Below, one piece after another: positions 1-64,000 of a DNA stretch of 64,000 bases. Source of the stretch: Kaistia adipata DSM 17808 (GTDB lineage Bacteria; Pseudomonadota; Alphaproteobacteria; Rhizobiales; Kaistiaceae); the NCBI RefSeq assembly GCF_000423225.1, contig NZ_AUHO01000006.1:124001-188000 (forward strand), read 5' to 3'. Below the pieces are notes generated by a model that did not search any database, was not told the DNA's origin, and worked only from the letters and a program-made list of their open reading frames with translations. How positions within the stretch are numbered: the stretch's first letter is position 1; the number at the start of each line of letters is the position of its first letter. The translations under genes and the position numbers were made by a program.

Positions 1-305
1 GTCGAATGCAGGTGCACGACGGCCTCGCAGGTCGGGCGCTGGCGGTACATCACCTGGTGCAGGAAGGCTTCCTTGGTCGGCTTGTCGCCGCCGACATGGT
101 TGCCGTTGGCGTCGATCTTCGACAGCCGGGCTGGGTCGAGGTCGCCGAGCGAGGCATTGGTCGGCGTCATCAGCCAGCCGCCATCGGGCAGCGCGACGGA
201 GATGTTGCCGGTCGAGCCGAAGGTGAGGCCGCGCTGGAACAGCGAGGCGCCACACTTGCAGATGCGCTCGCGAAGCGCGGATTCGGTCGTCGAGGGGGCG
301 ATCAC
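1..305 (-). CDS. otnC: Class II aldolase, 3-oxo-tetronate 4-phosphate decarboxylase (OtnC), 5' part only
   Basis: The first 101 codons of a class II aldolase/adducin-family protein; the gene runs off the left edge. The family member OtnC decarboxylates 3-oxo-tetronate 4-phosphate to dihydroxyacetone phosphate. Visible features are the phosphate-binding stretch GSTGNISV followed by LMTPTNASLGDLDP, and the start of the metal-binding motif in VVHLHST (His-x-His). The start is GTG overlapping the TGA of otnK (GTGA), which implies translational coupling. The function rests on the neighbouring otnK, ltnD and otnI; a fuculose-1-phosphate-type aldolase is the alternative. Confidence 0.85.
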   Translation of the reverse strand, partial: MIAPSTTESALRERICKCGASLFQRGLTFGSTGNISVALPDGGWLMTPTNASLGDLDPARLSKIDANGNHVGGDKPTKEAFLHQVMYRQRPTCEAVVHLHS

Positions 306-1570
306 TGCAGGGAACTCCAGGCCTTGAGGAAGAAGTCGGGCGAGCCGAAATTGCCGGATTTGAGCGCCAGCGCAACGTCCGGGCCGGAACGGCTGCGCGT
401 CCACGGCACGCCGGGATCGATTTCGGGCCCGATCGAGAGCGCCTTGACGCCGAGCGCGTTGACGACGGCGCCCGAGGTCTCGCCGCCCGCGACGAGCAGG
501 CGGGTGAAACCCTTTTCGGGCAAAGCGGCGGCGACGCTCGCGAGCAGATCCTCTACGAGCGCGCCGGCCTTGTCGCGGCCGAGCTTTTCCTGCACGGCGC
601 GGACGCTGTCCGGATCATCGCTCGAATAGACGAGCGGGGTCGCGTCCGCCGGCTGCGCCACCAGCCAGTCGATCACGGACTCCGGCGTGAGGTCGCCGGC
701 CGCGATCGCGAGCGGGTCGACGCGGAAGGTCGGCACGCCCGCCTTGCTGGCGGTCTCCACCTGTCCGCGTGTCGCGGTCGAGCACGAGCCGGCGAGGATG
801 GCGCCGCGTCCGGCCGGCGCGGCGATCGAGGTGGCGGGCGGGGTCAGCGCATCGATCAGCCCGGCGTCGCGATAGGCGGCGGGCAGGCCGATGGCGATGC
901 CCGAGCCGCCGGTGACCAGCTCCAGGTCGACCAGTGCCTTGCCGATCTCGCGGAGGTGCGAATCCCTCAGCGCGTCGACGATGGCGATGCGTTTTCCCGC
1001 CGCCTTTTCACGCGCGAAGGCGGCGGTGATGGCGGGCGCGCCGGTCTCGACATCGGCATAGGCGACGAGGCCGACCGGCAGTTCCGTCTGTCGCTGCAGC
1101 ACGCGGCGAAGATCGGAATCGCGCATCGGCGTCAGCGGGTGGTCGCGCATCGAGCTCTCGTCGAGCGGCACGCCGTTGACGAAGAGGTGGCCCTGATAGA
1201 TCGAGCGGCCGGTCGCCGGGAAGGCGGGGCAGGCGATGGTGAAATCCGCGCCGAGACGCTTCAGCAACGCCTCGGCCACCGGGCCGATATTGCCCTCGTC
1301 GGTGGAATCGAAGGTCGAGCAATATTTGAAGAACAGCCGTTTCGCGCCGTTGGCGAGCAGCCATTCGGCCGCGGCGAGCGACTGGGCGACCGCGTCGGCG
1401 GCGGGAATAGTGCGCGACTTCAGCGCGATCACCAGCGCGTCGACCTCGGCGAGATCGAGATCGCCTTCCGGCAGGCCGGTGCTCTGCACGGTCCGCAGGC
1501 CCTCGCGCGAAAGCATCAGGGAGAGGTCGGTCGCCCCGGTAAGGTCGTCGGCGATGCATCCAAGCAGCAT
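302..1570 (-). CDS. otnK: 3-oxo-tetronate kinase OtnK (four-carbon acid sugar kinase)
   Basis: A 422-residue kinase of the four-carbon acid sugar kinase family, which phosphorylates 3-oxo-tetronates at the 4-OH for OtnC. The N-terminal motif IADDLTGATD (about residues 6-15), the block FFKYCSTFDSTDEGNIGP, the segment HPLTPMRDSDL and the C-terminal nucleotide-binding motif GGETSGAVV are all present. The start chosen is MLLGCIADD, where the family begins; the frame stays open upstream to 1798, but that would run through the operator pair. It is divergent from ltnD, and the intergenic space carries two LacI-type operators. Confidence 0.92.
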   Translation of the reverse strand: MLLGCIADDLTGATDLSLMLSREGLRTVQSTGLPEGDLDLAEVDALVIALKSRTIPAADAVAQSLAAAEWLLANGAKRLFFKYCSTFDSTDEGNIGPVAEALLKRLGADFTIACPAFPATGRSIYQGHLFVNGVPLDESSMRDHPLTPMRDSDLRRVLQRQTELPVGLVAYADVETGAPAITAAFAREKAAGKRIAIVDALRDSHLREIGKALVDLELVTGGSGIAIGLPAAYRDAGLIDALTPPATSIAAPAGRGAILAGSCSTATRGQVETASKAGVPTFRVDPLAIAAGDLTPESVIDWLVAQPADATPLVYSSDDPDSVRAVQEKLGRDKAGALVEDLLASVAAALPEKGFTRLLVAGGETSGAVVNALGVKALSIGPEIDPGVPWTRSRSGPDVALALKSGNFGSPDFFLKAWSSLQ

Positions 1571-1749
1571 GCGGTAGGTCCTTGCGGTGTTTCGGCGGCG
1601 GGCACGCCCGGCGATGACAGTCTCAGGATCGACGCGATTGGATCGGCGCGTCAATCCGGAAGGGGAAGCGAGGCCCGGCCGGTGTGGCAAGGCACTATTT
1701 CCGCCTCCGAGGCTTGACGACGACCCGGCCGCGTCGGGATACTTGCTAT

Positions 1750-1763
1750 TGTTAGCGCTGTCA
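1750..1763. promoter_or_regulatory. LacI-type operator 1, otnK/ltnD intergenic region
   Basis: The site reads TGTTAGCGCTGTCA: a near-palindrome around AGCGCT, typical of LacI-family operators. It is mirrored by the site at 1784-1797 (centres 34 bp apart); together they form a perfect 15-bp inverted repeat. The same core recurs upstream of the binding-protein gene at 4487. The binder is inferred to be the LacI-family protein at 9233-10237. Confidence 0.8.
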
Positions 1764-1783
1764 TGCGGATTTCGCAATCGCCA

Positions 1784-1797
1784 TGACAGCGCTAACA
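1784..1797. promoter_or_regulatory. LacI-type operator 2, otnK/ltnD intergenic region
   Basis: The site reads TGACAGCGCTAACA, the reverse complement of operator 1. Two operators about three helical turns apart between divergent genes fit cooperative repression of both promoters. Confidence 0.8.
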
Positions 1798-1911
1798 TCG
1801 CGACGGTGAGGTTCAGGGCGGTCGCGGTTTGTCAAAAGCGGGAGGCGTCATGGCCGGCGCGGGAAGCGTTGCCGGCGCGGGCGCCGACGGGAACCGTGGA
1901 AGGATGGCAGG

Positions 1912-2853
1912 GTGACGTCGCAGGATGGAGCCGGAAGGCGGGTCTCGGTCATCGGGCTCGGCTCGATGGGATATGGCATGGCGCGGTCGCTCGCGAAGGC
2001 GGGCTTCGCCGTCACGGGCTACGATGCGCGCCCCGACGTGGTCGCGCGTTTCGCGGCCGAGCACGGCTCCGGCGCGGCGTCGCTTTCCGAGGCGGCTTCC
2101 ACGGCCGACGTGATTGTCATCGTCGTCGTCAATGCCGACCAGACGCATCAGGTGCTGCTGGGCGAGGGCGGCCTGCTCGCCTCGGCGAAACCCGACGCTG
2201 TCATCGTCTCCTGCGCGACCATGGCGCCGGAGCGGGCGCGGGCGCTTGGTGACGCGGTGACGGCGAGCGGGCGGCACTATGTCGACGCGCCGATTTCCGG
2301 CGGCGCGGCGCGGGCGGCCGAGGGCGCGCTCACCATGCTGGTCTCCGGCCCGCCCTCCGCGATCGAGCGGTCGCGCGCGGTGCTCGACGCACTTTCCGCC
2401 AAGCTATACCTGCTCGGCGACGAGGTCGGGATTGGTGCATCCTTCAAGATCGTCAACCAGTTGCTGGCGGGGGTTCACATCGCCGCCGCCTCCGAGGCGA
2501 TTGTCTTCGCCAAGCGGCTCGGCCTCGATATCGACCGGGTCTATGAGGTGATCACCGCCTCGGCCGGCAATTCCTGGATGTTCGAGAACCGCATGCCGCA
2601 TGTTCTGGAGGGCGACTACGCGCCCCGGAGCGCGGTCGAGATCTTCACCAAGGATCTCGGCATCATCGCCGACATCTCCCGCTCCGAACAGTTCGCGACG
2701 CCGATCGCCGCCTCGGCGCTGCAGATGTTTCTGATGACGGCGGCGGCGGGAATGGGCAAGGATGACGACGCCTCCGTCGCCCGACTCTATGCCCGGATCG
2801 CCGGGATTGACCTGCCCGGCGCCCCCGCCAAGACAACCAACCCCAAGGATTGA
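1912..2853 (+). CDS. ltnD: L-threonate-type dehydrogenase (3-hydroxyisobutyrate dehydrogenase family)
   Basis: A 313-residue NAD-dependent beta-hydroxyacid dehydrogenase. LtnD-type enzymes oxidise the C2 hydroxyl of four-carbon sugar acids such as L-threonate to 2-oxo-tetronate, which OtnI then isomerises. The Rossmann motif GLGSMGYGMA is near the N terminus, the substrate motif DAPISGGAARAAEGAL is in the middle, and the catalytic lysine lies in SFKIVNQLLAG. The start is GTG at 1912 (GTGACGTCGCAG), just after a GGAAGG-type ribosome site. It is followed at 7 bp by otnI. The exact substrate stereochemistry cannot be told from sequence. Confidence 0.88.
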   Translation: MTSQDGAGRRVSVIGLGSMGYGMARSLAKAGFAVTGYDARPDVVARFAAEHGSGAASLSEAASTADVIVIVVVNADQTHQVLLGEGGLLASAKPDAVIVSCATMAPERARALGDAVTASGRHYVDAPISGGAARAAEGALTMLVSGPPSAIERSRAVLDALSAKLYLLGDEVGIGASFKIVNQLLAGVHIAAASEAIVFAKRLGLDIDRVYEVITASAGNSWMFENRMPHVLEGDYAPRSAVEIFTKDLGIIADISRSEQFATPIAASALQMFLMTAAAGMGKDDDASVARLYARIAGIDLPGAPAKTTNPKD

Positions 2854-2860
2854 TCCGCAA

Positions 2861-3637
2861 ATGCCGCGTTTCGCCGCCAACCTCTCGATGATGTTCAACG
2901 AGTGGTCGTTTCTCGACCGCTTCGCCGCCGCCGCGGATGCGGGCTTCAAGGCCGTCGAATTCCTGTTTCCCTATGATTTCTCGCCCGAGGACGTCGCCAG
3001 GAGGCTGGAGGCGGCCGGGCTGACGCAGGCGCTGTTCAACCTGCCGCCGGGCGACTGGGCGGCGGGCGAGCGCGGCATCGCGGCGCTCCCGGGCCGGCAT
3101 GACGAATTCAGCGCCTCGGTCCTGAAGGCGCTCGACTATGCGCTGGCGACCGGCGTCAAGCGGCTGCACATGATGTCGGGTCTGGCGCCGAGCCATTCCG
3201 CCGAGGCGGGTGAGGCCTATCGCAACGCGGTTCGCATGGCCTGCGCGACGATGGAGCCGCACGGCATCGACATCGTGCTCGAGCCGATCAACCGGCGCGA
3301 CATGCCGGGCTATTTCCTGAATGATTTCGGCATGGCGGCGGCGATCATCGACGAACTCGGCCTGCCCAACCTGAAGCTGCAATACGACATCTATCACCGC
3401 CAGATCCTGCATGGCGACGTCAGCAAGAGCCTGGAAGAGTTGATGCCGATCATCGGCCATGTGCAGATCGCCTCGGTGCCGCTTCGCAACGAGCCGGGCA
3501 CGGGCGAACTCGACGATTTCCGCATCTTCGCGCTGCTCGACACGCTCGGCTATGACGGCTTCGTCGGCTGCGAATACCGCCCCGCCGGCGCGACGCTGGA
3601 CGGTCTCGGCTGGATGCAGAAGACGACGCTGCGCTGA
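2861..3637 (+). CDS. otnI: 2-oxo-tetronate isomerase OtnI (hydroxypyruvate isomerase family)
   Basis: A 258-residue TIM-barrel isomerase of the Hyi/xylose-isomerase-like family. It converts 2-oxo-tetronate to 3-oxo-tetronate, the OtnK substrate. N-terminal FAANLSMMFNEWSFLDRF is the family signature. Metal-ligand regions are visible in EPINRRDMPGYFL (Glu), LQYDIYHRQ (Asp, His), GHVQIASVP (His) and GCEYRP (Glu). The start at 2861 follows the ltnD stop by 7 bp. A strong terminator follows the gene. Hydroxypyruvate isomerase is the alternative; the otn context decides. Confidence 0.9.
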   Translation: MPRFAANLSMMFNEWSFLDRFAAAADAGFKAVEFLFPYDFSPEDVARRLEAAGLTQALFNLPPGDWAAGERGIAALPGRHDEFSASVLKALDYALATGVKRLHMMSGLAPSHSAEAGEAYRNAVRMACATMEPHGIDIVLEPINRRDMPGYFLNDFGMAAAIIDELGLPNLKLQYDIYHRQILHGDVSKSLEELMPIIGHVQIASVPLRNEPGTGELDDFRIFALLDTLGYDGFVGCEYRPAGATLDGLGWMQKTTLR

Positions 3638-3661
3638 GTGGCGCTACCTGACGATGAAGCA

Positions 3662-3693
3662 GGCCGGGGCAGGCGACTGCCCCGGCCTTTTTT
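3662..3693 (+). terminator. Rho-independent terminator of ltnD-otnI
   Basis: An 11-bp G+C-rich stem (3662-3672 with 3677-3687), tetraloop GCGA, then six T residues, 24 bp after the otnI stop. Confidence 0.92.
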
Positions 3694-3783
3694 GCGCGAC
3701 GGCGAGGTGACGCCCGCTGCGCTGCGAGGCGTGACGCCAGATGGAGGGCAGTGAGCGGGGCGAGCCCACTCTTGCCCCCCCAT

Positions 3784-3955
3784 GCAACCCTACCTTCGCC
3801 GTCATCCCGGGCTTGACCCAGGATCCATGCGGCCGAAGCGGTGGCCGCGCGAGGCTCCCGAAACCCCGGCTGAATGGATCCCGGATCTCCGCTTCGCCGC
3901 GTCCGGGATGATGGCGAGGGTGGGGCGTCGCGCGGCGCATGCTGGCTAGGGTTGC
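3784..3955. repeat. Nested palindromic intergenic repeat element
   Basis: A 172-bp element of nested inverted repeats. The outermost arms are GCAACCCTA (3784-3792) and TAGGGTTGC (3947-3955). The next arms at 3797-3810 and 3903-3916 pair 13 of 14 bases around GTCATCCCGG/CCGGGATGAT, and inner arms share GGATCCAT/ATGGATCC. The core resembles the GTCATCCCGGGCTTGACCC-type repeats scattered between genes in many alphaproteobacteria. It would fold into one long RNA hairpin if transcribed. Confidence 0.75.
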
Positions 3956-4476
3956 CTGGCAACGTCATGGCGTCGGCTCGACACACGAAACGACATGTGC
4001 GCCAGCCGGGGCAAGGCGAGGGCGGACGATGCGATGATCAGGCTGCGCCTGCTGAAGATGTTCATTGGGTTCCTCCCCGCTGTTCTGGTTTCTGCGTCGT
4101 TTTCATGCGGCCGAATGGCGTGCGGGCCAAGGACACCGAGTGCCGCCGGGCGCAGGCGCGAAAAGGACCGTCAGTCTATCATGTCGGCACAGGCCAACAT
4201 CTTGCGACATGGCAACCGGGCTACGGTCGAAAAAGCGCAAGGGCCGTCCGCCGATTCTGACGATTCATACGGGTGGACGAGCGAAAATATTCGCTGAGGC
4301 AAGTATAGTTTTGCAGGAGATCCTGCGGCTTTCGTCGTTCTCCAGCTTTCGTGCCGGATTGACGTAGCGCCTTGCCCCGGATGGGTGATCCTCTACGCGA
4401 TAGAGCTCAGGCTATTGTGCGATGAATATCGTCGTCAAGCGGAATTGGAGGGAATTTCATTTCGTTTTATGGCGCG
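3956..4476. other. Non-coding stretch upstream of the sugar-binding protein gene
   Basis: No convincing gene. The open frames here (for example about 3995-4297) lack codon bias and family features. From about 4290 the sequence becomes AT-richer, as expected of a promoter region. Confidence 0.5.
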
Positions 4477-4505
4477 TTGACTAATCGGATAGCGCTGTCA
4501 TAGTC
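4477..4505 (+). promoter_or_regulatory. Putative promoter of the binding-protein/ABC operon with LacI-type operator
   Basis: TTGACT (4477-4482) can serve as -35, with a weak -10 17 bp on at 4500-4505. The spacer contains GGATAGCGCTGTCA at 4487-4500, sharing 11 of 14 bases with otnK/ltnD operator 1, including the full AGCGCTGTCA core. An operator in the spacer would block polymerase directly. The operator is convincing; the promoter hexamers are only suggestive. Confidence 0.65.
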
Positions 4506-4549
4506 GAATGCAAGCTCGCGATCTGACGAGCCGCTAGGGGAGGGAAGAC

Positions 4550-5587
4550 ATGTCTGAAGACAAGCATTCGCAGTCCCGTCGTGATTTCATGCGCGTGGCG
4601 AGCCTGTCGGCCGCCGGCGGCGCCGCCGCCATGCTGGGCGGCCTCGGCATCAGCCCGGCCATGGCCCAGGAAATGGCCGCCGCGGTCGGCCGTTCCGACA
4701 AGCCGCTCAAGGCCGCTTTCTCGAACGCCGGCCTGCAGGCCACCTGGTGCGCGCAGGGCAAGCAGGCGGCCGAACACTGGGGCAAGCTGTTCAACGTCGA
4801 GGTCACCTGGTTCGACGGCCAGCTCGACGCGGTCAAGCAGCGCGCCGCGATCGACAACATGGCGTCGCAGAAGTGGGACTTCGTCGCGATCCAGGCCTTC
4901 GGCATCGGCACGCTGATCCAGCCGGTGCAGAAGATGATCGACGCCGGCATCCCGGTGATCGACATGGACACGCTGATCGCCCCGCTCGACAAGATCAACG
5001 TCCACACCTTCCTGGCCCCGAACAACGAGTTCATGGGCGCCGCGGTGACCCAGGCCCTCGTCTCGAAGCTCGGCGGCAAGGGCAAGATCATCATGACCCA
5101 GGGCGCCCTTGGCCATACCGGCGCGCAGGGACGCGCCGCCGGCTTCAAGTCCGTGATCGCCAACAACCCCGGCATGGAAGTGCTCGACGACCAGCCGGCC
5201 GACTGGGACGTCACCAAGGCCTCGCGCCTGTGGGACACCTATCTGACGAAGTATCCGCAGATCGACGCGGCCTTCTTCCACAATGACGACATGGCGCTCG
5301 CCGCCTACAACGTCATGAAGTCGCGCGGCCGCACCGACATCCTGATCGGCGGCGTCGACGCCATGCCGCCGGCGATCGCAGCGGTCGCCGATGGCCGCAT
5401 GTACGCGACCGTCCGCAATCCGTCCTCGCGCATCCATGGTGGCGCCATCGTCGCCGGCGTGGCGGCCGTGGTCGGCGGCGAGAAGAGCGGCGAGGGCATT
5501 CCGAAGAGTGTCGTCACCGACGGTCCGGTCGTCACCAAGGACAATGCGGCCGGCATGCAGTGGATGCAGAACCACTTCCTGATCTGA
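4550..5587 (+). CDS. Sugar ABC transporter periplasmic substrate-binding protein (CUT2 type)
   Basis: A 345-residue periplasmic binding protein of the ribose/galactose type (Peripla_BP_4 fold). The N terminus has a twin-arginine-like signal, SRRDFMRVASLSAAGG, ending near AMAQEMAAA, suggesting Tat export. The start follows GGGGAGGGAAGAC, a good ribosome site. It is the first gene of the importer operon with the ATPase and permease downstream, and a LacI-type operator sits about 50 bp upstream. Co-regulation with the otn genes suggests a four-carbon sugar acid or a precursor as ligand; this is inference. Confidence 0.88.
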   Translation: MSEDKHSQSRRDFMRVASLSAAGGAAAMLGGLGISPAMAQEMAAAVGRSDKPLKAAFSNAGLQATWCAQGKQAAEHWGKLFNVEVTWFDGQLDAVKQRAAIDNMASQKWDFVAIQAFGIGTLIQPVQKMIDAGIPVIDMDTLIAPLDKINVHTFLAPNNEFMGAAVTQALVSKLGGKGKIIMTQGALGHTGAQGRAAGFKSVIANNPGMEVLDDQPADWDVTKASRLWDTYLTKYPQIDAAFFHNDDMALAAYNVMKSRGRTDILIGGVDAMPPAIAAVADGRMYATVRNPSSRIHGGAIVAGVAAVVGGEKSGEGIPKSVVTDGPVVTKDNAAGMQWMQNHFLI

Positions 5588-5731
5588 TCCGCCCATACGC
5601 CCGGCGACCGCGCGAGCTCCGGCTCACGCGATCGTCGCGGCGGCCCCGCAGGCTGCCTTGTCGGCCGGTCGAACCCGGCCGGCGCGGTGACGCGTGCGCG
5701 GCGTTCCGAGACACCGAATGCGGTGACATTG

Positions 5732-7252
5732 ATGACGTCTGAAACGACCGTCCCGTCTGGCGACACGCCCCGCCTGCAGATGCTCGGCATCTCCAAATCC
5801 TTCGGCGGCGTGACGGCGCTGCGCGACGTGGACTTCACGCTGCGGGCCGGCGAGATCCATGGCCTGGTCGGCGAGAACGGCGCCGGCAAGTCGACGATGA
5901 TGAAGATCATCGCGGGCGTGCATACGGGCTATGAAGGCAAGATGCTGATCGACGGGCAGGAGGTGCATTTCCGCTCCGCCCGTGACGCGCTCGCCGCCGG
6001 CATCGGCATGGTGCATCAGGAACTGAGCATCATGCCCGACCTCTCCGTCGGCGAGAACGTGTTCCTCGGCAAGCAGCCGCTGACCGCCGCCGGCACGGTC
6101 GACTGGCGCGGCATGATGAGCGCCGCGCACGAGCAGCTGAAGAGCCTCGGCATCGATGTCGATCCGAAGACACGGATGGGCGACCTGCCGATCGGCCTGC
6201 AGCAACTGATCGAGCTGGCGCGCGTGATCTTCTCCGGCGCGCGGATCATCATTCTCGACGAGCCGACCTCGGCCTTGTCGCCGCCGGAGGTGCAGGTTCT
6301 CTTCGACGTGCTGAAGGGGGTGCGCGCCAGCGGCCGCAGCATCGTCTTCATCTCGCATTTCCTCGACGACATCCTGTCGATCTCCGACACGGTCACGGTG
6401 TTCCGCAATGGCCGTCTCGTCGTCACGCACGGCGTCGAGGGCATCGACAAGGGCTGGCTGATCGAGAAGATGATCGGCACCGGCCACCAGGACCTCGAAG
6501 AGAGCTACACGGGCAACATCGCGCTCGCCTCGCGGCCGGATGCGCCGGTGGTCCTCGCGGCGGAAGGGCTCAGCTATGGGCGCGCCTATTCCGATGTCAG
6601 CTTCGACGTCAGGGCGGGCGAGATCCTCGGCATCTACGGCTTCATGGGCTGCGGGCAGATCGAGCTGGCGCGGACCCTCTTCGGCAAGCTGAAGGCCGAC
6701 AGGGGAACGCTCTCGATCGGCGGGCGGATGCGTCGGCTGCGCAACACCACGCAGGCCCGCGAGGCGGGCATCGCCTTCGTGCCGGAGAACCGCCGCTCGA
6801 TGCTGTTCTACGAGCAGCCCGTCTACAAGAACGTGTCGATCAGCATTCTCGGCCGCATTTCGCGGCTCTGGCTGAAGCCGAAGATCGAGCGCTCGATCGC
6901 CCGCAAGCATGTCGAGAGCCTGCATATCCGGCCGCCACGCGCCGAGGTGCAGCTGGGAGCGCTTTCCGGCGGTAACCAGCAGAAGGTGGCGCTGGCGAAA
7001 TGGCTCACCCACCGACCGAAGGTGCTGGTGTTGAGCGAACCGACCCGCGGCATGGATGTCGGCGCCAAGGATGACGTGGTCAAGATCGTGCGCCAGCTGC
7101 GCGACGAGGGGCTCGCCGTGATCGTCGTCTCGGCCGAGCCGGAGACGGTGCTGTCACTCGCCGACCGCGTGCTGGTGATGAAGAAGGGGCGGATCGTGCG
7201 CGAATTCGCCAATGAGACGATCAGCAAGGACCGGCTGCTCGAAGCCGCCTGA
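5732..7252 (+). CDS. Sugar ABC transporter ATP-binding protein (RbsA/MglA type, two ABC domains)
   Basis: About 506 residues with two ABC modules. The first has Walker A GENGAGKST, a degenerate signature (LPIGLQQLIELARV) and Walker B IIILDEPTSAL. The second has a degenerate Walker A (YGFMGCGQIEL), as in RbsA, the signature LSGGNQQKVALAKWL and Walker B VLVLSEPTRGMD, where Ser replaces the usual Asp. The frame is open from a GTG at 5687, but ATG 5732 (MTSETT) fits the family better; neither has a strong ribosome site. It powers import with the permease just downstream. Confidence 0.88.
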   Translation: MTSETTVPSGDTPRLQMLGISKSFGGVTALRDVDFTLRAGEIHGLVGENGAGKSTMMKIIAGVHTGYEGKMLIDGQEVHFRSARDALAAGIGMVHQELSIMPDLSVGENVFLGKQPLTAAGTVDWRGMMSAAHEQLKSLGIDVDPKTRMGDLPIGLQQLIELARVIFSGARIIILDEPTSALSPPEVQVLFDVLKGVRASGRSIVFISHFLDDILSISDTVTVFRNGRLVVTHGVEGIDKGWLIEKMIGTGHQDLEESYTGNIALASRPDAPVVLAAEGLSYGRAYSDVSFDVRAGEILGIYGFMGCGQIELARTLFGKLKADRGTLSIGGRMRRLRNTTQAREAGIAFVPENRRSMLFYEQPVYKNVSISILGRISRLWLKPKIERSIARKHVESLHIRPPRAEVQLGALSGGNQQKVALAKWLTHRPKVLVLSEPTRGMDVGAKDDVVKIVRQLRDEGLAVIVVSAEPETVLSLADRVLVMKKGRIVREFANETISKDRLLEAA

Positions 7253-7264
7253 GAAGGATTTGAC

Positions 7265-8296
7265 ATGACGGTTCAGCAAAGCAGTTCGGCCCACGGGGCG
7301 TCGCGGTCCGGCAACTTCCTGCGCAACCAGATGCGCAACATCGCGCCTTTCGCGACCCTGATCCTGCTGATGATCTTCTTCAGCATCGCCAGCCCGTCCT
7401 TCGCGACGATCGACAATGCGTCCAACATCCTGACGCAGATCTCGGTGACCGGCATCATGGCCGTTGGCCTGACCTTCGTCATCCTCTGCGGCGAGATCGA
7501 TCTCTCCGTCGCCTCGATCGCCAATGCCACCGGCATCGTCGTCGCGTTCTTCACCCTGCAGGAAGCCTATGTGAACATCGCCAACGTGCCGCTGCCCGGC
7601 TGGCTGGCGATCGTCTTCGCGCTCGCAGCCTGCGTCGCGCTCGGCCTGGTCAACGCCGTCGGTACGACCGTCATCGGCATTCCGTCCTTCATCATGACGC
7701 TCGCCATGATGCAGATCGGCGCCGGCATCTGCGCGCTGCTGGTGCGCGGCCAGATCGCTTACAATGTGCCGGACCTCGTGATGACGCTCGGCTCCGGCCG
7801 GGTCTTCGGCTTCCCCGCCATCGCGCTGGTGCTGATCGCCTTCCTGATCGTCGGCCACCTGACGCTGAGCTACACGCGCTTCGGCCGCTACATCTACATG
7901 GTCGGCGGCAATCGCGAGGCGGCCGAATATTCCGGCGTCAACGTCAAGCTGGTGCTCGGCGCCGCGCTCGTCATCTGCGCGGTCTGCTCCGGCATCGCCG
8001 GCATGCTCGGCGTCGCCCATTTCGGCAGCGCCCAGCAGAACGAGTTCGATGGCTACCTGCTCGACGCGATCGCGGCGGTCGTCGTCGGCGGCACCAGCCT
8101 GTTCGGCGGCCGCGGCGGCATCGGCAACACCATCGTCGGCCTCTGCGTGCTGGGCGTGCTCAATAACGGCCTCGATCACATCCAGATCGACAGTTTCCTG
8201 AAGATCCTGATCCGTGGCCTGATCCTGCTCGCCGCCCTGATCGTCAACGTCTACGTGCAGAACATCCGCACGGTCGAGCGGGCGGAGGGTGCATGA
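7265..8296 (+). CDS. Sugar ABC transporter permease (CUT2 type)
   Basis: A 343-residue inner-membrane permease of the RbsC family with about eight to ten hydrophobic segments. Family motifs include the block around GLTFVILCGEIDLSVASIA and GTSLFGGRGGIGNT near the C terminus. A GAAGGA ribosome site precedes ATG 7265, 12 bp after the ATPase stop. Only one permease gene is present, so the pore is probably a homodimer. Confidence 0.9.
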   Translation: MTVQQSSSAHGASRSGNFLRNQMRNIAPFATLILLMIFFSIASPSFATIDNASNILTQISVTGIMAVGLTFVILCGEIDLSVASIANATGIVVAFFTLQEAYVNIANVPLPGWLAIVFALAACVALGLVNAVGTTVIGIPSFIMTLAMMQIGAGICALLVRGQIAYNVPDLVMTLGSGRVFGFPAIALVLIAFLIVGHLTLSYTRFGRYIYMVGGNREAAEYSGVNVKLVLGAALVICAVCSGIAGMLGVAHFGSAQQNEFDGYLLDAIAAVVVGGTSLFGGRGGIGNTIVGLCVLGVLNNGLDHIQIDSFLKILIRGLILLAALIVNVYVQNIRTVERAEGA

Positions 8297-8345
8297 TCCG
8301 ACAGGCATCGGCACCCAACACGGACCTCATGAAAAGGCTGCAAGC

Positions 8346-9134
8346 GTGACGACGGAAGCAACCCATCAGCCGCGCCACGGCGCCCTCTATCCGAGCCTTG
8401 CCGGCAGCACGGTGCTGGTCACCGGCGGCGGCAGCGGGATCGGCGAGGAAATCGTCCGCCAGTTCGCGCGCCAGGGCTCGAAGGTCGGCTTCATCGACAT
8501 CATCGAGGAGCCCTCCAAGGCGCTGGTCGCAGAACTCGAGGCCGAGGGGCGCGTGGTCCGTTTCGAGCGGGCGGACCTGACCGACATCGACGCGACGCGC
8601 GCCGCGATCGAGCGGATCCGGGAGGCGCTCGGCCCGGTCGAGATGCTGATCAACAACGCCGCGCATGACCAGCGCGCGACGATCGACGAGATCACCCCGG
8701 AATTCTGGGACTCGCGCCAGGCCGTGAACCTGAAGCACCAGTTCTTCTGCGCCCAGGCCGTCTACAAGGACATGGTGGCCAAGGGCGGCGGCTCGATCGT
8801 CAATGTCGGTTCCTTCGCCTATGTCGCCGGCGTGGAGGGGCTGACGCCCTATCTCGCCGCGAAATCCGGCGTCATCGGCCTGACGCGCGGCCTGGCGCGC
8901 GAACTCGGCGTGCACGGCATCCGGGTCAATTGCGTGATGCCGGGCTGGATCATGACGCAGCGCCAGCTCGATCTCTGGGTGACGCCCGAGGTGGAACAGG
9001 CGATCTATGCGCGGCAATGCCTGAAGCGGAAGATCTATCCGGCCGACATCGCGCGGGTGATCCTGTTCTTCGCTTCCGATGAATCCGGCGCCTGCACCAA
9101 TCAGAGCTATGTCGCCGATGGCGGCTGGACCTGA
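8346..9134 (+). CDS. SDR-family oxidoreductase, probable sugar or sugar-acid dehydrogenase
   Basis: A 262-residue classical short-chain dehydrogenase: cofactor motif TGGGSGIGEE, structural NNAA, catalytic Ser in NVGSFAYV, and YLAAK (Tyr-x-x-x-Lys). An Asp at the end of the second strand (GFIDI) suggests NAD(H). The start is GTG 8346 with AAAAGG 8 bp upstream; an upstream GTG at 8289 would overlap the permease. It is last in the importer operon before the LacI gene, so it probably oxidises the imported substrate or feeds the otn pathway. Confidence 0.82.
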   Translation: MTTEATHQPRHGALYPSLAGSTVLVTGGGSGIGEEIVRQFARQGSKVGFIDIIEEPSKALVAELEAEGRVVRFERADLTDIDATRAAIERIREALGPVEMLINNAAHDQRATIDEITPEFWDSRQAVNLKHQFFCAQAVYKDMVAKGGGSIVNVGSFAYVAGVEGLTPYLAAKSGVIGLTRGLARELGVHGIRVNCVMPGWIMTQRQLDLWVTPEVEQAIYARQCLKRKIYPADIARVILFFASDESGACTNQSYVADGGWT

Positions 9135-9232
9135 GCGCGGCGCCGATCGCGGGACATGCGGACGCGGCGATCCATGCTATTGAGCCGGGTCCGCAATCGA
9201 CGGGCGGGTTCAAGGCTGGAAGCGTCGCATTC

Positions 9233-10237
9233 ATGATCGTGAAGAGCACCTACACGCTGGCGGATGTCGCCAGCCGTGCCCAAGTCAGCGAGATCACCGT
9301 TTCACGCGTCCTGCGCAACAAGGCGTCGGTGGCCGAAAAGACGCGCGAGCGCGTGCTCGCCGTTGTCCGGGAGATGGGCTACGTGCCGAATCGGATCGCC
9401 GGCACGCTGGCTTCCTCCGGGTCAAACCTGATCGGCGTGGTGCTGCCTTCGCTGTCCAATGTGGTGTTTCCGGACGTGCTCCGGGGCATCCACGAGTCGC
9501 TCGCGACCTCCGGCTACCAGCCCGTCATCGGCGTTACCGACTATGACCTCGACGCGGAGGAGCGGCTCGTCGCGTCGCTGCTTTCCTGGCAGCCGGCGGC
9601 GATGATTCTGTCGGGGCTGCACCACACCGACTACACCGTCGAAATGCTCAAGCGGTCCGGCGTGCGGATCGCCGAGGTCATGGACATCGACTCGCCGCCG
9701 CTCGACATCGCCATCGGCATGTCGCACCGGCAGGCCGGCGTCGACACGGCGCGGCATCTTTATCAGCGCGGCTATCGCCGGTTCGGCTATGTCGGCCATG
9801 GCCGGCAGCGCGATCTGCGCGCGGCCCGGCGCCATGAGGGCTTCCGGCAGGGCCTGATCGAGTTCGGGCTGTCGCTGGTCGGCGAAGTCTTCTCGGATGG
9901 GCCAAGCTCGACCCTTGCGGGGCGCGAGCTGCTGGAGCGGCTGCTGCGCGAGCATCCGGATCTCGACGCGGTCGTGTTCTCCAACGACGACATGGCGGTG
10001 GGCGGCATTTTTCACTGCTTCGCGGCGGGGATCCGGCCGCGCGAGGACCTGGCCCTGTTCGGCTTCAACGGCCTCGACATCGGCCAGGCGCTGCCGCAGC
10101 CGCTGTCGACCATCCGGTCGCACCGCTTCCTGATCGGCAAGCTGGCGGCGGAGATGATCCTGGAACCGCCTTCCCATCCCGGAAGCCCCACCATCCGCGA
10201 TACCGGCTACGAGATCATCGAGGGCGCGACGGCCTGA
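9233..10237 (+). CDS. LacI-family transcriptional regulator
   Basis: A 334-residue LacI/GalR protein. The N-terminal helix-turn-helix and hinge run from TLADVASRAQVSEITVSRVL to GYVPNRIAGTLASS, followed by a periplasmic-binding-like effector domain. It lies about 100 bp after the SDR gene. The three AGCGCT-centred operators (1750, 1784, 4487) are of the kind this family binds and flank its cluster, so it is the likely regulator of otnC-otnK, ltnD-otnI and the importer. Confidence 0.9.
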   Translation: MIVKSTYTLADVASRAQVSEITVSRVLRNKASVAEKTRERVLAVVREMGYVPNRIAGTLASSGSNLIGVVLPSLSNVVFPDVLRGIHESLATSGYQPVIGVTDYDLDAEERLVASLLSWQPAAMILSGLHHTDYTVEMLKRSGVRIAEVMDIDSPPLDIAIGMSHRQAGVDTARHLYQRGYRRFGYVGHGRQRDLRAARRHEGFRQGLIEFGLSLVGEVFSDGPSSTLAGRELLERLLREHPDLDAVVFSNDDMAVGGIFHCFAAGIRPREDLALFGFNGLDIGQALPQPLSTIRSHRFLIGKLAAEMILEPPSHPGSPTIRDTGYEIIEGATA

Positions 10238-10246
10238 GCGCCGCCC

Positions 10247-10510
10247 TCACTGCTTGACGATCGACGTGATCTTGTCGTCCGCCCCAAGCACGATGTCATA
10301 CTGGACATAGCGGGTGCCGTCGTCGCAGGTGACGCGGACGACCCGGCGCTCGGGCGTCGAGACCTTGGTGTTGACGGCCATGTGGCTGACGCGGTCGCAC
10401 CAATGGCCGGCGTTGCGGATGGCGCGGCCTGCCTGGCGCTCCAGCATGGTGGCGCTGGCCGAAAGGGGAACCATCACGACGGCGAGTGCCGACAGCGCTA
10501 TGATCTTCAT
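10247..10510 (-). CDS. Small exported protein of unknown function
   Basis: 87 residues with a signal peptide (MKIIALSALAVVMVPLSASA, cleavage near residues 20-22). The mature part has two cysteines, one in HWCDRV and one in VTCDDGTRYVQYDI, so one disulfide is possible. It is convergent with the LacI gene, 9 bp between stops. No family recognised; similar short periplasmic proteins are common in Hyphomicrobiales. Confidence 0.7.
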   Translation of the reverse strand: MKIIALSALAVVMVPLSASATMLERQAGRAIRNAGHWCDRVSHMAVNTKVSTPERRVVRVTCDDGTRYVQYDIVLGADDKITSIVKQ

Positions 10511-10703
10511 GGATCTGGTTCCTCGGCTTCCGGCCTCGCGGATCGCGCGTCTTACGCAAAGGGAAGAATAGCACGCCGTGGCTCGTCGGCCAGTCGCATC
10601 GCGTGCATCTGGGTGCAAGGGGCCCGCGCGATCTGGAACTTCGAGCAACTTAATGGTGTGGTTGCCTTGGTAATGATCCGATTGGCGATTCGCCGGGGGT
10701 GGG

Positions 10704-11789
10704 GTGGACATCTCGAAGCTCATGCACGTCGACCGTGCGATCTGGCTTTCCGGACTGCGAACCGCCGCGGCCGGCGGCCTGACCATGATCGTCGCCGAGG
10801 CGCTGGCCCTGCCGCAGGGCTACTGGGCCGTCATCTCGGCTGTCATCATCATCCAGAACCGGATCGGCGCCTCGTTGCAGGCCGCGGCGAGCCGCGTCGC
10901 GGGGACGCTGGCGGGTGGCGTGGTCGGCTTCGCCGTTGCCATGGTGACGCCCTCGACCCCCCTGGGCTCGCTGGCCGGGCTGGTCGTCGCTGTCGGCGTG
11001 CTCGGCATGATGGCGGCCCGCTATCCCAGCCTGCGCGTCGCGCCGGTCACGGCGGCTATCCTGCTGGTCAGCGCGCCGTCGCATGTGGATGTCACGATCT
11101 CGGCGGCGCATCGCATGATCGAGATCCTGATCGGCTGCGGCATCGGCGTGCTCGTCTCCCTGACGGTCGCGCCGGTGCGTTCCGACACCTGGATGCGCAC
11201 CCAGGCGGCGGAGATCCTGTCCGGCCTCGCGACATTGTTCGGATTCAGCTACAGCGGCAAGGACGATGGCCGGGATGCCGATATCGCCGCGGTGAATGCG
11301 ACGCTCGACGAGAACTTCCGCTCGTTCAGCTCGCTGACGCAGGAAATCGCGGAGGAGCGGGCGAGCCATATTTCGCATGGCGGCGTCGATCCGGAGCGGC
11401 TGCGGCATGATCTGCGCGGCCTGCGGACTTCGTCGACGCTTGTCTTTCGTCTTGCGCGCCTGACGCCGCCGCCTGTCATCGCCGATGCGCTGGCGCAGCC
11501 GGTCGCCGACATGCGCGACGCGGTGCGCGCGGCCCTGCTCGGCTTGGGCGCCAGCCTGACCGCGCGCGAGGCTCCGCCCGCGGGAGGCGCGCTCGAACAG
11601 GCCTTCAATGCGTTCGCCGCCGCCGCGCAGGGCGTCGAGGCCCGTGGCGTGACGCTGGATGCGTCGGTGATCGCCTATCTGAACAATCTGTCCTTCGCGC
11701 TGGAGCAACTCCAGCATTCAATCGCGCGTCTCGCCGACTGCGTATCCGACATGGCGGATACGGACGTTGGCGCGACGCGCCGTTTCTAG
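10704..11789 (+). CDS. FUSC-family membrane protein (aromatic-acid-exporter-like)
   Basis: 361 residues. The N-terminal half has about six closely spaced hydrophobic segments with the FUSC/ArAE signature (LPQGYWAVISAVIIIQ; AASRVAGTLAGGVVGF). The C-terminal half is soluble and helical. Such proteins export aromatic acids or other small organic compounds. The start is GTG after GGGGTGGGG. It is followed 21 bp later by the crcB pair on the same strand, perhaps as one transcript. Confidence 0.8.
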   Translation: MDISKLMHVDRAIWLSGLRTAAAGGLTMIVAEALALPQGYWAVISAVIIIQNRIGASLQAAASRVAGTLAGGVVGFAVAMVTPSTPLGSLAGLVVAVGVLGMMAARYPSLRVAPVTAAILLVSAPSHVDVTISAAHRMIEILIGCGIGVLVSLTVAPVRSDTWMRTQAAEILSGLATLFGFSYSGKDDGRDADIAAVNATLDENFRSFSSLTQEIAEERASHISHGGVDPERLRHDLRGLRTSSTLVFRLARLTPPPVIADALAQPVADMRDAVRAALLGLGASLTAREAPPAGGALEQAFNAFAAAAQGVEARGVTLDASVIAYLNNLSFALEQLQHSIARLADCVSDMADTDVGATRRF

Positions 11790-11810
11790 CCTGAACACGG
11801 GAGAGGTGGG

Positions 11811-12200
11811 ATGCAGCCATTGGATGTCATGTGGGTGGGCCTCGGGGGGGGCGCGGGGTCGTTGCTGCGCTGGTGGATCGGGCGCGTCGTCGGCGAGCGC
11901 TACCACGGCTCGTTTCCGCTGGGGACGTTCCTGATCAACATCACCGGCGCGTTCGTCATCGGCTATCTGTCCATCCTCTTCGGGGTGGATTGGCGGGATC
12001 GCTATGGGACCGTGCTGAACGCCGGTGTCCTGACCGGCATCCTCGGCGGCTACACGACCTTCAGCAGCATGCAGCTCGACGCCGCGAAGCTCGCCGGCGC
12101 CAATCGTCCCGGCCTGGCCGCAGGCTATCTGCTGGCATCCACCGTGGCCGGCCTGATCGCGGCCGCGCTCGGCGCCGGCCTCGCCTATCTGCAGCACTAA
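11811..12200 (+). CDS. crcB: Fluoride channel CrcB, first of a pair
   Basis: 129 residues with four membrane segments. CrcB/Fluc proteins are dimeric fluoride channels that keep cytosolic fluoride low. Visible family features: GGGAGSLLRWWIGR near the N terminus, the pore Asn in FLINITGAFVIG, and GGYTTFSSM in segment 3. The second crcB begins 12 bp after the stop, so the channel may be heterodimeric. I saw no crcB/fluoride riboswitch upstream. Confidence 0.92.
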   Translation: MQPLDVMWVGLGGGAGSLLRWWIGRVVGERYHGSFPLGTFLINITGAFVIGYLSILFGVDWRDRYGTVLNAGVLTGILGGYTTFSSMQLDAAKLAGANRPGLAAGYLLASTVAGLIAAALGAGLAYLQH

Positions 12201-12212
12201 GAGGACAACGAC

Positions 12213-12596
12213 ATGATCAACCTCGTCATCCTCGTTTTCGTCGGCGGCGCGATTGGCGCCATGGCCCGCGAATTCCTCATGCTCAGCGTTCCGAATCTCG
12301 CGGACGGGTTTCCGATGCCGATCCTGGTCGCGAACGTCGTGGCGTCGTTCCTGCTGGGACTGGTCACGGGGCTACACAATCGCCGGGCCGTCAGCGACGA
12401 CGTCAACACGATGGTCGGAACCGGCATCATGGGCGGCCTCTCGACTTTCTCGAGCTTCGCCTATGGCGCCTGGGTGCTGATGAACGGAGCGCCGGCCGGC
12501 GCGGCCGTCGCCATCCTCTATGTGCTGATCAGCCTGGTTTTGGGCTACTGCGCCGTCTTCGCCGGCCTGAAGCTGGGCGCGCGCGGCACCGCCTGA
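12213..12596 (+). CDS. crcB: Fluoride channel CrcB, second of a pair
   Basis: 127 residues, four membrane segments. It has GGAIGAMAREFLM, the pore Asn in LVANVVASFLLG, and GGLSTFSSFAYG. It diverges clearly from the first copy, as in genomes where two oppositely oriented subunits form one channel. The ribosome site is AAGAGGA. A strong terminator follows 28 bp later. Confidence 0.92.
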   Translation: MINLVILVFVGGAIGAMAREFLMLSVPNLADGFPMPILVANVVASFLLGLVTGLHNRRAVSDDVNTMVGTGIMGGLSTFSSFAYGAWVLMNGAPAGAAVAILYVLISLVLGYCAVFAGLKLGARGTA

Positions 12597-12624
12597 GATC
12601 CATCGACCGGCGTCCAGACATGCA

Positions 12625-12656
12625 AAAGGCGGCGGCGCTTTCGCGCCGCCGCCTTT
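12625..12656. terminator. Bidirectional terminator between crcB and the dehydrogenase gene
   Basis: A perfect 14-bp stem (AAAGGCGGCGGCGC, 12625-12638, with 12643-12656) and a four-base loop, flanked by T runs on both strands. It lies between convergent genes. Confidence 0.9.
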
Positions 12657-12693
12657 CTTGTCTCGGATCGATAGGCGGTTGGCCGCCTGTGCG

Positions 12694-13956
12694 TCAGTTC
12701 GCGAAATACTTCTGCGTGCCGTGTGCCTCGATCGCGCCGGCGAGACGCGACAGGGCGTGCACATAGGCGGCGCTGCGGACCGTGATGCCACGCTCCTTGG
12801 CGATCGACCAGATCGCGCGGCCTTCGCGGTCCATCGTGTCCTGCAGGCGCGAGCGCACCTCCTCGGCCGACCAGTAGTAGCCCTGGCGGTTCTGCACCCA
12901 CTCGAAGTAGGAGACCGTGACGCCGCCGGCATTGGCCAGGATGTCCGGAAGGACGGTGACGCCCTTCTTCTCGAGGATGGCGTCGGCCTCGGGGGTGATC
13001 GGGCCGTTGGCGAGCTCAAGCACGACGCGCGCCTTGATGTCGGCGGCGTTGTTCTTGTGGATCAGGTCCTCGAGGGCGGCCGGAACCAGGATCTCGCAAT
13101 CGACCGCGGTGATCGCGCTGGCGTCGATCGCCTTGATGCCGTCGCTGCCGGCGAGGCCGACGACCGAGCCGATCTTCTTCGAGGCGAGCAGTTTGGCGAC
13201 GTCGAGGCCGGCGTCGCAGTGGATCGCGCCCTTCGAGTCGGAGACGGCGACGATCTTGTAGCCGTCGGCGCCGAGCAGGCTGGCGATGTGCTGGCCGGCA
13301 TTGCCGAAGCCCTGGATCGCGACGCGCGCGCCCGGCGTCAGGCCGAGCTCGGCGGCGAGGTTCTTGACCAGGTAGTAGCCGCCGCGCGCCGTGGCGTCGT
13401 CGCGGCCGAGCGAGCCGCCGAGCGCGATCGGCTTGCCGGTGATCACGGCCGGGGTCGATTCACCGACGATCGACGAGTACTCGTCGGCCATCCAGCCCAT
13501 GATCATCGAATTGGTGTAGACGTCAGGCGCCGGGATGTCGCGATCCGGGCCGACGATCTTCGAGAAGGCCTGCATGTAGGCGCGCGACAGGCGCTCCAGC
13601 TCTGCCTTCGACAGCGCATGCGGGTCGACGCGGACCGCGCCCTTGCCGCCGCCATAGGGCAGGTTCATCACGGCGCACTTCATCGTCATCCAGAAGGCGA
13701 GGGTCTCGACTTCCTCGATGGTCGAATCCGGATGGAAACGGATACCGCCCTTGGTCGGGCCGCGCGTGTCGTCGTAGCGGCAGCGCCAGGCCATGAAGGA
13801 CTTCCGCGAGCCGTCGTCCATGCGGATCATCAGCCGCACCTTGGTGGTCTCTCGGGGGTATTTGAGTTTCTCGAGGACGTCGCCATCCATGTGCAGATGC
13901 GCTGCAGCCTCGTCGAGGCGCGTCAGGGCCTGGTCGAGCATGGTGACGTCGGACAT
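12694..13956 (-). CDS. Glu/Leu/Phe/Val-type amino acid dehydrogenase (probable glutamate dehydrogenase)
   Basis: About 420 residues, the usual length for NAD-type hexameric glutamate dehydrogenases. The glycine-rich substrate motif LPYGGGKGAVRVDP carries the catalytic lysine, DDTRGPTKGGIRFHP precedes it, DIPAPDVYTN follows, and the Rossmann motif is IQGFGNAGQHIAS. It interconverts glutamate and 2-oxoglutarate plus ammonium. Start MSDVTMLDQ at 13956 is chosen; an in-frame ATG ten codons upstream (13986) is also possible. A 6-4-6 palindrome lies about 110 bp upstream. Confidence 0.88.
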   Translation of the reverse strand: MSDVTMLDQALTRLDEAAAHLHMDGDVLEKLKYPRETTKVRLMIRMDDGSRKSFMAWRCRYDDTRGPTKGGIRFHPDSTIEEVETLAFWMTMKCAVMNLPYGGGKGAVRVDPHALSKAELERLSRAYMQAFSKIVGPDRDIPAPDVYTNSMIMGWMADEYSSIVGESTPAVITGKPIALGGSLGRDDATARGGYYLVKNLAAELGLTPGARVAIQGFGNAGQHIASLLGADGYKIVAVSDSKGAIHCDAGLDVAKLLASKKIGSVVGLAGSDGIKAIDASAITAVDCEILVPAALEDLIHKNNAADIKARVVLELANGPITPEADAILEKKGVTVLPDILANAGGVTVSYFEWVQNRQGYYWSAEEVRSRLQDTMDREGRAIWSIAKERGITVRSAAYVHALSRLAGAIEAHGTQKYFAN

Positions 13957-14062
13957 CCTTGCTTCACTCCGGTATGTTGGTTTCATGATTTTGCCCCCGG
14001 GACGGGTTGGTAGCCGGTTTATACGCCTCCTTTGGAATAGGGCAACAATGCTGACGAAATTT

Positions 14063-14078
14063 TTGGCATGATTGCCAA
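14063..14078. promoter_or_regulatory. Palindrome upstream of the dehydrogenase gene, candidate operator
   Basis: TTGGCA-TGAT-TGCCAA, a perfect 6-4-6 inverted repeat in the 156-bp gap between the epimerase-family gene and the dehydrogenase gene. It sits near the expected promoter of the latter. It does not have sigma-54 spacing. The binder is unknown. Confidence 0.45.
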
Positions 14079-14142
14079 GGAAATGTTCAATATTCTGCCC
14101 AATGTGCGGTCATTGTGTTCGCATGATGTGCGTTTGAGGCCG

Positions 14143-15021
14143 CTAGGGCAGTTCCAAGCCCAATTCTTGTGCCATGTCGTCGCGCGGAACGAATCCGATG
14201 AGGTCGCGGGCGCGGGACAGGTCCCAGGCGCTGCCGCGATTGCCTGAAACGGCGTTGACCACGATTCCGGGAGACGGCCAGGTGGTCGCGGCGGCGCGCA
14301 GCGCCGCTTCGACGACCCCGAGAAGGTCGCGGTTCGACAGCCACATGCCGCGGAACCAGGCCAGGTCGTGCCGCGCCGCCGCGTCGAGCGTGTCGAGGCG
14401 ACTGTTGGGCGTGCCGGAGGCGGAGATGCTCGACGGGTGGTTCTCGCCCGGCTGGCACCAGCCGATGCGCAGGCTGACCGCGGTCATGCCGTCCCGGGTC
14501 GCGAGGCTGCAGCAGAGCCGCTCGCCCATCAGCTTGGCGACCGCGTAGGGCGTGCTGTCGTTGCTGCCGGAATCGTTGCGCCAGCGCGTGCCGGGCAGCG
14601 GCGGCAGGGACTCGTTGAGCGAGCCCGGCGTCGTCGCGATATCCGTGTCCTTGTAGCCGCCCATGACGTGGTTCGAGGTGGCGAAGACGAAGCGGCGAAC
14701 GCCCGACTGCGCCGCGGCCCGGAAGAGCAGGGCGGTCATGTCGAAGGAGGCGGCCGAGTCGGTCCAGTCCGCCTCGGGGTAGGGGTTCTGCGCCGCGAGG
14801 TGGATGACCGCGTCGACCGATCCGATTGCGTCCAGCCAGCGGCGATCGTCCGCCTGACGCAGGTCTGCCTCGACGCAGGCGAGGCTCGCATGCCCAGGCG
14901 CCGGGATCGGTTCGAAGCGGCGGTCCAGCGCCACGAGCGCGTCGCACCAGGGCTCGGCGCCGAGGCCGGCGATCAGCTTGCGGGCGAGGTTTCCGTTGCC
15001 GCCGGTGATGGCAATGCGCAT
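14143..15021 (-). CDS. NAD-dependent epimerase/dehydratase family protein, uronate-dehydrogenase-like
   Basis: A 292-residue extended SDR. Cofactor motif TGGNGNLARKL is at residues 7-17, then HLAAQNP, the FATSNHVMGGY block resembling the SNH motif of uronate dehydrogenases, catalytic TPYAVAKLMGE (Tyr-x-x-x-Lys), and SLRIGWCQPGE. Uronate dehydrogenases oxidise galacturonate or glucuronate to aldarolactones. It lies 37 bp after the GntR gene on the same strand, so regulator and enzyme probably share a transcript and belong with the divergent sugar importer. Substrate is inferred. Confidence 0.75.
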   Translation of the reverse strand: MRIAITGGNGNLARKLIAGLGAEPWCDALVALDRRFEPIPAPGHASLACVEADLRQADDRRWLDAIGSVDAVIHLAAQNPYPEADWTDSAASFDMTALLFRAAAQSGVRRFVFATSNHVMGGYKDTDIATTPGSLNESLPPLPGTRWRNDSGSNDSTPYAVAKLMGERLCCSLATRDGMTAVSLRIGWCQPGENHPSSISASGTPNSRLDTLDAAARHDLAWFRGMWLSNRDLLGVVEAALRAAATTWPSPGIVVNAVSGNRGSAWDLSRARDLIGFVPRDDMAQELGLELP

Positions 15022-15058
15022 GGGAACTGTCCGATTTTCTGGAGAATGGGGAGAGGCG

Positions 15059-15787
15059 CTACATCCGTCCGCCATCGCGCGCGAGATTGGAGGCGATGCG
15101 GTCGCGAATGACGAAGATATGCGCCGTGACCGCCTTCTCGGCGGCGGCGAGATCGCCCTGCCGGATGGCGTCGATGATGGCGCGATGATCGGAATTGACC
15201 TGCAGCGCCGCTTCCAGCTCGCGGAAATAGTGCACTCGCATGATGTGCAGGTGGACGTGCAGGTTGCGGTAGAGCTCGAGCAGGCGCTGATTGCCGCCCG
15301 CGCCGACGATGGCGAGGTGGAAGGCGCGGTCCCACTCCACGAAATTGTCGTAGTCCGTGTAGACGTCGCCCGATGTGCAGCGCTCCATCTCGGCATAGGC
15401 GTGTTCGAGCGTGTCGGCGAGCGCGCCGTTGCGGCCCTCGCGGATCGCCTGGCGGATGCTGTAGAGCTCCGTCGCCTCGCGGATCTCGAAGATCTCGCGC
15501 ATGTCGGCCATCGTTAGTTCGCGCACGAAGCAGCCGCGTCGCGCCCGGATCTCGACCAAGCCCTCGCTGGCGAGCCGCTTCATCGCGTCGATCACCGGCG
15601 TGCGGCTGACGCCGAGCTCGGCCGCGACCGTATCGATTGGAATCTGCTGCCCCGTCTCGAGCTCGCGCCGCAGGATGCGCTTGCGAATGGCCTCGTAGGT
15701 CTGCTCGGCCAGGTCGGAATGCTTTAGCGGCTCGAAGCCGGCAGAAGCCGACGCGCCGCGCGGAGAGCTGGATCTATCCCTGGACAC
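15059..15787 (-). CDS. GntR-family transcriptional regulator (FadR/FCD subfamily)
   Basis: 242 residues. The winged helix spans about residues 25-95 (LAEQTYEAIRKRIL, VAAELGVSRTPVIDAMKRLA, GLVEIRARRGCFV). The C-terminal FCD-type helical domain contains FEIREATELYSIRQAI and a run of His/Asp residues (FHLAIV, SDHRAII) that normally bind a metal and organic-acid effector. Divergent from the second importer with a palindrome between them, so it probably represses both directions until a sugar acid binds. Confidence 0.88.
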   Translation of the reverse strand: MSRDRSSSPRGASASAGFEPLKHSDLAEQTYEAIRKRILRRELETGQQIPIDTVAAELGVSRTPVIDAMKRLASEGLVEIRARRGCFVRELTMADMREIFEIREATELYSIRQAIREGRNGALADTLEHAYAEMERCTSGDVYTDYDNFVEWDRAFHLAIVGAGGNQRLLELYRNLHVHLHIMRVHYFRELEAALQVNSDHRAIIDAIRQGDLAAAEKAVTAHIFVIRDRIASNLARDGGRM

Positions 15788-15819
15788 GTGGAGCCTGCAT
15801 CACTGTTTGGAACATCTCT

Positions 15820-15836
15820 TGACATGTAACATGTGA
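15820..15836. promoter_or_regulatory. Candidate GntR operator between regulator and importer
   Basis: TGACATGTAACATGTGA, an almost perfect 17-bp palindrome (one mismatched pair plus the centre) 33 bp from the GntR start and about 80 bp before the permease gene. Size and position fit a FadR-type operator acting on both divergent promoters. Confidence 0.65.
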
Positions 15837-15915
15837 AATTTTACCGATCAACAAACATGGTCGTCGCCGTTCGCCAGCGGGGCCAGGCAAGTGGAGGAAG
15901 GGCGGGAGGACATGC

Positions 15916-16878
15916 ATGCTGGCCCTTACGGCTGAGGATCGGGGCGCCTTGCTGCGCAAGGCCGTGGTGGTGCTGGTACCGCTGGTGGTGGCGCTCGCGC
16001 TGCTCGCCGTCATGCAGTGGCAGGCACCCAACTTCTTCCGTCCCAACAATCTGATCAACATCCTCGTGCAGACGTCGTCGCTCGGCGTGATGGCGATCGG
16101 CATGTGCATCGTCATGATCGGCGGCGGCATCGACCTGTCGATCCCGGCCAACATGGCGTTCTCTGCCGTGATCGGTGCGCTCGCCATGCGCTGGGGCGTT
16201 CCCGTCGGAATCGCCGTGATGCTGCTGACAGGGGCGGGGATTGGCCTCTTCAACGGCGTCGCCGTGGCGATCTTCGGCATGACGCCCTTCGTCGTCACGC
16301 TCGCCACCATGACCGTCGTCGGCGGCGCCACGGTCTGGATCACCAATTCGCAGAGCATTTCGGATTTTCCGGAGATCTTCTTCGACATCATGCTGGCGCG
16401 GCCTGGCGGTATTCCGGTCTCGGTCATCATCCTGCTCGTCGTCGCGGTCATCGCCTCGATGGTGATGTCGTCGACCGTGTTCGGGCGCTGGCTCTACGCG
16501 GTCGGGCTCAACCCGAAGGCGGCCCGGGTGGCGCGGGTGCCGCTCGAGCGCGTGCTGCTGCTCACCTATGTGATCTCCGGCCTGCTCGCCGGCCTCGCCG
16601 CCGCCATGCTGACGGCGCGTCTTGGCTCGGCTTCCGCCAATCTTGGCAATGACGGCGTCGTGCTCGATATCGTCAGCGCCTGCGTCGTCGGCGGCATTTC
16701 GATCTATGGCGGCTCCGGCCGGCCGATCGGCGCCGTACTTGGCGCGCTGTTCATCATCCTGATCGGCAACAGCCTGAACCAGCTCGGCGTCTCCTATTTC
16801 ATGAACCTCGTCGTCAAGGGCGTGGCGATCGTCGCCTTCATCTGCCTCGACCGGATCACCGCGGGGCGTGCACGATGA
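15916..16878 (+). CDS. Sugar ABC transporter permease, second importer, subunit 1
   Basis: A 320-residue CUT2 permease with multiple membrane spans. The family block GMCIVMIGGGIDLSIPANMA and C-terminal GGISIYGGSGRPIGAV are present. GGAGG lies 8 bp before ATG 15916. The 3' end overlaps the ATPase start by 4 bp (ATGA), so the two are translationally coupled. With the other permease at 18383 it probably forms a heterodimeric pore. Confidence 0.88.
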   Translation: MLALTAEDRGALLRKAVVVLVPLVVALALLAVMQWQAPNFFRPNNLINILVQTSSLGVMAIGMCIVMIGGGIDLSIPANMAFSAVIGALAMRWGVPVGIAVMLLTGAGIGLFNGVAVAIFGMTPFVVTLATMTVVGGATVWITNSQSISDFPEIFFDIMLARPGGIPVSVIILLVVAVIASMVMSSTVFGRWLYAVGLNPKAARVARVPLERVLLLTYVISGLLAGLAAAMLTARLGSASANLGNDGVVLDIVSACVVGGISIYGGSGRPIGAVLGALFIILIGNSLNQLGVSYFMNLVVKGVAIVAFICLDRITAGRAR

Positions 16879-18380
16879 GCATGGACAAGCCCGTTCTCGA
16901 ATTGGTCGACATCCACAAGCGCTTCGGCAGCGCGGTCGCGCTGGCGGGCGCCAGCCTGACGCTCCGGGCCGGCGAGGCGCATGCGCTGATGGGCGCGAAC
17001 GGCGCCGGCAAGTCGACCTTGATGAACATTCTCGGCGGCATCCTGCAGCGTTCCGAGGGCCAGATCCGCCTCGGCGGCACGGCGATCGAGATCGCCAGCC
17101 CGCGCGACGCGCGCCGGCACGGCATCAGCTTCGTGCACCAGGAGCTGAACATGCTGCCGTCGATGACGGTGGCGGAGAACGTTCTGATCGACGAGTTGCC
17201 GACCCAGGGCGGCTTCGTCTCGCGGAAGCGGATGCGCGAGCGCGTCGCCGCCATCCTGGAGCGGCTCGGCTGCCGCTTCTCGCCGGATGACACCGTCGAG
17301 ACGCTCGGCATGGGCGACCGCCAGATGGTCGAAGTGGCGCGTGCGCTTGCTTCCGATCCGCGCATCCTGATCTTCGACGAGCCGACATCCTCGCTCTCCG
17401 AGCGCGAGAAGCGGCGGCTTTTCGAGGTGATCGGCCGGCTCAAGGCGGCCGGCACGGCTGTTGTCTACATCACGCATTTCCTCGACGAGATCTTCGAGAC
17501 CTGCGAGCGCGTCACGGTCATGCGCAATGGCCAGACAGTGACGAGCGGACCGCTCGCCGACTATCGGCCGCACGACATCGTCACCCACATGCTGGGCGAT
17601 GTGAAGCTGGAGGAGCGTCTGCGGCCGCCGCGCGCGCCGGAGGGCGAGCCGGTCCTCGAGGTCGACCGCATCTCGCGCCAGGGCGCGCTCGATGGCGTCT
17701 CGTTCAGGCTCCATCCCGGCGAGATCGTCGGCCTCTGGGGGCTGCTCGGCTCCGGCCGAACGGAAATCCTGCGGGCGCTCGTCGGTCTCGACGGGCTGGA
17801 CGAGGGGGCGATCCGGCTGCGCAAGGACGGCCGGCTCCAGCCGGTGGCGCCCGGCGACCTGCATGCCGAAGTCGGCTTCGTCACGGAGGACCGGCGCGGC
17901 GAGGGCCTGCTGCTGCCGCTTCCCGTCGCGAGCAACATCTCGTTCGCCAATTTCGACAAGGTTCTGGGCCCTCTCGGCCTGATCGACCGCAAGCGCGAGC
18001 GCCGCTTCGGCGAGGCGTTCGCCGAGCGCCTCAAGATCAAGCTGCACGCGATCAGCCAGCCGGTGCGCACGCTCTCCGGCGGCAACCAGCAGAAGGTGGT
18101 GTTCGCCCGCTGGCTCGGCACGGCGCCGCGCCTGTTCTTCCTCGACGAGCCGACGCGCGGCCTCGACGTCGGCGCCAAGGGCGAAATCCTGAAGCTGACG
18201 GCGGCGCTCGCCGAGGGCGGCGCGTCGGTTCTGCTCGCCTCGTCCGAACTCGAGGAAATGATGAGCCTCTGCGACCGCTACCTGATCGTGCAGCGCGGCC
18301 GGATCGTCGGCGAGCTGCCGGGAACCGCCGACAAGGAAACGCTGATGCAGGCCCTGTCCGGTCCTGGAACGGGAGCCTGA
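16875..18380 (+). CDS. Sugar ABC transporter ATP-binding protein, second importer
   Basis: 501 residues, two ABC modules. First: Walker A GANGAGKST, signature-like LGMGDRQMVEVARAL, Walker B LIFDEPTSSL. Second: degenerate Walker A (WGLLGSGRTEI), signature LSGGNQQKVVFARWL, intact Walker B LFFLDEPTRGLDVGAK. This is the RbsA/XylG arrangement. It lies between two permease genes with 4-bp and 2-bp junctions, a tight operon. Confidence 0.9.
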   Translation: MSMDKPVLELVDIHKRFGSAVALAGASLTLRAGEAHALMGANGAGKSTLMNILGGILQRSEGQIRLGGTAIEIASPRDARRHGISFVHQELNMLPSMTVAENVLIDELPTQGGFVSRKRMRERVAAILERLGCRFSPDDTVETLGMGDRQMVEVARALASDPRILIFDEPTSSLSEREKRRLFEVIGRLKAAGTAVVYITHFLDEIFETCERVTVMRNGQTVTSGPLADYRPHDIVTHMLGDVKLEERLRPPRAPEGEPVLEVDRISRQGALDGVSFRLHPGEIVGLWGLLGSGRTEILRALVGLDGLDEGAIRLRKDGRLQPVAPGDLHAEVGFVTEDRRGEGLLLPLPVASNISFANFDKVLGPLGLIDRKRERRFGEAFAERLKIKLHAISQPVRTLSGGNQQKVVFARWLGTAPRLFFLDEPTRGLDVGAKGEILKLTAALAEGGASVLLASSELEEMMSLCDRYLIVQRGRIVGELPGTADKETLMQALSGPGTGA

Positions 18381-18382
18381 CC

Positions 18383-19417
18383 ATGCGTGACAACCAGTCC
18401 ACGAGCTTCGGCCAGTTGGCGCGGCGGCACGGCTTCCTCATCGTGCTCGTGGCGATCTTCGCCGTGTTCACGCTGGCGACGGATCATTTCGCCACCTTCG
18501 GCAATTTCATCGCCATGCTGCACGCGATGGCGCCCGTCGTCGTCATGTCCTGCGGCATGGCTCTCGTGGTGCTCGCTGGCAAGCTCGACATCTCGATTGG
18601 CTCGGTGGCGTTCCTGTCGTCGACCTTCGCCGTGCTGCTGATGAACAATCACGGCGTGCCTCCGGTCGTGGCCTTCGCGGTGACGCTCGCCGCCGGTGCG
18701 GCGCTCGGCGCGCTGAACGGCTTCATCGTCGTCGGGCTCGGCATCAATCCGCTGATCGCGACGCTCGGCACGATGATCGCGCTGCGCGGCGTCGCGCTGC
18801 AATTGACCAACGCCGTACTGATCCCGCTGCCGGAATCGGTGCGCTCGCTCGGCAATCTGTCGATCGGCCCGATCTTCGTCGACATTCTCGTCGCGGCGGT
18901 GGTGGTGATTGCCGCCGACCAGCTGCACCGCCGCACCGTCTTCGGTCGCCAGCTTAACGCGATCGGCAATGGCGAGGAGGTCGCCGCCAAGATCGGCATT
19001 CCGGTCGGACGGCGCGTCTTTGTCGCCTTCGTCCTTTCCGGCCTCTTCGCCTCGATCGGCGGGATCATGTCGCTGATCCAGGTCGGCTCGATCAGCGCCT
19101 ATCTCGGCCGCGGCATGGAGTTCACGGCCGTTGCCGTGGTGGTCGTCGGCGGCATCAGCCTGTTCGGCGGGCGCGGCACCATCCTGCCCGGCGTCGTCCT
19201 CGGCGCGCTGACCTTCGAGATGATCGCCAACGGCCTCAACCAGATGAGCGCCAACCCCTACGCCTACAGGCTGGTCACGGGCGCGATCATCTTCGTCGCC
19301 ATGTATGTCGACGCCATGAAGTCGGGCCGGATCCGGTCTCGGCGCAAGAAGCTTGCGGTCCGGGACGAACCCGGACGCTCCACGGGAACCATCGCAGAGA
19401 CGACGTCCCGTCCATGA
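18383..19417 (+). CDS. Sugar ABC transporter permease, second importer, subunit 2
   Basis: A 344-residue CUT2 permease. The block GMALVVLAGKLDISIGSVAF and the C-terminal VGGISLFGGRGTILPG are diagnostic. It begins 2 bp after the ATPase stop. A basic, poorly conserved tail of about 30 residues follows the last membrane span. Confidence 0.88.
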   Translation: MRDNQSTSFGQLARRHGFLIVLVAIFAVFTLATDHFATFGNFIAMLHAMAPVVVMSCGMALVVLAGKLDISIGSVAFLSSTFAVLLMNNHGVPPVVAFAVTLAAGAALGALNGFIVVGLGINPLIATLGTMIALRGVALQLTNAVLIPLPESVRSLGNLSIGPIFVDILVAAVVVIAADQLHRRTVFGRQLNAIGNGEEVAAKIGIPVGRRVFVAFVLSGLFASIGGIMSLIQVGSISAYLGRGMEFTAVAVVVVGGISLFGGRGTILPGVVLGALTFEMIANGLNQMSANPYAYRLVTGAIIFVAMYVDAMKSGRIRSRRKKLAVRDEPGRSTGTIAETTSRP

Positions 19418-19446
19418 ATGGGCGGGCGCAACAAGGGAGGCTAGAA

Positions 19447-20436
19447 ATGCGCGTGTTGAACAAGGCCCTGTTCGCGGCCGGATGCATGATCGCGGCGACG
19501 CTGCCGGCGCATGCCAAGGATTTCACCGTCGGTCTGTCCTGGAACGCCATGGACAACCAGCTGCCGGTGAAGTGGCAGGAATACCTGCAGTCGGAAGGCG
19601 CCAAGCAGGGCGCCGCCGCCGACGTCAACTTCAAGTGGGTAATCAACGTCGCCGACGCCGATCCGACGCGCCAGGCGGCCAACATCGAGGACCTGATCAA
19701 CCAGGGCGTCGACCTGATCATCGCGCGTGCCGAGGACGCAGCGGCGATCGGCGCCTCGATCCGCGCCGCCAAGGAGGCCGGCATCCCGTTTATGACCTTC
19801 GACCGGGAATCCTCGACTACCAAGCCGACTGTGCATGTCGGCGGCGACAGCTTCGACCAGGGCAAGACCACGGCGGAAGCTTTCGTCGCGCTGCTGAAGG
19901 ATAGGGGCGTCACCGGCAAGTGCATCGAGCTTCAGGGCTCGCTGACCGACGTCAACGCCATGAACCGCTCGAAGGCCTGGCATGAGGTCACCGACAATTC
20001 CGGCGTCGTCACGACGCTCGTCTCGGTGCCGACCGAGTGGAACCCGGACCTGTTCCGCTCGGGCACGGTGAATGCGCTGCGGGCCAATCCGGACGCGAAC
20101 TGCATGTTCCTCGCCAGCGATTTCGCACTGTCGGCGGTGCAGTCGGCGCTCGAGGGTGCGGATCGCTGGGCGCCGCGCGGCGACGCCAAGCATGTCTGGA
20201 TCGCCACGCAGGACGTGTTCCCCGAGGCAGTGACGGCGATGCAGGGCGGCTTCATCGACGTCGGCACGACCTATGACGCCTACGCCCATGCGCAGGAGGC
20301 GATCCGCGTCGCGATCGAGCTCGCCAAGGGCGAGGACGCGAACTGCCCGGACGGCGTCTGCCTCGCCAAGGGCCGCCTCGCCACGCAGGAAAATATCGGG
20401 ACGCTGGAGAATCTCTGGTCGCGTCCCGCGAACTGA
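19447..20436 (+). CDS. Sugar ABC transporter substrate-binding protein, second importer
   Basis: 329 residues with a Sec signal (MRVLNKALFAAGCMIAATLPAHA, cleavage after AHA). Peripla_BP_4-type fold: TVGLSWNAMDNQLPVKWQEY, the mid-domain MTFDRESS and the hinge region VHVGGDSFDQGKTTAEA. The start is ATG 19447 after GGGAGG; an earlier in-frame start would overlap the permease. Being last of the transport genes and followed by a stable hairpin fits the need for excess binding protein. Ligand unknown; context suggests a sugar or sugar acid. Confidence 0.87.
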   Translation: MRVLNKALFAAGCMIAATLPAHAKDFTVGLSWNAMDNQLPVKWQEYLQSEGAKQGAAADVNFKWVINVADADPTRQAANIEDLINQGVDLIIARAEDAAAIGASIRAAKEAGIPFMTFDRESSTTKPTVHVGGDSFDQGKTTAEAFVALLKDRGVTGKCIELQGSLTDVNAMNRSKAWHEVTDNSGVVTTLVSVPTEWNPDLFRSGTVNALRANPDANCMFLASDFALSAVQSALEGADRWAPRGDAKHVWIATQDVFPEAVTAMQGGFIDVGTTYDAYAHAQEAIRVAIELAKGEDANCPDGVCLAKGRLATQENIGTLENLWSRPAN

Positions 20437-20446
20437 TCCACGATCC

Positions 20447-20474
20447 GCACCGGCCGCGCCCGCGCGGCCGGTGC
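20447..20474 (+). terminator. Intercistronic hairpin after the binding-protein gene
   Basis: A perfect 12-bp G+C stem (20447-20458 with 20463-20474, loop CCCG) 10 bp after the stop, without a T run. It is more likely an mRNA-stabilising or partial-attenuation hairpin than a full terminator. Confidence 0.55.
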
Positions 20475-20495
20475 TCATGAGGAGGCTATCGCATC

Positions 20496-21197
20496 TTGAA
20501 ACAGGCACTTGTCACGGGCGGTGCGAGGGGCATCGGCTTCGGCGTCGCCGAGGCACTGCTCGCCGCCGGCTATGCCGTCACCGTCACCGGGCTGAGCGAG
20601 GCCGAGGCGGCCGCCGTACCGGCGCGCGATCATCTCGCCGCCGTCGTGCTCGACGTCACGGATCAGGCCTCGGTCGACGCGGTCCTGTCGGGCTTCGAGA
20701 AACTGGATGCGCTCGTCAACTGCGCCGGCGTGCTCTTTCGGGGGCGGGAATACGACATCGACGTGTTCCAGAAGGTCATCGACGTCAACCTGACCGGCAC
20801 GATGCGGATGTGCGTCGGCGCCCGGCCGCTGCTGGCGAAGCAGGGCGGCGCGATCGTCAACACGGCCTCGATGCTTTCGATTTTCGGTGGCCCGCTGGTT
20901 CCGGCCTATACCGCCTCGAAGGGCGGCGTGGCTCAACTGACCAAGGCGCTCGGCGTCGCCTGGGCTGAGGAAGGCATCCGCGTCAACGCGGTCGCGCCCG
21001 GCTGGGTGGCGACCGAAGTGACCCGCGGCATCGTCGAGGATCCGGTTCGTTCGGCCGGTATCCTCGGTCGCACCCCCATGAAGCGCTGGGGCGACCCGCG
21101 CGACATCGGCGACGTCGTCGCCTTCCTGTGCTCGGACGCAGCCCGCTTCATGACCGGCACGGTCGTGCCGGTCGACGGCGGCTACGCATCGGTTTGA
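20496..21197 (+). CDS. SDR-family oxidoreductase
   Basis: A 233-residue short-chain dehydrogenase: TGGARGIGFGVAEAL, Asp in VLDVTDQASV, NCAGVLFRG, catalytic Ser in NTASMLSIFG and YTASK (Tyr-x-x-x-Lys). The start is TTG 20496 (TTGAAACAGGCA) with a GAGGAGG site 14 bp upstream. It lies between the binding-protein and cupin genes and is probably a sugar or polyol dehydrogenase of the same pathway. Confidence 0.8.
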   Translation: MKQALVTGGARGIGFGVAEALLAAGYAVTVTGLSEAEAAAVPARDHLAAVVLDVTDQASVDAVLSGFEKLDALVNCAGVLFRGREYDIDVFQKVIDVNLTGTMRMCVGARPLLAKQGGAIVNTASMLSIFGGPLVPAYTASKGGVAQLTKALGVAWAEEGIRVNAVAPGWVATEVTRGIVEDPVRSAGILGRTPMKRWGDPRDIGDVVAFLCSDAARFMTGTVVPVDGGYASV

Positions 21198-21211
21198 AAG
21201 AGAGAGATACG

Positions 21212-21766
21212 ATGAGCGAAAACACCACGGCCAACCGCACCAGCCTCGAGACCGATGCCGACGCGAAGCGTGTTCCCTACCGGCACCCGCAGCCGAAGGA
21301 ATCCTTTCCAGAGATCGTGATTCCCAACGCCATCCCAACGGATGAGCGCCTCTGGGTGCCGCAGCAGGAGAATGTCTGGTTTCGTCCGCTCTGCCTGTCG
21401 GCGAGCCGTGGCTACTGGATGAACCTGCTCCGCGTTCGGAAGTCGGGCGTGCTGTCGCGCCATCGCCATCCGCAGCCGGTGCATGGCTGGGTGCTCAAGG
21501 GCAGCTGGCACTATCTCGAGCACGACTGGACGGCGGAGGAGGGCTCCTATGTCTACGAGGCGCCCGGCGAGACCCACACGCTCGTCGTCGAGCCGCACGT
21601 GACCGAGATGATCACCCTGTTCCAGGTCAACGGCGCGATGATCTATGTCGATCCCGACGGCGCCGTGCAGGGCTATGAGGACGTCTTCACCAAGATCGAC
21701 CTCTGCCGCAAGCACTACACCGATATCGGCCTCGGCGAGGGCTATATCGACCAGTTCATCCGCTGA
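21212..21766 (+). CDS. Cupin-domain protein, 2,4'-dihydroxyacetophenone dioxygenase-like
   Basis: 184 residues with one cupin barrel. Metal ligands are visible in SRHRHPQPVHGWVLKG (His cluster), GSYVYEAPGETH (Glu, His) and the C-terminal FQVNGAMIYVD strand. The layout resembles the 2,4'-dihydroxyacetophenone dioxygenase/ChrR-like family, non-haem iron enzymes that cleave C-C bonds. In a sugar operon it may act instead as an isomerase or dioxygenase on a ring-opened acid. A GAGAGAG site precedes ATG 21212. Confidence 0.72.
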   Translation: MSENTTANRTSLETDADAKRVPYRHPQPKESFPEIVIPNAIPTDERLWVPQQENVWFRPLCLSASRGYWMNLLRVRKSGVLSRHRHPQPVHGWVLKGSWHYLEHDWTAEEGSYVYEAPGETHTLVVEPHVTEMITLFQVNGAMIYVDPDGAVQGYEDVFTKIDLCRKHYTDIGLGEGYIDQFIR

Positions 21767-21785
21767 TCGCGGTCGCGTTCAAATG

Positions 21786-21818
21786 AAAGGGCCGGCATCC
21801 GAGGATGCCGGCCCTTTT
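21786..21818. terminator. Bidirectional terminator between cupin and amino-acid-binding protein genes
   Basis: A 15-bp perfect stem (AAAGGGCCGGCATCC with 21803-21817) and a minimal loop, ending in T4 on the plus strand and T3 on the minus strand, between convergent genes. Confidence 0.9.
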
Positions 21819-21836
21819 CTGTTTCGGGTGCCGCGC

Positions 21837-22868
21837 CTAGCGGATCGGCGGGGCGTACTGGATTCCGCCGAGCGACCAGAGCTGGTTCATGCCGCGCGGG
21901 ATGCCGAGCTTGGAGCCGACGCCGAGATTGCGCTCGTAGCTCTCGCCGTAATTGCCGACCGTCTTGACGATGTTGATCGCCCAGTCGTTGTTGAGTCCGA
22001 GCTTCTCGCCGAAGCCGCCATCCGTGCCGACGAGCCGCATGACGTCGGGCTTCTTCGACGCCTTGGCCTCGTCGACGCGCTCGGACGAGACGCCCAGCTC
22101 CTCGGCGTTCAGCATGGCGTTGTGCACCCAGGTGACGAGCGCGCGCCACTTGGCGTCGTCCTGGCGCACCACCGGGCCGAGCGGCTCCTTCGAGATCACG
22201 TCCGGCAGGATGAGGTGATCGCCGGCATCCGCCAGCGTCGCGCGTTCCGAATAGAGCTGCGATACGTCGGTGGTGATGACGTTGCACTTGCCGGACTTGT
22301 AGTTCTCCAGCGACTGCTCGGGGCTGTCGGCAGCAACCTTGGTGAACTTCATCGTGTTGGTGTCGAAATAGTCGACGAAGTTCTGCTCGCTGGTGGTGCC
22401 GCTCTGGACGCAGACGGTCGCTCCATCCAGCTCGAGGGCCGAGACCTTGCCGCTGTCGCGCTTCACCATGAAGCCCTGGCCGTCGTAATAGGTGACGCCG
22501 GCGAAGGCGAGCGGGAGATCCGTCTCGCGGGACATCGTCCAGGTCGAGTTGCGCGACAGGAGATCGACCTTGCCGTCCTTCAGCGCGTCGAAGCGCTCGG
22601 CGGCGGAGAGGGGGACATAGGTCACCTTCTCCGGATCGCCAAAGACGGCGGTCGCGACGGCGCGGCAGAAGTCGACGTCGAAGCCGCTCCACTTGCCGGC
22701 GTCGTCCTTGGACGAGAAGCCGAGCAGGCCTTGGCTGACGCCGCAGATCAGGTTGCCGCGCTGCTTCACCGTATCGAGCGTGCCCGCATTGGCGGCGGCG
22801 ACGCCGCCGAGCGTGACCGCCAGGGCAAGGGCCGCCGCGCGGCCGGAAATTACCTTCGCAGGAAACAT
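21837..22868 (-). CDS. Amino-acid ABC transporter substrate-binding protein (AapJ/GltI type)
   Basis: A 343-residue periplasmic binding protein (SBP_bac_3). Signal peptide of about 28 residues ending AANA. Family hallmarks: TLDTVKQRGNLICGVSQGL, FSSKDDAGKWSGFDVDFCRA and LLSRNSTWTMSRE. The closest well-known relative by motif is the general L-amino-acid binding protein AapJ. No permease or ATPase genes are adjacent, so it either feeds an unlinked AapQMP or acts as an orphan receptor. Confidence 0.88.
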   Translation of the reverse strand: MFPAKVISGRAAALALAVTLGGVAAANAGTLDTVKQRGNLICGVSQGLLGFSSKDDAGKWSGFDVDFCRAVATAVFGDPEKVTYVPLSAAERFDALKDGKVDLLSRNSTWTMSRETDLPLAFAGVTYYDGQGFMVKRDSGKVSALELDGATVCVQSGTTSEQNFVDYFDTNTMKFTKVAADSPEQSLENYKSGKCNVITTDVSQLYSERATLADAGDHLILPDVISKEPLGPVVRQDDAKWRALVTWVHNAMLNAEELGVSSERVDEAKASKKPDVMRLVGTDGGFGEKLGLNNDWAINIVKTVGNYGESYERNLGVGSKLGIPRGMNQLWSLGGIQYAPPIR

Positions 22869-22930
22869 GGTCGCCTTCCCGTTGATTGCTCGCTGAGGCA
22901 GCCCCGGTCGGGGATGCCGGAGAATGCCTG

Positions 22931-23569
22931 CTAGAGCTTCGCCTGCTGGCGCACGATGACCTTGGTGCCGACCGGGACACGGTCGAAAAGGTCGATCACA
23001 TCGTTGTTCACCATGCGGAAGCAGCCGGACGAGAGCGCGTGGCCGATCGTCTGCGGCTGGTTGGTGCCGTGGATGCGGTAGACCGTGTCACCGAGATAGA
23101 GCGCGCGGGCGCCCATGGGGTTGCCTTCGCCGCCCGCCATGAAGCGCGGCAGGTAGGGCTGGCGCTGGATCATCTCCGGCGGCGGACGCCAATCGGGCCA
23201 TTCCGCCTTGCGCGAGATCTTCAACAGGCCGGACCACTGGAAGCCGTCGCGGCCGACACCGACGCCGTAGCGGATGGCGCGGTTGTCGGGCTGGACGAGA
23301 TAGAGGAAGCGCTCATCGGTGTTGATGATGATCGTGCCCGGCTTCTCGTTGCTGCGGAAATAGACCGGCTGCGGACGGAACTCCGGCGGCAGGATCGAAT
23401 CCTGCTTCGACGGCACGAATCCGGGCTGCTCGTTGATCTGCATCGTTTCACGGGGCGCGGCCTCGGCTGGCGCGAGCGGCGCCAGGGTCGCGACGGCGAC
23501 GCCGGCCAGCGCGATGGAGAGAGGGCGCCGGAGCATCTGGCGGATCAATTTCACCGCTTTGTCACGCAT
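22931..23569 (-). CDS. L,D-transpeptidase (YkuD family)
   Basis: 212 residues: an N-terminal signal or membrane anchor of about 38 residues, then a YkuD domain. The catalytic motif appears as HGTNQPQTIGHALSSGCFRM (HGT followed by SSGCFR), with Cys as nucleophile. Such enzymes make 3-3 cross-links in peptidoglycan or attach outer-membrane proteins to it. Spacing to neighbours suggests its own promoter. Confidence 0.92.
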   Translation of the reverse strand: MRDKAVKLIRQMLRRPLSIALAGVAVATLAPLAPAEAAPRETMQINEQPGFVPSKQDSILPPEFRPQPVYFRSNEKPGTIIINTDERFLYLVQPDNRAIRYGVGVGRDGFQWSGLLKISRKAEWPDWRPPPEMIQRQPYLPRFMAGGEGNPMGARALYLGDTVYRIHGTNQPQTIGHALSSGCFRMVNNDVIDLFDRVPVGTKVIVRQQAKL

Positions 23570-23627
23570 GGGAACCTCAGGATTTGAACTGTGACGAAAT
23601 TGGGCCCGGCCTGGCCGGGCCGTCCAA

Positions 23628-24170
23628 TCAACCGGTCGACGCCGCGGGGGCGGCCGCAGGCTGACCGCAGCGCACGAACACCATGGTGCCGTAGCGGGCG
23701 GTCACGCTCGGATCGACCCAGGGCGCCACCATGACGCCGTCCTGGAAGGACGTGATCTGGCGATCCTTGGGCGTGCCGGCCGGGCCGGGCGGCCCGAGAT
23801 AGACGCGGCCGCCGGCCGTCTTCAGCACCAGCTCGCTGGGCTTCGACTGATCGGCGAGATACATCATCACGCCGTTGTTCGGACCGCGCGTGATCACATA
23901 GGGATTGCTGCAGTAGCGCCGCGCCTCGTTGATCGTGCGCGGCAGGTCGGCTTCCTCGCGGAACGAGCCGAGGCCCCAATTGCCGATCAGTTCATCCGTG
24001 GTGACATGGACGGTCGGAGCCGGCTGGACCGAGGGGCCGGCGCGTTCGGTGACCGAAGCGCAGCCCGCGATCGCGAGCAGCGCGGTGGCGCCGACCAGCC
24101 ACCTGGCAGCCCTGCCGCCGGGCGTTCCGGGCGGACTGGCACTCTCCGATGCGATTGCGGCTTGTTCCAT
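23628..24170 (-). CDS. Putative lipoprotein of unknown function
   Basis: 180 residues. About 25 polar residues precede a hydrophobic segment ending LLAIAGCASV, a lipobox, so the mature protein is probably lipid-anchored. The body contains ELIGNWGLGSFREEAD and RRYCSNPYVI, resembling small alphaproteobacterial secreted proteins with a lipocalin-like GNW motif, but no family is certain. Start MEQAAIASES follows GGGGGAGAG. Confidence 0.72.
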   Translation of the reverse strand: MEQAAIASESASPPGTPGGRAARWLVGATALLAIAGCASVTERAGPSVQPAPTVHVTTDELIGNWGLGSFREEADLPRTINEARRYCSNPYVITRGPNNGVMMYLADQSKPSELVLKTAGGRVYLGPPGPAGTPKDRQITSFQDGVMVAPWVDPSVTARYGTMVFVRCGQPAAAPAASTG

Positions 24171-24307
24171 ACTCTCCCCCTTCTGCGGCCAAAGGCGGGA
24201 GGCTCCCGGTTGCCGCAGTGCGTTCACCATCAGGCAGCACACGATTCTGCGCAGCATGATGGCGGGGATGCGGCGAAAATTGCAACTAGGCGAGGTGGCG
24301 GCGCTCG

Positions 24308-25846
24308 CTACTCGGCGGGCTGGCGAGCCTGCTGGGCGAGCATCGGTGCGCGGCGGAGCGGATCGACCTTCTTGATCGGCCCGGCCTTGGGCGCGCCTGG
24401 CTGGGTGCGCCAGTTGACGCCGGCGATCGTCACGATACGGCTGCCGCGGAAGTCGACCTCGTTGCGGATGTGGCCATGCTCGGACATGTAGGTCAGAAGC
24501 CAGCGGCCGCGCGATGGCGACCGGCTGCCATAGGCATTGGCCAGCGCCTCGTCGGTCGGGCAGGGCGCCTCCTCGCGTGCCGCGCGGGCCAGCAGCAGGA
24601 ATACGCCCTGCATCTCCTCCGGCAGGCTCTCGGCGACGGTGAGGACCTGCTCCCAGGCTTCGTCACCCCTGTCGGAGGCGACGCCGGCGCGCGCCAGCGC
24701 CAGGCGCTTGCGGAAGCTCGGCATGTCCTGGCCGAAGGTTCCGAGCTTCTTGATCCGGCAGTGGAACAGGAAGTCCTGGTAGATCAGCGGCGCCGGGCGG
24801 AAGGCGGTGTCGGGGTCGGACATGATCTCGGCATAGACGGCGTCGAGCAGTTCCTGCTTCTCCGCCTCGGTGCGCGTGTCGGCCTCGGCTTCGGGCGTGG
24901 TGTCGAGCGGGCCGGAGGTCTCGATCTGGCGAATGAGCTCGGCCGTGCCGCGGGCGCGCGAGACGCTCGGCGCCGGCATCGGCAGGAGGTCGTCCTCGCC
25001 GCCCTCGAAGATCAGGTCCTGCATGTCGGCCTGCGCCATGTCGGGCAGCGGCATGAGAACCGGGCGGCCGCTGCGGCCGGCGGTATCGACCGCGCCGATT
25101 CGAATCGGAATCGGGCGGCGCGACAGGGCCGGGCCGAGCGCCACGAACTGGCCGGGCTCGAGATCGCGGAATCCCTCCGCCTGGCGGCGGTCCATGCCGA
25201 GCAGGTCGGCGGCGCGCGCCATGTCGATGTCGAGGAAAGTTCGCCCCATCAGGAAGTTCGAGGCCTCGGCGGCGACGTTCTTGGCCAGCTTGGCGAGACG
25301 CTGTGTCGCCACGATGCCGGCGAGGCCGCGCTTGCGGCCGCGGCACATCAGATTGGTCATCGCGCCGAGCGAGAGACGGCGGGCTTCGTCCGATACTTCG
25401 CCGGCTACGGCGGGGGCGAAGATCTGCGCCTCGTCGACGGTAATCAGCATCGGATACCAGACGCTGCGGTCGGCATCGAACAGGCCGTTCAGGAAGGCGG
25501 CGGCGCAGCGCATCTGCTCTTCGGCGTCGAGGCCTTCGAGATTGAGCACGACGGAGGCGCGATGCTGGCGGATGCGCAGCGCGATGCGCTGCAGCTCGTT
25601 CGGGCTGCGCTCGGCGTCGACGACGGTGTGGCCGAAGCGCTCCGAGAAGGAGACGAAATCGCCCTCGGGATCGATGATCGCCTGCTGCACCATGCCGGCG
25701 CTCTGCTCCAGCAGGCGGCGCAGCAGGTGCGATTTTCCGGATCCGGAATTGCCCTGCACGAGAAGGCGCGTCGAAAGCAGCTCCTCGAGGTCGAGCGTGG
25801 CCGGTTGCCCCGTCGAGTTGGTCCCGAGTTCGATTCCTGCCTTCAT
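24308..25846 (-). CDS. HerA-like ATP-binding protein (DUF87/DUF853 type)
   Basis: 512 residues. The ATPase core has Walker A VQGNSGSGKSHLL at about residue 30, then IIDPEGDFVSF, Walker B MLITVDEAQIF, and MCRGRKRGLAGIVATQRLAK. These match HerA/VirB4-like ring ATPases that pump DNA or remodel complexes. The C-terminal half (from about residue 300) is a helical extension of unknown role. No NurA-like nuclease is adjacent, so it is a stand-alone member. Confidence 0.78.
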   Translation of the reverse strand: MKAGIELGTNSTGQPATLDLEELLSTRLLVQGNSGSGKSHLLRRLLEQSAGMVQQAIIDPEGDFVSFSERFGHTVVDAERSPNELQRIALRIRQHRASVVLNLEGLDAEEQMRCAAAFLNGLFDADRSVWYPMLITVDEAQIFAPAVAGEVSDEARRLSLGAMTNLMCRGRKRGLAGIVATQRLAKLAKNVAAEASNFLMGRTFLDIDMARAADLLGMDRRQAEGFRDLEPGQFVALGPALSRRPIPIRIGAVDTAGRSGRPVLMPLPDMAQADMQDLIFEGGEDDLLPMPAPSVSRARGTAELIRQIETSGPLDTTPEAEADTRTEAEKQELLDAVYAEIMSDPDTAFRPAPLIYQDFLFHCRIKKLGTFGQDMPSFRKRLALARAGVASDRGDEAWEQVLTVAESLPEEMQGVFLLLARAAREEAPCPTDEALANAYGSRSPSRGRWLLTYMSEHGHIRNEVDFRGSRIVTIAGVNWRTQPGAPKAGPIKKVDPLRRAPMLAQQARQPAE

Positions 25847-26020
25847 GGTGCTCCATCGCCTTGCGCGCTCGGCTGGACCCTATCACGGCCGGCCGGGGCG
25901 TCGGGATGCCCCTCGCGAACTCCACAGGAGATCGGCCGCGCGAATCCGCGCACCGCCGGTGGCGGGCAGGCGACGGCATGGTCGCTTGCGGGATTTGATC
26001 CAGGTTCGGTCAGAGGGGAA

Positions 26021-26095
26021 TGGCGCGCCCTAGGGGAATCGAACCCCTCTCTCCACCGTGAAAGGGTGGCGTCCTGACCGATAGACGAAGGGCGC
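26021..26095 (-). tRNA. tRNA-Glu (TTC)
   Basis: A 75-nt cloverleaf: acceptor GCGCCCT/AGGGCGC, anticodon loop CTTTCAC (anticodon TTC), T-arm with GGTTCGATTCC, encoded CCA end. Confidence 0.96.
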
Positions 26096-26212
26096 GGCGA
26101 GGCGGTTTATAGAGGCGAAGCCCCGGAGTGACAAGACCGTTCGCGCATCGTGTTTTCGGTCTGTGGATAGATGTGCCGCCTCAGGGCTGAGGCGGCACGG
26201 AATTGCTGGCTT

Positions 26213-26629
26213 TTACCACTTGCCGGTGTTCGGCATCGAGGCCCAGGGCTCCTGCGGCGGCAGCGGATCGCCGGCCTGAATCAGCTCGACCGAGATGTTG
26301 TCGGGCGAGCGGATGAAGGCCATGTGGCCGTCGCGCGGCGGGCGGTTGATGGTGACGCCGCCCTTCTGCAGCTTGTCGCAGAGCGCGTAGATGTCATCGA
26401 CGCGATAGGCGAGGTGACCGAAATTGCGGCCTTCGCCATAGACCTCGGGATCCCAGTTGAAGGTCAGCTCGACCTGGGCGTCCTCGTCGCCGGGCGCCGC
26501 GAGGAAGATCAGCGTGAAGCGACCCTTCTCGTTCTCGATGCGGCGCACTTCCCTGAGGCCAAGGAGATTGTAGAACGCGATCGACTTGTCGACGTCGGTG
26601 ACCCGGACCATCGTGTGAAGATACTTCAT
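26213..26629 (-). CDS. gloA: VOC-fold lactoylglutathione lyase (glyoxalase I type)
   Basis: A 138-residue glyoxalase I-like protein. It has HTMVRVTDVDKSIAFYNLLG, the metal-ligand strand VELTFNWD (Glu), GHLAYRVDDI (His) and NISVELIQ (Glu). Glyoxalase I converts the methylglyoxal-glutathione hemithioacetal to S-lactoylglutathione. Length and ligand pattern fit the short bacterial GloA. Confidence 0.9.
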   Translation of the reverse strand: MKYLHTMVRVTDVDKSIAFYNLLGLREVRRIENEKGRFTLIFLAAPGDEDAQVELTFNWDPEVYGEGRNFGHLAYRVDDIYALCDKLQKGGVTINRPPRDGHMAFIRSPDNISVELIQAGDPLPPQEPWASMPNTGKW

Positions 26630-26923
26630 GGGGCGTTTTCCCTTTCCCAAAATGGCATGGTCGGTTTCCTCGGGCGGCGGGGCTGACCCGCGCCGATGAA
26701 TGGCCCCACCACCATAGCGATGGCATCGGAAAACGGGAACCCGGATCGGGCCGCGCGGGCCGTGACGGAAATCCACGGTTGTGGCCAGGAAGTCACTGGT
26801 CACGGCTACGTCCGATGTTATTGTTCTCTTAAGAATCGACGGCGATCGAGTTCCTGCAACGGCGCCACGCAGTCGACATAGGTGCATTCGGCCTGAGTAA
26901 GGGCCTATCCGGGGGCCGGCGAT

Positions 26924-27502
26924 ATGGGTTCCAAGAACAGCGCTGAACCATCCTCGGCCGCAAGGCCGGAGGAAGAGGGCGGGCTGGATCTGTTCGAGGT
27001 GGTCGGTTCGATCAAGTGGTTCGACGCTTCGAAGGGGTATGGCTTCATCCTGCCCGACGATGGTTCGCCGGATATCCTTTTGCACGTGACCTGCCTGCGC
27101 CGTGACGGATTCCAGACCGCTTACGAAGGCTCCCGTATCGTTTGCGAGGTCGTGAAGGGCCAGCGCGGGCTGCAGGCTTTCCGGGTCATCAGCATGGATG
27201 ATTCGACGGCTATCCATCCCGCCCAGGCCGGTCCGCCGCGTACCCATACGGTCATCGTGCCGACAAGCGGGCTCGAGCGCTGCATCGTCAAATGGTTCAA
27301 CCGCGTGAAGGGCTACGGCTTCGTGACCCGCGGCGAGGGGACCGAGGACATCTTCGTTCACATGGAGACGCTGCGCCGCTACGGGCTGACGGAGCTGCGG
27401 CCCGGCCAGACGGTGCTCGTCCGCTTCGGCGATGGCGACAAGGGCCTGATGGCCGCCGAGATCCGCCCGGATGGCGGATCGCCCGGCACGTCGTCGCACT
27501 GA
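26924..27502 (+). CDS. Protein with two cold-shock domains
   Basis: 192 residues with two OB-fold cold-shock domains: [19 protein letters not shown] (about residues 25-90) and [19 protein letters not shown] (about residues 118-185). Both keep the RNP1 pattern (KGYGFI/KGYGFV) and an RNP2-like strand (DILLHV/DIFVHM). Such tandem proteins are typical of alphaproteobacteria and bind single-stranded RNA or DNA. The DUF192 gene begins 2 bp after the stop. Confidence 0.93.
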
Positions 27503-27504
27503 CC

Positions 27505-27972
27505 GTGACGGCGCCGTCCCGACTGCGCGGTTCCCTCTGGTTCGGTCTGCTTTCGATCGCTTGGCTGGTCCTTGCGACGGGCGTTGCCGTCCGGGCGGCC
27601 GACCGGCCGACCGTGTCGGTGGCGACACGATCCGGTACCCACACGCTCACCATCGAATGGGCCAGGACCCCGTCCGAGCGGGCGCAGGGCCTGATGGGGC
27701 GCGAGCGCATGGCGGACGGGCACGGCATGCTGTTCGATTTCGGCAGCGAGCAGCCGGTCTATTTCTGGATGAAGGACACGCCGCTGTCCCTCGACATGAT
27801 CTTCATCAAGGCGGATGGCCGGACGACGCGCATCGCGCATGGGACGACCCCGTTTTCGGAAGATGTCATCCCGGGCGGCGAGCCGGTCCGCTATGTTCTG
27901 GAACTCGTCGCGGGCGGCGCGAAGCGCATCGGCCTGCGTCCCGGCGACCGGTTTCGGATTCCGCCGCCCTGA
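27505..27972 (+). CDS. DUF192 family exported protein
   Basis: 155 residues with a signal or anchor segment (LWFGLLSIAWLVLATGVAVRAAD) and a DUF192 domain: ERAQGLMGRERMADGHGMLF, PVYFWMKDTPLSLDMIFI and the C-terminal RIGLRPGDRF. The family is of unknown biochemical function. GTG start 27505, 2 bp after the cold-shock gene, so the two are cotranscribed, as in many Hyphomicrobiales. Confidence 0.88.
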   Translation: MTAPSRLRGSLWFGLLSIAWLVLATGVAVRAADRPTVSVATRSGTHTLTIEWARTPSERAQGLMGRERMADGHGMLFDFGSEQPVYFWMKDTPLSLDMIFIKADGRTTRIAHGTTPFSEDVIPGGEPVRYVLELVAGGAKRIGLRPGDRFRIPPP

Positions 27973-28078
27973 ACCCGCCGGGGCCGGCCGGTGTTCCGCT
28001 GTTGAGGTCCCGATTTGTCGCTGCTCTACGCCTTGAAGACGTGGGGCCGAACGTGTAATCCACCCATGTCGCGAATGT

Positions 28079-28155
<77 letters not shown>

Positions 28156-28193
28156 CTCGCACGACGGATGTTTTGATTGGAGGCGATCCGACG

Positions 28194-28499
28194 ATGGTTG
28201 CGCGTATCTTCCGGCCAAGCCGCAATGCCATGCAGTCCGGCAAGGCCAAGACCGAGCGTTGGATGCTGACCTACGAGCCGGAGGTTCCGGTCTCGGTCGA
28301 GCCGCTCATGGGCTATACGTCCTCGACGGATATGAAGCGCCAGATCAAGCTCTACTTCGATACGCAGGAAGAGGCGATCGCCTACGCCGAGAAGTACGGG
28401 ATCCCGTACCAGCTCTTCACGGCGCAGGACGACACGCGCAAGAAGATCTCCTATTCGGACAATTTCCGCTTCGGTCGCGCGCAGGCCTGGACGCACTAG
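28194..28499 (+). CDS. ETC complex I subunit (NDUFS4/18-kDa-like)
   Basis: 101 residues. The family pattern ARIFRPSRNAMQSGKAKT, then WMLTYEP, MGYTSSTDM and the C-terminal NFRFGRAQAWTH are all present. This accessory subunit of respiratory complex I is typical of alphaproteobacteria and mitochondria. ATG 28194 is chosen, matching the conserved N terminus. Confidence 0.93.
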   Translation: MVARIFRPSRNAMQSGKAKTERWMLTYEPEVPVSVEPLMGYTSSTDMKRQIKLYFDTQEEAIAYAEKYGIPYQLFTAQDDTRKKISYSDNFRFGRAQAWTH

Positions 28500-28545
28500 T
28501 CGTCGCTCTCGCGCCCCTGCGACCGTCGCGGCGTGTTGACGGTTT

Positions 28546-28622
28546 GGCCCCGTAGCTCAGCTGGATAGAGCAGCCGCCTTCTAAGCGGCAGGTCGCAGGT
28601 TCGAGCCCTGCCGGGGTCGCCA
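28546..28622 (+). tRNA. tRNA-Arg (TCT), prophage integration site
   Basis: 77 nt. Acceptor GGCCCCG/CGGGGTC (one G-T pair), anticodon arm GCCGC-CTTCTAA-GCGGC with anticodon TCT, CCA encoded. The gene is intact; phage sequence begins directly after it, so the phage attachment core probably restores its 3' end. Confidence 0.96.
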
Positions 28623-28669
28623 ATCATCAATCTAAGATATTGAAATCATTGGTCTAAAATTCCCAAACT
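28588..28669. other. Probable attL: tRNA 3' end joined to prophage DNA
   Basis: The integrase gene ends 48 bp from the tRNA 3' end and the base composition turns AT-rich from 28623. Tyrosine integrases of this kind recombine in the anticodon or T-arm/3' end of tRNA genes. The exact core cannot be set without attR, which lies beyond the window. Confidence 0.65.
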
Positions 28670-28685
28670 TTATTGGGGTTGGGAA
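28655..28685 (-). terminator. Terminator at the end of the leftward prophage operon
   Basis: TTCCCAA/TTGGGAA arms (28660-28666 and 28679-28685) overlap the integrase stop and are followed on the minus strand by TTTT, fitting rho-independent termination before the tRNA. Confidence 0.6.
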
Positions 28686-29734
28686 TCTTTGGCCCCGAAA
28701 TGTTCTTCGACGAGCGTCACGGCGGCGCTCGAAAGCCGCTTTTGCGCGGCCATTCGGGTGTAGCGCTCAACCTCATCCATAGACGAGTGGCCGGTTATCG
28801 ACATGATCTGATTCGCCGAGCAGCCAGCCTCGGCCATCCGGCGCGCCGCTGCTTTCCTGAGACCATGAAGCACGCACCGATCCGGCAGCCCTGCGCCTTC
28901 GATGGAATCGGCCATATAGTTGCCATAGCCGGCCACCGCGAAGGGCTTCCCGAACGAGGTGGTCAGGATCATTACGTGAGTTCTGGGCCATGCATCCAAC
29001 GCGGCTCGCAGCGAACGATGCACTGGGATGGAGAGCTTGGCCCCGGTCTTCTCCTGGATGACGTCGATTCGGCCTGTCGCCGGCTCATAGTCCCTCCACG
29101 TCATAGAGCAGACATCGTGGCGCCTCTGGCCAGTGAAGAGGTGCAGCGCGAAGGCGGTCCGCTCGCGAGACCCTAGCGGCCATCGCGTCTCGAACTGCGC
29201 AATCTCTTCCTCTGTCCAGGTGTGATAGGTGCCCTCGGCGAACTTCTTGATGCCGCTTGTGGGGTCGTCTGGCCGCCAACCGTTCGCAATCGAGAAGCGG
29301 ATCAGCATCCGGACTATCTTGAGCAGGTTGTTCGCGCCCGCCGGGGTGGCCGCTTTCCTGCCCACGATCATCGTGACATGTTGGCGGGTCATCTGCTTGA
29401 CGAGGCGGTGGCCGTGTTCCTCGCAGAACCGGTCGATCAGTCCTCGGTTCTTGGCGCGCGTTGACGGCTTCAATGCGAGGAAGTCGGTCGAGACGTAATA
29501 GTCATGCGCCAGCCGGGCAAAGGTGCCTTCCTCTCCGCGATTCTTTGCGGGCTTCGCCTTCGGGGCTGCCGCTGCTGCGGCCTTGGCGTAGGCGTCCAGA
29601 AAATCCGGCGCCCCGATGTCGGGCAGCGGGATGCGCTGGCATCCTGGCGCACGGTAGTAGTAGCGCATCCGGCCGTGCCGATCCTTGAAGCGGTCGATGT
29701 GCTTCAAGTCCATGGTCACTGGATGTCGGCCCAT
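28670..29734 (-). CDS. int: Phage tyrosine integrase
   Basis: A 354-residue tyrosine recombinase that integrates and excises the prophage. An SAM-like core-binding domain lies around residues 70-165. The catalytic domain has Arg in LFTGQRRHDVCSM, the His-x-x-Arg box HGLRKAAARRMAE, His in ITGHSSMDEVERYTRMA and the nucleophilic Tyr in the same segment. GAGG stands 7 bp before ATG 29734. It overlaps the preceding helix-turn-helix gene by 19 bp; a second ATG at 29713 would avoid the overlap. Confidence 0.93.
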   Translation of the reverse strand: MGRHPVTMDLKHIDRFKDRHGRMRYYYRAPGCQRIPLPDIGAPDFLDAYAKAAAAAAPKAKPAKNRGEEGTFARLAHDYYVSTDFLALKPSTRAKNRGLIDRFCEEHGHRLVKQMTRQHVTMIVGRKAATPAGANNLLKIVRMLIRFSIANGWRPDDPTSGIKKFAEGTYHTWTEEEIAQFETRWPLGSRERTAFALHLFTGQRRHDVCSMTWRDYEPATGRIDVIQEKTGAKLSIPVHRSLRAALDAWPRTHVMILTTSFGKPFAVAGYGNYMADSIEGAGLPDRCVLHGLRKAAARRMAEAGCSANQIMSITGHSSMDEVERYTRMAAQKRLSSAAVTLVEEHFGAKDSQPQ

Positions 29735-29967
29735 GTGTCGACCTCTACCTCTTCCTTGTGAGGCAGAGATTTGAACGCCGCCCGCAGTTCGTCAATGTCA
29801 TAGACGAATCGGCTTTGGATGCGTCTCGGCTGGGGCATGACGCGCGACTGGACGAGGGCTCGGAAAGTCGTCGCCGACACACCGATTGCGGCTGCGGCTT
29901 CTGTCTCGCCAAGACCGAGCACGACCGGGAGCCCGGCAAGGATGCTCTTGCGGCTAGTGCTCATCAC
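29716..29967 (-). CDS. Small DNA-binding protein (AlpA/excisionase-like)
   Basis: 83 residues. [20 protein letters not shown] followed by the short wing [18 protein letters not shown] is the MerR-like helix-turn-helix found in phage excisionases and AlpA activators. Being directly upstream of and overlapping int fits a recombination directionality factor. Confidence 0.75.
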
Positions 29968-30302
29968 ATCTCCCTGACTTCAATGCCGGCCGCCTTGGCC
30001 CGCCGCACCATGTCGGCAGTGCCTCGGCCTCCGGGGAAGGCGATGACCAGATCCGGCCTGCCCTCATCGATCATGCGCTGATTGCGGATAGGGCCGGCGG
30101 CGCGGCCGTGAGCTTTCCAGTCGGCCGGGAACTTGCGCAGCGGAAATCCGAAGCGCTCCGCCCATTCGGCCGCGAGGGTATCGGCGCCGGTCGCCATGCC
30201 GCTGATGACTTCGCTAACCTCTGGCGGCCCGAGGCTGTCGAGCATCCACCACAGGCGGGCCTTGTCCGAATAGTCACGACCGCCGCATACTAGGACTATC
30301 AT
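29964..30302 (-). CDS. DUF2493/SLOG-fold protein (YspA-like)
   Basis: 112 residues. [20 protein letters not shown], then [17 protein letters not shown] and [18 protein letters not shown] match the DUF2493 family, whose Rossmann-like SLOG fold (as in DprA and lysine-decarboxylase-like proteins) binds nucleotides or nucleic-acid-derived ligands. Common in phages with unknown role. ATG 30302 has GAGG 9 bp upstream. ATGA overlap with the next gene. Confidence 0.8.
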
Positions 30303-30381
30303 GTATTTCTGCCTCGGCAAGAAAGCACGCTGACAGGTTCGTCAACACCTTGAACGCAGCCGAAGCTGGTATTACTTAAGC

Positions 30382-30401
30382 TTTGCGCAATGATGCGCAA
30401 A
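30382..30401. promoter_or_regulatory. 20-bp palindrome upstream of the only plus-strand gene of the left arm
   Basis: TTTGCGCA-ATGA-TGCGCAAA, a perfect 8-4-8 inverted repeat 9 bp before ATG 30411. It shares TTGCG/CGCAA with the 15-bp repressor operators but has a longer spacer. Probably an operator. Confidence 0.6.
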
Positions 30402-30410
30402 GGATCGGTC

Positions 30411-30554
30411 ATGTTAGTAATTGACAAAGACAACATCGACGGCGGCTTGGTTAAGTCGTCTTGGGTCGACGGTAACACGCGGGTCGTCCGTGCAAGTGAG
30501 CTAATCGCCGAGGCGAAGCGCAAGGCAGACAAGGAGGCCCAGCTCGGCAAATAG
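30411..30554 (+). CDS. Small hypothetical protein on the opposite strand
   Basis: 47 residues, MLVIDKDNIDGG to KADKEAQLGK, acidic at the start and ending in a charged helix (SELIAEAKRKADKEAQ). AAAGGA lies 7 bp before ATG 30411. It is the only rightward gene between int and the immunity region, and a perfect palindrome covers its leader, so it looks separately regulated. Family unknown. Confidence 0.55.
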   Translation: MLVIDKDNIDGGLVKSSWVDGNTRVVRASELIAEAKRKADKEAQLGK

Positions 30555-30561
30555 GCCATGC

Positions 30562-30816
30562 TCATCTCTCCTCCTCCCTTGCCACAGCCGGCGGGGCGGG
30601 GAGGGGCGGGATTCGGATGCCCTGATACCGTCCTTCGATGTTCGCGGGGATGCAAATGCCACGGGCTTCGCTTACCCAGTAGTTGCGGTATGCGTCCCAC
30701 TTGTAGACCGCAGGCTCAAACCACCTTGTCTTGAAGCCCGGAAGCGGCAGGGAGTGGGTAGTGGCCAAGATCTGGCCTTCCTTCTCGATTTGGTCGACGC
30801 TCTGCCACTCGCTCAT
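30562..30816 (-). CDS. Hypothetical phage protein
   Basis: 84 residues, rich in aromatic residues (TRWFEPAVYKWDAYRNYWV) with a Pro-rich C terminus. Its start overlaps the end of the next gene upstream by 4 bp, so it belongs to the leftward early operon. No function recognised. Confidence 0.6.
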   Translation of the reverse strand: MSEWQSVDQIEKEGQILATTHSLPLPGFKTRWFEPAVYKWDAYRNYWVSEARGICIPANIEGRYQGIRIPPLPAPPAVAREEER

Positions 30817-31151
30817 GACGGCTCCCTCATCTGCTCGATGTGGGCGCGGAGGCGCTTAGCGATTTCGATTGCTGCGTCTGACCGGCCGATGTTGAAGTGC
30901 TGATTGGCTTTGGAATGAGCGGCGATGCCCGCAGCGATGGCGGCATGGTTCTGTTCGTCGGCGATCTGGGCAAACTCCTCCGCCAGGATCGGGAAGGCGG
31001 CGCGTAGGGTCCGCTCCGCACTCTCCCGAGCAAAACGCTCGGCGACTTCTCTCCGGTGCGGGATGCCGACGAAGTTCTCGGCGTCGAACGCTGCAGGTGA
31101 TCCAGCCCGCGCCCCGGCCTCCACGGCCTTCTCCCAAGCCTCATTCCCCAT
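30813..31151 (-). CDS. Hypothetical helical phage protein
   Basis: 112 residues, strongly helical and Ala/Glu-rich, with a C-terminal part (HSKANQHFNIGRSDAAIEIAKRLRAH) that may pack as helical hairpins. Start MGNEAWEKAV at 31151 overlaps the upstream gene by 11 bp; MSPAMG at 31163 is the alternative. Function unknown. Confidence 0.6.
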   Translation of the reverse strand: MGNEAWEKAVEAGARAGSPAAFDAENFVGIPHRREVAERFARESAERTLRAAFPILAEEFAQIADEQNHAAIAAGIAAHSKANQHFNIGRSDAAIEIAKRLRAHIEQMREPS

Positions 31152-32571
31152 GGCGGGGCTCATCGGCGAGAGAGCGGATGGCGGTAGACAGGTGCCGCGC
31201 CTCTTTGGCTCGACCGCTGCAAAAATGGCGAGCGGGGCTGTCGAAGACCTGTGACGCAACAACGCTCTCCGTCTCCTTGGCGCTCTCGTCCGCGATCCGC
31301 GCCGCCGCCTCGATCCCCTCCTCATAGCTCCGGGTTGCGGGAGGCGGAGGCGCGGCGGCGAGCATGGCCATAAACTCGTCGGCAACCTTGATGCGGATCT
31401 TAGCTTCGAGCGACGCGCCGACATCCTGAAGCGCATTGGCTTCGCGTTCGATGCGCAGACCCTTGTCCTTCACACGCTGAACGATTGCGGCGAAAGCTTC
31501 CCGCCACCCCTCCGGCACCGCCACGGCTGGCGCGGGCGGGGAGGCGATACTATCAAGGGCGCGGACGATGTCACCGGCCCGGATGTTCCCAACTATTCGC
31601 GCTTCCGGCACCCAATGCAGGGCGCAGTGACGTAGCGCCCCGAGCACCTTCAGGTAAGGCGCATCGTCGGTATTGTCACAAACATTGTCGCTCCAATTGA
31701 CCACTTCTGTCGGCGGCGCGGAGGCGTATAGGGGCGTCACTTTCACGTTAGGCCCGGGCGCGGGAATATATGCTGGTGGCCGGATAAGCGTCGGTTCAGC
31801 ATACTTTTGCTCACACCAGTACCCGAACGGCTCGTCGGCGAGGCGCAGCGCGGCGGCGAGGGCGAGCGGCACAGTGTAGAAGTCAGTCGGCTCTGGCGAT
31901 GCCCATGCGATACCTTCGCCCAATCCATCCTGATATGCGCGAATATGATCAGCGTTCATCCACGCCACGGGCACCGCCACGGCTGGCGCGGGCTCGACCA
32001 GAGCTAGAGCCTCTTCGAGCACGCGACGGAAGTCCGTAGGCGAGCCGCTTAAGCCAAAGTCTTTGGCCTTGTTCCACGCCGCATTGACCATCTCCGTTGA
32101 GACGATCGGCTTGACCGCCACGGCTGGCGCGGGCGGGGAGGCGTAGAGGGGACGCTCTTCAAATTGCAGTCCGTCGTCGCCGGCAAGGCCTGGGCTGCCG
32201 AACTTGCCTTCGCGCCACTCCGTCCAGTCCGTCCATTCGAACGGCACCTGCTGCTTTCCACCGTCCATCCGCGACACGCGGATATGATGCTGCCACTCGA
32301 CCGGCTCAGCGGCCGGGGAGGCGCGGCGGTCCATGGCGAGGATCGCGGCGCGGGCCATTGCCTCGCGCTTGCGAGCCCCGACGTGCTCATAGAGGTCGTC
32401 GGTGTTGTCGAACTCGATGGCGGCCTCGCCATCGTAGACCAGCTCGTAGGTGTAGATGCCGTCGACCAGACGGATCAGCGTCATTCGGTAGCCGACATCA
32501 GCATCGTTGATGGCGTTCGCCACCCGCTCGACTTCCTCGGCTGTCGGCTCAAGCTTCACTTCGCTGGTCAT
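31141..32571 (-). CDS. Modular phage protein with repeated Pro-Ala-Val linkers
   Basis: 476 residues. Three copies of a PAPAVAV linker (in SPPAPAVAVKP, VEPAPAVAVPVAW and SPPAPAVAVPEGW) separate short domains. At DNA level each carries the same GCGCCAGCCGTGGCGGT-type stretch (near 31516, 31972 and 32114). Segments such as MARAAILAMDRRA and PVAWMNADHIRAY resemble small modules found mixed in many temperate-phage early proteins. CGGAG lies 9 bp before ATG 32571. Function unknown. Confidence 0.65.
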   Translation of the reverse strand: MTSEVKLEPTAEEVERVANAINDADVGYRMTLIRLVDGIYTYELVYDGEAAIEFDNTDDLYEHVGARKREAMARAAILAMDRRASPAAEPVEWQHHIRVSRMDGGKQQVPFEWTDWTEWREGKFGSPGLAGDDGLQFEERPLYASPPAPAVAVKPIVSTEMVNAAWNKAKDFGLSGSPTDFRRVLEEALALVEPAPAVAVPVAWMNADHIRAYQDGLGEGIAWASPEPTDFYTVPLALAAALRLADEPFGYWCEQKYAEPTLIRPPAYIPAPGPNVKVTPLYASAPPTEVVNWSDNVCDNTDDAPYLKVLGALRHCALHWVPEARIVGNIRAGDIVRALDSIASPPAPAVAVPEGWREAFAAIVQRVKDKGLRIEREANALQDVGASLEAKIRIKVADEFMAMLAAAPPPPATRSYEEGIEAAARIADESAKETESVVASQVFDSPARHFCSGRAKEARHLSTAIRSLADEPRHGE

Positions 32572-32600
32572 GTCATTGCTCCGGGGAGAGGGAGGGGCAG

Positions 32601-33656
32601 TCATTCGCACGCTCCGATTTCAGAGCAAGAGGCGCCGGCCTCGAAGCGGGCCATGAGGTCGTATTGACGGCCGCCGTGGGCGGTCATCGCCCATTGCATC
32701 TTGGATCGAATGCCGTGCTGGCCGCGCTCGACCTTTGTGCCGTGCTCGTAGAGAGGATCGTCTGTCACGCAGAAGAACGTAGCTTCGCCGCGTTTCGAGA
32801 CATCGCCGGCGATAGTTTCCCATTCCTCGACGCGCTCGATCACGGCGGGGTCGATCCGGCCTATCAGCCGCAGCTCGTCCTTCTTGGCGAAGATGCAGGG
32901 CCAGCAACCGACGCGATCCGCGCCCTGTGCATAGAGGGGGTTCGGCGCAATACCATGCCGGTCATGCATGGCGAATACGTCATCGCGCTTCCAGGCGTGG
33001 ATGGGGCGATAGGCATAGGCGCGCCAACCCTGCGCCTGATCGCGCTCTCCTTTGCGCAGTGAATAGGGGGCAGGGTTCATGCGCTGCCAGCGCGACAGGT
33101 CGCGTCGAGCAAGGCTCTCCTCGCCTCGAACGCCCATCCACGACACAAGGGTCCGCCCGGCGGCGAGGATGGGCTTCTGGACGCCGTACCACATTGGAAC
33201 GATCTTCAGCTCGTCGGTGCAAAAGCGAGACTTGGCGCCGGGGAACCGACCCTTGACCATAACCAGATCGAGGAAGGGAATACCGGTTGGCACCATGAGC
33301 GCCGCCGCGCGCTCGACGCGCTCCATGGGAACGCCAGCCGCCGGCCATTTCCCCAGGATGAACGCTCGCTTGCGCGCCATCGCCTCGGTGAAATCGGCCT
33401 TCACGCGCAGGATCGGTGGGCCGCCGGCGAGATCCGCCAGGCGGTCAACATATTCATAGGTTGCTGGGTGCTCATGTCCGGTGTCGGCGAACACGGCCGT
33501 GAACGGCATCCCGCGCTCAATGGCGAGCAGGTACAGCGCTGTGCTGTCCTTTCCGCCGGAGATCGAAACGACATGCTCCCACGGCTGGGGATGGTTGCGA
33601 CCGATCGGCAGGCGGCGAGCGTGCCGATACTGGGGATTGGGGTGATATTCCGCCAT
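32601..33656 (-). CDS. PAPS-reductase-like (PP-loop ATPase) phage enzyme
   Basis: 351 residues of the adenine-nucleotide alpha-hydrolase fold. The PP-loop VSISGGKDSTALYLLA lies at about residues 30-45, followed by FADTGHEHPATYEYV; Cys residues occur in SRFCTDELK and VGCWPCIFAKKDE. Phage members are annotated as phosphoadenosine-phosphosulfate reductases but may instead modify nucleic acid, as DndC does. It overlaps the upstream stop by 1 bp (TGATG). The cysteine pair CWPC could hold a metal or cluster. Confidence 0.8.
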   Translation of the reverse strand: MAEYHPNPQYRHARRLPIGRNHPQPWEHVVSISGGKDSTALYLLAIERGMPFTAVFADTGHEHPATYEYVDRLADLAGGPPILRVKADFTEAMARKRAFILGKWPAAGVPMERVERAAALMVPTGIPFLDLVMVKGRFPGAKSRFCTDELKIVPMWYGVQKPILAAGRTLVSWMGVRGEESLARRDLSRWQRMNPAPYSLRKGERDQAQGWRAYAYRPIHAWKRDDVFAMHDRHGIAPNPLYAQGADRVGCWPCIFAKKDELRLIGRIDPAVIERVEEWETIAGDVSKRGEATFFCVTDDPLYEHGTKVERGQHGIRSKMQWAMTAHGGRQYDLMARFEAGASCSEIGACE

Positions 33657-34255
33657 CACCCGCTCTCCTGTTCGAGAGCGGCGCGGCCTTCTGCCGGCAT
33701 CCTGGCTGCGCGGGCTTTTGCTTCAGCTGCCGTCGCAGTAGCGAAGGCATGCGCGACCGTGGTGTTCTTAATCGCCTCGGGCGCGATAACCATTGCGAGA
33801 GCGGCCTGACACTCGTCCAGCGCCTCATCCTTCCGGGCGACCTCCGCGCGCAGGCGGGTGATCTCGGCGGCTTGCGCGATGGCGATATCCAGGAGCTGGG
33901 GCGCTGCTGCAATCAGGCGAGCGTCGGGGCAATCGATCCCGCGCACGTCATAGCGGTAGACGCTGCTATCGGCCTTTGCCTGTTCGACGCCGCGCACCGC
34001 CCGGTCGCCGACCTCGAACTCTAGCAGCCGGGAGGCGTCGACCAGCCCGCCGCGCGCCGGTTGGAACTCCGGTTGCGCGCCGCGCATCCCCCATCGCCTG
34101 AAGCTCATCACATAGCGACGGCCGCTGTGCCTCGTGGCGAGATAGAGCGAATAGCTGTTGGCATTGCCAAACCAACCCCACGGGCCCGGCGTATGCCCGC
34201 CATTGGCAAGCTGCTCCACCAGCCCATCGCGCTCTTCACTCGGTGTCGGGGTCAT
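33656..34255 (-). CDS. Hypothetical phage protein (HTPGPW type)
   Basis: 199 residues. It contains the HTPGPWGWFGNANSYSLYLA and DARLIAAAPQLLD motifs seen in a widespread family of phage early proteins, and a coiled-coil-like C-terminal half (AQAAEITRLRAEVARKDEAL). The 113-residue protein two genes upstream shares both motifs, so the two are distant paralogues. Function unknown. Confidence 0.65.
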   Translation of the reverse strand: MTPTPSEERDGLVEQLANGGHTPGPWGWFGNANSYSLYLATRHSGRRYVMSFRRWGMRGAQPEFQPARGGLVDASRLLEFEVGDRAVRGVEQAKADSSVYRYDVRGIDCPDARLIAAAPQLLDIAIAQAAEITRLRAEVARKDEALDECQAALAMVIAPEAIKNTTVAHAFATATAAEAKARAARMPAEGRAALEQESG

Positions 34256-34359
34256 GGCGACAACTCCCGTCCCATGAAGTCGGCAAGCGCCAGGGCGGCT
34301 AGGAACACAAGCGCAGCCGGAAGCTCAGGAAGGTACGAACGGAGGGAGGGGAGGCTCAT
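34252..34359 (-). CDS. 35-residue single-span membrane protein
   Basis: MSLPSLRSYLPELPAALVFL continues with AALALADFMGRELSP, giving one hydrophobic helix. The start codon overlaps the upstream stop (ATGA) and its own stop overlaps the downstream start (ATGA), so the frame fits exactly between two coupled genes, which supports its reality. Role unknown. Confidence 0.6.
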   Translation of the reverse strand: MSLPSLRSYLPELPAALVFLAALALADFMGRELSP

Positions 34360-34697
34360 GACGAGCCTCCCGTGGCCTTGGCGATAGCGGCGCGTGCGGC
34401 GATCACCTCGCGCACCTTCTCCGCATCCCAGAACCCAGCGTCCCCGCTCTCCACGAGTTCGACGTACATGTCGATCATGCCCGTGAGCGCCGCCAGCAAC
34501 TCCGGTGCTGCCGCGATCAGGCGAGCGTTGGCTTCGATCCTTGAAGCCACAGCTCGACGGCTGATGACGATTGCCAGTGGGTAGCCGTCGTTGAGGCCAA
34601 CCCCCATACTTTCCATGTAGTGGGCGTCAGAGGAGATGGAGTGGTCACCAAGGTCCACGACTCTCCAGACGCCCGGCGTGTGCTTATGCTCACTCAT
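34356..34697 (-). CDS. Hypothetical phage protein (HTPGVW type)
   Basis: 113 residues: HKHTPGVWRVVDLGDHSI at the N terminus and NARLIAAAPELLAALTGM in the middle, the same pair of motifs as in the protein at 33656. It overlaps the gene upstream by 8 bp. Function unknown; the pattern is common in temperate phages of many proteobacteria. Confidence 0.7.
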   Translation of the reverse strand: MSEHKHTPGVWRVVDLGDHSISSDAHYMESMGVGLNDGYPLAIVISRRAVASRIEANARLIAAAPELLAALTGMIDMYVELVESGDAGFWDAEKVREVIAARAAIAKATGGSS

Positions 34698-34938
34698 GTG
34701 CCTCTCCCCCAGTCTGGGCGCCCCTCTGGCGGGCGGAGAGCATGGCGTCGGCGATGCGATACGAGTGGACCGCGAAGTTCTCGATCGACGCGGCGTTCGG
34801 CATGTGCTTGTCGAACGAGGCGATGACGGCCCCTACCACCTGAGCCGCTAGGTAGTCCCGAAGCGTGATTCCGGAGTTCCGGTCATGGCCATACGGGATA
34901 GGGTGCACCGGCCCGCCGTCTTCGATGCGCTGGCTCAT
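34690..34938 (-). CDS. Hypothetical phage protein (SxRIEDGGPxxP type)
   Basis: 82 residues, starting MSQRIEDGGPVHPIPYGHDR, followed by GITLRDYLAAQVVGAVIA. This start pattern recurs in many prophage early proteins. Function unknown. ATGA overlap with the HNH gene upstream. Confidence 0.68.
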   Translation of the reverse strand: MSQRIEDGGPVHPIPYGHDRNSGITLRDYLAAQVVGAVIASFDKHMPNAASIENFAVHSYRIADAMLSARQRGAQTGGEAHE

Positions 34939-35321
34939 GCTGATCTCCGTTTGAACGGGCGGCTGGGGATGCGCGACTTCTTCTCGCGCGGCATGCCGGG
35001 CTCCTTGGCTAGAAGCAGAGCCCGAAACTCGGCCTGCGCGGCTGAGAGCCGGCGCGCCTTGCCGATCTTGTGCTGATCGCCGTCCGCGACGCTCGCGCGT
35101 CTCTCACCGCCGGCGCCTGACGTCTTCTGCCGATGGCAGGTGCGGTGAAGCGCTTGGATGTTCTCGGGAGTGTCGGCGCCTCCGAGAGCGAGCGGGGTGG
35201 AATGGTCCCAGTCCAGGCCCTTCAATTGCCCAAGCTTTTCATGGCAGCGGGGGCACCGAGCCTGGCGGGCCATGATCTCGAGTTTCTCAGTGACGGTCAG
35301 CCGCCTGCGCTCGCCGCTCAT
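34935..35321 (-). CDS. HNH endonuclease
   Basis: 128 residues. The motif CPRCHEKLGQLKGLDWDH, then TPLALGGADTPENIQALHRTCHRQKT gives the two Cys pairs, the DH catalytic pair and the downstream Asn and His of the HNH fold. Located next to the recombination genes rather than the terminase, so recombination or DNA processing is likelier than cos cutting. Start at 35321 overlaps the bet stop (ATGA). Confidence 0.85.
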   Translation of the reverse strand: MSGERRRLTVTEKLEIMARQARCPRCHEKLGQLKGLDWDHSTPLALGGADTPENIQALHRTCHRQKTSGAGGERRASVADGDQHKIGKARRLSAAQAEFRALLLAKEPGMPREKKSRIPSRPFKRRSA

Positions 35322-36313
35322 CGGCAAGCCTCCCGGCAGAGGCGCGCGCATTCCTCGATCGTGATCTCGGCATTCACCCGCTTGCGATGAGCGTCGGTGA
35401 TGGCGCCGGCCGCGATGGCGATGGCCGAGCCCTTCTCGACGGCCTTGCCCTTCCAGAAGCGGATCCGGACTTCCTCGATCGCGAAGTCGGCGCGCTCGGC
35501 GTCCAGTTCCTCGACATAGAAGCGCAGCAGTTCTCGATCATCGGAAGAGAGGCCGACCCGGGGGGATTGGGCCGGCCCCTCTTCCACGCCGGCCGAGCTC
35601 TCAAGGGGCACCAGGGGGAGCTCGGCGGGTTCGGATTGATGTTCGGCCTCCGTCGTCGCGGGCGGGACCGTGTGTTCGGTCGTGGTGGCGGTGGCGATCT
35701 CGGCCTCGACGTTCGCGGACGAGAACCCGGTCTCAGCCTGGCGCGCGCCGCCGAGCCGGTCGGCCATGGAAGAGCGCGGCGTCACGTCGAACATCCGCTC
35801 GTATTCGTCCGGCTCCATGATGCCGGAGAAGCCGAAGGCATATCGGGCGCACTGGATCGCCGCCTTATGGCGCAGCATCCGGTTGGGCCACTTCTTCCAG
35901 GGATCGGTCTGGCGCGAGCACTCGCTCATGTATTCGATGACCGAGACCGGGCGGGCACGGTCCTTGCGGAACATGCGGCACTCGACCGAGTAGAGCTTGC
36001 CGTCGTCGCCGTGCGTGTCGGCGAACTCCATCCCATCGAATTGCGGGTGCGAGTTGATGAGGTTCATCCAGCCGTCGATGGAGACGATCGGCGTGATGCC
36101 GCCGCGGTCCGGGAAGGCGTAGATCTCCTTCGTCAGCGGATTGAGGTCGTATTCCTTGGCGACCATCAGAAAGGCCGCGAACTGTTCGTTGGAGCAGTCG
36201 CCCTTGATCACGGTGGCCTTGATGGCGCTCACGAAGGCGGCCGGCTCCATGTCGTACTTTGCGGCCATGGAATCGACGAGGGAGCGCTTGGGAAGCGTTG
36301 AGACGTTGCTCAC
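35318..36313 (-). CDS. Phage recombination protein Bet (RecT family)
   Basis: 331 residues. The RecT/Bet core is residues 20-190: FVSAIKATVIKGDCSNEQFA, MVAKEYDLNPLTKEIYAFPD, VSIDGWMNLINSHPQFDG, WPNRMLRHKAAIQCARYAFG. It is a single-strand annealing protein that pairs homologous ends. The C-terminal 140 residues are acidic and variable. The RecE-like nuclease two genes upstream makes the partner substrate. Confidence 0.9.
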   Translation of the reverse strand: MSNVSTLPKRSLVDSMAAKYDMEPAAFVSAIKATVIKGDCSNEQFAAFLMVAKEYDLNPLTKEIYAFPDRGGITPIVSIDGWMNLINSHPQFDGMEFADTHGDDGKLYSVECRMFRKDRARPVSVIEYMSECSRQTDPWKKWPNRMLRHKAAIQCARYAFGFSGIMEPDEYERMFDVTPRSSMADRLGGARQAETGFSSANVEAEIATATTTEHTVPPATTEAEHQSEPAELPLVPLESSAGVEEGPAQSPRVGLSSDDRELLRFYVEELDAERADFAIEEVRIRFWKGKAVEKGSAIAIAAGAITDAHRKRVNAEITIEECARLCREACR

Positions 36314-36513
36314 TTCGCACCTCCCGTCGGTAGGCTTTGGAACCAGGCTTCAGCGTCTCGGACGGGGATCAGCGTCCGCCGCCCGGCCTTCCTCGCCCCG
36401 AGGCGCCCCGAGGCGATCTCTTCGTAGGCCAGACTCTTGCCGAGGCCGTACGCGTGGCAGAACTCGGCGACCGTGAGGGCTACCTTGTCGATCCTCTGCT
36501 CAGAGCTGGTCAT
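36310..36513 (-). CDS. Small helix-turn-helix (excisionase-type) protein
   Basis: 67 residues. LTVAEFCHAYGLGKSLAYEEIASGRL followed by RRTLIPVRDAEAW is the MerR-like winged helix of DNA-binding excisionases. Sits between the recE-like and bet genes with 4-bp overlaps on both sides. A second small HTH protein (29716) lies next to int, so this one may have another regulatory job. Confidence 0.78.
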   Translation of the reverse strand: MTSSEQRIDKVALTVAEFCHAYGLGKSLAYEEIASGRLGARKAGRRTLIPVRDAEAWFQSLPTGGAK

Positions 36514-37451
36514 GCTGCGATTTCCTGCTGGATGAAGGCGCGGCGGTCGGCGGCGCGGCGGCGGGCGAAGTCGGAAAGGCCGATTGGGGCGAGGTCGGAC
36601 ATCGATCCGCCCGGGCCCGGCCAGGTGTTGGTCTTCAGGCACTTGGCAAACAGGCGGAGCGCGGCACGAAGGTCGCCCTCAGCCTCCTCAATGTGATCCT
36701 GGCGGATGACGCGGACCTCGACGCAGTGTGGCGGCGCCTTCTCGACGAAGACGAGCGCGAAGTCGTTCATGTCGATGCCGAGGACCGCCTTGGCGCCCCA
36801 CTTCACGAGGGCTGCCTGCATGTCGAGCCGGCCGTCGGATACGGCGCGCGATAGGTCTTCCGGCGCCACGCTCGCGGCGGTCTTGAGGTCGGCGAAATCG
36901 CCGGAGGCCGTTGGGATCGCGTCCGGCCGAGCCTTGAGCCAGATTCCGGTTTCCTCGTCCTGCCAGATCATGCTGTGCTCGATCGCACCATCCAGGATGC
37001 CGCCGGCGATCAGGGGATGAGCCTGGAGCGAGGAGCGCATGCCTCGGATCGCTTCGATCTGACCGGACGTGAGCACGGTCAGTCCAGCTTCTGCCTGGTC
37101 AGCGAGCCATGCCCGGCAAGACGCGTTGTTGCCGTTCCAATCCCTACCATCTGGAGCTTTGGCAGGGCGCACAAGGAACAGGCGCCCGAAGTCGCGCTCT
37201 CCCAAGAGAAGGTGGTGGGCTGCTTTGCCGAGGATCATGGGCTCGGTCGGCACATAGGGTATGCGGTTGGGATTGATGGCCGACGACTTCCAGTAGTGCG
37301 CCGGGCTATCGATGAAGATCGTCCGCAGGCCGCTCGAGCTGATGCTCGGCCCGTTGGTGCACTGGCCGTGGTAGCGCTCGATGTCGAGGTCGACATAGCA
37401 GCCGGGAGACGTGATGACGCCGTCCGGCGCCGGGATCGCTTGTTCCAGCAT
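36510..37451 (-). CDS. PD-(D/E)XK exonuclease, RecE/exonuclease VIII-like (DUF3799)
   Basis: 313 residues. GKAAHHLLLG (the GxxxH box), LKARPDAI and DFADLKTAASVAPED carry the catalytic Asp and Asp-x-Lys, followed by MQAALVKWGAKAV. This matches the C-terminal nuclease of RecE. It resects double-strand ends 5' to 3' so that Bet can anneal the strands. RecE and RecT homologues in one operon form a complete recombination system. Confidence 0.85.
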   Translation of the reverse strand: MLEQAIPAPDGVITSPGCYVDLDIERYHGQCTNGPSISSSGLRTIFIDSPAHYWKSSAINPNRIPYVPTEPMILGKAAHHLLLGERDFGRLFLVRPAKAPDGRDWNGNNASCRAWLADQAEAGLTVLTSGQIEAIRGMRSSLQAHPLIAGGILDGAIEHSMIWQDEETGIWLKARPDAIPTASGDFADLKTAASVAPEDLSRAVSDGRLDMQAALVKWGAKAVLGIDMNDFALVFVEKAPPHCVEVRVIRQDHIEEAEGDLRAALRLFAKCLKTNTWPGPGGSMSDLAPIGLSDFARRRAADRRAFIQQEIAA

Positions 37452-37471
37452 GATTGCCTCGCGTGAAGCGG

Positions 37472-37630
37472 TCAGCGCCGCTCGTCGTCGCGCCAGTGCG
37501 CGGTGAATTCGGAAGGGCCTTCGTCGGTCCGCCGGTCGGTGAGCATGGCGAAGACGAAGCCCGTCAGGACGGTGAAGAGGCCGAGGCCGACGATCAGGTA
37601 GATCGCGATGTCGCCCTTGGAGAACGTCAT
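37472..37630 (-). CDS. 52-residue single-span membrane protein
   Basis: Starts MTFSKGDIAIYLIVGLGLFT and ends with a polar tail. One membrane helix (IAIYLIVGLGLFTVLTGFVFAM), then a charged C terminus. The start overlaps the upstream stop by 4 bp (ATGA), which supports it. Such small membrane proteins in early operons can be host-takeover or exclusion factors; no family recognised. Confidence 0.62.
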   Translation of the reverse strand: MTFSKGDIAIYLIVGLGLFTVLTGFVFAMLTDRRTDEGPSEFTAHWRDDERR

Positions 37631-38031
37631 GCGGTGGCGCGCCTTCCTTCGACGATGTCCTGGCCGAGCAGTTCGAGGCTGTCGCCGCGGAGTTCAGCGA
37701 GCCAAGCCTGCAGGCGGCCGAGCGAGAGGGAGCTGGTCCGCTGGGCGGGCAGGTCGACCACTCCGCGCTTGCCCTGCTCCTGCAGCCTGTCGATCCAGTC
37801 CTCCTGGATCTCGATTGCTCGCTGGACGAACCGGACCTGCTTGGCGCGATCGCCGGCCTGACCCTCCATGACGCAAATCATCGCGAAGATGCCGGCGAGG
37901 TAGGCGTCTGCGCTCTCGTCTCCGGTGGTGCCGACGGGCGGCTTGGTCCTGGTGCGCAGAACCTCGTGCGAAACGCCGGCGTCGCGGGTGAGAGCGGCGA
38001 GAATGGTGTGTGTGCCGGGCAGAGGGCTCAT
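37627..38031 (-). CDS. Hypothetical phage protein
   Basis: 134 residues, mostly helical (GIFAMICVMEGQAGDRAKQV; FVQRAIEIQEDWIDRLQEQG). Overlaps both neighbours by 4 bp in the leftward operon. Function unknown. Confidence 0.6.
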   Translation of the reverse strand: MSPLPGTHTILAALTRDAGVSHEVLRTRTKPPVGTTGDESADAYLAGIFAMICVMEGQAGDRAKQVRFVQRAIEIQEDWIDRLQEQGKRGVVDLPAQRTSSLSLGRLQAWLAELRGDSLELLGQDIVEGRRATA

Positions 38032-38198
38032 CGCGATTCCTCCACCGGGGCGCCGACGGTGAGGCCGAGCTCAACCAATCGCCGAATCGCCTCGGCCCTC
38101 GTCGCAACGCGCGACTTAAACCGCCAGTCATCGATTGCCTGCACTTCGGCTTCAGTCATCATCACCGGAACACGATGATCCTTGGGAATGACTGCCAT
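38028..38198 (-). CDS. Small ribbon-helix-helix-like protein
   Basis: 56 residues: PVMMTEAEVQAIDDWRFKSR, then VATRAEAIRRLVELGL. The pattern of a short strand, a polar helix and a second helix with RAEAIRRLVE is that of Arc/CopG DNA-binding proteins. Flanked by ATGA and TGATG junctions. Probably a small phage regulator. Confidence 0.65.
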   Translation of the reverse strand: MAVIPKDHRVPVMMTEAEVQAIDDWRFKSRVATRAEAIRRLVELGLTVGAPVEESR

Positions 38199-38416
38199 CA
38201 CGCGGCCTTTCGATCAGAGGCGATGCGCCGGTTGCGTCGGGTGTTCCGGGCGGTCCAGCGGGCGTCGGCAACCTGTTTGGACACCACCTCGGAAAGCTGC
38301 TCGTCGGTGAGCCAGTCCGGGCCGTGCCGGCGGATCATCGCGGCAACGGCGTCGGTCAGCGCGCTATCGCCGAACGAACGCATGAACTCGACTTGGCGCT
38401 TGCGGGAGGCGGCCAT
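38198..38416 (-). CDS. Small basic hypothetical protein
   Basis: 72 residues, rich in Arg and Lys (WTARNTRRNRRIASDRKAA at the C terminus), with an amphipathic middle (FGDSALTDAVAAMIRRHG, then WLTDEQLSEVV). Could bind nucleic acid. It overlaps the upstream gene by 1 bp. Function unknown. Confidence 0.6.
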   Translation of the reverse strand: MAASRKRQVEFMRSFGDSALTDAVAAMIRRHGPDWLTDEQLSEVVSKQVADARWTARNTRRNRRIASDRKAA

Positions 38417-38817
38417 CACGCGGCCACCTGCGTGCACTCGGCGCCATACGGGCGGGTCCAATCGCCGGCGACGTCATCCGGCACCCAGCGGTCGCCGTCG
38501 AGCGTCACGCCGAGCGCGGTCTCGACGAAGGCGATCGCCGCCTCGTGGTCCTCGCGCTCGTCTCGCAGATACCGCCCGATCAGCGTCTGGATGTGCTCTG
38601 CGACCTCGCGGGTGACGTCGAGCGTGGTGCGGTCCGACAAGTCGACCCGCCACACTTCGACAACGCGGTCGGCGTTGTAGAGACCGCGAACGATCACCTC
38701 GGCCGCGCGCCGGGCCGACGTCATTCCATCCTGTTCGGAACCCTCGACCGACCGGCCGGCGCAGAGCCGAAGCGTCTCGTCGTTCTCGCAGATCAGCATG
38801 TAGAGCGTGTTGCTCAT
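38416..38817 (-). CDS. Hypothetical protein, first gene of the leftward early operon
   Basis: 133 residues beginning MSNTLYMLICENDETLRLCA. No family recognised. GAGGG lies just before ATG 38817. The gene begins 36 bp downstream of an operator-covered promoter (38850-38878), so it is the first product made when the repressor is lost. Confidence 0.65.
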   Translation of the reverse strand: MSNTLYMLICENDETLRLCAGRSVEGSEQDGMTSARRAAEVIVRGLYNADRVVEVWRVDLSDRTTLDVTREVAEHIQTLIGRYLRDEREDHEAAIAFVETALGVTLDGDRWVPDDVAGDWTRPYGAECTQVAA

Positions 38818-38849
38818 GGTGGGTGCCCTCACCGTGCTTCGATGAGAGA

Positions 38850-38901
38850 AGATTGCGACAATCGCAAATTGCTGTCAATCGGAAAATTGCGATTGACGCA
38901 A
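38850..38901 (-). promoter_or_regulatory. Leftward early promoter with two repressor operators (OL-like)
   Basis: On the minus strand TTGACA (38878-38873) and CAATCT (38855-38850) are 17 bp apart. Two 15-bp operators lie here: TTGCGACAATCGCAA (38853-38867), covering the -10, and TTGCGATTGACGCAA (38887-38901), upstream of the -35. The same consensus occurs three times at the immunity region. Confidence 0.82.
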
Positions 38902-39437
38902 ATTTAGATTTGCGCGAGACATAGCCCATCCGCCGCCCTGGCCGTGTCGAGGAATCGACGAGGCTCACTCAGCGAGGGCGGATCGCGCGGGGGTCGAAAG
39001 TCCTACGGTGCGGCTGAGGAAACTGAGGACGGGCAGGCCGAGAGGCTGTCCTGCCGTATGCGACCGACCGACGTGACGGTTCTTGTCGCCGGCATCGATT
39101 CCCTCCCGCGTGGCTTCGGTCACGGGGGTAGGGGGTCTTTGCCTGCTCCCTCCCTTAGATCGGGTTCTTGAAATTCAATCCAACACTTAGATCTGGCTCT
39201 GTCTCAGCAGGATATGCACCGCGAGCGCGAGCCGTGTTTTGTCGGCGCGGGGCTTCTGTCCACGTCGGCTGTATCTAGCTGGAACTGGCTGAAGATAGCT
39301 GGAATTGGTTGAAAATCGCTGTGTTTCGATTATGTTTACTTCGAGCAGGCAGGCGCCGGAACCACTCCGAGTTGCCCTACGGGGCGGCAGCACCCTTTGC
39401 GGTGTGAATCAGGAGCCGGGGGCCTGCCCATTCGTTT
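38902..39437. other. Non-coding stretch with a 20-bp tandem repeat
   Basis: No gene I can support; a frame at 38944-39171 has the Gly/Ser/Arg composition of a spurious ORF. At 39276-39315 two 20-bp units in tandem (beginning TAGCTGGAACTGG and TAGCTGGAATTGG, 3 mismatches) are followed by a fragment of a third. Confidence 0.5.
39276..39315. repeat. Two-copy 20-bp tandem repeat
   Basis: Units 39276-39295 and 39296-39315 match at 17 of 20 positions, with a partial third copy (TCGCTG) next. Possible protein-binding iterons or slipped-strand duplication. Confidence 0.6.
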
Positions 39438-40235
39438 TCAGCGATGCTCATCGAAAAATGCGTACTGTCTGTCGTCAGCAGCGCATTTCTGCATACTAGG
39501 GACCGGCGTTACGCCGCAGTCTAGTATGATGCCATTTCGCTTCAGCAGCTTCTCACGAAGAAGCCTCCCGTAGGCCGGCTCGTAGTTGCCGTAGAGATTT
39601 GGCTCGACTGCAGAAAAGAAGGCGCTGGTGACGCAATCGGCAATTTGCAGACCTGCCCACTTGCTGTGATTCTCGACTGCAATGTTGTCGATATCAAGCA
39701 CATTCCAGACGATGGATCTGACGGGCCGCATTACCTCGCGACCGTCCCTCATCAATTGCAGATAGTCGATCATGCTTTGGTAATTTGTTCCGCCGCGCCG
39801 GGAGAAAATAACGCGAAGCGAGCATCCGTCTGGGGATGCTTTGTGACAGGCTTGAGTGACTCTCTCAAGAAGCCACCTAATCAGATAGTTGTATAAATAT
39901 CCCTTCTTTTTGAACGTATCCTCATACTTGGTGCCCGCAATTGTAACCTTGTGCGATAGCGTGACGCATACTCCTACAAGGAGTTTCGCGATTTCTTGGC
40001 ATACAACGACCTTTTGGTCGTGCTTGAGTTCACGGAAATGCAGGTCTCTGGACTTCTTGGCGGGAAAGCGCCCGACAATTGCGTCTTTCCAGCCCGCCAT
40101 GAGGACGTCGTTCTCTGCCGAGACGATGCAGGCGCCGAGTACCAGCCAGCGAGATTGTCCTCCCACTGCTCCGGAAGCGAGTTTGCCGAAACCTTCGTCT
40201 CCTGCCTCGTCAATGTACGCAATGTACCTGCTCAC
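39438..40235 (-). CDS. DUF3800 domain protein
   Basis: 265 residues. The N-terminal YIDEAGDEGFGKLASG is the DUF3800 signature, whose acidic residues suggest an RNase H-like nuclease fold. Later LHFRELKH, VRSIVWNVLDIDN and LQIADCVTSAFF (the D in ADC pattern) fit too. The gene is visibly AT-richer than its neighbours, pointing to recent acquisition. DUF3800 proteins turn up in mobile elements, sometimes near defence genes. Last of the minus-strand genes behind the repressor. Confidence 0.82.
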   Translation of the reverse strand: MSRYIAYIDEAGDEGFGKLASGAVGGQSRWLVLGACIVSAENDVLMAGWKDAIVGRFPAKKSRDLHFRELKHDQKVVVCQEIAKLLVGVCVTLSHKVTIAGTKYEDTFKKKGYLYNYLIRWLLERVTQACHKASPDGCSLRVIFSRRGGTNYQSMIDYLQLMRDGREVMRPVRSIVWNVLDIDNIAVENHSKWAGLQIADCVTSAFFSAVEPNLYGNYEPAYGRLLREKLLKRNGIILDCGVTPVPSMQKCAADDRQYAFFDEHR

Positions 40236-40286
40236 GCTCAGAGGCGCTCCTAGTGTTTATGAATGTGGCCCGCGGTAGATCTTGCT

Positions 40287-40946
40287 TCACCGTCCCCAGT
40301 ACGGCGCGCGCCAGCCAGCCTTGATCGCCTCGCCCTCGTCGCAGAACCACCGTTCGCCGTTTTCGACGCTGACCTTGGTCCGGCTGTACCAAGGCGACCA
40401 CGGCGCATGGTAGATCCGCTCGCCCTTGCGGTTGATGTTGCCCTTGATCGGGCAGCCTTCCGGGGCCTGCTGAGCAGCGACGTCCCAGCGGTTCTGACGG
40501 AACTCCCAGGGCGCCTCGGTCTCCTGCTCCCATACACCGACCGCCGCGGCGCGCGCCTCGTCCTCGGCGTCGACATAGTCCTCGGAATAGCGGCGGAAGG
40601 CCCAGGCCATTCCCTCCTTGACCATCAGGCGGCCGAGATCGAGGCCGGCGACTTTGCAGATCGCGAGAGTGCGGCCGTAGACGTCGAGCCCTCGATCGTC
40701 GCAGGTGACATCGCCCTCGGCGACGGCTTTCTCCATCTGGCGGATCGCCGCCTGGCCGCACTGCCAAGTTCCGCCGCCGGGCTTGCGGCAACTTTGGCCG
40801 GCCTCGGGCGCATCGATGCCGAATATGCGGATAGTCTTGCCGTCGACCTTCAGCGTGTCGCCGTCGATGACGTGCACTTCGGCCGCAAGGGCGGCGCCGG
40901 CGGTGATGACGCATGCGGCGAGCGCCGCGGCGATGGATCTGAGCAT
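40287..40946 (-). CDS. Exported thermonuclease (staphylococcal-nuclease family)
   Basis: 219 residues with a Sec signal (MLRSIAAALAACVITAGAALAA). SNase domain: VIDGDTLKVDGKTIRIFGID then APE gives the calcium-binding Asp residues, the catalytic Arg and Glu; DVYGRTLAIC holds the second catalytic Arg. A C-terminal extension of about 70 residues (from WEQETEAPWEFRQ) has two cysteines and an excalibur-like WFCDEGEA stretch. It would act in the periplasm or outside the cell. Confidence 0.88.
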   Translation of the reverse strand: MLRSIAAALAACVITAGAALAAEVHVIDGDTLKVDGKTIRIFGIDAPEAGQSCRKPGGGTWQCGQAAIRQMEKAVAEGDVTCDDRGLDVYGRTLAICKVAGLDLGRLMVKEGMAWAFRRYSEDYVDAEDEARAAAVGVWEQETEAPWEFRQNRWDVAAQQAPEGCPIKGNINRKGERIYHAPWSPWYSRTKVSVENGERWFCDEGEAIKAGWRAPYWGR

Positions 40947-40981
40947 TCCTGAGGTCCCCCCGACCCTTCGCCTGTGACGCG

Positions 40982-41251
40982 TCAGCCCCCGGCGTCGCCC
41001 GTCTCGTCGAACCAATCCGGGATCGTCCCCAGTCGCACCAGAATGACCGGCTCGCCATAGTCGCCGGTGTCCGGATCGAGCGTCCGCGACCAGGCAATTG
41101 CGCCGGCGTGGCTGGTGGCCAGCATCTTCGCACGCTGCGTCGCCTGCGCGGCCGTCGGCATCTGCTGCGGCGGCTCGGCGGCGATCGTGTCCTCGTCATC
41201 GTCGAGGCGCTTGAAGACGACGACGACGTGGATAGTGGCTGGTGGTGTCAT
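40982..41251 (-). CDS. Small hypothetical protein
   Basis: 89 residues, beginning MTPPATIHVVVVFKRLDDDE and ending with VILVRLGTIPDWFDETGDAG. The hydrophobic strand pattern suggests a small alpha/beta fold. It sits between the barrel-like gene (sharing one base) and the nuclease gene in the repressor operon. Function unknown. Confidence 0.6.
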   Translation of the reverse strand: MTPPATIHVVVVFKRLDDDEDTIAAEPPQQMPTAAQATQRAKMLATSHAGAIAWSRTLDPDTGDYGEPVILVRLGTIPDWFDETGDAGG

Positions 41252-42072
41252 CAGTTTAACCGAAAGCTCAGGCCCAGCATCAGCGAGCCTTGGGGTTGGA
41301 TCTCGGCGGAGACGGAATTCAGGAGAGTGGTCGCATCAGGCCGCGTCCCCGCGTATTGGAACTCGCCGCCCTTCTGGATGTAGTTGTCCGCCGACCATCT
41401 CGCGATCTCCGAGCCTGAGATGCTTCCGTTCTGCATCGCGATCTGGCCTCGAAGGGAGACCAGGAAACGTTCGCCGAACTTCCGTTCGATTGAGGTGAAA
41501 ATCAGCGGCGACACTCGGACCGAATCTATGCTCACCTCTGAGCGCGCATCGCTGCCGTAGGCTTCCATGCCGCGTACATTCGATTGGTAGATATGAAAAA
41601 TGCTGCCTCGGCTGTCTATGACGGAGGAAAGCTCGTACCGATCAACTGAAACGCCGCCGCCCAAGACAACGTTATAGTCCCCGGCCTTGACGCCATAGTG
41701 GACATCGAACTGGCCGAGGGGCTGATGCGAGAAACTCTGTGATCGGAAGTTGTCCAAGCCAACGCCGTCTGGAAGCGGCTCTCTGACCGTCAGGCTCGGC
41801 CAAGAGAACGATTGGTCTGAAGATTGTTCGCCGAATCTGGCGGCGATACTGGCCCCGATAAAGTGTGAGCCGAAATCGTTTCGGATTGTCGCTCCTACGC
41901 TTCCTGTCGCTATGGTGCCCAAGCGCTCCCATTCTTCGAAGTAGTGATGTTGCGCTTCTGGCGATGTCGCCACTCCGACGGCCCCGTCCAAATAGAGCTT
42001 GATCTCGCCGCTATGGCTCGCCAGTGGCTGCACCGCGAGCCCCACGGCGAGGGCTATTGCCCATCTGCGCAT
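41251..42072 (-). CDS. Exported, outer-membrane-barrel-like protein
   Basis: 273 residues with a signal peptide (MRRWAIALAVGLAVQPLASH). The mature chain alternates polar and apolar residues in strand-like stretches (GAVGVATSPEAQHHYF, VHYGVKAGDYNVVLGGGVSV, LVSLRGQIAMQNG) and ends LMLGLSFRLN, close to the aromatic-ended last strand of outer-membrane barrels. Family unknown. Located between an apparent lipoprotein and the exported nuclease in the operon behind the repressor. Confidence 0.65.
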   Translation of the reverse strand: MRRWAIALAVGLAVQPLASHSGEIKLYLDGAVGVATSPEAQHHYFEEWERLGTIATGSVGATIRNDFGSHFIGASIAARFGEQSSDQSFSWPSLTVREPLPDGVGLDNFRSQSFSHQPLGQFDVHYGVKAGDYNVVLGGGVSVDRYELSSVIDSRGSIFHIYQSNVRGMEAYGSDARSEVSIDSVRVSPLIFTSIERKFGERFLVSLRGQIAMQNGSISGSEIARWSADNYIQKGGEFQYAGTRPDATTLLNSVSAEIQPQGSLMLGLSFRLN

Positions 42073-42105
42073 CATTCCATCCCCCCGGATGTGACCTTGT
42101 TGCGG

Positions 42106-42480
42106 TCAGATTGTGATGCCTTTGTTCCAGCACGACTGCTGAACGAGGAACGTTGCGGACTCTTGCCCGCCGACGCCGCCGAAGGTGAACGCTCCTGGCG
42201 CGCCTGACACGAGGTATGGTTGGTCGCCGATATAGGCCCCGAAGCTGTTCTTCCCATTCACGTAGCCGCAGACGTGCATCACGCCGCTACTGTCACGGAC
42301 CGCGAACATGTTGCCGAAAACGGCCGAATACGGGTCTTTCATATGCAGGCGCACGCTGGCCTCGACAGCGGCCTTGTCCGCATCGGATAGCGTGATCGGC
42401 GTGCCGGCGTTTTGGTTGCTGGCGGACTGGCACCCTACCAAGAGAGCCGCGGCGACTGCCGCGGGCACGATACGAAGCAT
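42106..42480 (-). CDS. Small lipoprotein
   Basis: 124 residues with a lipoprotein signal, VAAALLVGCQSASN (lipobox LVGC). The mature part has HMKDPYSAVFGNMFAVRD and VHVCGYVNGKNSFGAYIG, a pattern known from small proteobacterial lipoproteins of unknown function. It starts 39 bp after the repressor stop, so it probably shares its transcript and is made in the lysogen. Confidence 0.75.
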   Translation of the reverse strand: MLRIVPAAVAAALLVGCQSASNQNAGTPITLSDADKAAVEASVRLHMKDPYSAVFGNMFAVRDSSGVMHVCGYVNGKNSFGAYIGDQPYLVSGAPGAFTFGGVGGQESATFLVQQSCWNKGITI

Positions 42481-42519
42481 TCTTCTCCCCCCAGAGAATG
42501 CGGCACATGGGCCGCCGGT

Positions 42520-43305
42520 CTAGTCGACGGTGAATCTAGCGACATAGGCGCCGATGATGAAAACGTCGTCGGCCAGCACTTCGTAGGTGGTGTAATCCTT
42601 GTTGGCCGGGATCAGGCGGAGCTTCGGCGGCACCGAGCCTTGGACGTACTCGACCTGCTTGATCGTCTGGCCGTCCCCCTCCCAGAGGGCGAAGACGCCC
42701 GGCATTCTCGGGTTGCGCTTGGAGCGGTCGACGAGCACCACGTCGCCGTTGTTGATCAGCGGGTACATCGAGTTGCCCTCGCACTCGACGAAGTGCAACT
42801 GCTCGATCGGCGTGCTGACGCGCCGGCGAAGGACGGTCGTCGGGACTCGCCAGGTGTCGCTTACTGGAACGCCGATGACGCTGCTGCCGCCACCGATATC
42901 GATTTGGATCTGCTCGCCAGCGTCTCGAAGCCCCAGTCCAAGTGTCTCCGCCTGCGGAATCTCGTCAGGCGCGATGCCGACACGGCGGCCGTCCGATACT
43001 GCCCGCTGAACCGGCTCGAACTCTGGGTCTGGATCAAACTCGTGTCCGAGGGGCACGCGCTTCAGTTCGCCGGCGTGCTCATCAGGCGGCGACAGTAGCG
43101 GCGGGAACTCTCCGAAGAACTCCGCCATCTTAAGCAACTCGGCGGCCGTGATCTCCCGAGACTCCTTGCCGGGATCCGTGCTGGTCATCCGCGTAATGGC
43201 GGACGAGCCGACGCCTAGGCATTCGGCGAGCTTCTTCCGGGCGCCGTGCCCCTTCTTTTCGATCTGGCCTTCGAGCCAAGTTCTGAGGATTTCGCGAGAG
43301 TCCAT
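42520..43305 (-). CDS. Phage repressor (HTH plus S24 peptidase-like domain)
   Basis: 261 residues, a CI-type repressor. The N-terminal helix-turn-helix includes ARKKLAECLGVGSSAITRM (about residues 28-46). The C-terminal LexA/CI-like domain keeps Ser in VECEGNSMYPLINNGD and Lys in TIKQVEYVQ. I see no Ala-Gly dipeptide in the 30-40 residues before the Ser, where the self-cleavage site normally is, so RecA-driven autolysis is doubtful. The start is ATG 43305, beside operator 43316-43330. Confidence 0.88.
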   Translation of the reverse strand: MDSREILRTWLEGQIEKKGHGARKKLAECLGVGSSAITRMTSTDPGKESREITAAELLKMAEFFGEFPPLLSPPDEHAGELKRVPLGHEFDPDPEFEPVQRAVSDGRRVGIAPDEIPQAETLGLGLRDAGEQIQIDIGGGSSVIGVPVSDTWRVPTTVLRRRVSTPIEQLHFVECEGNSMYPLINNGDVVLVDRSKRNPRMPGVFALWEGDGQTIKQVEYVQGSVPPKLRLIPANKDYTTYEVLADDVFIIGAYVARFTVD

Positions 43306-43315
43306 ATCGGCATTG

Positions 43316-43394
43316 TTGCGATGGCCGCAAAAACCGCTATCGCGAAGATCGCAAATTTCTCTTGACGGTAAATTGCGATTGTCGCAAATATAGT
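43316..43394. promoter_or_regulatory. Immunity-region operators and divergent promoters (OR-like)
   Basis: Three 15-bp operators: TTGCGATGGCCGCAA (43316-43330), TCGCGAAGATCGCAA (43340-43354) and the perfect TTGCGATTGTCGCAA (43373-43387). The rightward promoter is probably TTGACG (43362-43367) with a -10 near CAAATA or TATAGT (43385-43394), so the third operator covers it. Transcription would begin almost at ATG 43399, giving a leaderless or nearly leaderless Cro-like mRNA. Confidence 0.85.
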
Positions 43395-43398
43395 CGTC

Positions 43399-43683
43399 AT
43401 GGAAAAGCATCTCGACCCAGCCCGTTCCGTCATCGCCAAGCTCGGCGGCCCTGAGGTCGTCCGAGGGATCACCGGCAAGAGCCTTACCCGCATCTATCGC
43501 TGGATGTACCCGGCGAGCAGGGGGGGCACCGAGGGTGTCATTCCGCATCTCGACGCTCGGAAGCTGCTGCAGTTCGCCCAGGCAAATGGCATCGAACTTG
43601 AGCCGCGCGACTTCTTCCCGGTTCTGACGGCAAAACGGTTTGACGAGGTGTGGGGCGAAGGCGGCCGGAGGCGAGACTCATGA
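43399..43683 (+). CDS. Cro-like small regulator
   Basis: 94 residues. SVIAKLGGPEVVRGITGKSLTRIYRWMYP is arranged like a helix-turn-helix (recognition helix about SLTRIYRWMYP). It is the first gene rightward from the operator region and faces the repressor, the cro position. The leader is only a few bases long. Expected to shut off the repressor promoter during lytic growth. Confidence 0.78.
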   Translation: MEKHLDPARSVIAKLGGPEVVRGITGKSLTRIYRWMYPASRGGTEGVIPHLDARKLLQFAQANGIELEPRDFFPVLTAKRFDEVWGEGGRRRDS

Positions 43684-43690
43684 AGCGCCT

Positions 43691-43942
43691 TTACACGGTC
43701 ACCCGGCCGCCGCCGGAATGCCGCCGCCGCAACTGGCGGATCGCGACATCGATCGGATGCCCGGATGTCTCCGACGCGTCCTCGATCAGGCGCTCGACGG
43801 TCTCGGCATGTTCCCGGCCATCGAACTCGCAGCGCAGCCGGTCGAACACCGTCTCGCGCTCGACTGGCGGCATCCGCGCCAGCAGCTCCGCAATCGCTCG
43901 GTCCAGCACGTCGATCCGCGCGTCGATTTCAGCGTCGGTCAT
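43691..43942 (-). CDS. Small hypothetical protein, opposite to the rightward operon
   Basis: 83 residues: MTDAEIDARIDVLDRAIAEL, then a helical charged chain ending HSGGGRVTV. It has an excellent AGGAGG site 6 bp before ATG 43942, supporting a real gene although it lies against the direction of its neighbours. The frame remains open far upstream, but only this start has a ribosome site. Function unknown. Confidence 0.6.
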   Translation of the reverse strand: MTDAEIDARIDVLDRAIAELLARMPPVERETVFDRLRCEFDGREHAETVERLIEDASETSGHPIDVAIRQLRRRHSGGGRVTV

Positions 43943-44023
43943 CCCAGCCTCCTGATCCGTCCTTGCACGGAACCTGCGCCCGGCAAGGCCGAGCGTCCAT
44001 GAAAAGAACCGGGCCAGACTTTC

Positions 44024-44500
44024 ATGACCATTGCTCGCATCTTCTCGAACCAGACCTATGAGCGCCTGAAGGGGGCAGCCCGTGATCTGATCGGTGCCGC
44101 TGGCGGACCACGCCGCTGCCAGGGCATCACCCGCGGCACGGAATCGCTCCTGTCCCGGTATGGCGCCCGGCAGGAAGAGGTCTTCGCGCCGATCGACGTC
44201 ATCGCCGACCTTGAGAAGGACGCCGGCGAGCCGATCGTGACGCGGCTCCTCGCTGAGCTCTCTGGGCATCTCCTCGTCCCCATGCCCGTAGCGCAGAACA
44301 CGACGCACTGGTTCGGCCATCTCTCCAGCGTGCTCACTGGCGGGTCGCAGGTCGAGGTCGCGCTCTCCGACGCGCTGGCCGACGGCCGGATCGACGTCGC
44401 CGAGGCCAAGGCGCTTCGAGCCAAGGTGCTCGAGGCGATGACGCAGATGGCCTCTCTCGGAACAGCACTCGACCACGCCATTGATGGAGCGAAGCGATGA
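44024..44500 (+). CDS. Phage regulatory CII-family-like protein
   Basis: 158 residues. ARDLIGAAGGPRRCQGITRG with LLSRYGARQEEVFAPIDVIA and DLEKDAGEP resembles the Phage_CP76/CII group, DNA-binding activators of lysogeny functions. The C-terminal part (VALSDALADGRIDVAEAKAL) is helical. It overlaps the following wHTH gene by 4 bp. Family assignment by motif only. Confidence 0.68.
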   Translation: MTIARIFSNQTYERLKGAARDLIGAAGGPRRCQGITRGTESLLSRYGARQEEVFAPIDVIADLEKDAGEPIVTRLLAELSGHLLVPMPVAQNTTHWFGHLSSVLTGGSQVEVALSDALADGRIDVAEAKALRAKVLEAMTQMASLGTALDHAIDGAKR

Positions 44501-44775
44501 TGCACCGCTGCCCCTGCTGCCAGCATGAGTTCTCCGACCCGGAGCCGCCGGCCGGCCTGACGCGCGTCCAGGCGAAGGTTCTGAAGGCGATCGAAGCGCT
44601 CATCGCAAAGCGCGGCTTCTCGCCCTCCTACGACGACATCGCCTCGGCGACGGGCCTCCGATCGCGCGGCAGCGTCAACCGCGTGATCGTCGCTCTCCGT
44701 GAGCGCGGCTTCATCACCTTCCACCCCGGCCGTTCCCGGTCGATCGCCATCGTCCAGCAGAGGAGCGTGGCATGA
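44497..44775 (+). CDS. Zinc-ribbon plus LexA-type winged-helix protein
   Basis: 92 residues. An N-terminal Cys-rich zinc-binding start (MHRCPCCQHEF) is followed by a LexA-like DNA-binding domain: LTRVQAKVLKAIEALIAKRG, then FSPSYDDIASATGLRSRGSV and NRVIVALRERGFI. There is no peptidase domain, so this is a DNA-binding module only. It may read the SOS-box class of site. ATGA overlap on both sides. Confidence 0.8.
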   Translation: MMHRCPCCQHEFSDPEPPAGLTRVQAKVLKAIEALIAKRGFSPSYDDIASATGLRSRGSVNRVIVALRERGFITFHPGRSRSIAIVQQRSVA

Positions 44776-45458
44776 GCAAGCCCTGGACGGAAGAGATGAT
44801 CGATCGGCTGCGGGTGCTGGCGGCCAAGGGCGAGACGGCCTCGGCAATCGGGATGATCATGAGCCGCGAGTTCGGAACGAAGCTCACGCGCAACTCGATC
44901 ATCGGCAAGATGCAACGGGCCGAGATCAGCTCGGCGAACTCTCGCAAGCCCAATCTAGAATGGACCCCGGCTCGCCTCGACAGGCTCCGCGTTCTGGCCA
45001 GCAAGGGCCTGTCGGTCGCGGAGCTCTCTGCCAAGCTGAGGTTCTGGTCGGCCAAGGCGATCCGCGAGAAGTGCCGGGCCGAGCGGATCAAGCTCAAGGC
45101 CCACAAGAAGCAGCTTCGGCCGAAGGTCGCCGCGCCGCCGATGGTGACGGACGAGGTACCGTTCCTGCCGCCGGCCGAGCTCGTGGTCGAGTATGTGCCG
45201 ACGGGCGGGGCGCCGAAGTCCTTCCTCGAGGCTGGCCAGTTCGAGTGCCAGTACATCCTCCCCGGTCAGGGCGATAAGCCGGCGCCGGAGCGCTTGGTTT
45301 GCGCCAACCCGGTGAATTTCGGCTCCCGCTTCAGGTTCTGCGCTGCGTGCGGTGAACGTCTGACGACCCGGGCCACCGTCGTGCGGATCAGGGAGCCCAA
45401 GCCGAACGGAGCGCGGCCCGGTCGGAAGCGTTCGGTGCTGTCGGGGGCGCTGCTGTGA
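44772..45458 (+). CDS. GcrA-like regulator with duplicated helix-turn-helix
   Basis: 228 residues. Two GcrA-type N-terminal modules occur in tandem: PWTEEMIDRLRVLAAKGETA with TRNSIIGKMQRA (about residues 4-50), and EWTPARLDRLRVLASKGLSV with KAIREKCRAERI (about 63-105). The C terminus has FECQYILPGQG and FRFCAACGERL, resembling the GcrA Cys-containing tail. GcrA recruits sigma-70 polymerase at CcrM-methylated promoters in alphaproteobacteria. The next gene is an adenine methyltransferase-like protein. Confidence 0.8.
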   Translation: MSKPWTEEMIDRLRVLAAKGETASAIGMIMSREFGTKLTRNSIIGKMQRAEISSANSRKPNLEWTPARLDRLRVLASKGLSVAELSAKLRFWSAKAIREKCRAERIKLKAHKKQLRPKVAAPPMVTDEVPFLPPAELVVEYVPTGGAPKSFLEAGQFECQYILPGQGDKPAPERLVCANPVNFGSRFRFCAACGERLTTRATVVRIREPKPNGARPGRKRSVLSGALL

Positions 45459-46039
45459 GCGAACCCATCCAGAAGGACGCCCACATCTGGGCCCGTCATC
45501 CCGAGGACTGGTACGTCGAGCCGGAATGGTGCTCGCGCCGACTATTCGAGGTCGAGCACTTCGAGGGTGCGATCTACGATCCAGCTTGTGGATGCGGCCG
45601 CATTGTCCGTTCAGCGATCGAGGCCGGGTATATGGCCAAGGGCAACGACATCGTCGCCCGCGCCGGCGGCGCCGACCCGCGACATCTCGCAGACTTCCGG
45701 GGCAACAACTCCCGGAGCGACAACATCGTCAGCAATCCGCCGTTCGGTATCGCCGACGCGTTCGCTGCCCGCGCGCTGGACTTGGCTATCGGGAAGGTCG
45801 CGCTGCTCCTGCCGACGAAGTGGATGAACGCCGCCGGCCGCGGCGCCTGGCTCGAGAAGACGCCGCTCGCTCGCGTTCACCTGCTGAGCCCGCGCCCGTC
45901 GATGCCGCCGGGCCCGGTAATCGAAGCGGGCATCAAGCCCGGCAATGGCACTACCGACTTCGCATGGTTCGTCTGGGAGCGCGGTTATCTCGGCCGGCCG
46001 GAGATCCGCTTCCTGAGGCGCGACCGGGAGAGCCCCTGA
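45455..46039 (+). CDS. DNA N6-adenine methyltransferase-like protein
   Basis: 194 residues. IYDPACGCGRIVRSAIEAGY is a SAM-binding motif I and IVSNPPFGIADAFAARALDL a catalytic motif IV (NPPF), as in adenine methyltransferases. The C-terminal half has WFVWERGYLGRPEIRF. No target-recognition domain is obvious, so it may be a small solitary enzyme. GTG start overlaps the gcrA-like stop. Confidence 0.78.
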   Translation: MSEPIQKDAHIWARHPEDWYVEPEWCSRRLFEVEHFEGAIYDPACGCGRIVRSAIEAGYMAKGNDIVARAGGADPRHLADFRGNNSRSDNIVSNPPFGIADAFAARALDLAIGKVALLLPTKWMNAAGRGAWLEKTPLARVHLLSPRPSMPPGPVIEAGIKPGNGTTDFAWFVWERGYLGRPEIRFLRRDRESP

Positions 46040-46122
46040 TGCTCAACCGCGCCGAAGCCTACTTCCGCGACCGCCGTCGCATCAAAACCCGCCTCTTAGC
46101 CATCCACGAAAGGACGACCCCG

Positions 46123-46713
46123 ATGTCTGCCGTCTCGACCCCGAAAGAGCACAACCAGGTTCCGCCCGAGGCGATCGTCGCCGTCCAGCTTTCCCAGATC
46201 CGGCGCGCTCAGGAGGAAGCCGCCTCGGCGCAGGGCACGGCGCGCGCGGCACTCTCCAAGGCCGAAGGGAAGGGGATCAACCTCGCCGCTGCCAAGCGCG
46301 CGCTGAAGATCCTCAAGTCGGGCAAGGCCGAGGAATTCACGGCCGAGATGCAGGAGCTGCTCCGCTACCTCAACATCCTCGGCGTCGGCATCCAGAAGTC
46401 GCAGCTCGACCTGTTCGAGACGGCAACCACGCTGGCGCCGATCGACGAGAAGGCGTTCGAGGATGGCCTGCGCGCCGGGCGCCTCGGTGAAGCGCCGGAC
46501 AATCCGCACGACCTTTCCACGGCGGCCGGCCAACAGTGGCTCACTGGTCATCACAAGGGCTCCGAAGAGCGCCGGCTCGTGCTCGCCATGCAGGCGGAGG
46601 AGGAGAGCGAGACCGAAGTGCTCGACGCCGATGATGTCGACGACGATCAGGCCGATCTCGAAGATGACGCGCCGTTCGGCGAGGACCTGCCCGAAGCCGG
46701 CTTGGCTTCCTGA
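46123..46713 (+). CDS. Hypothetical protein with an RMF/CrpP-like C-terminal motif
   Basis: 196 residues. N-terminal helices (IVAVQLSQIRRAQEEAASAQG) and a middle domain lead to AFEDGLRAGRLGEAP and GQQWLTGHHKGSEERRL. This spacing resembles the paired G-x-x-A-G/W-x-x-G motifs of ribosome modulation factor and CrpP-type proteins. The tail is very acidic (DADDVDDDQADLEDDAPF). Start at 46123 has AAAGGA upstream; an in-frame ATG at 46039 directly overlapping the methyltransferase stop is the alternative. Confidence 0.62.
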   Translation: MSAVSTPKEHNQVPPEAIVAVQLSQIRRAQEEAASAQGTARAALSKAEGKGINLAAAKRALKILKSGKAEEFTAEMQELLRYLNILGVGIQKSQLDLFETATTLAPIDEKAFEDGLRAGRLGEAPDNPHDLSTAAGQQWLTGHHKGSEERRLVLAMQAEEESETEVLDADDVDDDQADLEDDAPFGEDLPEAGLAS

Positions 46714-46715
46714 CC

Positions 46716-47921
46716 ATGACGCGCGCCCTGTCCACCTATGGGTCGGAAGAGCGCGATGCTGTCGCGCAAGAGCTCAGCAAGGCCGGCTATCCGTTTGAGC
46801 TCGTCATCACGGGCAAGCATCCGCGATTCGTCGCTGACTTCGACGGTGTCGAGAAGACGTTCATCGTTGCGGGAAGCAGCGGCGATCGGCGGTCCTGGCT
46901 CAATGCCCGGGCCTACGTGCGGCGGGTGATCCGCCGCCACAAGGAAGAGCAAGCCGAGGCGGTCGCAAGTTTGGCGACCGAGACCGCCCCGGCCTCATCC
47001 CGAAACCAACATGGAAACGAGACGATGACGGGTAACACGCAAGGTGGCTCGGTGCGAGTGGTGGAGTTCCGCGGCTCGAAGATCGAGACGGTGGAGGTCG
47101 AAGGGAAACCGCACGCGGCGTTGAAGCCGATTGTCGAGGGGATGGGGCTGGACTGGAACGGACAGCTTCAGCGGATCAAGCGTGATGCGGTTCTCGGCGC
47201 AACCATGTGCGTGACACACATGGTTGCCACTGACGGAAAGAGCCGAGAGACGACTACTCTCCCGCTCAAGATGCTCAACGGCTTCCTCTTCGGCATCGAC
47301 GCCAGCCGCGTGCGAACCGATATCCGCGATGCGGTCATCGCCTACCAGCGGGAATGCTACGACGCCTTGGCCGCCTATTGGACCGACGGCGTCGCGGTAC
47401 GCGGTGAACATGGCGTTCTCGAACTCGACGACGCTTCCCGCGCCGCGATCGGCGGCATCGTGAAGAAGGTTTTCATCAAGCAGACCGAGGACCTTCGAGC
47501 GGGCATGGAGCTCGTGATGGAGGAGGCTTCGGCACTTCGCCGCGATGTCGAGCAGCTCCGCGTCGTCCGCCCTGTCGCCTCGTGGGATCTCGCGGGCACC
47601 GTCACTGCCAGGGATATCATGGACTTGGCAGGCATCCCGAAGGATGGTCGGGTTCGTGGCACCACCGGCGGCGTCATCACCCGCGCCATGAAAGACTTCT
47701 GCCTTCGACACGGCTATCTCGCGGACCGGACGCCCGAGAACATCGATGCCGATCGCCGCTGGCGGTTCCCGCGCGAGGCAGCGATGGCTTGGCTGAACGG
47801 TCCCACACTCGGCAGCGAGATCATCCGCAACCATATCCAGCGGCAGCGCGCCAAACGCGGAACCGTGAAGGGGCAAGCCATTCTAGTCCTCGTTCCTGAA
47901 TCGAGCGGAGCGCCAGCATGA
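46716..47921 (+). CDS. Phage antirepressor with fused N-terminal domain
   Basis: 401 residues. Residues 1-75 (KHPRFVADFDGVEKTFIVAG, NARAYVRRVIRR) form a small domain found alone in other alphaproteobacterial phages. From about residue 110, VVEFRGSKIETVEVEGKPHA, LKMLNGFLFGIDASRVR and YQRECYDALAAYW match the P22 antirepressor N-terminal domain. The last 120 residues look like a DNA-binding or regulatory module. An internal ATG at 47025 with a fair ribosome site could give a shorter protein. Confidence 0.78.
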   Translation: MTRALSTYGSEERDAVAQELSKAGYPFELVITGKHPRFVADFDGVEKTFIVAGSSGDRRSWLNARAYVRRVIRRHKEEQAEAVASLATETAPASSRNQHGNETMTGNTQGGSVRVVEFRGSKIETVEVEGKPHAALKPIVEGMGLDWNGQLQRIKRDAVLGATMCVTHMVATDGKSRETTTLPLKMLNGFLFGIDASRVRTDIRDAVIAYQRECYDALAAYWTDGVAVRGEHGVLELDDASRAAIGGIVKKVFIKQTEDLRAGMELVMEEASALRRDVEQLRVVRPVASWDLAGTVTARDIMDLAGIPKDGRVRGTTGGVITRAMKDFCLRHGYLADRTPENIDADRRWRFPREAAMAWLNGPTLGSEIIRNHIQRQRAKRGTVKGQAILVLVPESSGAPA

Positions 47922-48553
47922 ACTTCCTCGGTCTCGATCTCTCCTCCGCCAATACCGGTTGGACGCTCATCGAAGAGATGGGCGAGGGGCGGACGCCGCG
48001 GATCACCTGCGGCTCGTTCCCGTGCCGAGGGGACGACTACGACGACAACGTCCGCGCGCTGTCCGATCACCTCTATGAGCTCCTGATGAGCTTCCGTGAA
48101 CGAGGCGTCCGGGTTGACCTCGCCGGGGTCGAAGAACCCCTCCGGGCCCTGCCGAAGCGGAAGAAGGTCGTCAGCGACGGTCTGTTCGCCAGCCGCACCG
48201 TCGAGGAGCTCGCGTCCAACCCTCACACCATGCTTGTGCTGCCGGCGATGTCCGGCGGCGCCTTGGTGATGCTGCACCGGTTCAAGATCCGCGCGATGCT
48301 GGTGAACGTTGCGAAATGGCGGATGCTCTGCATCGGCCGAGCCTATGCACCACGCGGCACGCCGGAGAAGGAGAAGAACGGCTGGGCCAAGCGCGAGGTC
48401 CGGAAATGGGCTGCGGACCTCGGCCTCCGCTACGGCTTCGTCGTCAAGAACAGCGACCAGTCCGATTCCGTTGGCATCGCCGTCTACACGGCCGTCGAGG
48501 GCAACTCGATGGACGTTCGGAAGATGCTCGCCAGCCGGAGGGTCGCGGCGTGA
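47918..48553 (+). CDS. RuvC-like Holliday junction resolvase
   Basis: 211 residues with the RNase H-like fold. Acidic catalytic positions are visible in FLGLDLSSANTGWTLI (Asp), LAGVEEPLRA (Glu) and NSDQSDSVGIAVYTA (Asp pair). It would resolve branched DNA before packaging. ATGA and GTGA overlaps with the neighbours tie it to the helicase gene. Confidence 0.82.
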   Translation: MNFLGLDLSSANTGWTLIEEMGEGRTPRITCGSFPCRGDDYDDNVRALSDHLYELLMSFRERGVRVDLAGVEEPLRALPKRKKVVSDGLFASRTVEELASNPHTMLVLPAMSGGALVMLHRFKIRAMLVNVAKWRMLCIGRAYAPRGTPEKEKNGWAKREVRKWAADLGLRYGFVVKNSDQSDSVGIAVYTAVEGNSMDVRKMLASRRVAA

Positions 48554-49935
48554 GCCTTCCGCAGAACCTCGAGGCCGAGCAGCACGTCCTCGGCTCGATC
48601 CTCGCTAACAACGCCTGCTTCGATCGGGTGTCGTCGATCCTCGCGCCCGATGACTTCTTCGAACCGGTGCACCGCCATCTCTACCAGACGATGGCCGACA
48701 TGATCGGCGCCGGCTCGGTTGCCAGCCCCGTCACCATGAAGGGGGCGGTTTCTGACGATCACCGGGTCGGCGAGCTTTCGGGCATGCGCTATGTCGTCCG
48801 GCTCTTCGCCGAGTTCGCGATGCCCTACGCCATCGTCGATCTTGCCACAGCGGTGAAGGACGCCGCAGTCCGGCGAGAGCTTGTTCTGGCGGCCGAGCGG
48901 ATCCACGAATGGGCATCGCTCTTCCAGCCGGGCGCCAAGACCGAGGATCTGGTCGCCGAGTGCGAGAAGCTGTTCTCCGACGCGATCGGCAAGGGCAGGG
49001 CGGCCGACGACGGCGATGCGGCCGTCGGTGCGATCGAGGAGATCAGTCTCGCGCATCAGCGCCAGAAGAGCGCGGCCGTGCCGTGGTTCATCGGCGAGGC
49101 GCAGCAGGTGCTCGGCGACGATCTCGAGTTCGGTTGGCTGGTCGGCCTGCTCGCCGATTCCGGCGGCGGCAAGACGAGCTTCGCGCTGCAACAGGCCTAT
49201 CACGCGATGGAGGCCGGCTATCCCGTCCTGTTCCTCTCCGGGGATCAGAAGCCGACTGAGGTCTACAAGCAGATCGCCTCGCAGCGCGCATCGGTGCAGT
49301 CGAACGATCTCCGCAAGGGCAGGGCGAGCGATGCCGAGCTCGAATCCGTGATCAACCTGCTCAACCAGATGCGGGACAAGCCCTTCGAGGTCCGCAAGAT
49401 GGGCCGGCCGACGACGGCCGAGATCTCCATGTGGGTCCGTGCCTTCAATCGGAAGTTCGGCAAGGGGCTGGTCATCATCGATCATGCCAAGCGCGTCAGC
49501 TTCACAGATCGCCGGACCATGCTGGCCGAGGGCGTCAACCAGGTCTACGGCGACCTCAAGGCCCTCATGCAGGAGACCGAGAACGCGGGCATCCTGCTGA
49601 TGCAGCGGAACAGCGACGGGCAGGGCAGGGACAATCCGCGTCCGGTTCGGGGGGACGCATACGGCGGCGCCGGCGCGCTGGAGAACCTGGACGGCCTGAT
49701 CGCCCTCTACGTCGAAGAGCAGTGGATCGACCACATGCTGTCGACAGCGCGCACCGACAAGCGCAAGTCCGACGTCGAGGCCCGGCGAGAGTTCGTCGCC
49801 GGCAAGGCCGAGCTCGTCGGGCTCAAGGCCCGCTTCGCCGAGGGCGGCATTCGAAAGGTGATCAAGCGCGAGGCCCGGTTCACCCGCTTCTCCTCGCTGG
49901 TCGAGGACTGGCGCGATCAGGGGACGATGCTGTGA
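48550..49935 (+). CDS. DnaB-like replicative helicase
   Basis: 461 residues. The DnaB N-terminal domain starts LPQNLEAEQHVLGSILANNA. The RecA-like motor has Walker A LLADSGGGKTSFALQQA, Walker B KGLVIIDHAKRVS and a downstream ILLMQRNSDGQGR. It unwinds phage DNA at replication forks; no separate loader or primase is evident in the window. Start GTG 48550 overlaps the ruvC-like stop (GTGA). Confidence 0.88.
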   Translation: MSLPQNLEAEQHVLGSILANNACFDRVSSILAPDDFFEPVHRHLYQTMADMIGAGSVASPVTMKGAVSDDHRVGELSGMRYVVRLFAEFAMPYAIVDLATAVKDAAVRRELVLAAERIHEWASLFQPGAKTEDLVAECEKLFSDAIGKGRAADDGDAAVGAIEEISLAHQRQKSAAVPWFIGEAQQVLGDDLEFGWLVGLLADSGGGKTSFALQQAYHAMEAGYPVLFLSGDQKPTEVYKQIASQRASVQSNDLRKGRASDAELESVINLLNQMRDKPFEVRKMGRPTTAEISMWVRAFNRKFGKGLVIIDHAKRVSFTDRRTMLAEGVNQVYGDLKALMQETENAGILLMQRNSDGQGRDNPRPVRGDAYGGAGALENLDGLIALYVEEQWIDHMLSTARTDKRKSDVEARREFVAGKAELVGLKARFAEGGIRKVIKREARFTRFSSLVEDWRDQGTML

Positions 49936-50132
49936 AGGTCGTGACCAGCCCCGAGACGATCCACGCCGCCATGGATGCCGCCAGGAAGCAGGCGATCGCC
50001 GACTGCGCCCGGATCGCGCGGGACTATGCCGACAGCCGGAACCGTGCCGGCGTGGTCGACCGCGCAGCCGCCGCCAAGCTCAAGGCCGCCATCGACATCG
50101 CCCACAAGATCGAGAAGCTGGGGGCGCGCTGA
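49932..50132 (+). CDS. Small hypothetical protein
   Basis: 66 residues, KVVTSPETIHAAMDAARKQA to AHKIEKLGAR, one long Ala-rich helical chain. The GTG start overlaps the helicase stop (GTGA), so it is coupled to the replication operon. Function unknown. Confidence 0.6.
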   Translation: MKVVTSPETIHAAMDAARKQAIADCARIARDYADSRNRAGVVDRAAAAKLKAAIDIAHKIEKLGAR

Positions 50133-50133
50133 C

Positions 50134-50547
50134 TTGTCGAAGATCGATCGTCTCTGCGATCAACTCGGCATCAAGATCGTCCCGTACAGGAAGCGGCGGC
50201 GGCCTCGGCAGACCCATGCCCGCCAGGTGATGCGCCGAATCGTCCTGAAGCACGGTGAGAGCCATCTCATCTTCGTGCTGCGCGCCATCCTCTGGTCGCG
50301 GAACAACACCGCCGAACTCTGGTCCGAAACGATCCTGGCGGTCTCTGACATCGTTCTCGACTTCCCCGAATGGGCAGACGCGCGCGCCGGCGACTTCATG
50401 GGCGCCTTCGACACCATCGAACTCGCGGAGATCCGCCGCCAAGCCCTGACCGGCCGCCGGTTCTCCAAGCGGAGCCGGATCTACACCCTCCTCGTCATGG
50501 CTCTCCGCGATGCCCTGACCCCAGAGCAGCAAGGGAGCCTCCTATGA
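50134..50547 (+). CDS. Hypothetical phage protein
   Basis: 137 residues. KIVPYRKRRRPRQTHARQVM is strongly basic; ESHLIFVLRAILWSRNNTAE and the following segment are helical. The start is TTG 50134, directly after the previous stop, with GGGGGCG upstream. This basic-then-helical pattern recurs in alphaproteobacterial prophages next to replication genes. Function unknown. Confidence 0.62.
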   Translation: MSKIDRLCDQLGIKIVPYRKRRRPRQTHARQVMRRIVLKHGESHLIFVLRAILWSRNNTAELWSETILAVSDIVLDFPEWADARAGDFMGAFDTIELAEIRRQALTGRRFSKRSRIYTLLVMALRDALTPEQQGSLL

Positions 50548-51158
50548 CCTGGACCGCATTGCTCGTCCGAGAACGCCTCGTCGAGGCAGCCGACACCATG
50601 CTGCACCTGCAGGTCGAGCGTGTGGGCCCGAGCCAGCCCCGCGGCCTGTGGCCGGTCTACGCCAGGGAGCACAAGGACGCCTATGGCTACGGTCAGGTGC
50701 AGGTGCGCTACATCCCGGACGCCGCGGCCATCTCCCGGGCCGACGAGGCCCGGGCATGGATCAACGCGCTCGTCGACGAGGACAAGGCCCGCCAGATCAT
50801 CTGGGCCCGGGCATCATGCGAGGCGGGGAAGCGCTCATTCGCTGGCTGGTGCCGCAAAAGCCGCGTTGCTCGCAGGTCGGCCTACCGCCTGACCGACCTT
50901 ATCCACGAGAGGGTTGCGCTAAGTCTCTGTAAGGCCTCAATAAACTTGCGCTACCCCGACTATGGACGGGTGGCACAACATGAGGGCATAGGAGGGGGGC
51001 AAATCGATAGCCTGTCGATTTCTGCGTCGCCACGCTCCTTCATGGAGGATGACGCCAGGCCGATCGATGTTCCCGAGGCCCGGGATATGAGCTGGGCCGA
51101 GCAGCAAGCAGAGCGGCGCCGCAAAATCCTCGCTCGGTATGAGCAGTCTGCGACGTGA
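50544..51158 (+). CDS. DUF6362-like phage protein
   Basis: 204 residues. MTWTALLVRERLVEAADTML, then RGLWPVYAREH and a middle segment CRKSRVARRSAYRLTDLIHE that reads like a helix-turn-helix. These match the DUF6362 pattern, which is common just before the terminase small subunit in such phages. The strong AAGGGAG site lies before ATG 50544. Last gene of the rightward early operon before a strong hairpin. Confidence 0.68.
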   Translation: MTWTALLVRERLVEAADTMLHLQVERVGPSQPRGLWPVYAREHKDAYGYGQVQVRYIPDAAAISRADEARAWINALVDEDKARQIIWARASCEAGKRSFAGWCRKSRVARRSAYRLTDLIHERVALSLCKASINLRYPDYGRVAQHEGIGGGQIDSLSISASPRSFMEDDARPIDVPEARDMSWAEQQAERRRKILARYEQSAT

Positions 51159-51175
51159 TCGCGTGGAGCGTACGA

Positions 51176-51219
51176 ATTGATTGGGGCCGGCCTCCGCTAA
51201 GGCCGGCTCCAATATCAAT
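51176..51219. terminator. Bidirectional terminator between early operon and yfbU-like gene
   Basis: A 13-bp stem (TTGGGGCCGGCCT, 51181-51193, with 51200-51212) with loop CCGCTA; outer ATTGAT/ATCAAT arms extend it past a bulge. It lies between convergent stops. No T run, so efficiency is uncertain. Confidence 0.65.
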
Positions 51220-51923
51220 CACCATGACCGGATGGTCAGCAGCTTAGTCAATTCCGACAGGCCGAGTTCACGCCCGATGAGTTTGGCCCGCATGGGCTCA
51301 AATTCAGCGATCATGTTCCGGTAGAGGGAGATACGGGGCATATGTGAGTTCAAGCTCCGCCCCTTGAAGCGCTCGAAGCGGTTCAGTTTTTCAATCAGGA
51401 ACCTGGCGATACTCAGCATCTCGGCTTCGTTGTTGCCATCGAAGCCGATGAACGATGGGGGGTGGCCGATATCCGGGAGAGACGTCAGCTTAGCCTTTTC
51501 GGTCTCGCTCAGGGATTCGTATCCCTCCTCGATGAAAGACCACATGTCCAAGGTGTCGACCACCAGGTTCAGTGCCGCTTGGCTATCAGTGTGGCGGTGG
51601 AGAACCCCGGACATCTCCCAGGGCAGTGCCCAGAAGTGGCCGCCCAAGATGGCGCCCTGGATAAGGTCGACGTCGTGCTTGTCGTGACCTTTCTGGAGCT
51701 TCAGGATCTCAGAGAGCATCCAGAGTTGGAGCCGCTCAGGTGGGGTCGGGTCGAATTCGTAAGTCTTGCTGCTGCCGACCCCAACTTGGTCGAGCGACTG
51801 TTCGATCAAGCGGCGGATCGCCTCGGAACGCGAGGGGACGTCCTCTCGTGATGAACGCCAAAGATCCACCCGCTCCAATATGTCTTCGCTCAGTCTCATC
51901 TCAAAACGCTCTGTCTTAGCCAT
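51219..51923 (-). CDS. YfbU-family protein with N-terminal ribbon-helix-helix
   Basis: 234 residues. Residues 1-45 (FEMRLSEDILERVDLWRSSR; SRSEAIRRLIEQSL) form a ribbon-helix-helix. The rest matches the YfbU family: PPERLQLWMLSEILKLQKGH and WSFIEEGYESLSETEKAKL, with FIGFDGNNEAEML and FERFKGRSLNSHMPR. YfbU has been linked to cell death in E. coli; its biochemistry is unclear. AAAGGAG lies before ATG 51923. Codon and base use are AT-richer than the flanking operons, suggesting an inserted moron. Confidence 0.8.
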   Translation of the reverse strand: MAKTERFEMRLSEDILERVDLWRSSREDVPSRSEAIRRLIEQSLDQVGVGSSKTYEFDPTPPERLQLWMLSEILKLQKGHDKHDVDLIQGAILGGHFWALPWEMSGVLHRHTDSQAALNLVVDTLDMWSFIEEGYESLSETEKAKLTSLPDIGHPPSFIGFDGNNEAEMLSIARFLIEKLNRFERFKGRSLNSHMPRISLYRNMIAEFEPMRAKLIGRELGLSELTKLLTIRSW

Positions 51924-51949
51924 AAGGGCTCCTTTTGTCGCCAATCATC

Positions 51950-51980
51950 CGTATCGTACGGGTGATGTACGTATATGTCG
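51950..51980 (-). promoter_or_regulatory. Putative operator/promoter region of the yfbU-like gene
   Basis: CGTAC (51955-51959) and GTACG (51967-51971) form an inverted repeat within the AT-rich gap before the gene. A ribbon-helix-helix protein often binds such a site on its own promoter. Confidence 0.4.
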
Positions 51981-52020
51981 TGTCTGTTACGGCGAAGTCA
52001 AGGCATGTCGGTTCGCTTGA

Positions 52021-52467
52021 ATGGCCCCTATCAAAAACCAGAGGCATGAGACTTTTGCTCAGGCACTTGCTCGGGGGCTAACGGCCGACGAGGCCTACGC
52101 TCACGCCGGCTACTCGCCAAATCGTGGCAATGCCACGCGCTTGAAAGCAAATGACAGCGTCAGGAAGCGGGTGTCTGAGCTGCAGGGCAGGGTGGCCGAA
52201 AAGGCAGCGTGGAGCGCCTCCGAGCGCATGAAGAGCCTGCAGGCCATCCATGACGCCCAGGTCGAGAAAGACCCGCGTACGGCCATCGCTGCCATCGCGG
52301 AAGCCAACAAAATGGACGGGTCGTACAAGCCGACCAAGCTGCTGCACTCCGGTGCCATCGGCTCCTACGACCTAACCAAGGTGACGGATGACGATCTCGA
52401 CCGCCTCGAGGCCATCCTCGGCCCGCTTGCCGACACTGGCGGAGATCCGGGCGGAGCGGAGGCGTAG
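52021..52467 (+). CDS. Terminase small subunit
   Basis: 148 residues. HETFAQALARGLTADEAYAH and AGYSPNRGNATRLKANDSVR (DNA-binding helix-turn-helix), followed by a helical oligomerisation part (DPRTAIAAIAEANKMDGSYK), match the terminase small-subunit family. It recognises the packaging start. It overlaps the large-subunit gene by 80 bp in another frame. Confidence 0.88.
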   Translation: MAPIKNQRHETFAQALARGLTADEAYAHAGYSPNRGNATRLKANDSVRKRVSELQGRVAEKAAWSASERMKSLQAIHDAQVEKDPRTAIAAIAEANKMDGSYKPTKLLHSGAIGSYDLTKVTDDDLDRLEAILGPLADTGGDPGGAEA

Positions 52468-53929
52468 GGAAGCAGAGCGAGAGCGGGATCGGGTCAAGCG
52501 GGACGCCGAGGCCATCCGGGCCCGGTGCCAGACGCTGGCCGGGTTCATCCGCGAGGCATGGCACGTCGTCGAGCCCAGCTCGGACTATGTCCACGGCTGG
52601 CACCTGGACGCCATCTGCGATCATCTGCAGGCGGTCACCGACGGCCGGATCAATCGTCTGCTGATCAACGTGCCGCCCGGCACCATGAAATCGCTGCTGA
52701 CATCGGTTCTGTGGCCGGCGTGGGAATGGGGGCCGATGGGGCGCCCGTCGCTCCGCTACCTGACCAGCAGCTACACGGAAAAGTACGTCAAGCGCGACAG
52801 CCGCCGGATGCGCGACCTGGTGCAGTCTGAGTGGTATCGGTCGCTGTGGCCCGAGGTTGAACTCGTCAGGGCAGGCGAGGCGTCATTCGCCAACACCAAG
52901 ACCGGGTTTCGCGAGGGCGTGCCGTTCGCGTCCCTCACCGGCGGCCGCGGCGATCGGGTCATCATCGATGATCCCCATTCGACCGAGACAGCGGAGAGCG
53001 AGGCCGAGCGGCTGAATACGACCCGGATCTTCCGGGAATCGGTGCCGACCCGCCTGAACGACCCAAAGACCTCGGCCATCATCGTCATCATGCAGCGTCT
53101 GCACGAGGACGATGTCTCCGGCCAGATCGCCAAGCTCGGCCTCGGCTATGAGCACCTGATGCTGCCGATGGAGTTCGAGCCGGAGTGCCGGTGCCGGACG
53201 TCGATCGGGTTCGTGGATCCGCGCGCCTATGAAGGCGAGCTACTGTTTCCCGAGCGCTTCCCCCGCGAGGTGGTCGAGCGCGACAAGATCCCGATGGGCT
53301 CCTATGCCGTCGCTGGACAATTCCAGCAGCGCCCGATGCCGCGCGAGGGTGGCCTGTTCAAGCGGTCCTGGTTCGCCGGGAAGATGATCCGCCAGGCGCC
53401 GACGGGCACGAAGTGGGTTCGGCATTGGGATCTGGCCGCGACCTCCGCCAAGCGGAAGGTCAAGGGTCAGGCAGCAACCGCCGGCGTCAAGCTCGGCCGC
53501 GCGCCCGATGGCTCATTCATCGTCGGTCACGTCGTCCGGGTTCTCGAGGAGGGCGCCGACGTTCGTCGGACGATCAAGGCTACGGCCGAGGCGGACGGCA
53601 AAGGCGTCTCGATCAGCCTGCCTCAAGACCCCGGCCAGGCCGGCAAGGTGCAGGCCAAGGACATGGTGCTCATGCTGGCCGGTTGGACCGTTCACGCTGA
53701 GCCGGAGAGCGGCGACAAGATCACCCGAGCCGAACCGTTCTCCGCCCAGTGCGAGGCAGGCAATGTCTTCCTGGTCGAGGGCGATTGGAATGAGGCCTAC
53801 CTCGACGAGCTCTGCCTGTTTCCAAGCGGCAGCGCCAAAGACCAGGTCGACGCCTCCTCAGGCGCCTTCGGCCGCCTCGTTACAGCAAGGTCCAGCACCG
53901 CCGCGGTGGTCGAGACAGGGTTCTATTGA
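52388..53929 (+). CDS. Terminase large subunit
   Basis: 513 residues. The ATPase has a variant Walker A, LLINVPPGTMKSLLTSV, Walker B DRVIIDDPHS and a coupling-type region (IIVIMQRLHEDD). The nuclease has Asp residues in VRHWDLAATSAKR and in the C-terminal LDELCLFPSGSAKDQVDA. It drives and cuts packaged DNA. ATG 52388 lies inside the small-subunit gene; this start keeps the N-terminal basic helix EIRAERRRREAERERDR. Confidence 0.92.
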   Translation: MTISTASRPSSARLPTLAEIRAERRRREAERERDRVKRDAEAIRARCQTLAGFIREAWHVVEPSSDYVHGWHLDAICDHLQAVTDGRINRLLINVPPGTMKSLLTSVLWPAWEWGPMGRPSLRYLTSSYTEKYVKRDSRRMRDLVQSEWYRSLWPEVELVRAGEASFANTKTGFREGVPFASLTGGRGDRVIIDDPHSTETAESEAERLNTTRIFRESVPTRLNDPKTSAIIVIMQRLHEDDVSGQIAKLGLGYEHLMLPMEFEPECRCRTSIGFVDPRAYEGELLFPERFPREVVERDKIPMGSYAVAGQFQQRPMPREGGLFKRSWFAGKMIRQAPTGTKWVRHWDLAATSAKRKVKGQAATAGVKLGRAPDGSFIVGHVVRVLEEGADVRRTIKATAEADGKGVSISLPQDPGQAGKVQAKDMVLMLAGWTVHAEPESGDKITRAEPFSAQCEAGNVFLVEGDWNEAYLDELCLFPSGSAKDQVDASSGAFGRLVTARSSTAAVVETGFY

Positions 53930-55353
53930 TGGCATTCGACCCGACGACCAAGCATCCACTCTATGAGGCGTTCGCACCATCGTGGCGGCTCCTCCGCGAC
54001 GCGATGGATGGCGAGGACGCGATAAAGGCGCGCGGCGAGGCCTATCTGCCGGAGAAATCGGGCACGCGGGCAATCGCGGATCCTGTCCTGCGGAAGGTGG
54101 CCTATGACGCGTACAAGCTGCGTGCTGAATTCCCGGAGCTCGTTGCGCCGACGGTGCGGGGGGCTGTCGGGGTGATGCTGGACCAGCCGGCCGCGATCGA
54201 GCTGCCAGCCGTGCTGGAGCCTCTCCGTGAGAAGGCCACCCGCGACGGACTGACGCTCGAGGGGCTGCACCGGCGCATCGCAATCGAACTCATTACCGTC
54301 GGCCGCTATGGCGTACTGCCGGGTGTCTCCGATGCGGGCGCGCCCTATCTCGCCGGTTATGTCGCGGAATCGATTCTCAACTGGGACGCGACCAACGACG
54401 AGACGGACTTCCTCGTTCTCGACGAGACCGGCCTGGTCCGAAATCGCGAGACCGGGGCGTGGGAGACGGCCGAGGTCTATCTCGAATGCTTCCTGCAGGA
54501 CGGCGCTTACACGGCTCGCCGCTGGACGAAGAGCTCGTCGGGTTGGGTGGCTGCGGAAGAGGTCGTCGCGCAGGATCGCAAACGCCGGGCTCTCGACAGC
54601 CTGCCGTTCGTTTTCATCGGCGCCAATGACCTGACGGCCGCGCCGGACGATGTCCCGCTGTACGGGCTCGCCAAGCTCGCGGTGAGGGTCTATCGGCTCG
54701 ATGCCGACTACACCTTCGCACTGCACATGACGTCGGAGCCAACACCAGTCGCGATCGGGTTTGACGATCCGGTGGAGGCGGCCAACAGTGGGAAGGCCCC
54801 GACGACGCTCGGAAGCTCCAAGCTCTGGCTCCTCCCGGTCGGCGGCGACGCTAAGTATCTCGAGTTCTCGGGCCCGGGGCTCGATGCGCAGTCAAAGGCC
54901 ATCCAGGATGCGCTGAGCCGGGCCGTGGTCTTCGGTGCGCAGATCCTCTCCGACACCCAGCGGACGGCCGAGAGTGGCGAGGCCATCCGCCTCCGCCTGG
55001 GCAACCAGACATCGACGCTGAAGACGATCGCGCTCAACAGCGCGGCCGGCCTCGAAAAGGCGTTGAAAAACCTCGCAGTATGGATGGGCGCGAACCCGGA
55101 TGACGTGAAGGTCACGCCGGTGACCGACTTCTTCGATCATGCCATTTCGGCCCAGGACATCACCGCGCTCGTCGCCGGCTGGCAGGCTGGGGCTTATTCT
55201 TGGCGCACGATGTTCGACCGCTTCCAGCGCGGCGAGCTTATCCCGGTCGATCGAACTGCCGAAGACGAACTTGGTCTCATTGACCAGGACGATTTGGAGC
55301 GCGCCCCCAGCGCCGATGATGCCGCGGCACTGACGCCGCCAACCGCCAAGTAG
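53929..55353 (+). CDS. Portal protein (DUF4055 family)
   Basis: 474 residues. PTVRGAVGVMLDQPAAIELP, YLAGYVAESILNWDATNDET and the C-terminal QDITALVAGWQAGAYSW follow the DUF4055 portal pattern. It forms the dodecameric ring at the DNA vertex. Start ATG 53929 shares one base with the terminase stop (TGATG). Acidic end: LERAPSADDAAALTPP. Confidence 0.85.
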   Translation: MAFDPTTKHPLYEAFAPSWRLLRDAMDGEDAIKARGEAYLPEKSGTRAIADPVLRKVAYDAYKLRAEFPELVAPTVRGAVGVMLDQPAAIELPAVLEPLREKATRDGLTLEGLHRRIAIELITVGRYGVLPGVSDAGAPYLAGYVAESILNWDATNDETDFLVLDETGLVRNRETGAWETAEVYLECFLQDGAYTARRWTKSSSGWVAAEEVVAQDRKRRALDSLPFVFIGANDLTAAPDDVPLYGLAKLAVRVYRLDADYTFALHMTSEPTPVAIGFDDPVEAANSGKAPTTLGSSKLWLLPVGGDAKYLEFSGPGLDAQSKAIQDALSRAVVFGAQILSDTQRTAESGEAIRLRLGNQTSTLKTIALNSAAGLEKALKNLAVWMGANPDDVKVTPVTDFFDHAISAQDITALVAGWQAGAYSWRTMFDRFQRGELIPVDRTAEDELGLIDQDDLERAPSADDAAALTPPTAK

Positions 55354-55401
55354 GCGGAACCCAGCCCGCGAGCCGGGCGTCCCACCTAGGAGAGCTGCCC
55401 G

Positions 55402-56181
55402 ATGGGCCTCAAGAGCGTCTACGCGTCCGTGGATGACATCCCGGACGGCCAGAAGGATTTCTACAAGGAGGAGGGCGACAAGTTCATCCTCGACGTCGAG
55501 GGCATCGACGATCACCCCAAGGTTCGCGGTGTCATTACGGCAAATCGCGCCAACGTCGCCAAGCGCGACGAGTTCAAGGCGAAGGTGGCTGAGCTGGAGG
55601 CCAAGCTCGCCGAGATCCCCGACGGCTTCGATGCGGAGGAGTACCTAGCTCTCAAGGCAGCGGCCGGCGATCCCGACGATCCGAACAAGAAGAAGATCGC
55701 CGACGAGCACATCCAGTCCCAGAAGGCCCTCTACGAGCAGCGTATCGCCAACCTGACCAAAAAGCACGAATCCGATCTTGCCGATCGTGACGCCGCAATC
55801 GCCGAGCGTGACGGCTACATCGACCGATCGCTTGTCGAGGCCGGGCTTAAGGATTCCCTCCTGGAAGTCGGCGTCGACCCCGACCTGCTCGACGGCGCCT
55901 TGGCCTATCTCAAGCCGTCGGTGAAGGTTCAGCGAGCCGATGACGGCAACCGCAAGGCCATCGTCGAGACCGACCTCGGCGAGATCGACGTGAAGTCCTT
56001 CGTGAAGGACTGGTCGCAGTCCAAGGGCAAGGCATTCCTCGGCAAGCCGACCGGGCCGGATGCGCAGGGCAACAACCGAGGCGGCCGCGGGACGAAGCTC
56101 CCGCCGGGTGATTTCGGCGGCTCGAAAGAGGACCGACAGAAGGCCATTACGTCTAGGTTCCCGGAACTGGCTCAGGGCTAG
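55402..56181 (+). CDS. Capsid scaffolding protein
   Basis: 259 residues. A charged coiled-coil centre (VAKRDEFKAKVAELEAKLAE; SQKALYEQRIANLTKKHESD) is followed by a Lys/Gly-rich tail, a usual arrangement for head scaffolds of the phage minor-structural GP20 type. Located between portal and major capsid genes, as expected. No protease motif seen. Confidence 0.8.
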   Translation: MGLKSVYASVDDIPDGQKDFYKEEGDKFILDVEGIDDHPKVRGVITANRANVAKRDEFKAKVAELEAKLAEIPDGFDAEEYLALKAAAGDPDDPNKKKIADEHIQSQKALYEQRIANLTKKHESDLADRDAAIAERDGYIDRSLVEAGLKDSLLEVGVDPDLLDGALAYLKPSVKVQRADDGNRKAIVETDLGEIDVKSFVKDWSQSKGKAFLGKPTGPDAQGNNRGGRGTKLPPGDFGGSKEDRQKAITSRFPELAQG

Positions 56182-56202
56182 TTCCGACAAGGCTGCCCTC
56201 GA

Positions 56203-56252
56203 TGGGGTGCAGCACGGCGCGAGGCGCCAAGACCGCCGTTAGCGGCACCCCA
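56203..56252 (+). ncRNA. Three-way-junction RNA element upstream of the capsid gene
   Basis: Seven-bp outer stem TGGGGTG (56203-56209) with CACCCCA (56246-56252) encloses two hairpins: GGCGC-GAG-GCGCC (56216-56228) and CCGC-(CGTTA)-GCGG (56233-56245). It ends 33 bp before the capsid start. Could adjust capsid translation, process the mRNA or act as a partial terminator. Structure read by eye. Confidence 0.55.
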
Positions 56253-56284
56253 ATTCTCACAATCCACACATCACGAGGTTAGCC

Positions 56285-57265
56285 ATGTCCCTGTCTCAGA
56301 TGCAGGTCTTCAACAAGTACTTCATGCCGGCCACGATCGAGACGCTGGCGCAGATGGTCGACAAGTTCAACGCGGCCTCCGGCGGCGCTATCCGCCTGAC
56401 GACCGAGGGTTTCGAAGGCGACTTCCTCCAGGAGTCGTTCTATGCGGCCATTCATTCGGCGCAGCGTCGCGTCGATCGCTACGCCGCGCAGGCGGCGGCC
56501 CCGCCGACCGACCTGACCCAGCTCAAGCATTCGACCGTTAAGGTCGCCGGCGGCTTCGGCCCCGTTCGGTTCGAGCCGTCGCAGATGACCTGGCTGAACA
56601 AGCCGACGGCCGAGGGCATCGAGGTCGCGTCCCGCAACTTCGCCGAGGCGCTGCTCCGCGATCAGCTCAACACGGCCATCGCAGCGCTCGTCGCCGCCAT
56701 CTCCAACCAGGGCGCGGCCACCACCGTCGATGTGTCGGCCACGAAGAAGATCGACTATGCGACGGTCAACGACAGTCATGCGCTGTTCGGCGATCATTCG
56801 CCCAATCTGGCGGCTCAGGTCATGGACGGCGTCAGCTACCATGCTTTCGTCGGCGCCAATTTGGCGAACACGGAAAACCTGTTCCAGTCGGGCAACGTCC
56901 GTGTCGTGGACATCCTCAGTCGGACAGTGGTGGTGACCGATGCGCCGGCCCTCTACAGCGCGGCGGTGGCCGACCCGGTGACGCCGGCCAAGCGCCGGGT
57001 ACTCTCGCTCGTCCCGAACGCCGCGACCGTCTCCGACAGCCGCGACATCATCTCGAACATCGAGACCAGCAACGGTCAGACCCGGATCGAGACGACCCTC
57101 CAGATCGACTACACGTTCGGTCTGGGGCTCAAGGGGTACACCTGGGATGAGGGCAACGGCGGCAAGTCGCCGACCGATGTCGAACTCGGCACGGGTTCCA
57201 ACTGGGACAAGATCGCGTCCAGCATCAAGCACACCGCCGGCGTTCTCGCCATCGGCCAGGCCTGA
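56285..57265 (+). CDS. Major capsid protein
   Basis: 326 residues, the size and position of an HK97-fold head protein. N-terminal MSLSQMQVFNKYFMPATIET, then LTQLKHSTVKVAGGFGPVRF and FVGANLANTENLFQSG; C-terminal KGYTWDEGNGGKSP. I know the pattern from alphaproteobacterial siphovirus heads. No N-terminal delta domain, in line with a separate scaffold gene. Confidence 0.85.
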   Translation: MSLSQMQVFNKYFMPATIETLAQMVDKFNAASGGAIRLTTEGFEGDFLQESFYAAIHSAQRRVDRYAAQAAAPPTDLTQLKHSTVKVAGGFGPVRFEPSQMTWLNKPTAEGIEVASRNFAEALLRDQLNTAIAALVAAISNQGAATTVDVSATKKIDYATVNDSHALFGDHSPNLAAQVMDGVSYHAFVGANLANTENLFQSGNVRVVDILSRTVVVTDAPALYSAAVADPVTPAKRRVLSLVPNAATVSDSRDIISNIETSNGQTRIETTLQIDYTFGLGLKGYTWDEGNGGKSPTDVELGTGSNWDKIASSIKHTAGVLAIGQA

Positions 57266-57315
57266 TCGAGAGGGGCGGGGAAACCTCGCCCCTTCCCATC
57301 CTCCCGGAGAGAACC

Positions 57316-57735
57316 ATGTCGAAAAAGCCGAAGATCATCTACGAGCCGCATCCGGTGACGCCCGAGCGGAAGGCCGAACTGCGCGGGCAGGGTTACACGA
57401 TCGTCGATGCTGTGTTCGCGCCGGCGGGAGCGAAGATCGTCGACACGGAGCAATTGCGTGACGATGGCCCGACTGTGGCTGAGTATGTGGCTGCCGGCTA
57501 TCCGGCCGCGACCTATCCGCCGAAGGGATACGCTTCGCGCAGCACACCCGAGGAAATTGCACAGGCTGTGGCCGCACAGGCTGGCGCTGGCAATTCTGGC
57601 GCCTCCGACGCCGAGTTGACGGACGACGAGCTTCGCGCCGCGATCGAGGCTGCGTCCGGCAAGGCGCCCCATCACAAGGCTGGCCGCGCCAAGCTGCTCG
57701 AGCTGTATGCGGCGCTGGCCGGAGCTAGCGCCTGA
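57316..57735 (+). CDS. Hypothetical head protein with HeH/LEM-like C terminus
   Basis: 139 residues. The N-terminal part has VTPERKAELRGQGYTIVDAV. The C-terminal 45 residues (LTDDELRAAIEAASGKAPHH, KAGRAKLLELYAALAG) look like the short HeH helix-extension-helix fold often found in such head-decoration or head-fibre genes. Located just after the capsid gene. Function inferred from place only. Confidence 0.65.
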   Translation: MSKKPKIIYEPHPVTPERKAELRGQGYTIVDAVFAPAGAKIVDTEQLRDDGPTVAEYVAAGYPAATYPPKGYASRSTPEEIAQAVAAQAGAGNSGASDAELTDDELRAAIEAASGKAPHHKAGRAKLLELYAALAGASA

Positions 57736-57737
57736 TC

Positions 57738-58235
57738 ATGGCCAACTACGGCGACCTCCCGGCCGCGCTCGCCTATCACACGGCTCGGCTCAATGCCGCC
57801 TGGTCGGCAACGGGCGTCACGGATGATCAGCGCGCCGCAGCCCTTGTCCGCGCCAGTGCCGTACTCGATGGCCGCTATGGCATCCGCTACCCTGGCCGGA
57901 AGGCTGGGGGCAGGAGGCAAGCGCTCGGGTGGCCGCGCATCGAGGCGGAAGACACAGCCGGCGAGGCAATCGCCGCTGACGAGATTCCGACTGAGATCCT
58001 GAATGCCGCTTTCGAAATGGCGCTCGCCGAACTGACGTCGCCGGGCTCGCTGTCGCCTTCGGTCACGCCCGGTCAGGTCAAGGTTCGGGCGCGTGTTGAG
58101 GGCGCCGTCGACGTCACCTATGCGGGCGGCGGTAGCGTGGCCTCACAGCGGCCGACGCTGACGATCGTGGACGATATCCTAACCGGCCTGCTTTCTCGGT
58201 CCAGCGGCGCCTCTGTCGATCTGCTGAGGGTCTGA
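57738..58235 (+). CDS. Head-tail adaptor (DnaT-like family)
   Basis: 165 residues. LNAAWSATGVTDDQRAAALV, GRYGIRYPGRKAGGRRQALG and WPRIEAED match the DnaT_2/head-to-tail connector family that begins the connector set in many siphoviruses. It would sit under the portal ring. 2 bp after the previous stop. Confidence 0.78.
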   Translation: MANYGDLPAALAYHTARLNAAWSATGVTDDQRAAALVRASAVLDGRYGIRYPGRKAGGRRQALGWPRIEAEDTAGEAIAADEIPTEILNAAFEMALAELTSPGSLSPSVTPGQVKVRARVEGAVDVTYAGGGSVASQRPTLTIVDDILTGLLSRSSGASVDLLRV

Positions 58236-58237
58236 TC

Positions 58238-58600
58238 GTGGGCTTCTACGACGAGATGCAGGCCGTCGCCTCTGGCCTTCTGGCCGAGTTCAAGCAGGGT
58301 GCCGTGACGCTGATCCGGGTCGTGCCGGGCGTGCCTGATCCTGCAACACCCTGGCTCCCGGGCGCGCCGACGGAAACGACCTACGTGCTCGATGCCACGG
58401 TCGCCCGGGTGGCCGAGAAGTATTTCGACGGTGCCCTGATCCTCTCCACGGACAACCAGGTGATCTTCGCTGCGCCAGCCATCGAACCTGAGCTTTCTGA
58501 TCGGCTGGTGATCGACGGGACGGTGCACACCATGAAGGACATCCGCCCGATCCCGGCCGCCGGAACGCCGGTCGCCTATATCGCCTTCGTGGCAGGGTGA
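58238..58600 (+). CDS. Probable head-closure (stopper) protein
   Basis: 120 residues, all-beta pattern (TLIRVVPGVPDPATPWLPGA; VIFAAPAIEPELSDRLVIDG). Gene order adaptor - this gene - tail parts and its size fit a head-completion or stopper protein. No diagnostic motif, so the assignment rests on synteny. Confidence 0.6.
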   Translation: MGFYDEMQAVASGLLAEFKQGAVTLIRVVPGVPDPATPWLPGAPTETTYVLDATVARVAEKYFDGALILSTDNQVIFAAPAIEPELSDRLVIDGTVHTMKDIRPIPAAGTPVAYIAFVAG

Positions 58601-58603
58601 GCC

Positions 58604-59659
58604 GTGGCTCGACGCACTGATCGGGAGATCATCGAGGCGCTGCTCGAAACGCACGAGGCCGTCGTCAAGAAGGCGTTTCTCGACGCCATCGCCGACATCG
58701 TGAACGCGGTCGTTCTCCGCACCGTTGTCGAGCGCTTGGAGAACGGCGACATCGACGGCGCGCTTGCGGCGCTGCAACTGGACGCGGTGGCCTTCGCAAG
58801 GCTCGAGCTGGCCTTATCGGACGCCTACAACGGCGGCGGCCTGGCCACCGTCGGGACCATGCCGAAGGTCACCGACCCGCAAGGGCACCGCGTCGTCTTC
58901 CGCTTCTCGGTCCGCAATCCGGCCGCTGAGGCTTGGCTGCGCGACCATTCTTCGGAGCTGGTGACACGGGTCGTCGAGGATCAGCGCGTCGCGATCCGCT
59001 TGGCGCTCTCGGAGGGACTGGAACGGGGGCAGAACCCTCGCGCGACTGCCCTTGAGGTCGTGGGGCGCGTCAACCGGGCTACAGGGCAGCGCGAGGGCGG
59101 GACCATAGGCCTGACGGCTGCTCAGGAGCGCTACGTCGCTCGGGCCCGTCAGGAGCTTCTTTCCGGCGATCCCACGCAGCTTCGGGCCTACCTCGATCGC
59201 GAGCGGCGCGACAAGCGCTTCGACCGGACGGTGCTCGCCGCCATCCGGTCGGGCAAGCCGCTGCCCGCCGATGCGGTCGCCCGGATGCTCGCGCGCTATG
59301 CTGATCGCCTGCTCGACCTGCGCGGAGAAATGCTGGCGCGGACGGAGACGATGATCGCGCTCGGCAAGAGCCGTGATGATGCCATCCGGCAGCAGATCGA
59401 GGCCGGCAAGATCCGGGAGGAGGACGTCACAAAAATCTGGCGCTCCGCCGGCGACAATCGCGTCCGGCACACGCACCGCAGCCTGAACGGAAAGAGCGTG
59501 CCGCTCGATGGCGCCTTTCATTCGGTGTCGGGCGCGGTGCTGCGGTTCCCCGGTGACCCGCAGGCGCCGATCGCCGAAATCTCCGGCTGCCGCTGCCGGG
59601 TCGAGTATAAGATCGACTATTTCGCGGAGTTGGTTGAGCGCCTCCGGGAGACCGCCTGA
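58604..59659 (+). CDS. Phage head morphogenesis (MuF-like) protein
   Basis: 351 residues. The C-terminal domain has EMLARTETMIALGKSRDDAI, WRSAGDNRVRHTHRSLNG and ISGCRCRVEY, the MuF pattern with a final Cys-x-Cys. MuF proteins are minor head components near the portal, sometimes injected. Its position after the connector genes instead of directly behind the portal is unusual. Confidence 0.8.
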   Translation: MARRTDREIIEALLETHEAVVKKAFLDAIADIVNAVVLRTVVERLENGDIDGALAALQLDAVAFARLELALSDAYNGGGLATVGTMPKVTDPQGHRVVFRFSVRNPAAEAWLRDHSSELVTRVVEDQRVAIRLALSEGLERGQNPRATALEVVGRVNRATGQREGGTIGLTAAQERYVARARQELLSGDPTQLRAYLDRERRDKRFDRTVLAAIRSGKPLPADAVARMLARYADRLLDLRGEMLARTETMIALGKSRDDAIRQQIEAGKIREEDVTKIWRSAGDNRVRHTHRSLNGKSVPLDGAFHSVSGAVLRFPGDPQAPIAEISGCRCRVEYKIDYFAELVERLRETA

Positions 59660-60105
59660 TGGCGAACCTCTCATTCGCGGCGCAGGTCGCGGACTGGGTT
59701 CGGAAGGTCGAAGGGGCGGAGGAGCGCGTCTTCAAGGAGGCTTCGCAGGAGCTCGCCAGCCGCGCGCAAACAACGCGCGCTGAGGGCGGCCGCATGCGTG
59801 TCGACACGGGCTTCCTGCGGGCGTCGCTGATGGCCTCGACCGCCTCCATGCCGCCGATCCGCGCAACCGCAAAGCCTGTCGCGGGCCAGACCTACGCTTA
59901 CGATGCTGGCGCGATCGAGGCTGTCATCGCCGGCGCCGATCTCGGAGACACGATCTATCTGGGATACACGGCCGCCTATGCGGCTCATCGCGAGTACGGC
60001 GCGCGCGGGCAGGGCCCGGATGCGTTCGTTCGAACTGCCGCACAGCAGTGGTCGCAGATCGTCGACGAGAAGGCCGCGGAGCTTAAGGGACGTCTAGCCC
60101 TCTGA
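59659..60105 (+). CDS. HK97 gp10-like head-tail joining protein
   Basis: 148 residues. MRVDTGFLRASLMASTASMP, then IYLGYTAAYAAHREYGARGQ is the tail-completion/gp10 pattern. It helps fix the tail to the connector. The start overlaps the muF stop by one base (TGATG). Confidence 0.8.
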   Translation: MANLSFAAQVADWVRKVEGAEERVFKEASQELASRAQTTRAEGGRMRVDTGFLRASLMASTASMPPIRATAKPVAGQTYAYDAGAIEAVIAGADLGDTIYLGYTAAYAAHREYGARGQGPDAFVRTAAQQWSQIVDEKAAELKGRLAL

Positions 60106-60289
60106 TGCCCTCGACCTGGTCCTCGCCCTTCTCGGATGCGACCAGAAGGGCCAGCGCCAGGCCGGAAAGGGCCTGCCGAGCGGCCTTCAGGGCTGTGTCA
60201 GCCCGAACCGATCCGCCGGGTGCGTTGCCGAGGGCTCGGCGCGCCTCCGTCAGAAGATCATGGGCCTGATTGTCGCTGAGCGGCTTCAT
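60083..60289 (-). CDS. Possible small gene antisense to the late operon
   Basis: 68 residues, MKPLSDNQAHDLLTEARRAL to GIRGLDVP, helical with normal amino-acid composition. It fills the only gap (60106-60309) in the connector genes and its 3' end overlaps the gp10-like gene by 23 bp. No clear ribosome site, so the call is tentative. Confidence 0.42.
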   Translation of the reverse strand: MKPLSDNQAHDLLTEARRALGNAPGGSVRADTALKAARQALSGLALALLVASEKGEDQVEGIRGLDVP

Positions 60290-60309
60290 CAGACAAGGAA
60301 TATCGCGGA

Positions 60310-60723
60310 ATGCCGAGCACGGAAAGCACGATCGAGACCGCGCTGTTCTCGCGCGTGGCTGGCTTGGCGATGACGCGCGCGCTGCCGGTCGCGTGGCCGA
60401 ACGTCGGATTTGCGAAGCCGGCCGGCGGGTATCTGCGGGCGACGCACATCCCGAACGCCAGCCGCCGGCTGTTTCTCGCGTCGAACGCGCCGCATCAGCG
60501 GCTCGGCCTGGTGCAGGTTGATGTCTTCGTGCCGAAGAACCAGGGCGCATCCGGCGCGACGGAGATCGCAGGACAGGTCGCGCAACACTTCCCGGCCGAC
60601 CTGCCTATGCGCGCGGATGGGCTCACCGTGAGGGTCACCAAGGCGCCGGATATCGGTCCCGCGCTCGCCGACGACACGCACTGGCAAGTGCCGGTGACCA
60701 TTCGATACGAGGCATTCGCCTGA
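60310..60723 (+). CDS. Tail terminator protein (DUF4128-like)
   Basis: 137 residues. TIETALFSRVAGLAMTRALP, VAWPNVGF and YLRATHIPNASRRLFLASNA, with PADLPMRADGLTVRVTKAPD, follow the DUF4128 pattern of tail terminators. These cap the tail tube and set its end. Located directly before the tail tube gene, as expected. Confidence 0.78.
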   Translation: MPSTESTIETALFSRVAGLAMTRALPVAWPNVGFAKPAGGYLRATHIPNASRRLFLASNAPHQRLGLVQVDVFVPKNQGASGATEIAGQVAQHFPADLPMRADGLTVRVTKAPDIGPALADDTHWQVPVTIRYEAFA

Positions 60724-60797
60724 TCTTCCCGGCTTGACCGGGCAATTCGCCCTCGCCACGGCGGGGCTTTTCTCTCTGCCATGAAAGGAGAACCGAC

Positions 60798-61535
60798 GTG
60801 GCGAACACGAACAAGGGCCGCAAGGTCTATTTCTGCACCACGCCGCAGCCGGCCAATCTCGACCAGAGCCAGTTCGAGGCCCTGACCTGGACCGAAGTCG
60901 GCAACGTCGGCTCCGTCGGAGAGTCCGGCATGAACACCAACGTCGTCAGCTATGACGAGCTCGCGACCGAGGTCACGCAGAAGCAGAAGGGCATCTCCAA
61001 CGCGGGCGATCCGACGATCGAGTGCGCGCGCAATCCGACCGATGCCGGTCAAATAGCACTGCGCGCGGCGGCGGCCACCAAGTTCTTCTACGCTGTCAAG
61101 TTCGAAGACCTCGACGCCCCGGACGCAAACCACACGAACACGGTCTACTACAACCGCGGCCTGGTCGCTGGTCCGACCCGACCCAACGGCCGGAACGAAG
61201 ACTTCATCCTCGAAGTGTTCACCCTCGGTCTGATCCAGCGCGAAATCGTGGTGAACCCGCAGTCGCTCGTCGCACCGCTCAACACGCTGCTCCCCTCGAT
61301 CGCCGGCGTTCTCACTCAGGGCTCGACCCTCACCGCGATTCCCGGCCGGTGGTTGGGCGAGCCGTCATTCACCTATCAGTGGAAGCGTGACGGCGCGAAC
61401 ATCTCGGGCGCCACCGGCGCCACCTACACGCTGGCCGCCGCCGACGCCACGGAGTCGATCTCGGTTGCGGTCACGGGCACCAACAGCGCCGGCAACGCCA
61501 CGGCGACCTCGGCCGCGACCGCCGCGGTGACCTAA
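60798..61535 (+). CDS. Tail tube protein with C-terminal Ig-like domain
   Basis: 245 residues. Residues 1-155 form the tail tube part (VYFCTTPQPANLDQSQFEAL; FEDLDAPDANHTNTVYYNRG). Residues about 160-245 are an Ig-like domain: GEPSFTYQWKRDGANISGAT, then ATYTLAAADATESISVAVTG and NSAGNATATS. The GTG start follows AAAGGAG. Ig-like additions to tail tubes may bind cell-surface sugars. Confidence 0.85.
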   Translation: MANTNKGRKVYFCTTPQPANLDQSQFEALTWTEVGNVGSVGESGMNTNVVSYDELATEVTQKQKGISNAGDPTIECARNPTDAGQIALRAAAATKFFYAVKFEDLDAPDANHTNTVYYNRGLVAGPTRPNGRNEDFILEVFTLGLIQREIVVNPQSLVAPLNTLLPSIAGVLTQGSTLTAIPGRWLGEPSFTYQWKRDGANISGATGATYTLAAADATESISVAVTGTNSAGNATATSAATAAVT

Positions 61536-61580
61536 GCGGGCCCGCGTTGCCCGTCATCCCCTCCAATCGGAACACCATCC

Positions 61581-61955
61581 ATGGACATTCTGGCTATCCA
61601 GCCGACCACGATCACCGTCGACATCAAGCACCCGGCGACCGGGGCGTCGATCGGCCTGCAGATCGAGTGCGTCAGCCTCGAGGATGACCGGGTGAAGGCC
61701 GTCGAGCGCGCGATCAAGAACAAGGCGCTCCGCGGTGGCCGCAACGTGATGACCGCTGAGCGCATCGAGGACAACACGGTCGACCTGCTCACGGCGGCGA
61801 TCGTTGGCTGGACCTGGGCCGACGGCCTGTCGCTGGGCGACCTCAAGAGCCCGCCGCTCAACAAGGTGAATGTCGGCAAGGCGCTGGCGCTGCCTTGGCT
61901 GGCCAAGCAGGTCGACACCGCGCTCGGAGACGAGGCCGGTTTTTTCTCGAGCTAG
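61581..61955 (+). CDS. Tail assembly chaperone, unshifted product (gpG-like)
   Basis: 124 residues: MDILAIQPTTITVDIKHPAT, LTAAIVGWTWADGLSL and KALALPWLAKQVDT. Its position between tube and tape-measure genes is that of lambda gpG. The stop follows the slippery heptamer by two codons, so most ribosomes end here and a minority continue in the -1 frame. Confidence 0.82.
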   Translation: MDILAIQPTTITVDIKHPATGASIGLQIECVSLEDDRVKAVERAIKNKALRGGRNVMTAERIEDNTVDLLTAAIVGWTWADGLSLGDLKSPPLNKVNVGKALALPWLAKQVDTALGDEAGFFSS

Positions 61956-62320
61956 GCCGGCAGCTGGCGGCCCACATCGGCGCGGTGGTCCGGCAGAACT
62001 TCGTCGATGAGAACGGCGAGACCCGGCGGCAGCGGTTGGAACGGTTTGGCCTCCCTGTCGCCGAGATCGAGCTGCTTCCTGACGAGGTCCGCTATCTGCC
62101 GGAGTGGTTCTGGGATCTCAATTCCTGCAGAGCCTCTGGGCTGAATGGGCCGCAGCCTCTTTCAATGACGGAGCTCTCCAACTGGATCGTCCTCACGGGG
62201 ACGCTCGTCCGGCGGGAGGAGATCGCCGTCATCCGTGAAATGGACGCCGCCTATCTCGCCGCCGTGGCGCGCGAGCAGGAAGAGATGGCCGATCGAACGC
62301 GGCCGCGAAAGGGATCATGA
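61581..62320 (+). CDS. Tail assembly chaperone, -1 frameshift fusion (gpGT-like)
   Basis: Ribosomes that slip back on TTTTTTC (61940-61946) read on in the -1 frame to 62320, giving about 246 residues. The added part begins LELGRQLAAHIGAVVRQNFV and includes VRYLPEWFWDL. The downstream frame has no good start of its own near its beginning and ends one base before the tape-measure start. This matches the lambda G/GT system, where the fusion links the tape measure to the tube. Confidence 0.8.
61940..61946 (+). promoter_or_regulatory. Slippery heptamer for -1 frameshifting
   Basis: T TTT TTC, read in frame 0 as GGT-TTT-TTC, followed after 6 bases by TAG. It meets the X XXY YYZ rule exactly, with both tRNAs able to re-pair. 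Confidence 0.85.
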
Positions 62321-62321
62321 C

Positions 62322-64000
62322 ATGGCCGACATCGCGACGCTCGGCCTGGCCGTGGACAGTTCCGGCGTCCAGAAGGGCGCCAAGGATCTCAATGATCTCA
62401 CAAACTCGGCGAAAAAGGCCGAGGGTGCGTCCGGTGTGCTCAAGGCTGCGTTCGCGCGTCTCGAAGCCGCTCTCGCGTCCATTGAGCACGCTGTCCGAGG
62501 GGTTGAGACGGCGGTACTTGGAATGGGACGCGGTGTGTCGACCGCCGAGAGGAAGGTGGTGACCCTTTCTACGTCCTCCGGGGCGGCCAGCGCGCGGTTC
62601 CAGGAATTGGGTGTCACAGGAGCGAAGGTCTCCGTCACCTTCGGCGAAATTGGCCGCCAGGCTGCGCAAGCTGCCGTCGCCATCGACCGGCACGAGACGG
62701 CAGCAATCGGTGCGGCGGGTGCTTCGCGAAACCTCGCGGGCGCATTGAACACCGAGGCTGCTGCTGCGACGAAAGCGACAGCGGCCGTTCGGGCCCACGC
62801 GGCGGCCGCTAACGACAATGTCGCCATGGCCGGCAAGTTCAACACGGCCAACATCGCTGCCCAGTTCCAGGACATCGCCGTTTCGGCGCAGATGGGTATG
62901 GGCGCCATGCAGATCGGCCTGCAGCAGGGCACGCAGCTTGCTGCGGTCATCTCCACGATGGACAAGCCGTTGCACGGTCTGGCGGCGGCCTTCGCCTCGG
63001 TGTTCTCGCCCGTAGGTTTGCTGGTGATCAGCCTGACCGCGCTGGCGGCCGCTGGACTGCAGATGGTGGACTGGGCGCAACTCGGCGCGTCCCTGCTGCG
63101 TGTGCTGGCAGGCGCTATCCAGCCGATCGCGCCCTATGCAACGACCGCAGCGGCTGGACTGGCGCTGCTCTATGCGCCCTCGATCGTGAGTGGGATCGTG
63201 TCGCTCATCGGACTGATGGCGCGCCTGGCGGTCACAGCTGTGACGGCGGCCGCGGCGATGGCAGCCGCCAACCCGGGCGCCGCAATCGTCCTCGGCATCG
63301 TCGCGGCGGTCGCCGCCGCCAACATCTTCCGCGACGAGCTTACTCGGATCTTCGGCGTCGATATCGTCGGCATCGCCAAGACGGCAGCGAACTACGTCCT
63401 GAACTCGTTCACGGCCGCCTACGAGGACCTGAAATTCATCTGGAGCAACTTCGGCGACATCATGGGCTCGGCGGTCATCGGCGGCGTCAATCTCGCGATC
63501 GATGCGATCAACGGCCTGATCTCGGGCGCGGGCGCCGGCATCGATTGGCTGATCGACAAGATCAATGCGATCCCGGGCGTCGATGTTGCGAAGATCGGGA
63601 ACGGTATGCAGCTGGACCGGCTGGCGAACCCCGCAGCGGATCGGCTGGCTTCGGCCAATTCAGTGCACCGTGCCAACATCGAAGGCATCATGTCGCGGGA
63701 CACGTTGGGCAACTTCGGGGCCGGTATCGCGGCGGGAGCCTCGGCGGCGACGGCTAAGCTGAAGGAACTGGCAGCAGGTCTGACGGCCGTCGACGAGAAG
63801 ACCAAGAAGCGGCGCGGGAAGACGGACGGAGAGAAGTTCGAGGACATCGTCCGCGATGCCGACGCACGGATCGCGTCACTGCGGGCCGAGCAGGCGGGCC
63901 TCGGCCTGACGGCAGAAGCCGCTGCCTCACTGCGATACGAGCAGGAACTACTGAACCGGGCCACTCAGGCCGGCCTCTCGCTCGATCCGGCACAGGTCTC
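62322..64000 (+). CDS. Tail length tape measure protein, 5' part
   Basis: The first 559 codons; the gene runs past the right edge. The N-terminal coiled-coil (MADIATLGLAVDSSGVQKGA) leads to NTANIAAQFQDIAVSAQMGM and QIGLQQGTQLAAV, the family's usual motif at about residues 185-210. Several hydrophobic segments follow (VGLLVISLTALAAAG; AAIVLGIVAAVAAA) that can insert in the membrane at ejection. The protein sets tail length. ATG 62322 is one base after the previous stop. Confidence 0.9.
   Translation, partial: MADIATLGLAVDSSGVQKGAKDLNDLTNSAKKAEGASGVLKAAFARLEAALASIEHAVRGVETAVLGMGRGVSTAERKVVTLSTSSGAASARFQELGVTGAKVSVTFGEIGRQAAQAAVAIDRHETAAIGAAGASRNLAGALNTEAAAATKATAAVRAHAAAANDNVAMAGKFNTANIAAQFQDIAVSAQMGMGAMQIGLQQGTQLAAVISTMDKPLHGLAAAFASVFSPVGLLVISLTALAAAGLQMVDWAQLGASLLRVLAGAIQPIAPYATTAAAGLALLYAPSIVSGIVSLIGLMARLAVTAVTAAAAMAAANPGAAIVLGIVAAVAAANIFRDELTRIFGVDIVGIAKTAANYVLNSFTAAYEDLKFIWSNFGDIMGSAVIGGVNLAIDAINGLISGAGAGIDWLIDKINAIPGVDVAKIGNGMQLDRLANPAADRLASANSVHRANIEGIMSRDTLGNFGAGIAAGASAATAKLKELAAGLTAVDEKTKKRRGKTDGEKFEDIVRDADARIASLRAEQAGLGLTAEAAASLRYEQELLNRATQAGLSLDPAQV

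What the first reader, a model, noticed from the sequence alone, without database searches (positions are those of the whole stretch)
39438..42480. Candidate superinfection-exclusion module behind the repressor: lipoprotein, barrel-like protein, exported nuclease, DUF3800
Five genes follow the repressor on its strand with short gaps, the place of lambda rexAB, and three carry export signals. A lysogen would make a lipoprotein, an outer-membrane-like protein and a periplasmic thermonuclease with intact catalytic residues. Together they could block or degrade incoming phage DNA, with DUF3800 as a second barrier. I know of no described system of this composition.
Basis: partly seen in the sequence, partly recalled or inferred. 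Interest (0 to 1): 0.72.

Follow-up and report, generated by a model that had tools for sequence, protein, structure and literature searches.

The report
Mixed prophage cargo with RNA-paired nuclease
The genes behind this prophage's repressor look like a patchwork of separately acquired cargo rather than one defence machine, and one of them, taken for a lone gene, is really half of a pair: a predicted nuclease facing a small structured RNA on the opposite strand, whose job is still unknown.

Summary
The 'barrel' is unsupported. The set is not a conserved module: the nearest sister phage keeps only the 89-aa gene and the nuclease, a Kaistia soli prophage has the 89-aa gene plus an acyltransferase, a Mesorhizobium relative none of the five; the barrel-like protein was found only here (1 of 397 order genomes). 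The convergent pair recurs in phages (RNA in 21 of 41 DUF3800 contigs, at the stop codon in 20), with a repressor upstream in 11 of 42. The RNA fold covaries; the protein model is RNase HII-like (Z 11.7). Best reading: lysogen cargo of independent units, DUF3800 plus RNA being an RNA-controlled nuclease pair that probably protects the lysogen. The pairing is a known association of unknown function; this is a new member. Anti-phage action is untested.

The parts
43387..43415 (-). sigma-70-like promoter site in front of the repressor
   Evidence: 9 of 12 matches; consensus match only
42520..43305 (-). CI-like repressor with S24 peptidase domain (start codon chosen by eye)
   Evidence: PF00717 E 1.9e-11; phrog_4 E 5.7e-20
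42106..42480 (-). 124-aa lipoprotein of a phage moron family (phrog_2320)
   Evidence: (E 3.3e-20); lipobox by eye
41251..42075 (-). 274-aa orphan protein with an export signal by eye; barrel fold not shown
40982..41251 (-). 89-aa protein, the one cargo gene found in both the sister phage L006 and the Kaistia soli prophage
   Evidence: 90% over 84 residues in L006, 73% over 81 in L080
40287..40946 (-). SNase (thermonuclease) with export signal by eye, C-terminal sunset domain, catalytic positions intact
   Evidence: (NF051437, 45.5 bits, cut-off 27)
39438..40235 (-). DUF3800 protein, RNase HII-like predicted fold
   Evidence: (PF12686, 37.8 bits, cut-off 21)
39344..39433 (+). DUF3800-VII RNA (RF02967), convergent with the DUF3800 gene, 4 nt past its stop codon
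39309..39336 (+). promoter-like site of the RNA: TTGAAA, 16 nt, TATGTT, 7 nt before the RNA 5' end

Best explanation
The stretch is the lysogeny cargo zone of a temperate phage of the genus Kaistia, probably read from the repressor promoter. It holds separately acquired units: a moron-family lipoprotein, an orphan exported protein, a resident pair (89-aa gene plus exported SNase), and a two-part unit made of the DUF3800 gene and a convergent small RNA with its own promoter-like site. Shown by sequence: the parts, their order, the swapping of parts between sister phages, the recurrence of the DUF3800-RNA pair in other phages, and the covarying RNA fold. Predicted: the protein has an RNase HII-like fold with a conserved DEAG motif and D200. 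Inferred mechanism: the RNA is made constitutively and binds the DUF3800 protein, holding or licensing its nuclease activity, in the manner of an RNA antitoxin. The protein is made with the repressor, so the pair is active in the lysogen. Infection or host take-over upsets the balance, the freed nuclease cuts nucleic acid, and the invading phage fails. The exported nuclease and lipoprotein may act separately at the envelope.
For: Mosaic: in the fetched 18.6 kb of sister phage L006 the backbone (dnaB 94%, g44024 99%), the 89-aa gene and the nuclease (97%) are kept, but lipoprotein, barrel-like gene and DUF3800 are not found (tblastn E<=1e-4), nor the RNA. The Kaistia soli prophage has the 89-aa gene plus Acyl_transf_3, and the Mesorhizobium relative L104 none of the five. 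Pair: RF02967 at 58.9 bits. Rhizobium phage RHph_TM3_3_3 has repressor, 11 nt, DUF3800, then convergent RNA at 50.1 bits. 21 of 41 DUF3800 phage contigs (own copy included) match RF02967, 19 over the cut-off; 20 of the 21 RNAs are convergent and within -42 to +9 nt of the stop codon. 7 of 297 genomes of the order have the RNA: the window and five others with DUF3800 running into it, and one with a 28-aa remnant. Promoter-like sites stand before 18 of 22 RNAs. 13 of 20 base pairs show changes on both sides, against 5.7 in shuffles, 0 of 500 reaching it. Fold: pLDDT 93.4; best matches RNase HII, H2 and HIII, Z up to 11.7. No run of more than 6 columns with entropy over 1 bit in 15 RNAs, so a programmable guide is unlikely in this subset. 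A repressor is the gene found upstream of DUF3800 on its strand, within 360 nt, in 11 of 42 phage records.
Against: No expression, binding, toxicity or protection data exist. In 31 of 42 phage records no repressor was found directly upstream of DUF3800 (the window itself among them, with four genes between; two have an integrase there; not every upstream gene was classified). 20 of 41 DUF3800 contigs gave no RF02967 match; four of these (L143, L149, L150, L163) also lack the stem pattern, and in L139 the contig ends at the gene. 4 of 22 RNAs lack a promoter-like site (L128, L129, L130, L155). One RNA (L161) lies 1804 nt past a 160-aa DUF3800 reading frame, on the same strand; the gene there seems split over two frames. 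The RNA could be an antisense regulator or a transcript end rather than a protein partner. A defence role for DUF3800 rests on two papers' remarks about CRISPR-linked members, not on tests of the phage pair.
Confidence: 0.45

Rival explanations
1. One five-gene superinfection-exclusion module: lipoprotein, barrel and periplasmic nuclease block or cut incoming DNA, with DUF3800 as a second barrier.
For: Operon-like spacing behind the repressor; export signals by eye; intact SNase positions. A nuclease cutting phage DNA during injection is known: SNIPE (PMC13190303, abstract and passages seen), though that one is membrane-bound with a cytoplasmic GIY-YIG domain.
Against: No other record found with the set; parts are swapped between sister phages; the barrel-like gene is an orphan; in the fetched stretches (at most 20.9 kb each) of the other 40 DUF3800 viral contigs and L106, no relative of the lipoprotein, barrel-like or 89-aa gene was found at E<=1e-4 and an SNase in only one, L155; codon composition differs.
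Confidence: 0.06
2. Plain lysogenic-conversion genes with no anti-phage role: exported nuclease for DNA scavenging or matrix turnover, lipoprotein for surface fitness, DUF3800-RNA as a selfish addiction pair.
For: Nuclease relatives are common in the order (46 of 199 genomes at E<=1e-25, own included); the lipoprotein family sits as lone morons beside tape-measure genes.
Against: The place behind repressors and the acyltransferase in the K. soli relative fit surface change and immunity as well; nothing here separates the two.
Confidence: 0.27
3. The RNA is a cis regulator: a convergent antisense RNA or transcript end that tunes DUF3800 mRNA, not a protein partner.
For: It is convergent at the 3' end in 20 of 21 records, like some type I antitoxin RNAs (recalled).
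Against: A four-helix fold with double compensatory changes and invariant unpaired columns is more than antisense pairing needs; RNA and protein distances correlate (Mantel r 0.79, 14 pairs), though linkage alone could give that.
Confidence: 0.2
4. An RNA-programmed effector: the RNA guides the RNase H-like protein to targets.
For: The fold also resembles Argonautes more weakly (Z about 7, a level at which chance resemblance is common); DUF3800 proteins accompany some class 2 CRISPR loci (PMC10910872, PMC12669027; passages seen).
Against: No guide-like variable stretch in 15 aligned RNAs (longest run of columns over 1 bit is 6); longer RNA types were not analysed this way.
Confidence: 0.08

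Closest known systems
DUF3800-VII RNA with DUF3800 gene (Rfam RF02967; attributed from recall to Weinberg et al. 2017, which is not held; cited as ref. 59 of PMC10910872)
   Same: RNA over the gathering score, DUF3800 gene beside it
   Different: Here the pair lies in a prophage repressor operon; I describe the convergent 3' placement, the promoter-like sites and the RNase HII-like model, and could not check whether the original paper already says so
Rhizobium phage RHph_TM3_3_3, EVB37_069 and EVB37_068 plus RNA
   Same: S24 repressor, DUF3800 (54% identity, 99% coverage), convergent DUF3800-VII RNA
   Different: DUF3800 follows the repressor directly, with no lipoprotein, barrel-like gene or nuclease between
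Type III toxin-antitoxin systems (ToxIN and kin; recalled)
   Same: would work alike: structured RNA restraining a nuclease
   Different: RNA is convergent and downstream, single not repeated; protein model is RNase H-like
RNase HII / RNase H2
   Same: best fold match, Z 11.7, rmsd 4.1, 175 residues to 1eke_A
   Different: no sequence-level family match (one search lists only DUF3800 and DUF7677 at E<=1)
SNIPE (PMC13190303, abstract and passages seen)
   Same: nuclease at the envelope that cuts phage DNA during entry
   Different: inner-membrane protein with DUF4041 and GIY-YIG facing the cytoplasm; the window's enzyme is an SNase with an export signal and a sunset domain
lambda rexAB (recalled)
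   Same: position behind the repressor on its strand
   Different: no Rex family among the Pfam matches at E<=1

Membership tests
DUF3800 (PF12686) | score over Pfam gathering cut-off | tested here: met
   37.8 bits, cut-off 21
DUF3800-VII RNA (RF02967) | score over Rfam gathering cut-off, full length | tested here: met
   58.9 bits, cut-off 36.2, model positions 1-90 of 90
DUF3800-VII RNA (RF02967) | conserved base-paired fold | tested here: met
   95.0% of cells paired; 13 of 20 pairs with double changes against 5.7 shuffled, 15 RNAs
DUF3800-VII RNA (RF02967) | made as a separate RNA | not testable with these tools
   promoter-like site only; no RNA-seq
RNase HII | fold | tested here: met
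   AF2 model pLDDT 93.4; Foldseek 1eke_A E 5e-5, Z 11.7
RNase HII | sequence-level family match | tested here: not met
   Pfam scan at E<=1 lists DUF3800 and DUF7677 only
Type III toxin-antitoxin | repeated RNA upstream of the toxin on its strand (definition recalled) | tested here: not met
   one RNA match in the stretch, opposite strand, downstream of the gene
Type III toxin-antitoxin | toxicity relieved by the RNA | not testable with these tools
   needs bench work
SNase (PF00565) | domain score and catalytic positions | tested here: met
   51.6 bits, cut-off 21; alignment to 1snd
sunset domain (NF051437) | score over NCBIfam cut-off | tested here: met
   45.5 bits, cut-off 27, residues 167-215
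Outer-membrane beta-barrel | barrel fold or family match | tested here: inconclusive
   no family; model failed, pLDDT 28.5; alternation z 2.1
Superinfection-exclusion module of five genes | set conserved in other phages | tested here: not met
   no other record found with the set
Superinfection-exclusion module of five genes | protects lysogen from phage | not testable with these tools
   needs plaque assays
SNIPE | DUF4041 and GIY-YIG domains | tested here: not met
   Pfam scan of the six proteins at E<=1 lists neither

The most novel reading that the evidence does not exclude
Prophages use a widespread class of RNA-controlled nuclease, an RNase HII-like DUF3800 protein restrained or licensed by a small RNA made from the opposite strand, as a lysogen-expressed immunity or addiction device. 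In effect it would be a new architectural class of RNA antitoxin or RNA-partnered anti-phage system, present in phages with quite different RNA subtypes.
Probability: 0.38. Interest if true: 0.82.

Novelty: new member of a known kind. Interest (0 to 1): 0.55.

Why it matters
DUF3800 RNAs are known candidate structured RNAs beside DUF3800 genes. My searches of the held library showed no function for the pair: DUF3800 with phage defense 0 papers, 'DUF3800 RNA' 0, DUF3800 11 papers, of which I saw passages of four. Showing that temperate phages carry the pair, often behind repressors, with the RNA facing the gene from its own promoter-like site and the protein modelled as RNase HII-like, gives a concrete place, time of expression and two-plasmid test. 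It also corrects the five-gene-module reading: each cargo unit should be tested alone.

Tried and rejected
Barrel-like protein: single-sequence structure prediction failed and no relative was found in 50,697 phage records at E<=0.1, 28 family genomes, 397 order genomes at E<=0.01 or viral contigs other than its own, so no alignment could be built. Its fold stays open.

Prophage ends: I looked for a repeat of the tRNA-Arg 3' end (integrase gene beside it) in window positions 64001-84000 and found no shared 15-mer; the attachment site is unresolved.

Other Rfam families beside DUF3800 in contigs without RF02967: none but two tRNAs at the gathering score in 18 loci; L163 and L164 were not scanned against all of Rfam. 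A home-made model (R1) added L136, L144, L164 and L145 at E<=0.01. A two-stem descriptor at the 3' end was met on the antisense strand in 32 of 40 loci, against 7 of 40 on the sense strand and 113 of 475 random stretches. It was written after looking at these sequences, so it is only suggestive; among the 19 testable loci without an RF02967 match it is 15 of 19. L139 was dropped because its contig ends at the gene.

Sequence profile of DUF3800 against solved structures gave immunoglobulin-binding protein A and unrelated chains, which I take for a helix artefact and rejected.

Rows left out: alignment A4 uses the window plus 37 of the other 40 viral DUF3800 proteins (L139 and L150 left out as copies of L138 and L149 by their printed starts and match scores, L161 truncated). 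Alignment A5 uses 15 of 22 RNAs (own copy L126, the longer L151-L153, L161, L162, L165 and L166 left out). Repressor calls: the S24 model was built partly from loci it then recovered (L106, L131, L140, L155). Upstream genes were checked with Pfam for only 10 loci, so HTH and Arc types were sought only among loci with the RNA. One search saw only the fetched stretches, not whole contigs.

The lipoprotein's fold, the 89-aa protein's function and the SNase-89-aa neighbourhood in other genomes were not pursued. Other paper searches: superinfection exclusion with nuclease, periplasm and prophage, 29 papers, 20 listed, one opened; sunset domain 1 irrelevant; prophage with thermonuclease and superinfection 1, listing only; candidate structured RNAs 16, listing only; RNase HII with noncoding RNA, toxin-antitoxin and prophage 1, listing only. 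Passages of PMC11701678 and PMC7657543 name DUF3800-I and -IX only for RNA structure. The other seven of the 11 DUF3800 papers were not opened.
Full report
What was given. I checked the genes, looked for relatives of each, and compared the site in related phages.

The genes. On the minus strand, in order: S24 repressor 42520-43305, 124-aa lipoprotein 42106-42480, 274-aa protein 41251-42075, 89-aa protein 40982-41251, SNase 40287-40946, DUF3800 39438-40235. Gaps are 51 nt or less, no minus-strand terminator-like site was found in the stretch, and a promoter-like site precedes the repressor. The surroundings are a temperate phage: integrase, RecT/Bet-like and exonuclease VIII genes on the left, and anti-repressor, DnaB-like helicase, terminase, portal, scaffold, head and tail genes on the right (20 proteins scanned). 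A viral contig of the same phage is held (IMGVR 2524614770_000002).

The set is not a module. In the closest phage found (L006, 18.6 kb fetched of a 48.6-kb metagenome contig) the backbone is nearly identical (dnaB 94%, g44024 99%) and the 89-aa gene (90%) and nuclease (97%) are there, but the repressor is different and the lipoprotein, 274-aa protein and DUF3800 are not found by tblastn at E<=1e-4. In their place are a 270-aa protein, another gene that looks like a lipoprotein by eye, and other small genes without Pfam families over cut-off. In the Kaistia soli prophage the repressor is followed by the 89-aa gene (73%) and an acyltransferase (PF01757, E 3.2e-24). In a Mesorhizobium relative none of the five is found. 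The 274-aa protein has no relative outside its own genome in 28 family genomes, 397 order genomes or the phage records. Codon composition also splits the set: GC3 is 0.84-0.85 for the 89-aa and nuclease genes, like seven phage core genes (0.76-0.88), but 0.78, 0.70 and 0.61 for lipoprotein, 274-aa protein and DUF3800.

The single units. The lipoprotein belongs to phrog_2320 (E 3.3e-20), with matches in 19 of 297 order genomes, own included, and 85 phage records at E<=0.01. In ES18 its relative gp20 is annotated 'possible moron' beside the tape-measure gene; in Paracoccus phage Pkon1 it is on the strand opposite the tape measure; in Klebsiella phage VIPKPNMC05 it lies just before the tape measure; in Thiobacimonas phage ThpS-P1 it follows the Cro/CI repressor directly. 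I looked at six of the 85 records' neighbourhoods. The nuclease is an SNase with intact catalytic positions and a C-terminal sunset domain; relatives at E<=1e-25 occur in 46 of 199 order genomes, own included. L007, a different prophage, carries it (81%) near what look by eye like a KilA-N gene and lysis genes. The 89-aa protein has relatives in 50 of 297 order genomes, own included, no match in phage records and no known domain.

The missed RNA. Rfam's DUF3800-VII RNA lies at 39344-39433 on the plus strand, 58.9 bits against a cut-off of 36.2, its 3' end 4 nt from the DUF3800 stop codon. In Rhizobium phage RHph_TM3_3_3 the only phage-record relative of DUF3800 (1 of 50,697 records at E<=1e-3, 54% identity) sits 11 nt behind an S24 repressor and faces the same RNA (50.1 bits). 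A viral-contig scan gave 41 DUF3800 loci, one of them the window's own. RF02967 matches in 21 of 41 records, 19 over the cut-off; in the 14 control genomes 3 give weak matches, none over the cut-off. In 20 of these 21 the RNA is convergent and -42 to +9 nt from the stop codon; the exception is L161. Among 297 order genomes 7 have the RNA, six of them over the cut-off, and 0 of 14 controls. Five of the other six have a DUF3800 relative running into it, and the sixth shows only a 28-aa C-terminal remnant with weak scores.

Is the RNA real and separate? On 15 RNAs, 95.0% of cells pair and 13 of 20 pairs show changes on both sides, against 5.7 in shuffles (0 of 500), and sliding the partners lowers this to 1-5. 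The structure was derived from the same alignment, which favours it over slid versions. The best -35/-10 match placed 4-12 nt before the RNA start is as good in at most 5% of random positions for 18 of 22 RNAs; in the window it is TTGAAA-16-TATGTT, 0 of 400 random positions as good. An independent scan finds the same site, one of 3 in 4.6 kb where 1.0 is expected. The four failures are L128, L129, L130 and L155. RNA and protein distances correlate (Mantel r 0.79 over 14 pairs, p 0.0001; 0.52 in the 10 closest), as expected if the pair travels as a unit.

The protein. An AlphaFold2 model from the window plus 37 relatives has pLDDT 93.4 and pTM 0.92. The best solved matches are RNase HII, H2 and HIII (Foldseek E 5e-5; Z 11.7, rmsd 4.1, 175 residues to 1eke_A), above RNase HI and Argonaute at about Z 7. 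Invariant residues in the 38 proteins include Y7, D9, E10, A11, G12, D13, H66, K96, R125, D200. The DEAG string resembles the RNase HII active-site motif (recalled). Altae-Tran et al. 2023 (PMC10910872, passages) report an RNase H fold with a catalytic rearrangement for a CRISPR-linked DUF3800 and mention the ncRNA association; a 2025 CRISPR classification (PMC12669027, passage) lists DUF3800 as an RNase H fold nuclease encoded in some VI-F and V-A2 loci.

Where the pair lives. In 11 of 42 phage records (41 contigs plus L106) a repressor is the gene found upstream of DUF3800 on its strand within 360 nt: S24 type in L106, L127 (partial), L131, L140, L143, L155, L159; HTH type in L162, L165, L166; Arc type in L152. 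Two more follow an integrase (L128, L129). In the window four genes lie between. Not every upstream gene was classified, so 11 is a lower bound for repressors of other kinds; L143 and L159 have no RF02967 match. In the fetched stretches of the other 40 contigs and L106 no relative of the lipoprotein, the 274-aa or the 89-aa gene was found; one (L155) has an SNase.

Mechanism, and how far it is shown. Shown: gene order, swapping of parts, recurrent pair, covarying RNA. Predicted: fold, promoter. Inferred: lysogen expression, RNA-protein binding, nuclease activity, protection. I prefer an RNA-restrained or RNA-licensed nuclease over a guide system because no RNA stretch varies freely over more than 6 columns, and over mere antisense control because the fold is kept by compensatory change. 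Neither is excluded. A periplasmic SNase could in principle act on entering DNA, as the membrane nuclease SNIPE does from the cytoplasmic side (PMC13190303, abstract and passages), but nothing here tests that.

Verdict. The DUF3800-RNA association is already catalogued; this is a new member in a telling place.

Noticed in passing
   Followed up: yes
window 40302-40448 (-), nuclease residues 167-215: C-terminal sunset domain on the exported SNase; G168 also has a separate match to this end of the protein, 75% (L097).
   Followed up: no
L095:8772-9564 and L092:982-3053: SNase-like reading frames beside or near relatives of the 89-aa protein in two other genomes, hinting that the 89-aa protein and SNases keep company.
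   Followed up: partly
L161, L162, L165, L166: DUF3800-VII-like RNAs in phages whose flanks look AT-richer, with near-consensus promoter sites directly before the RNA start.
   Followed up: partly
L151, L152, L153, L144, L145, L154, L164 at the DUF3800 3' end: Longer RNA candidates (115-137 nt) with similar closing stems but extra length inside, poorly covered by the Rfam model.
   Followed up: partly
L121:9907-10093: RNA over the cut-off beside a DUF3800 remnant of about 28 residues in a chromosome, suggesting decay of the protein first.
   Followed up: partly
window 38944-39171: Stretch between DUF3800 and the early genes whose reading frames resemble L006 (about 12536-12784) and L080 (about 8232-8555) without a clear gene.
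   Followed up: no
window 28546-29734: tRNA-Arg followed by an integrase gene; no matching attachment repeat found up to window position 84000.
   Followed up: partly
L109:3956-4561: Unannotated lipoprotein-family reading frame directly behind the Cro/CI repressor of Thiobacimonas phage ThpS-P1.
   Followed up: yes
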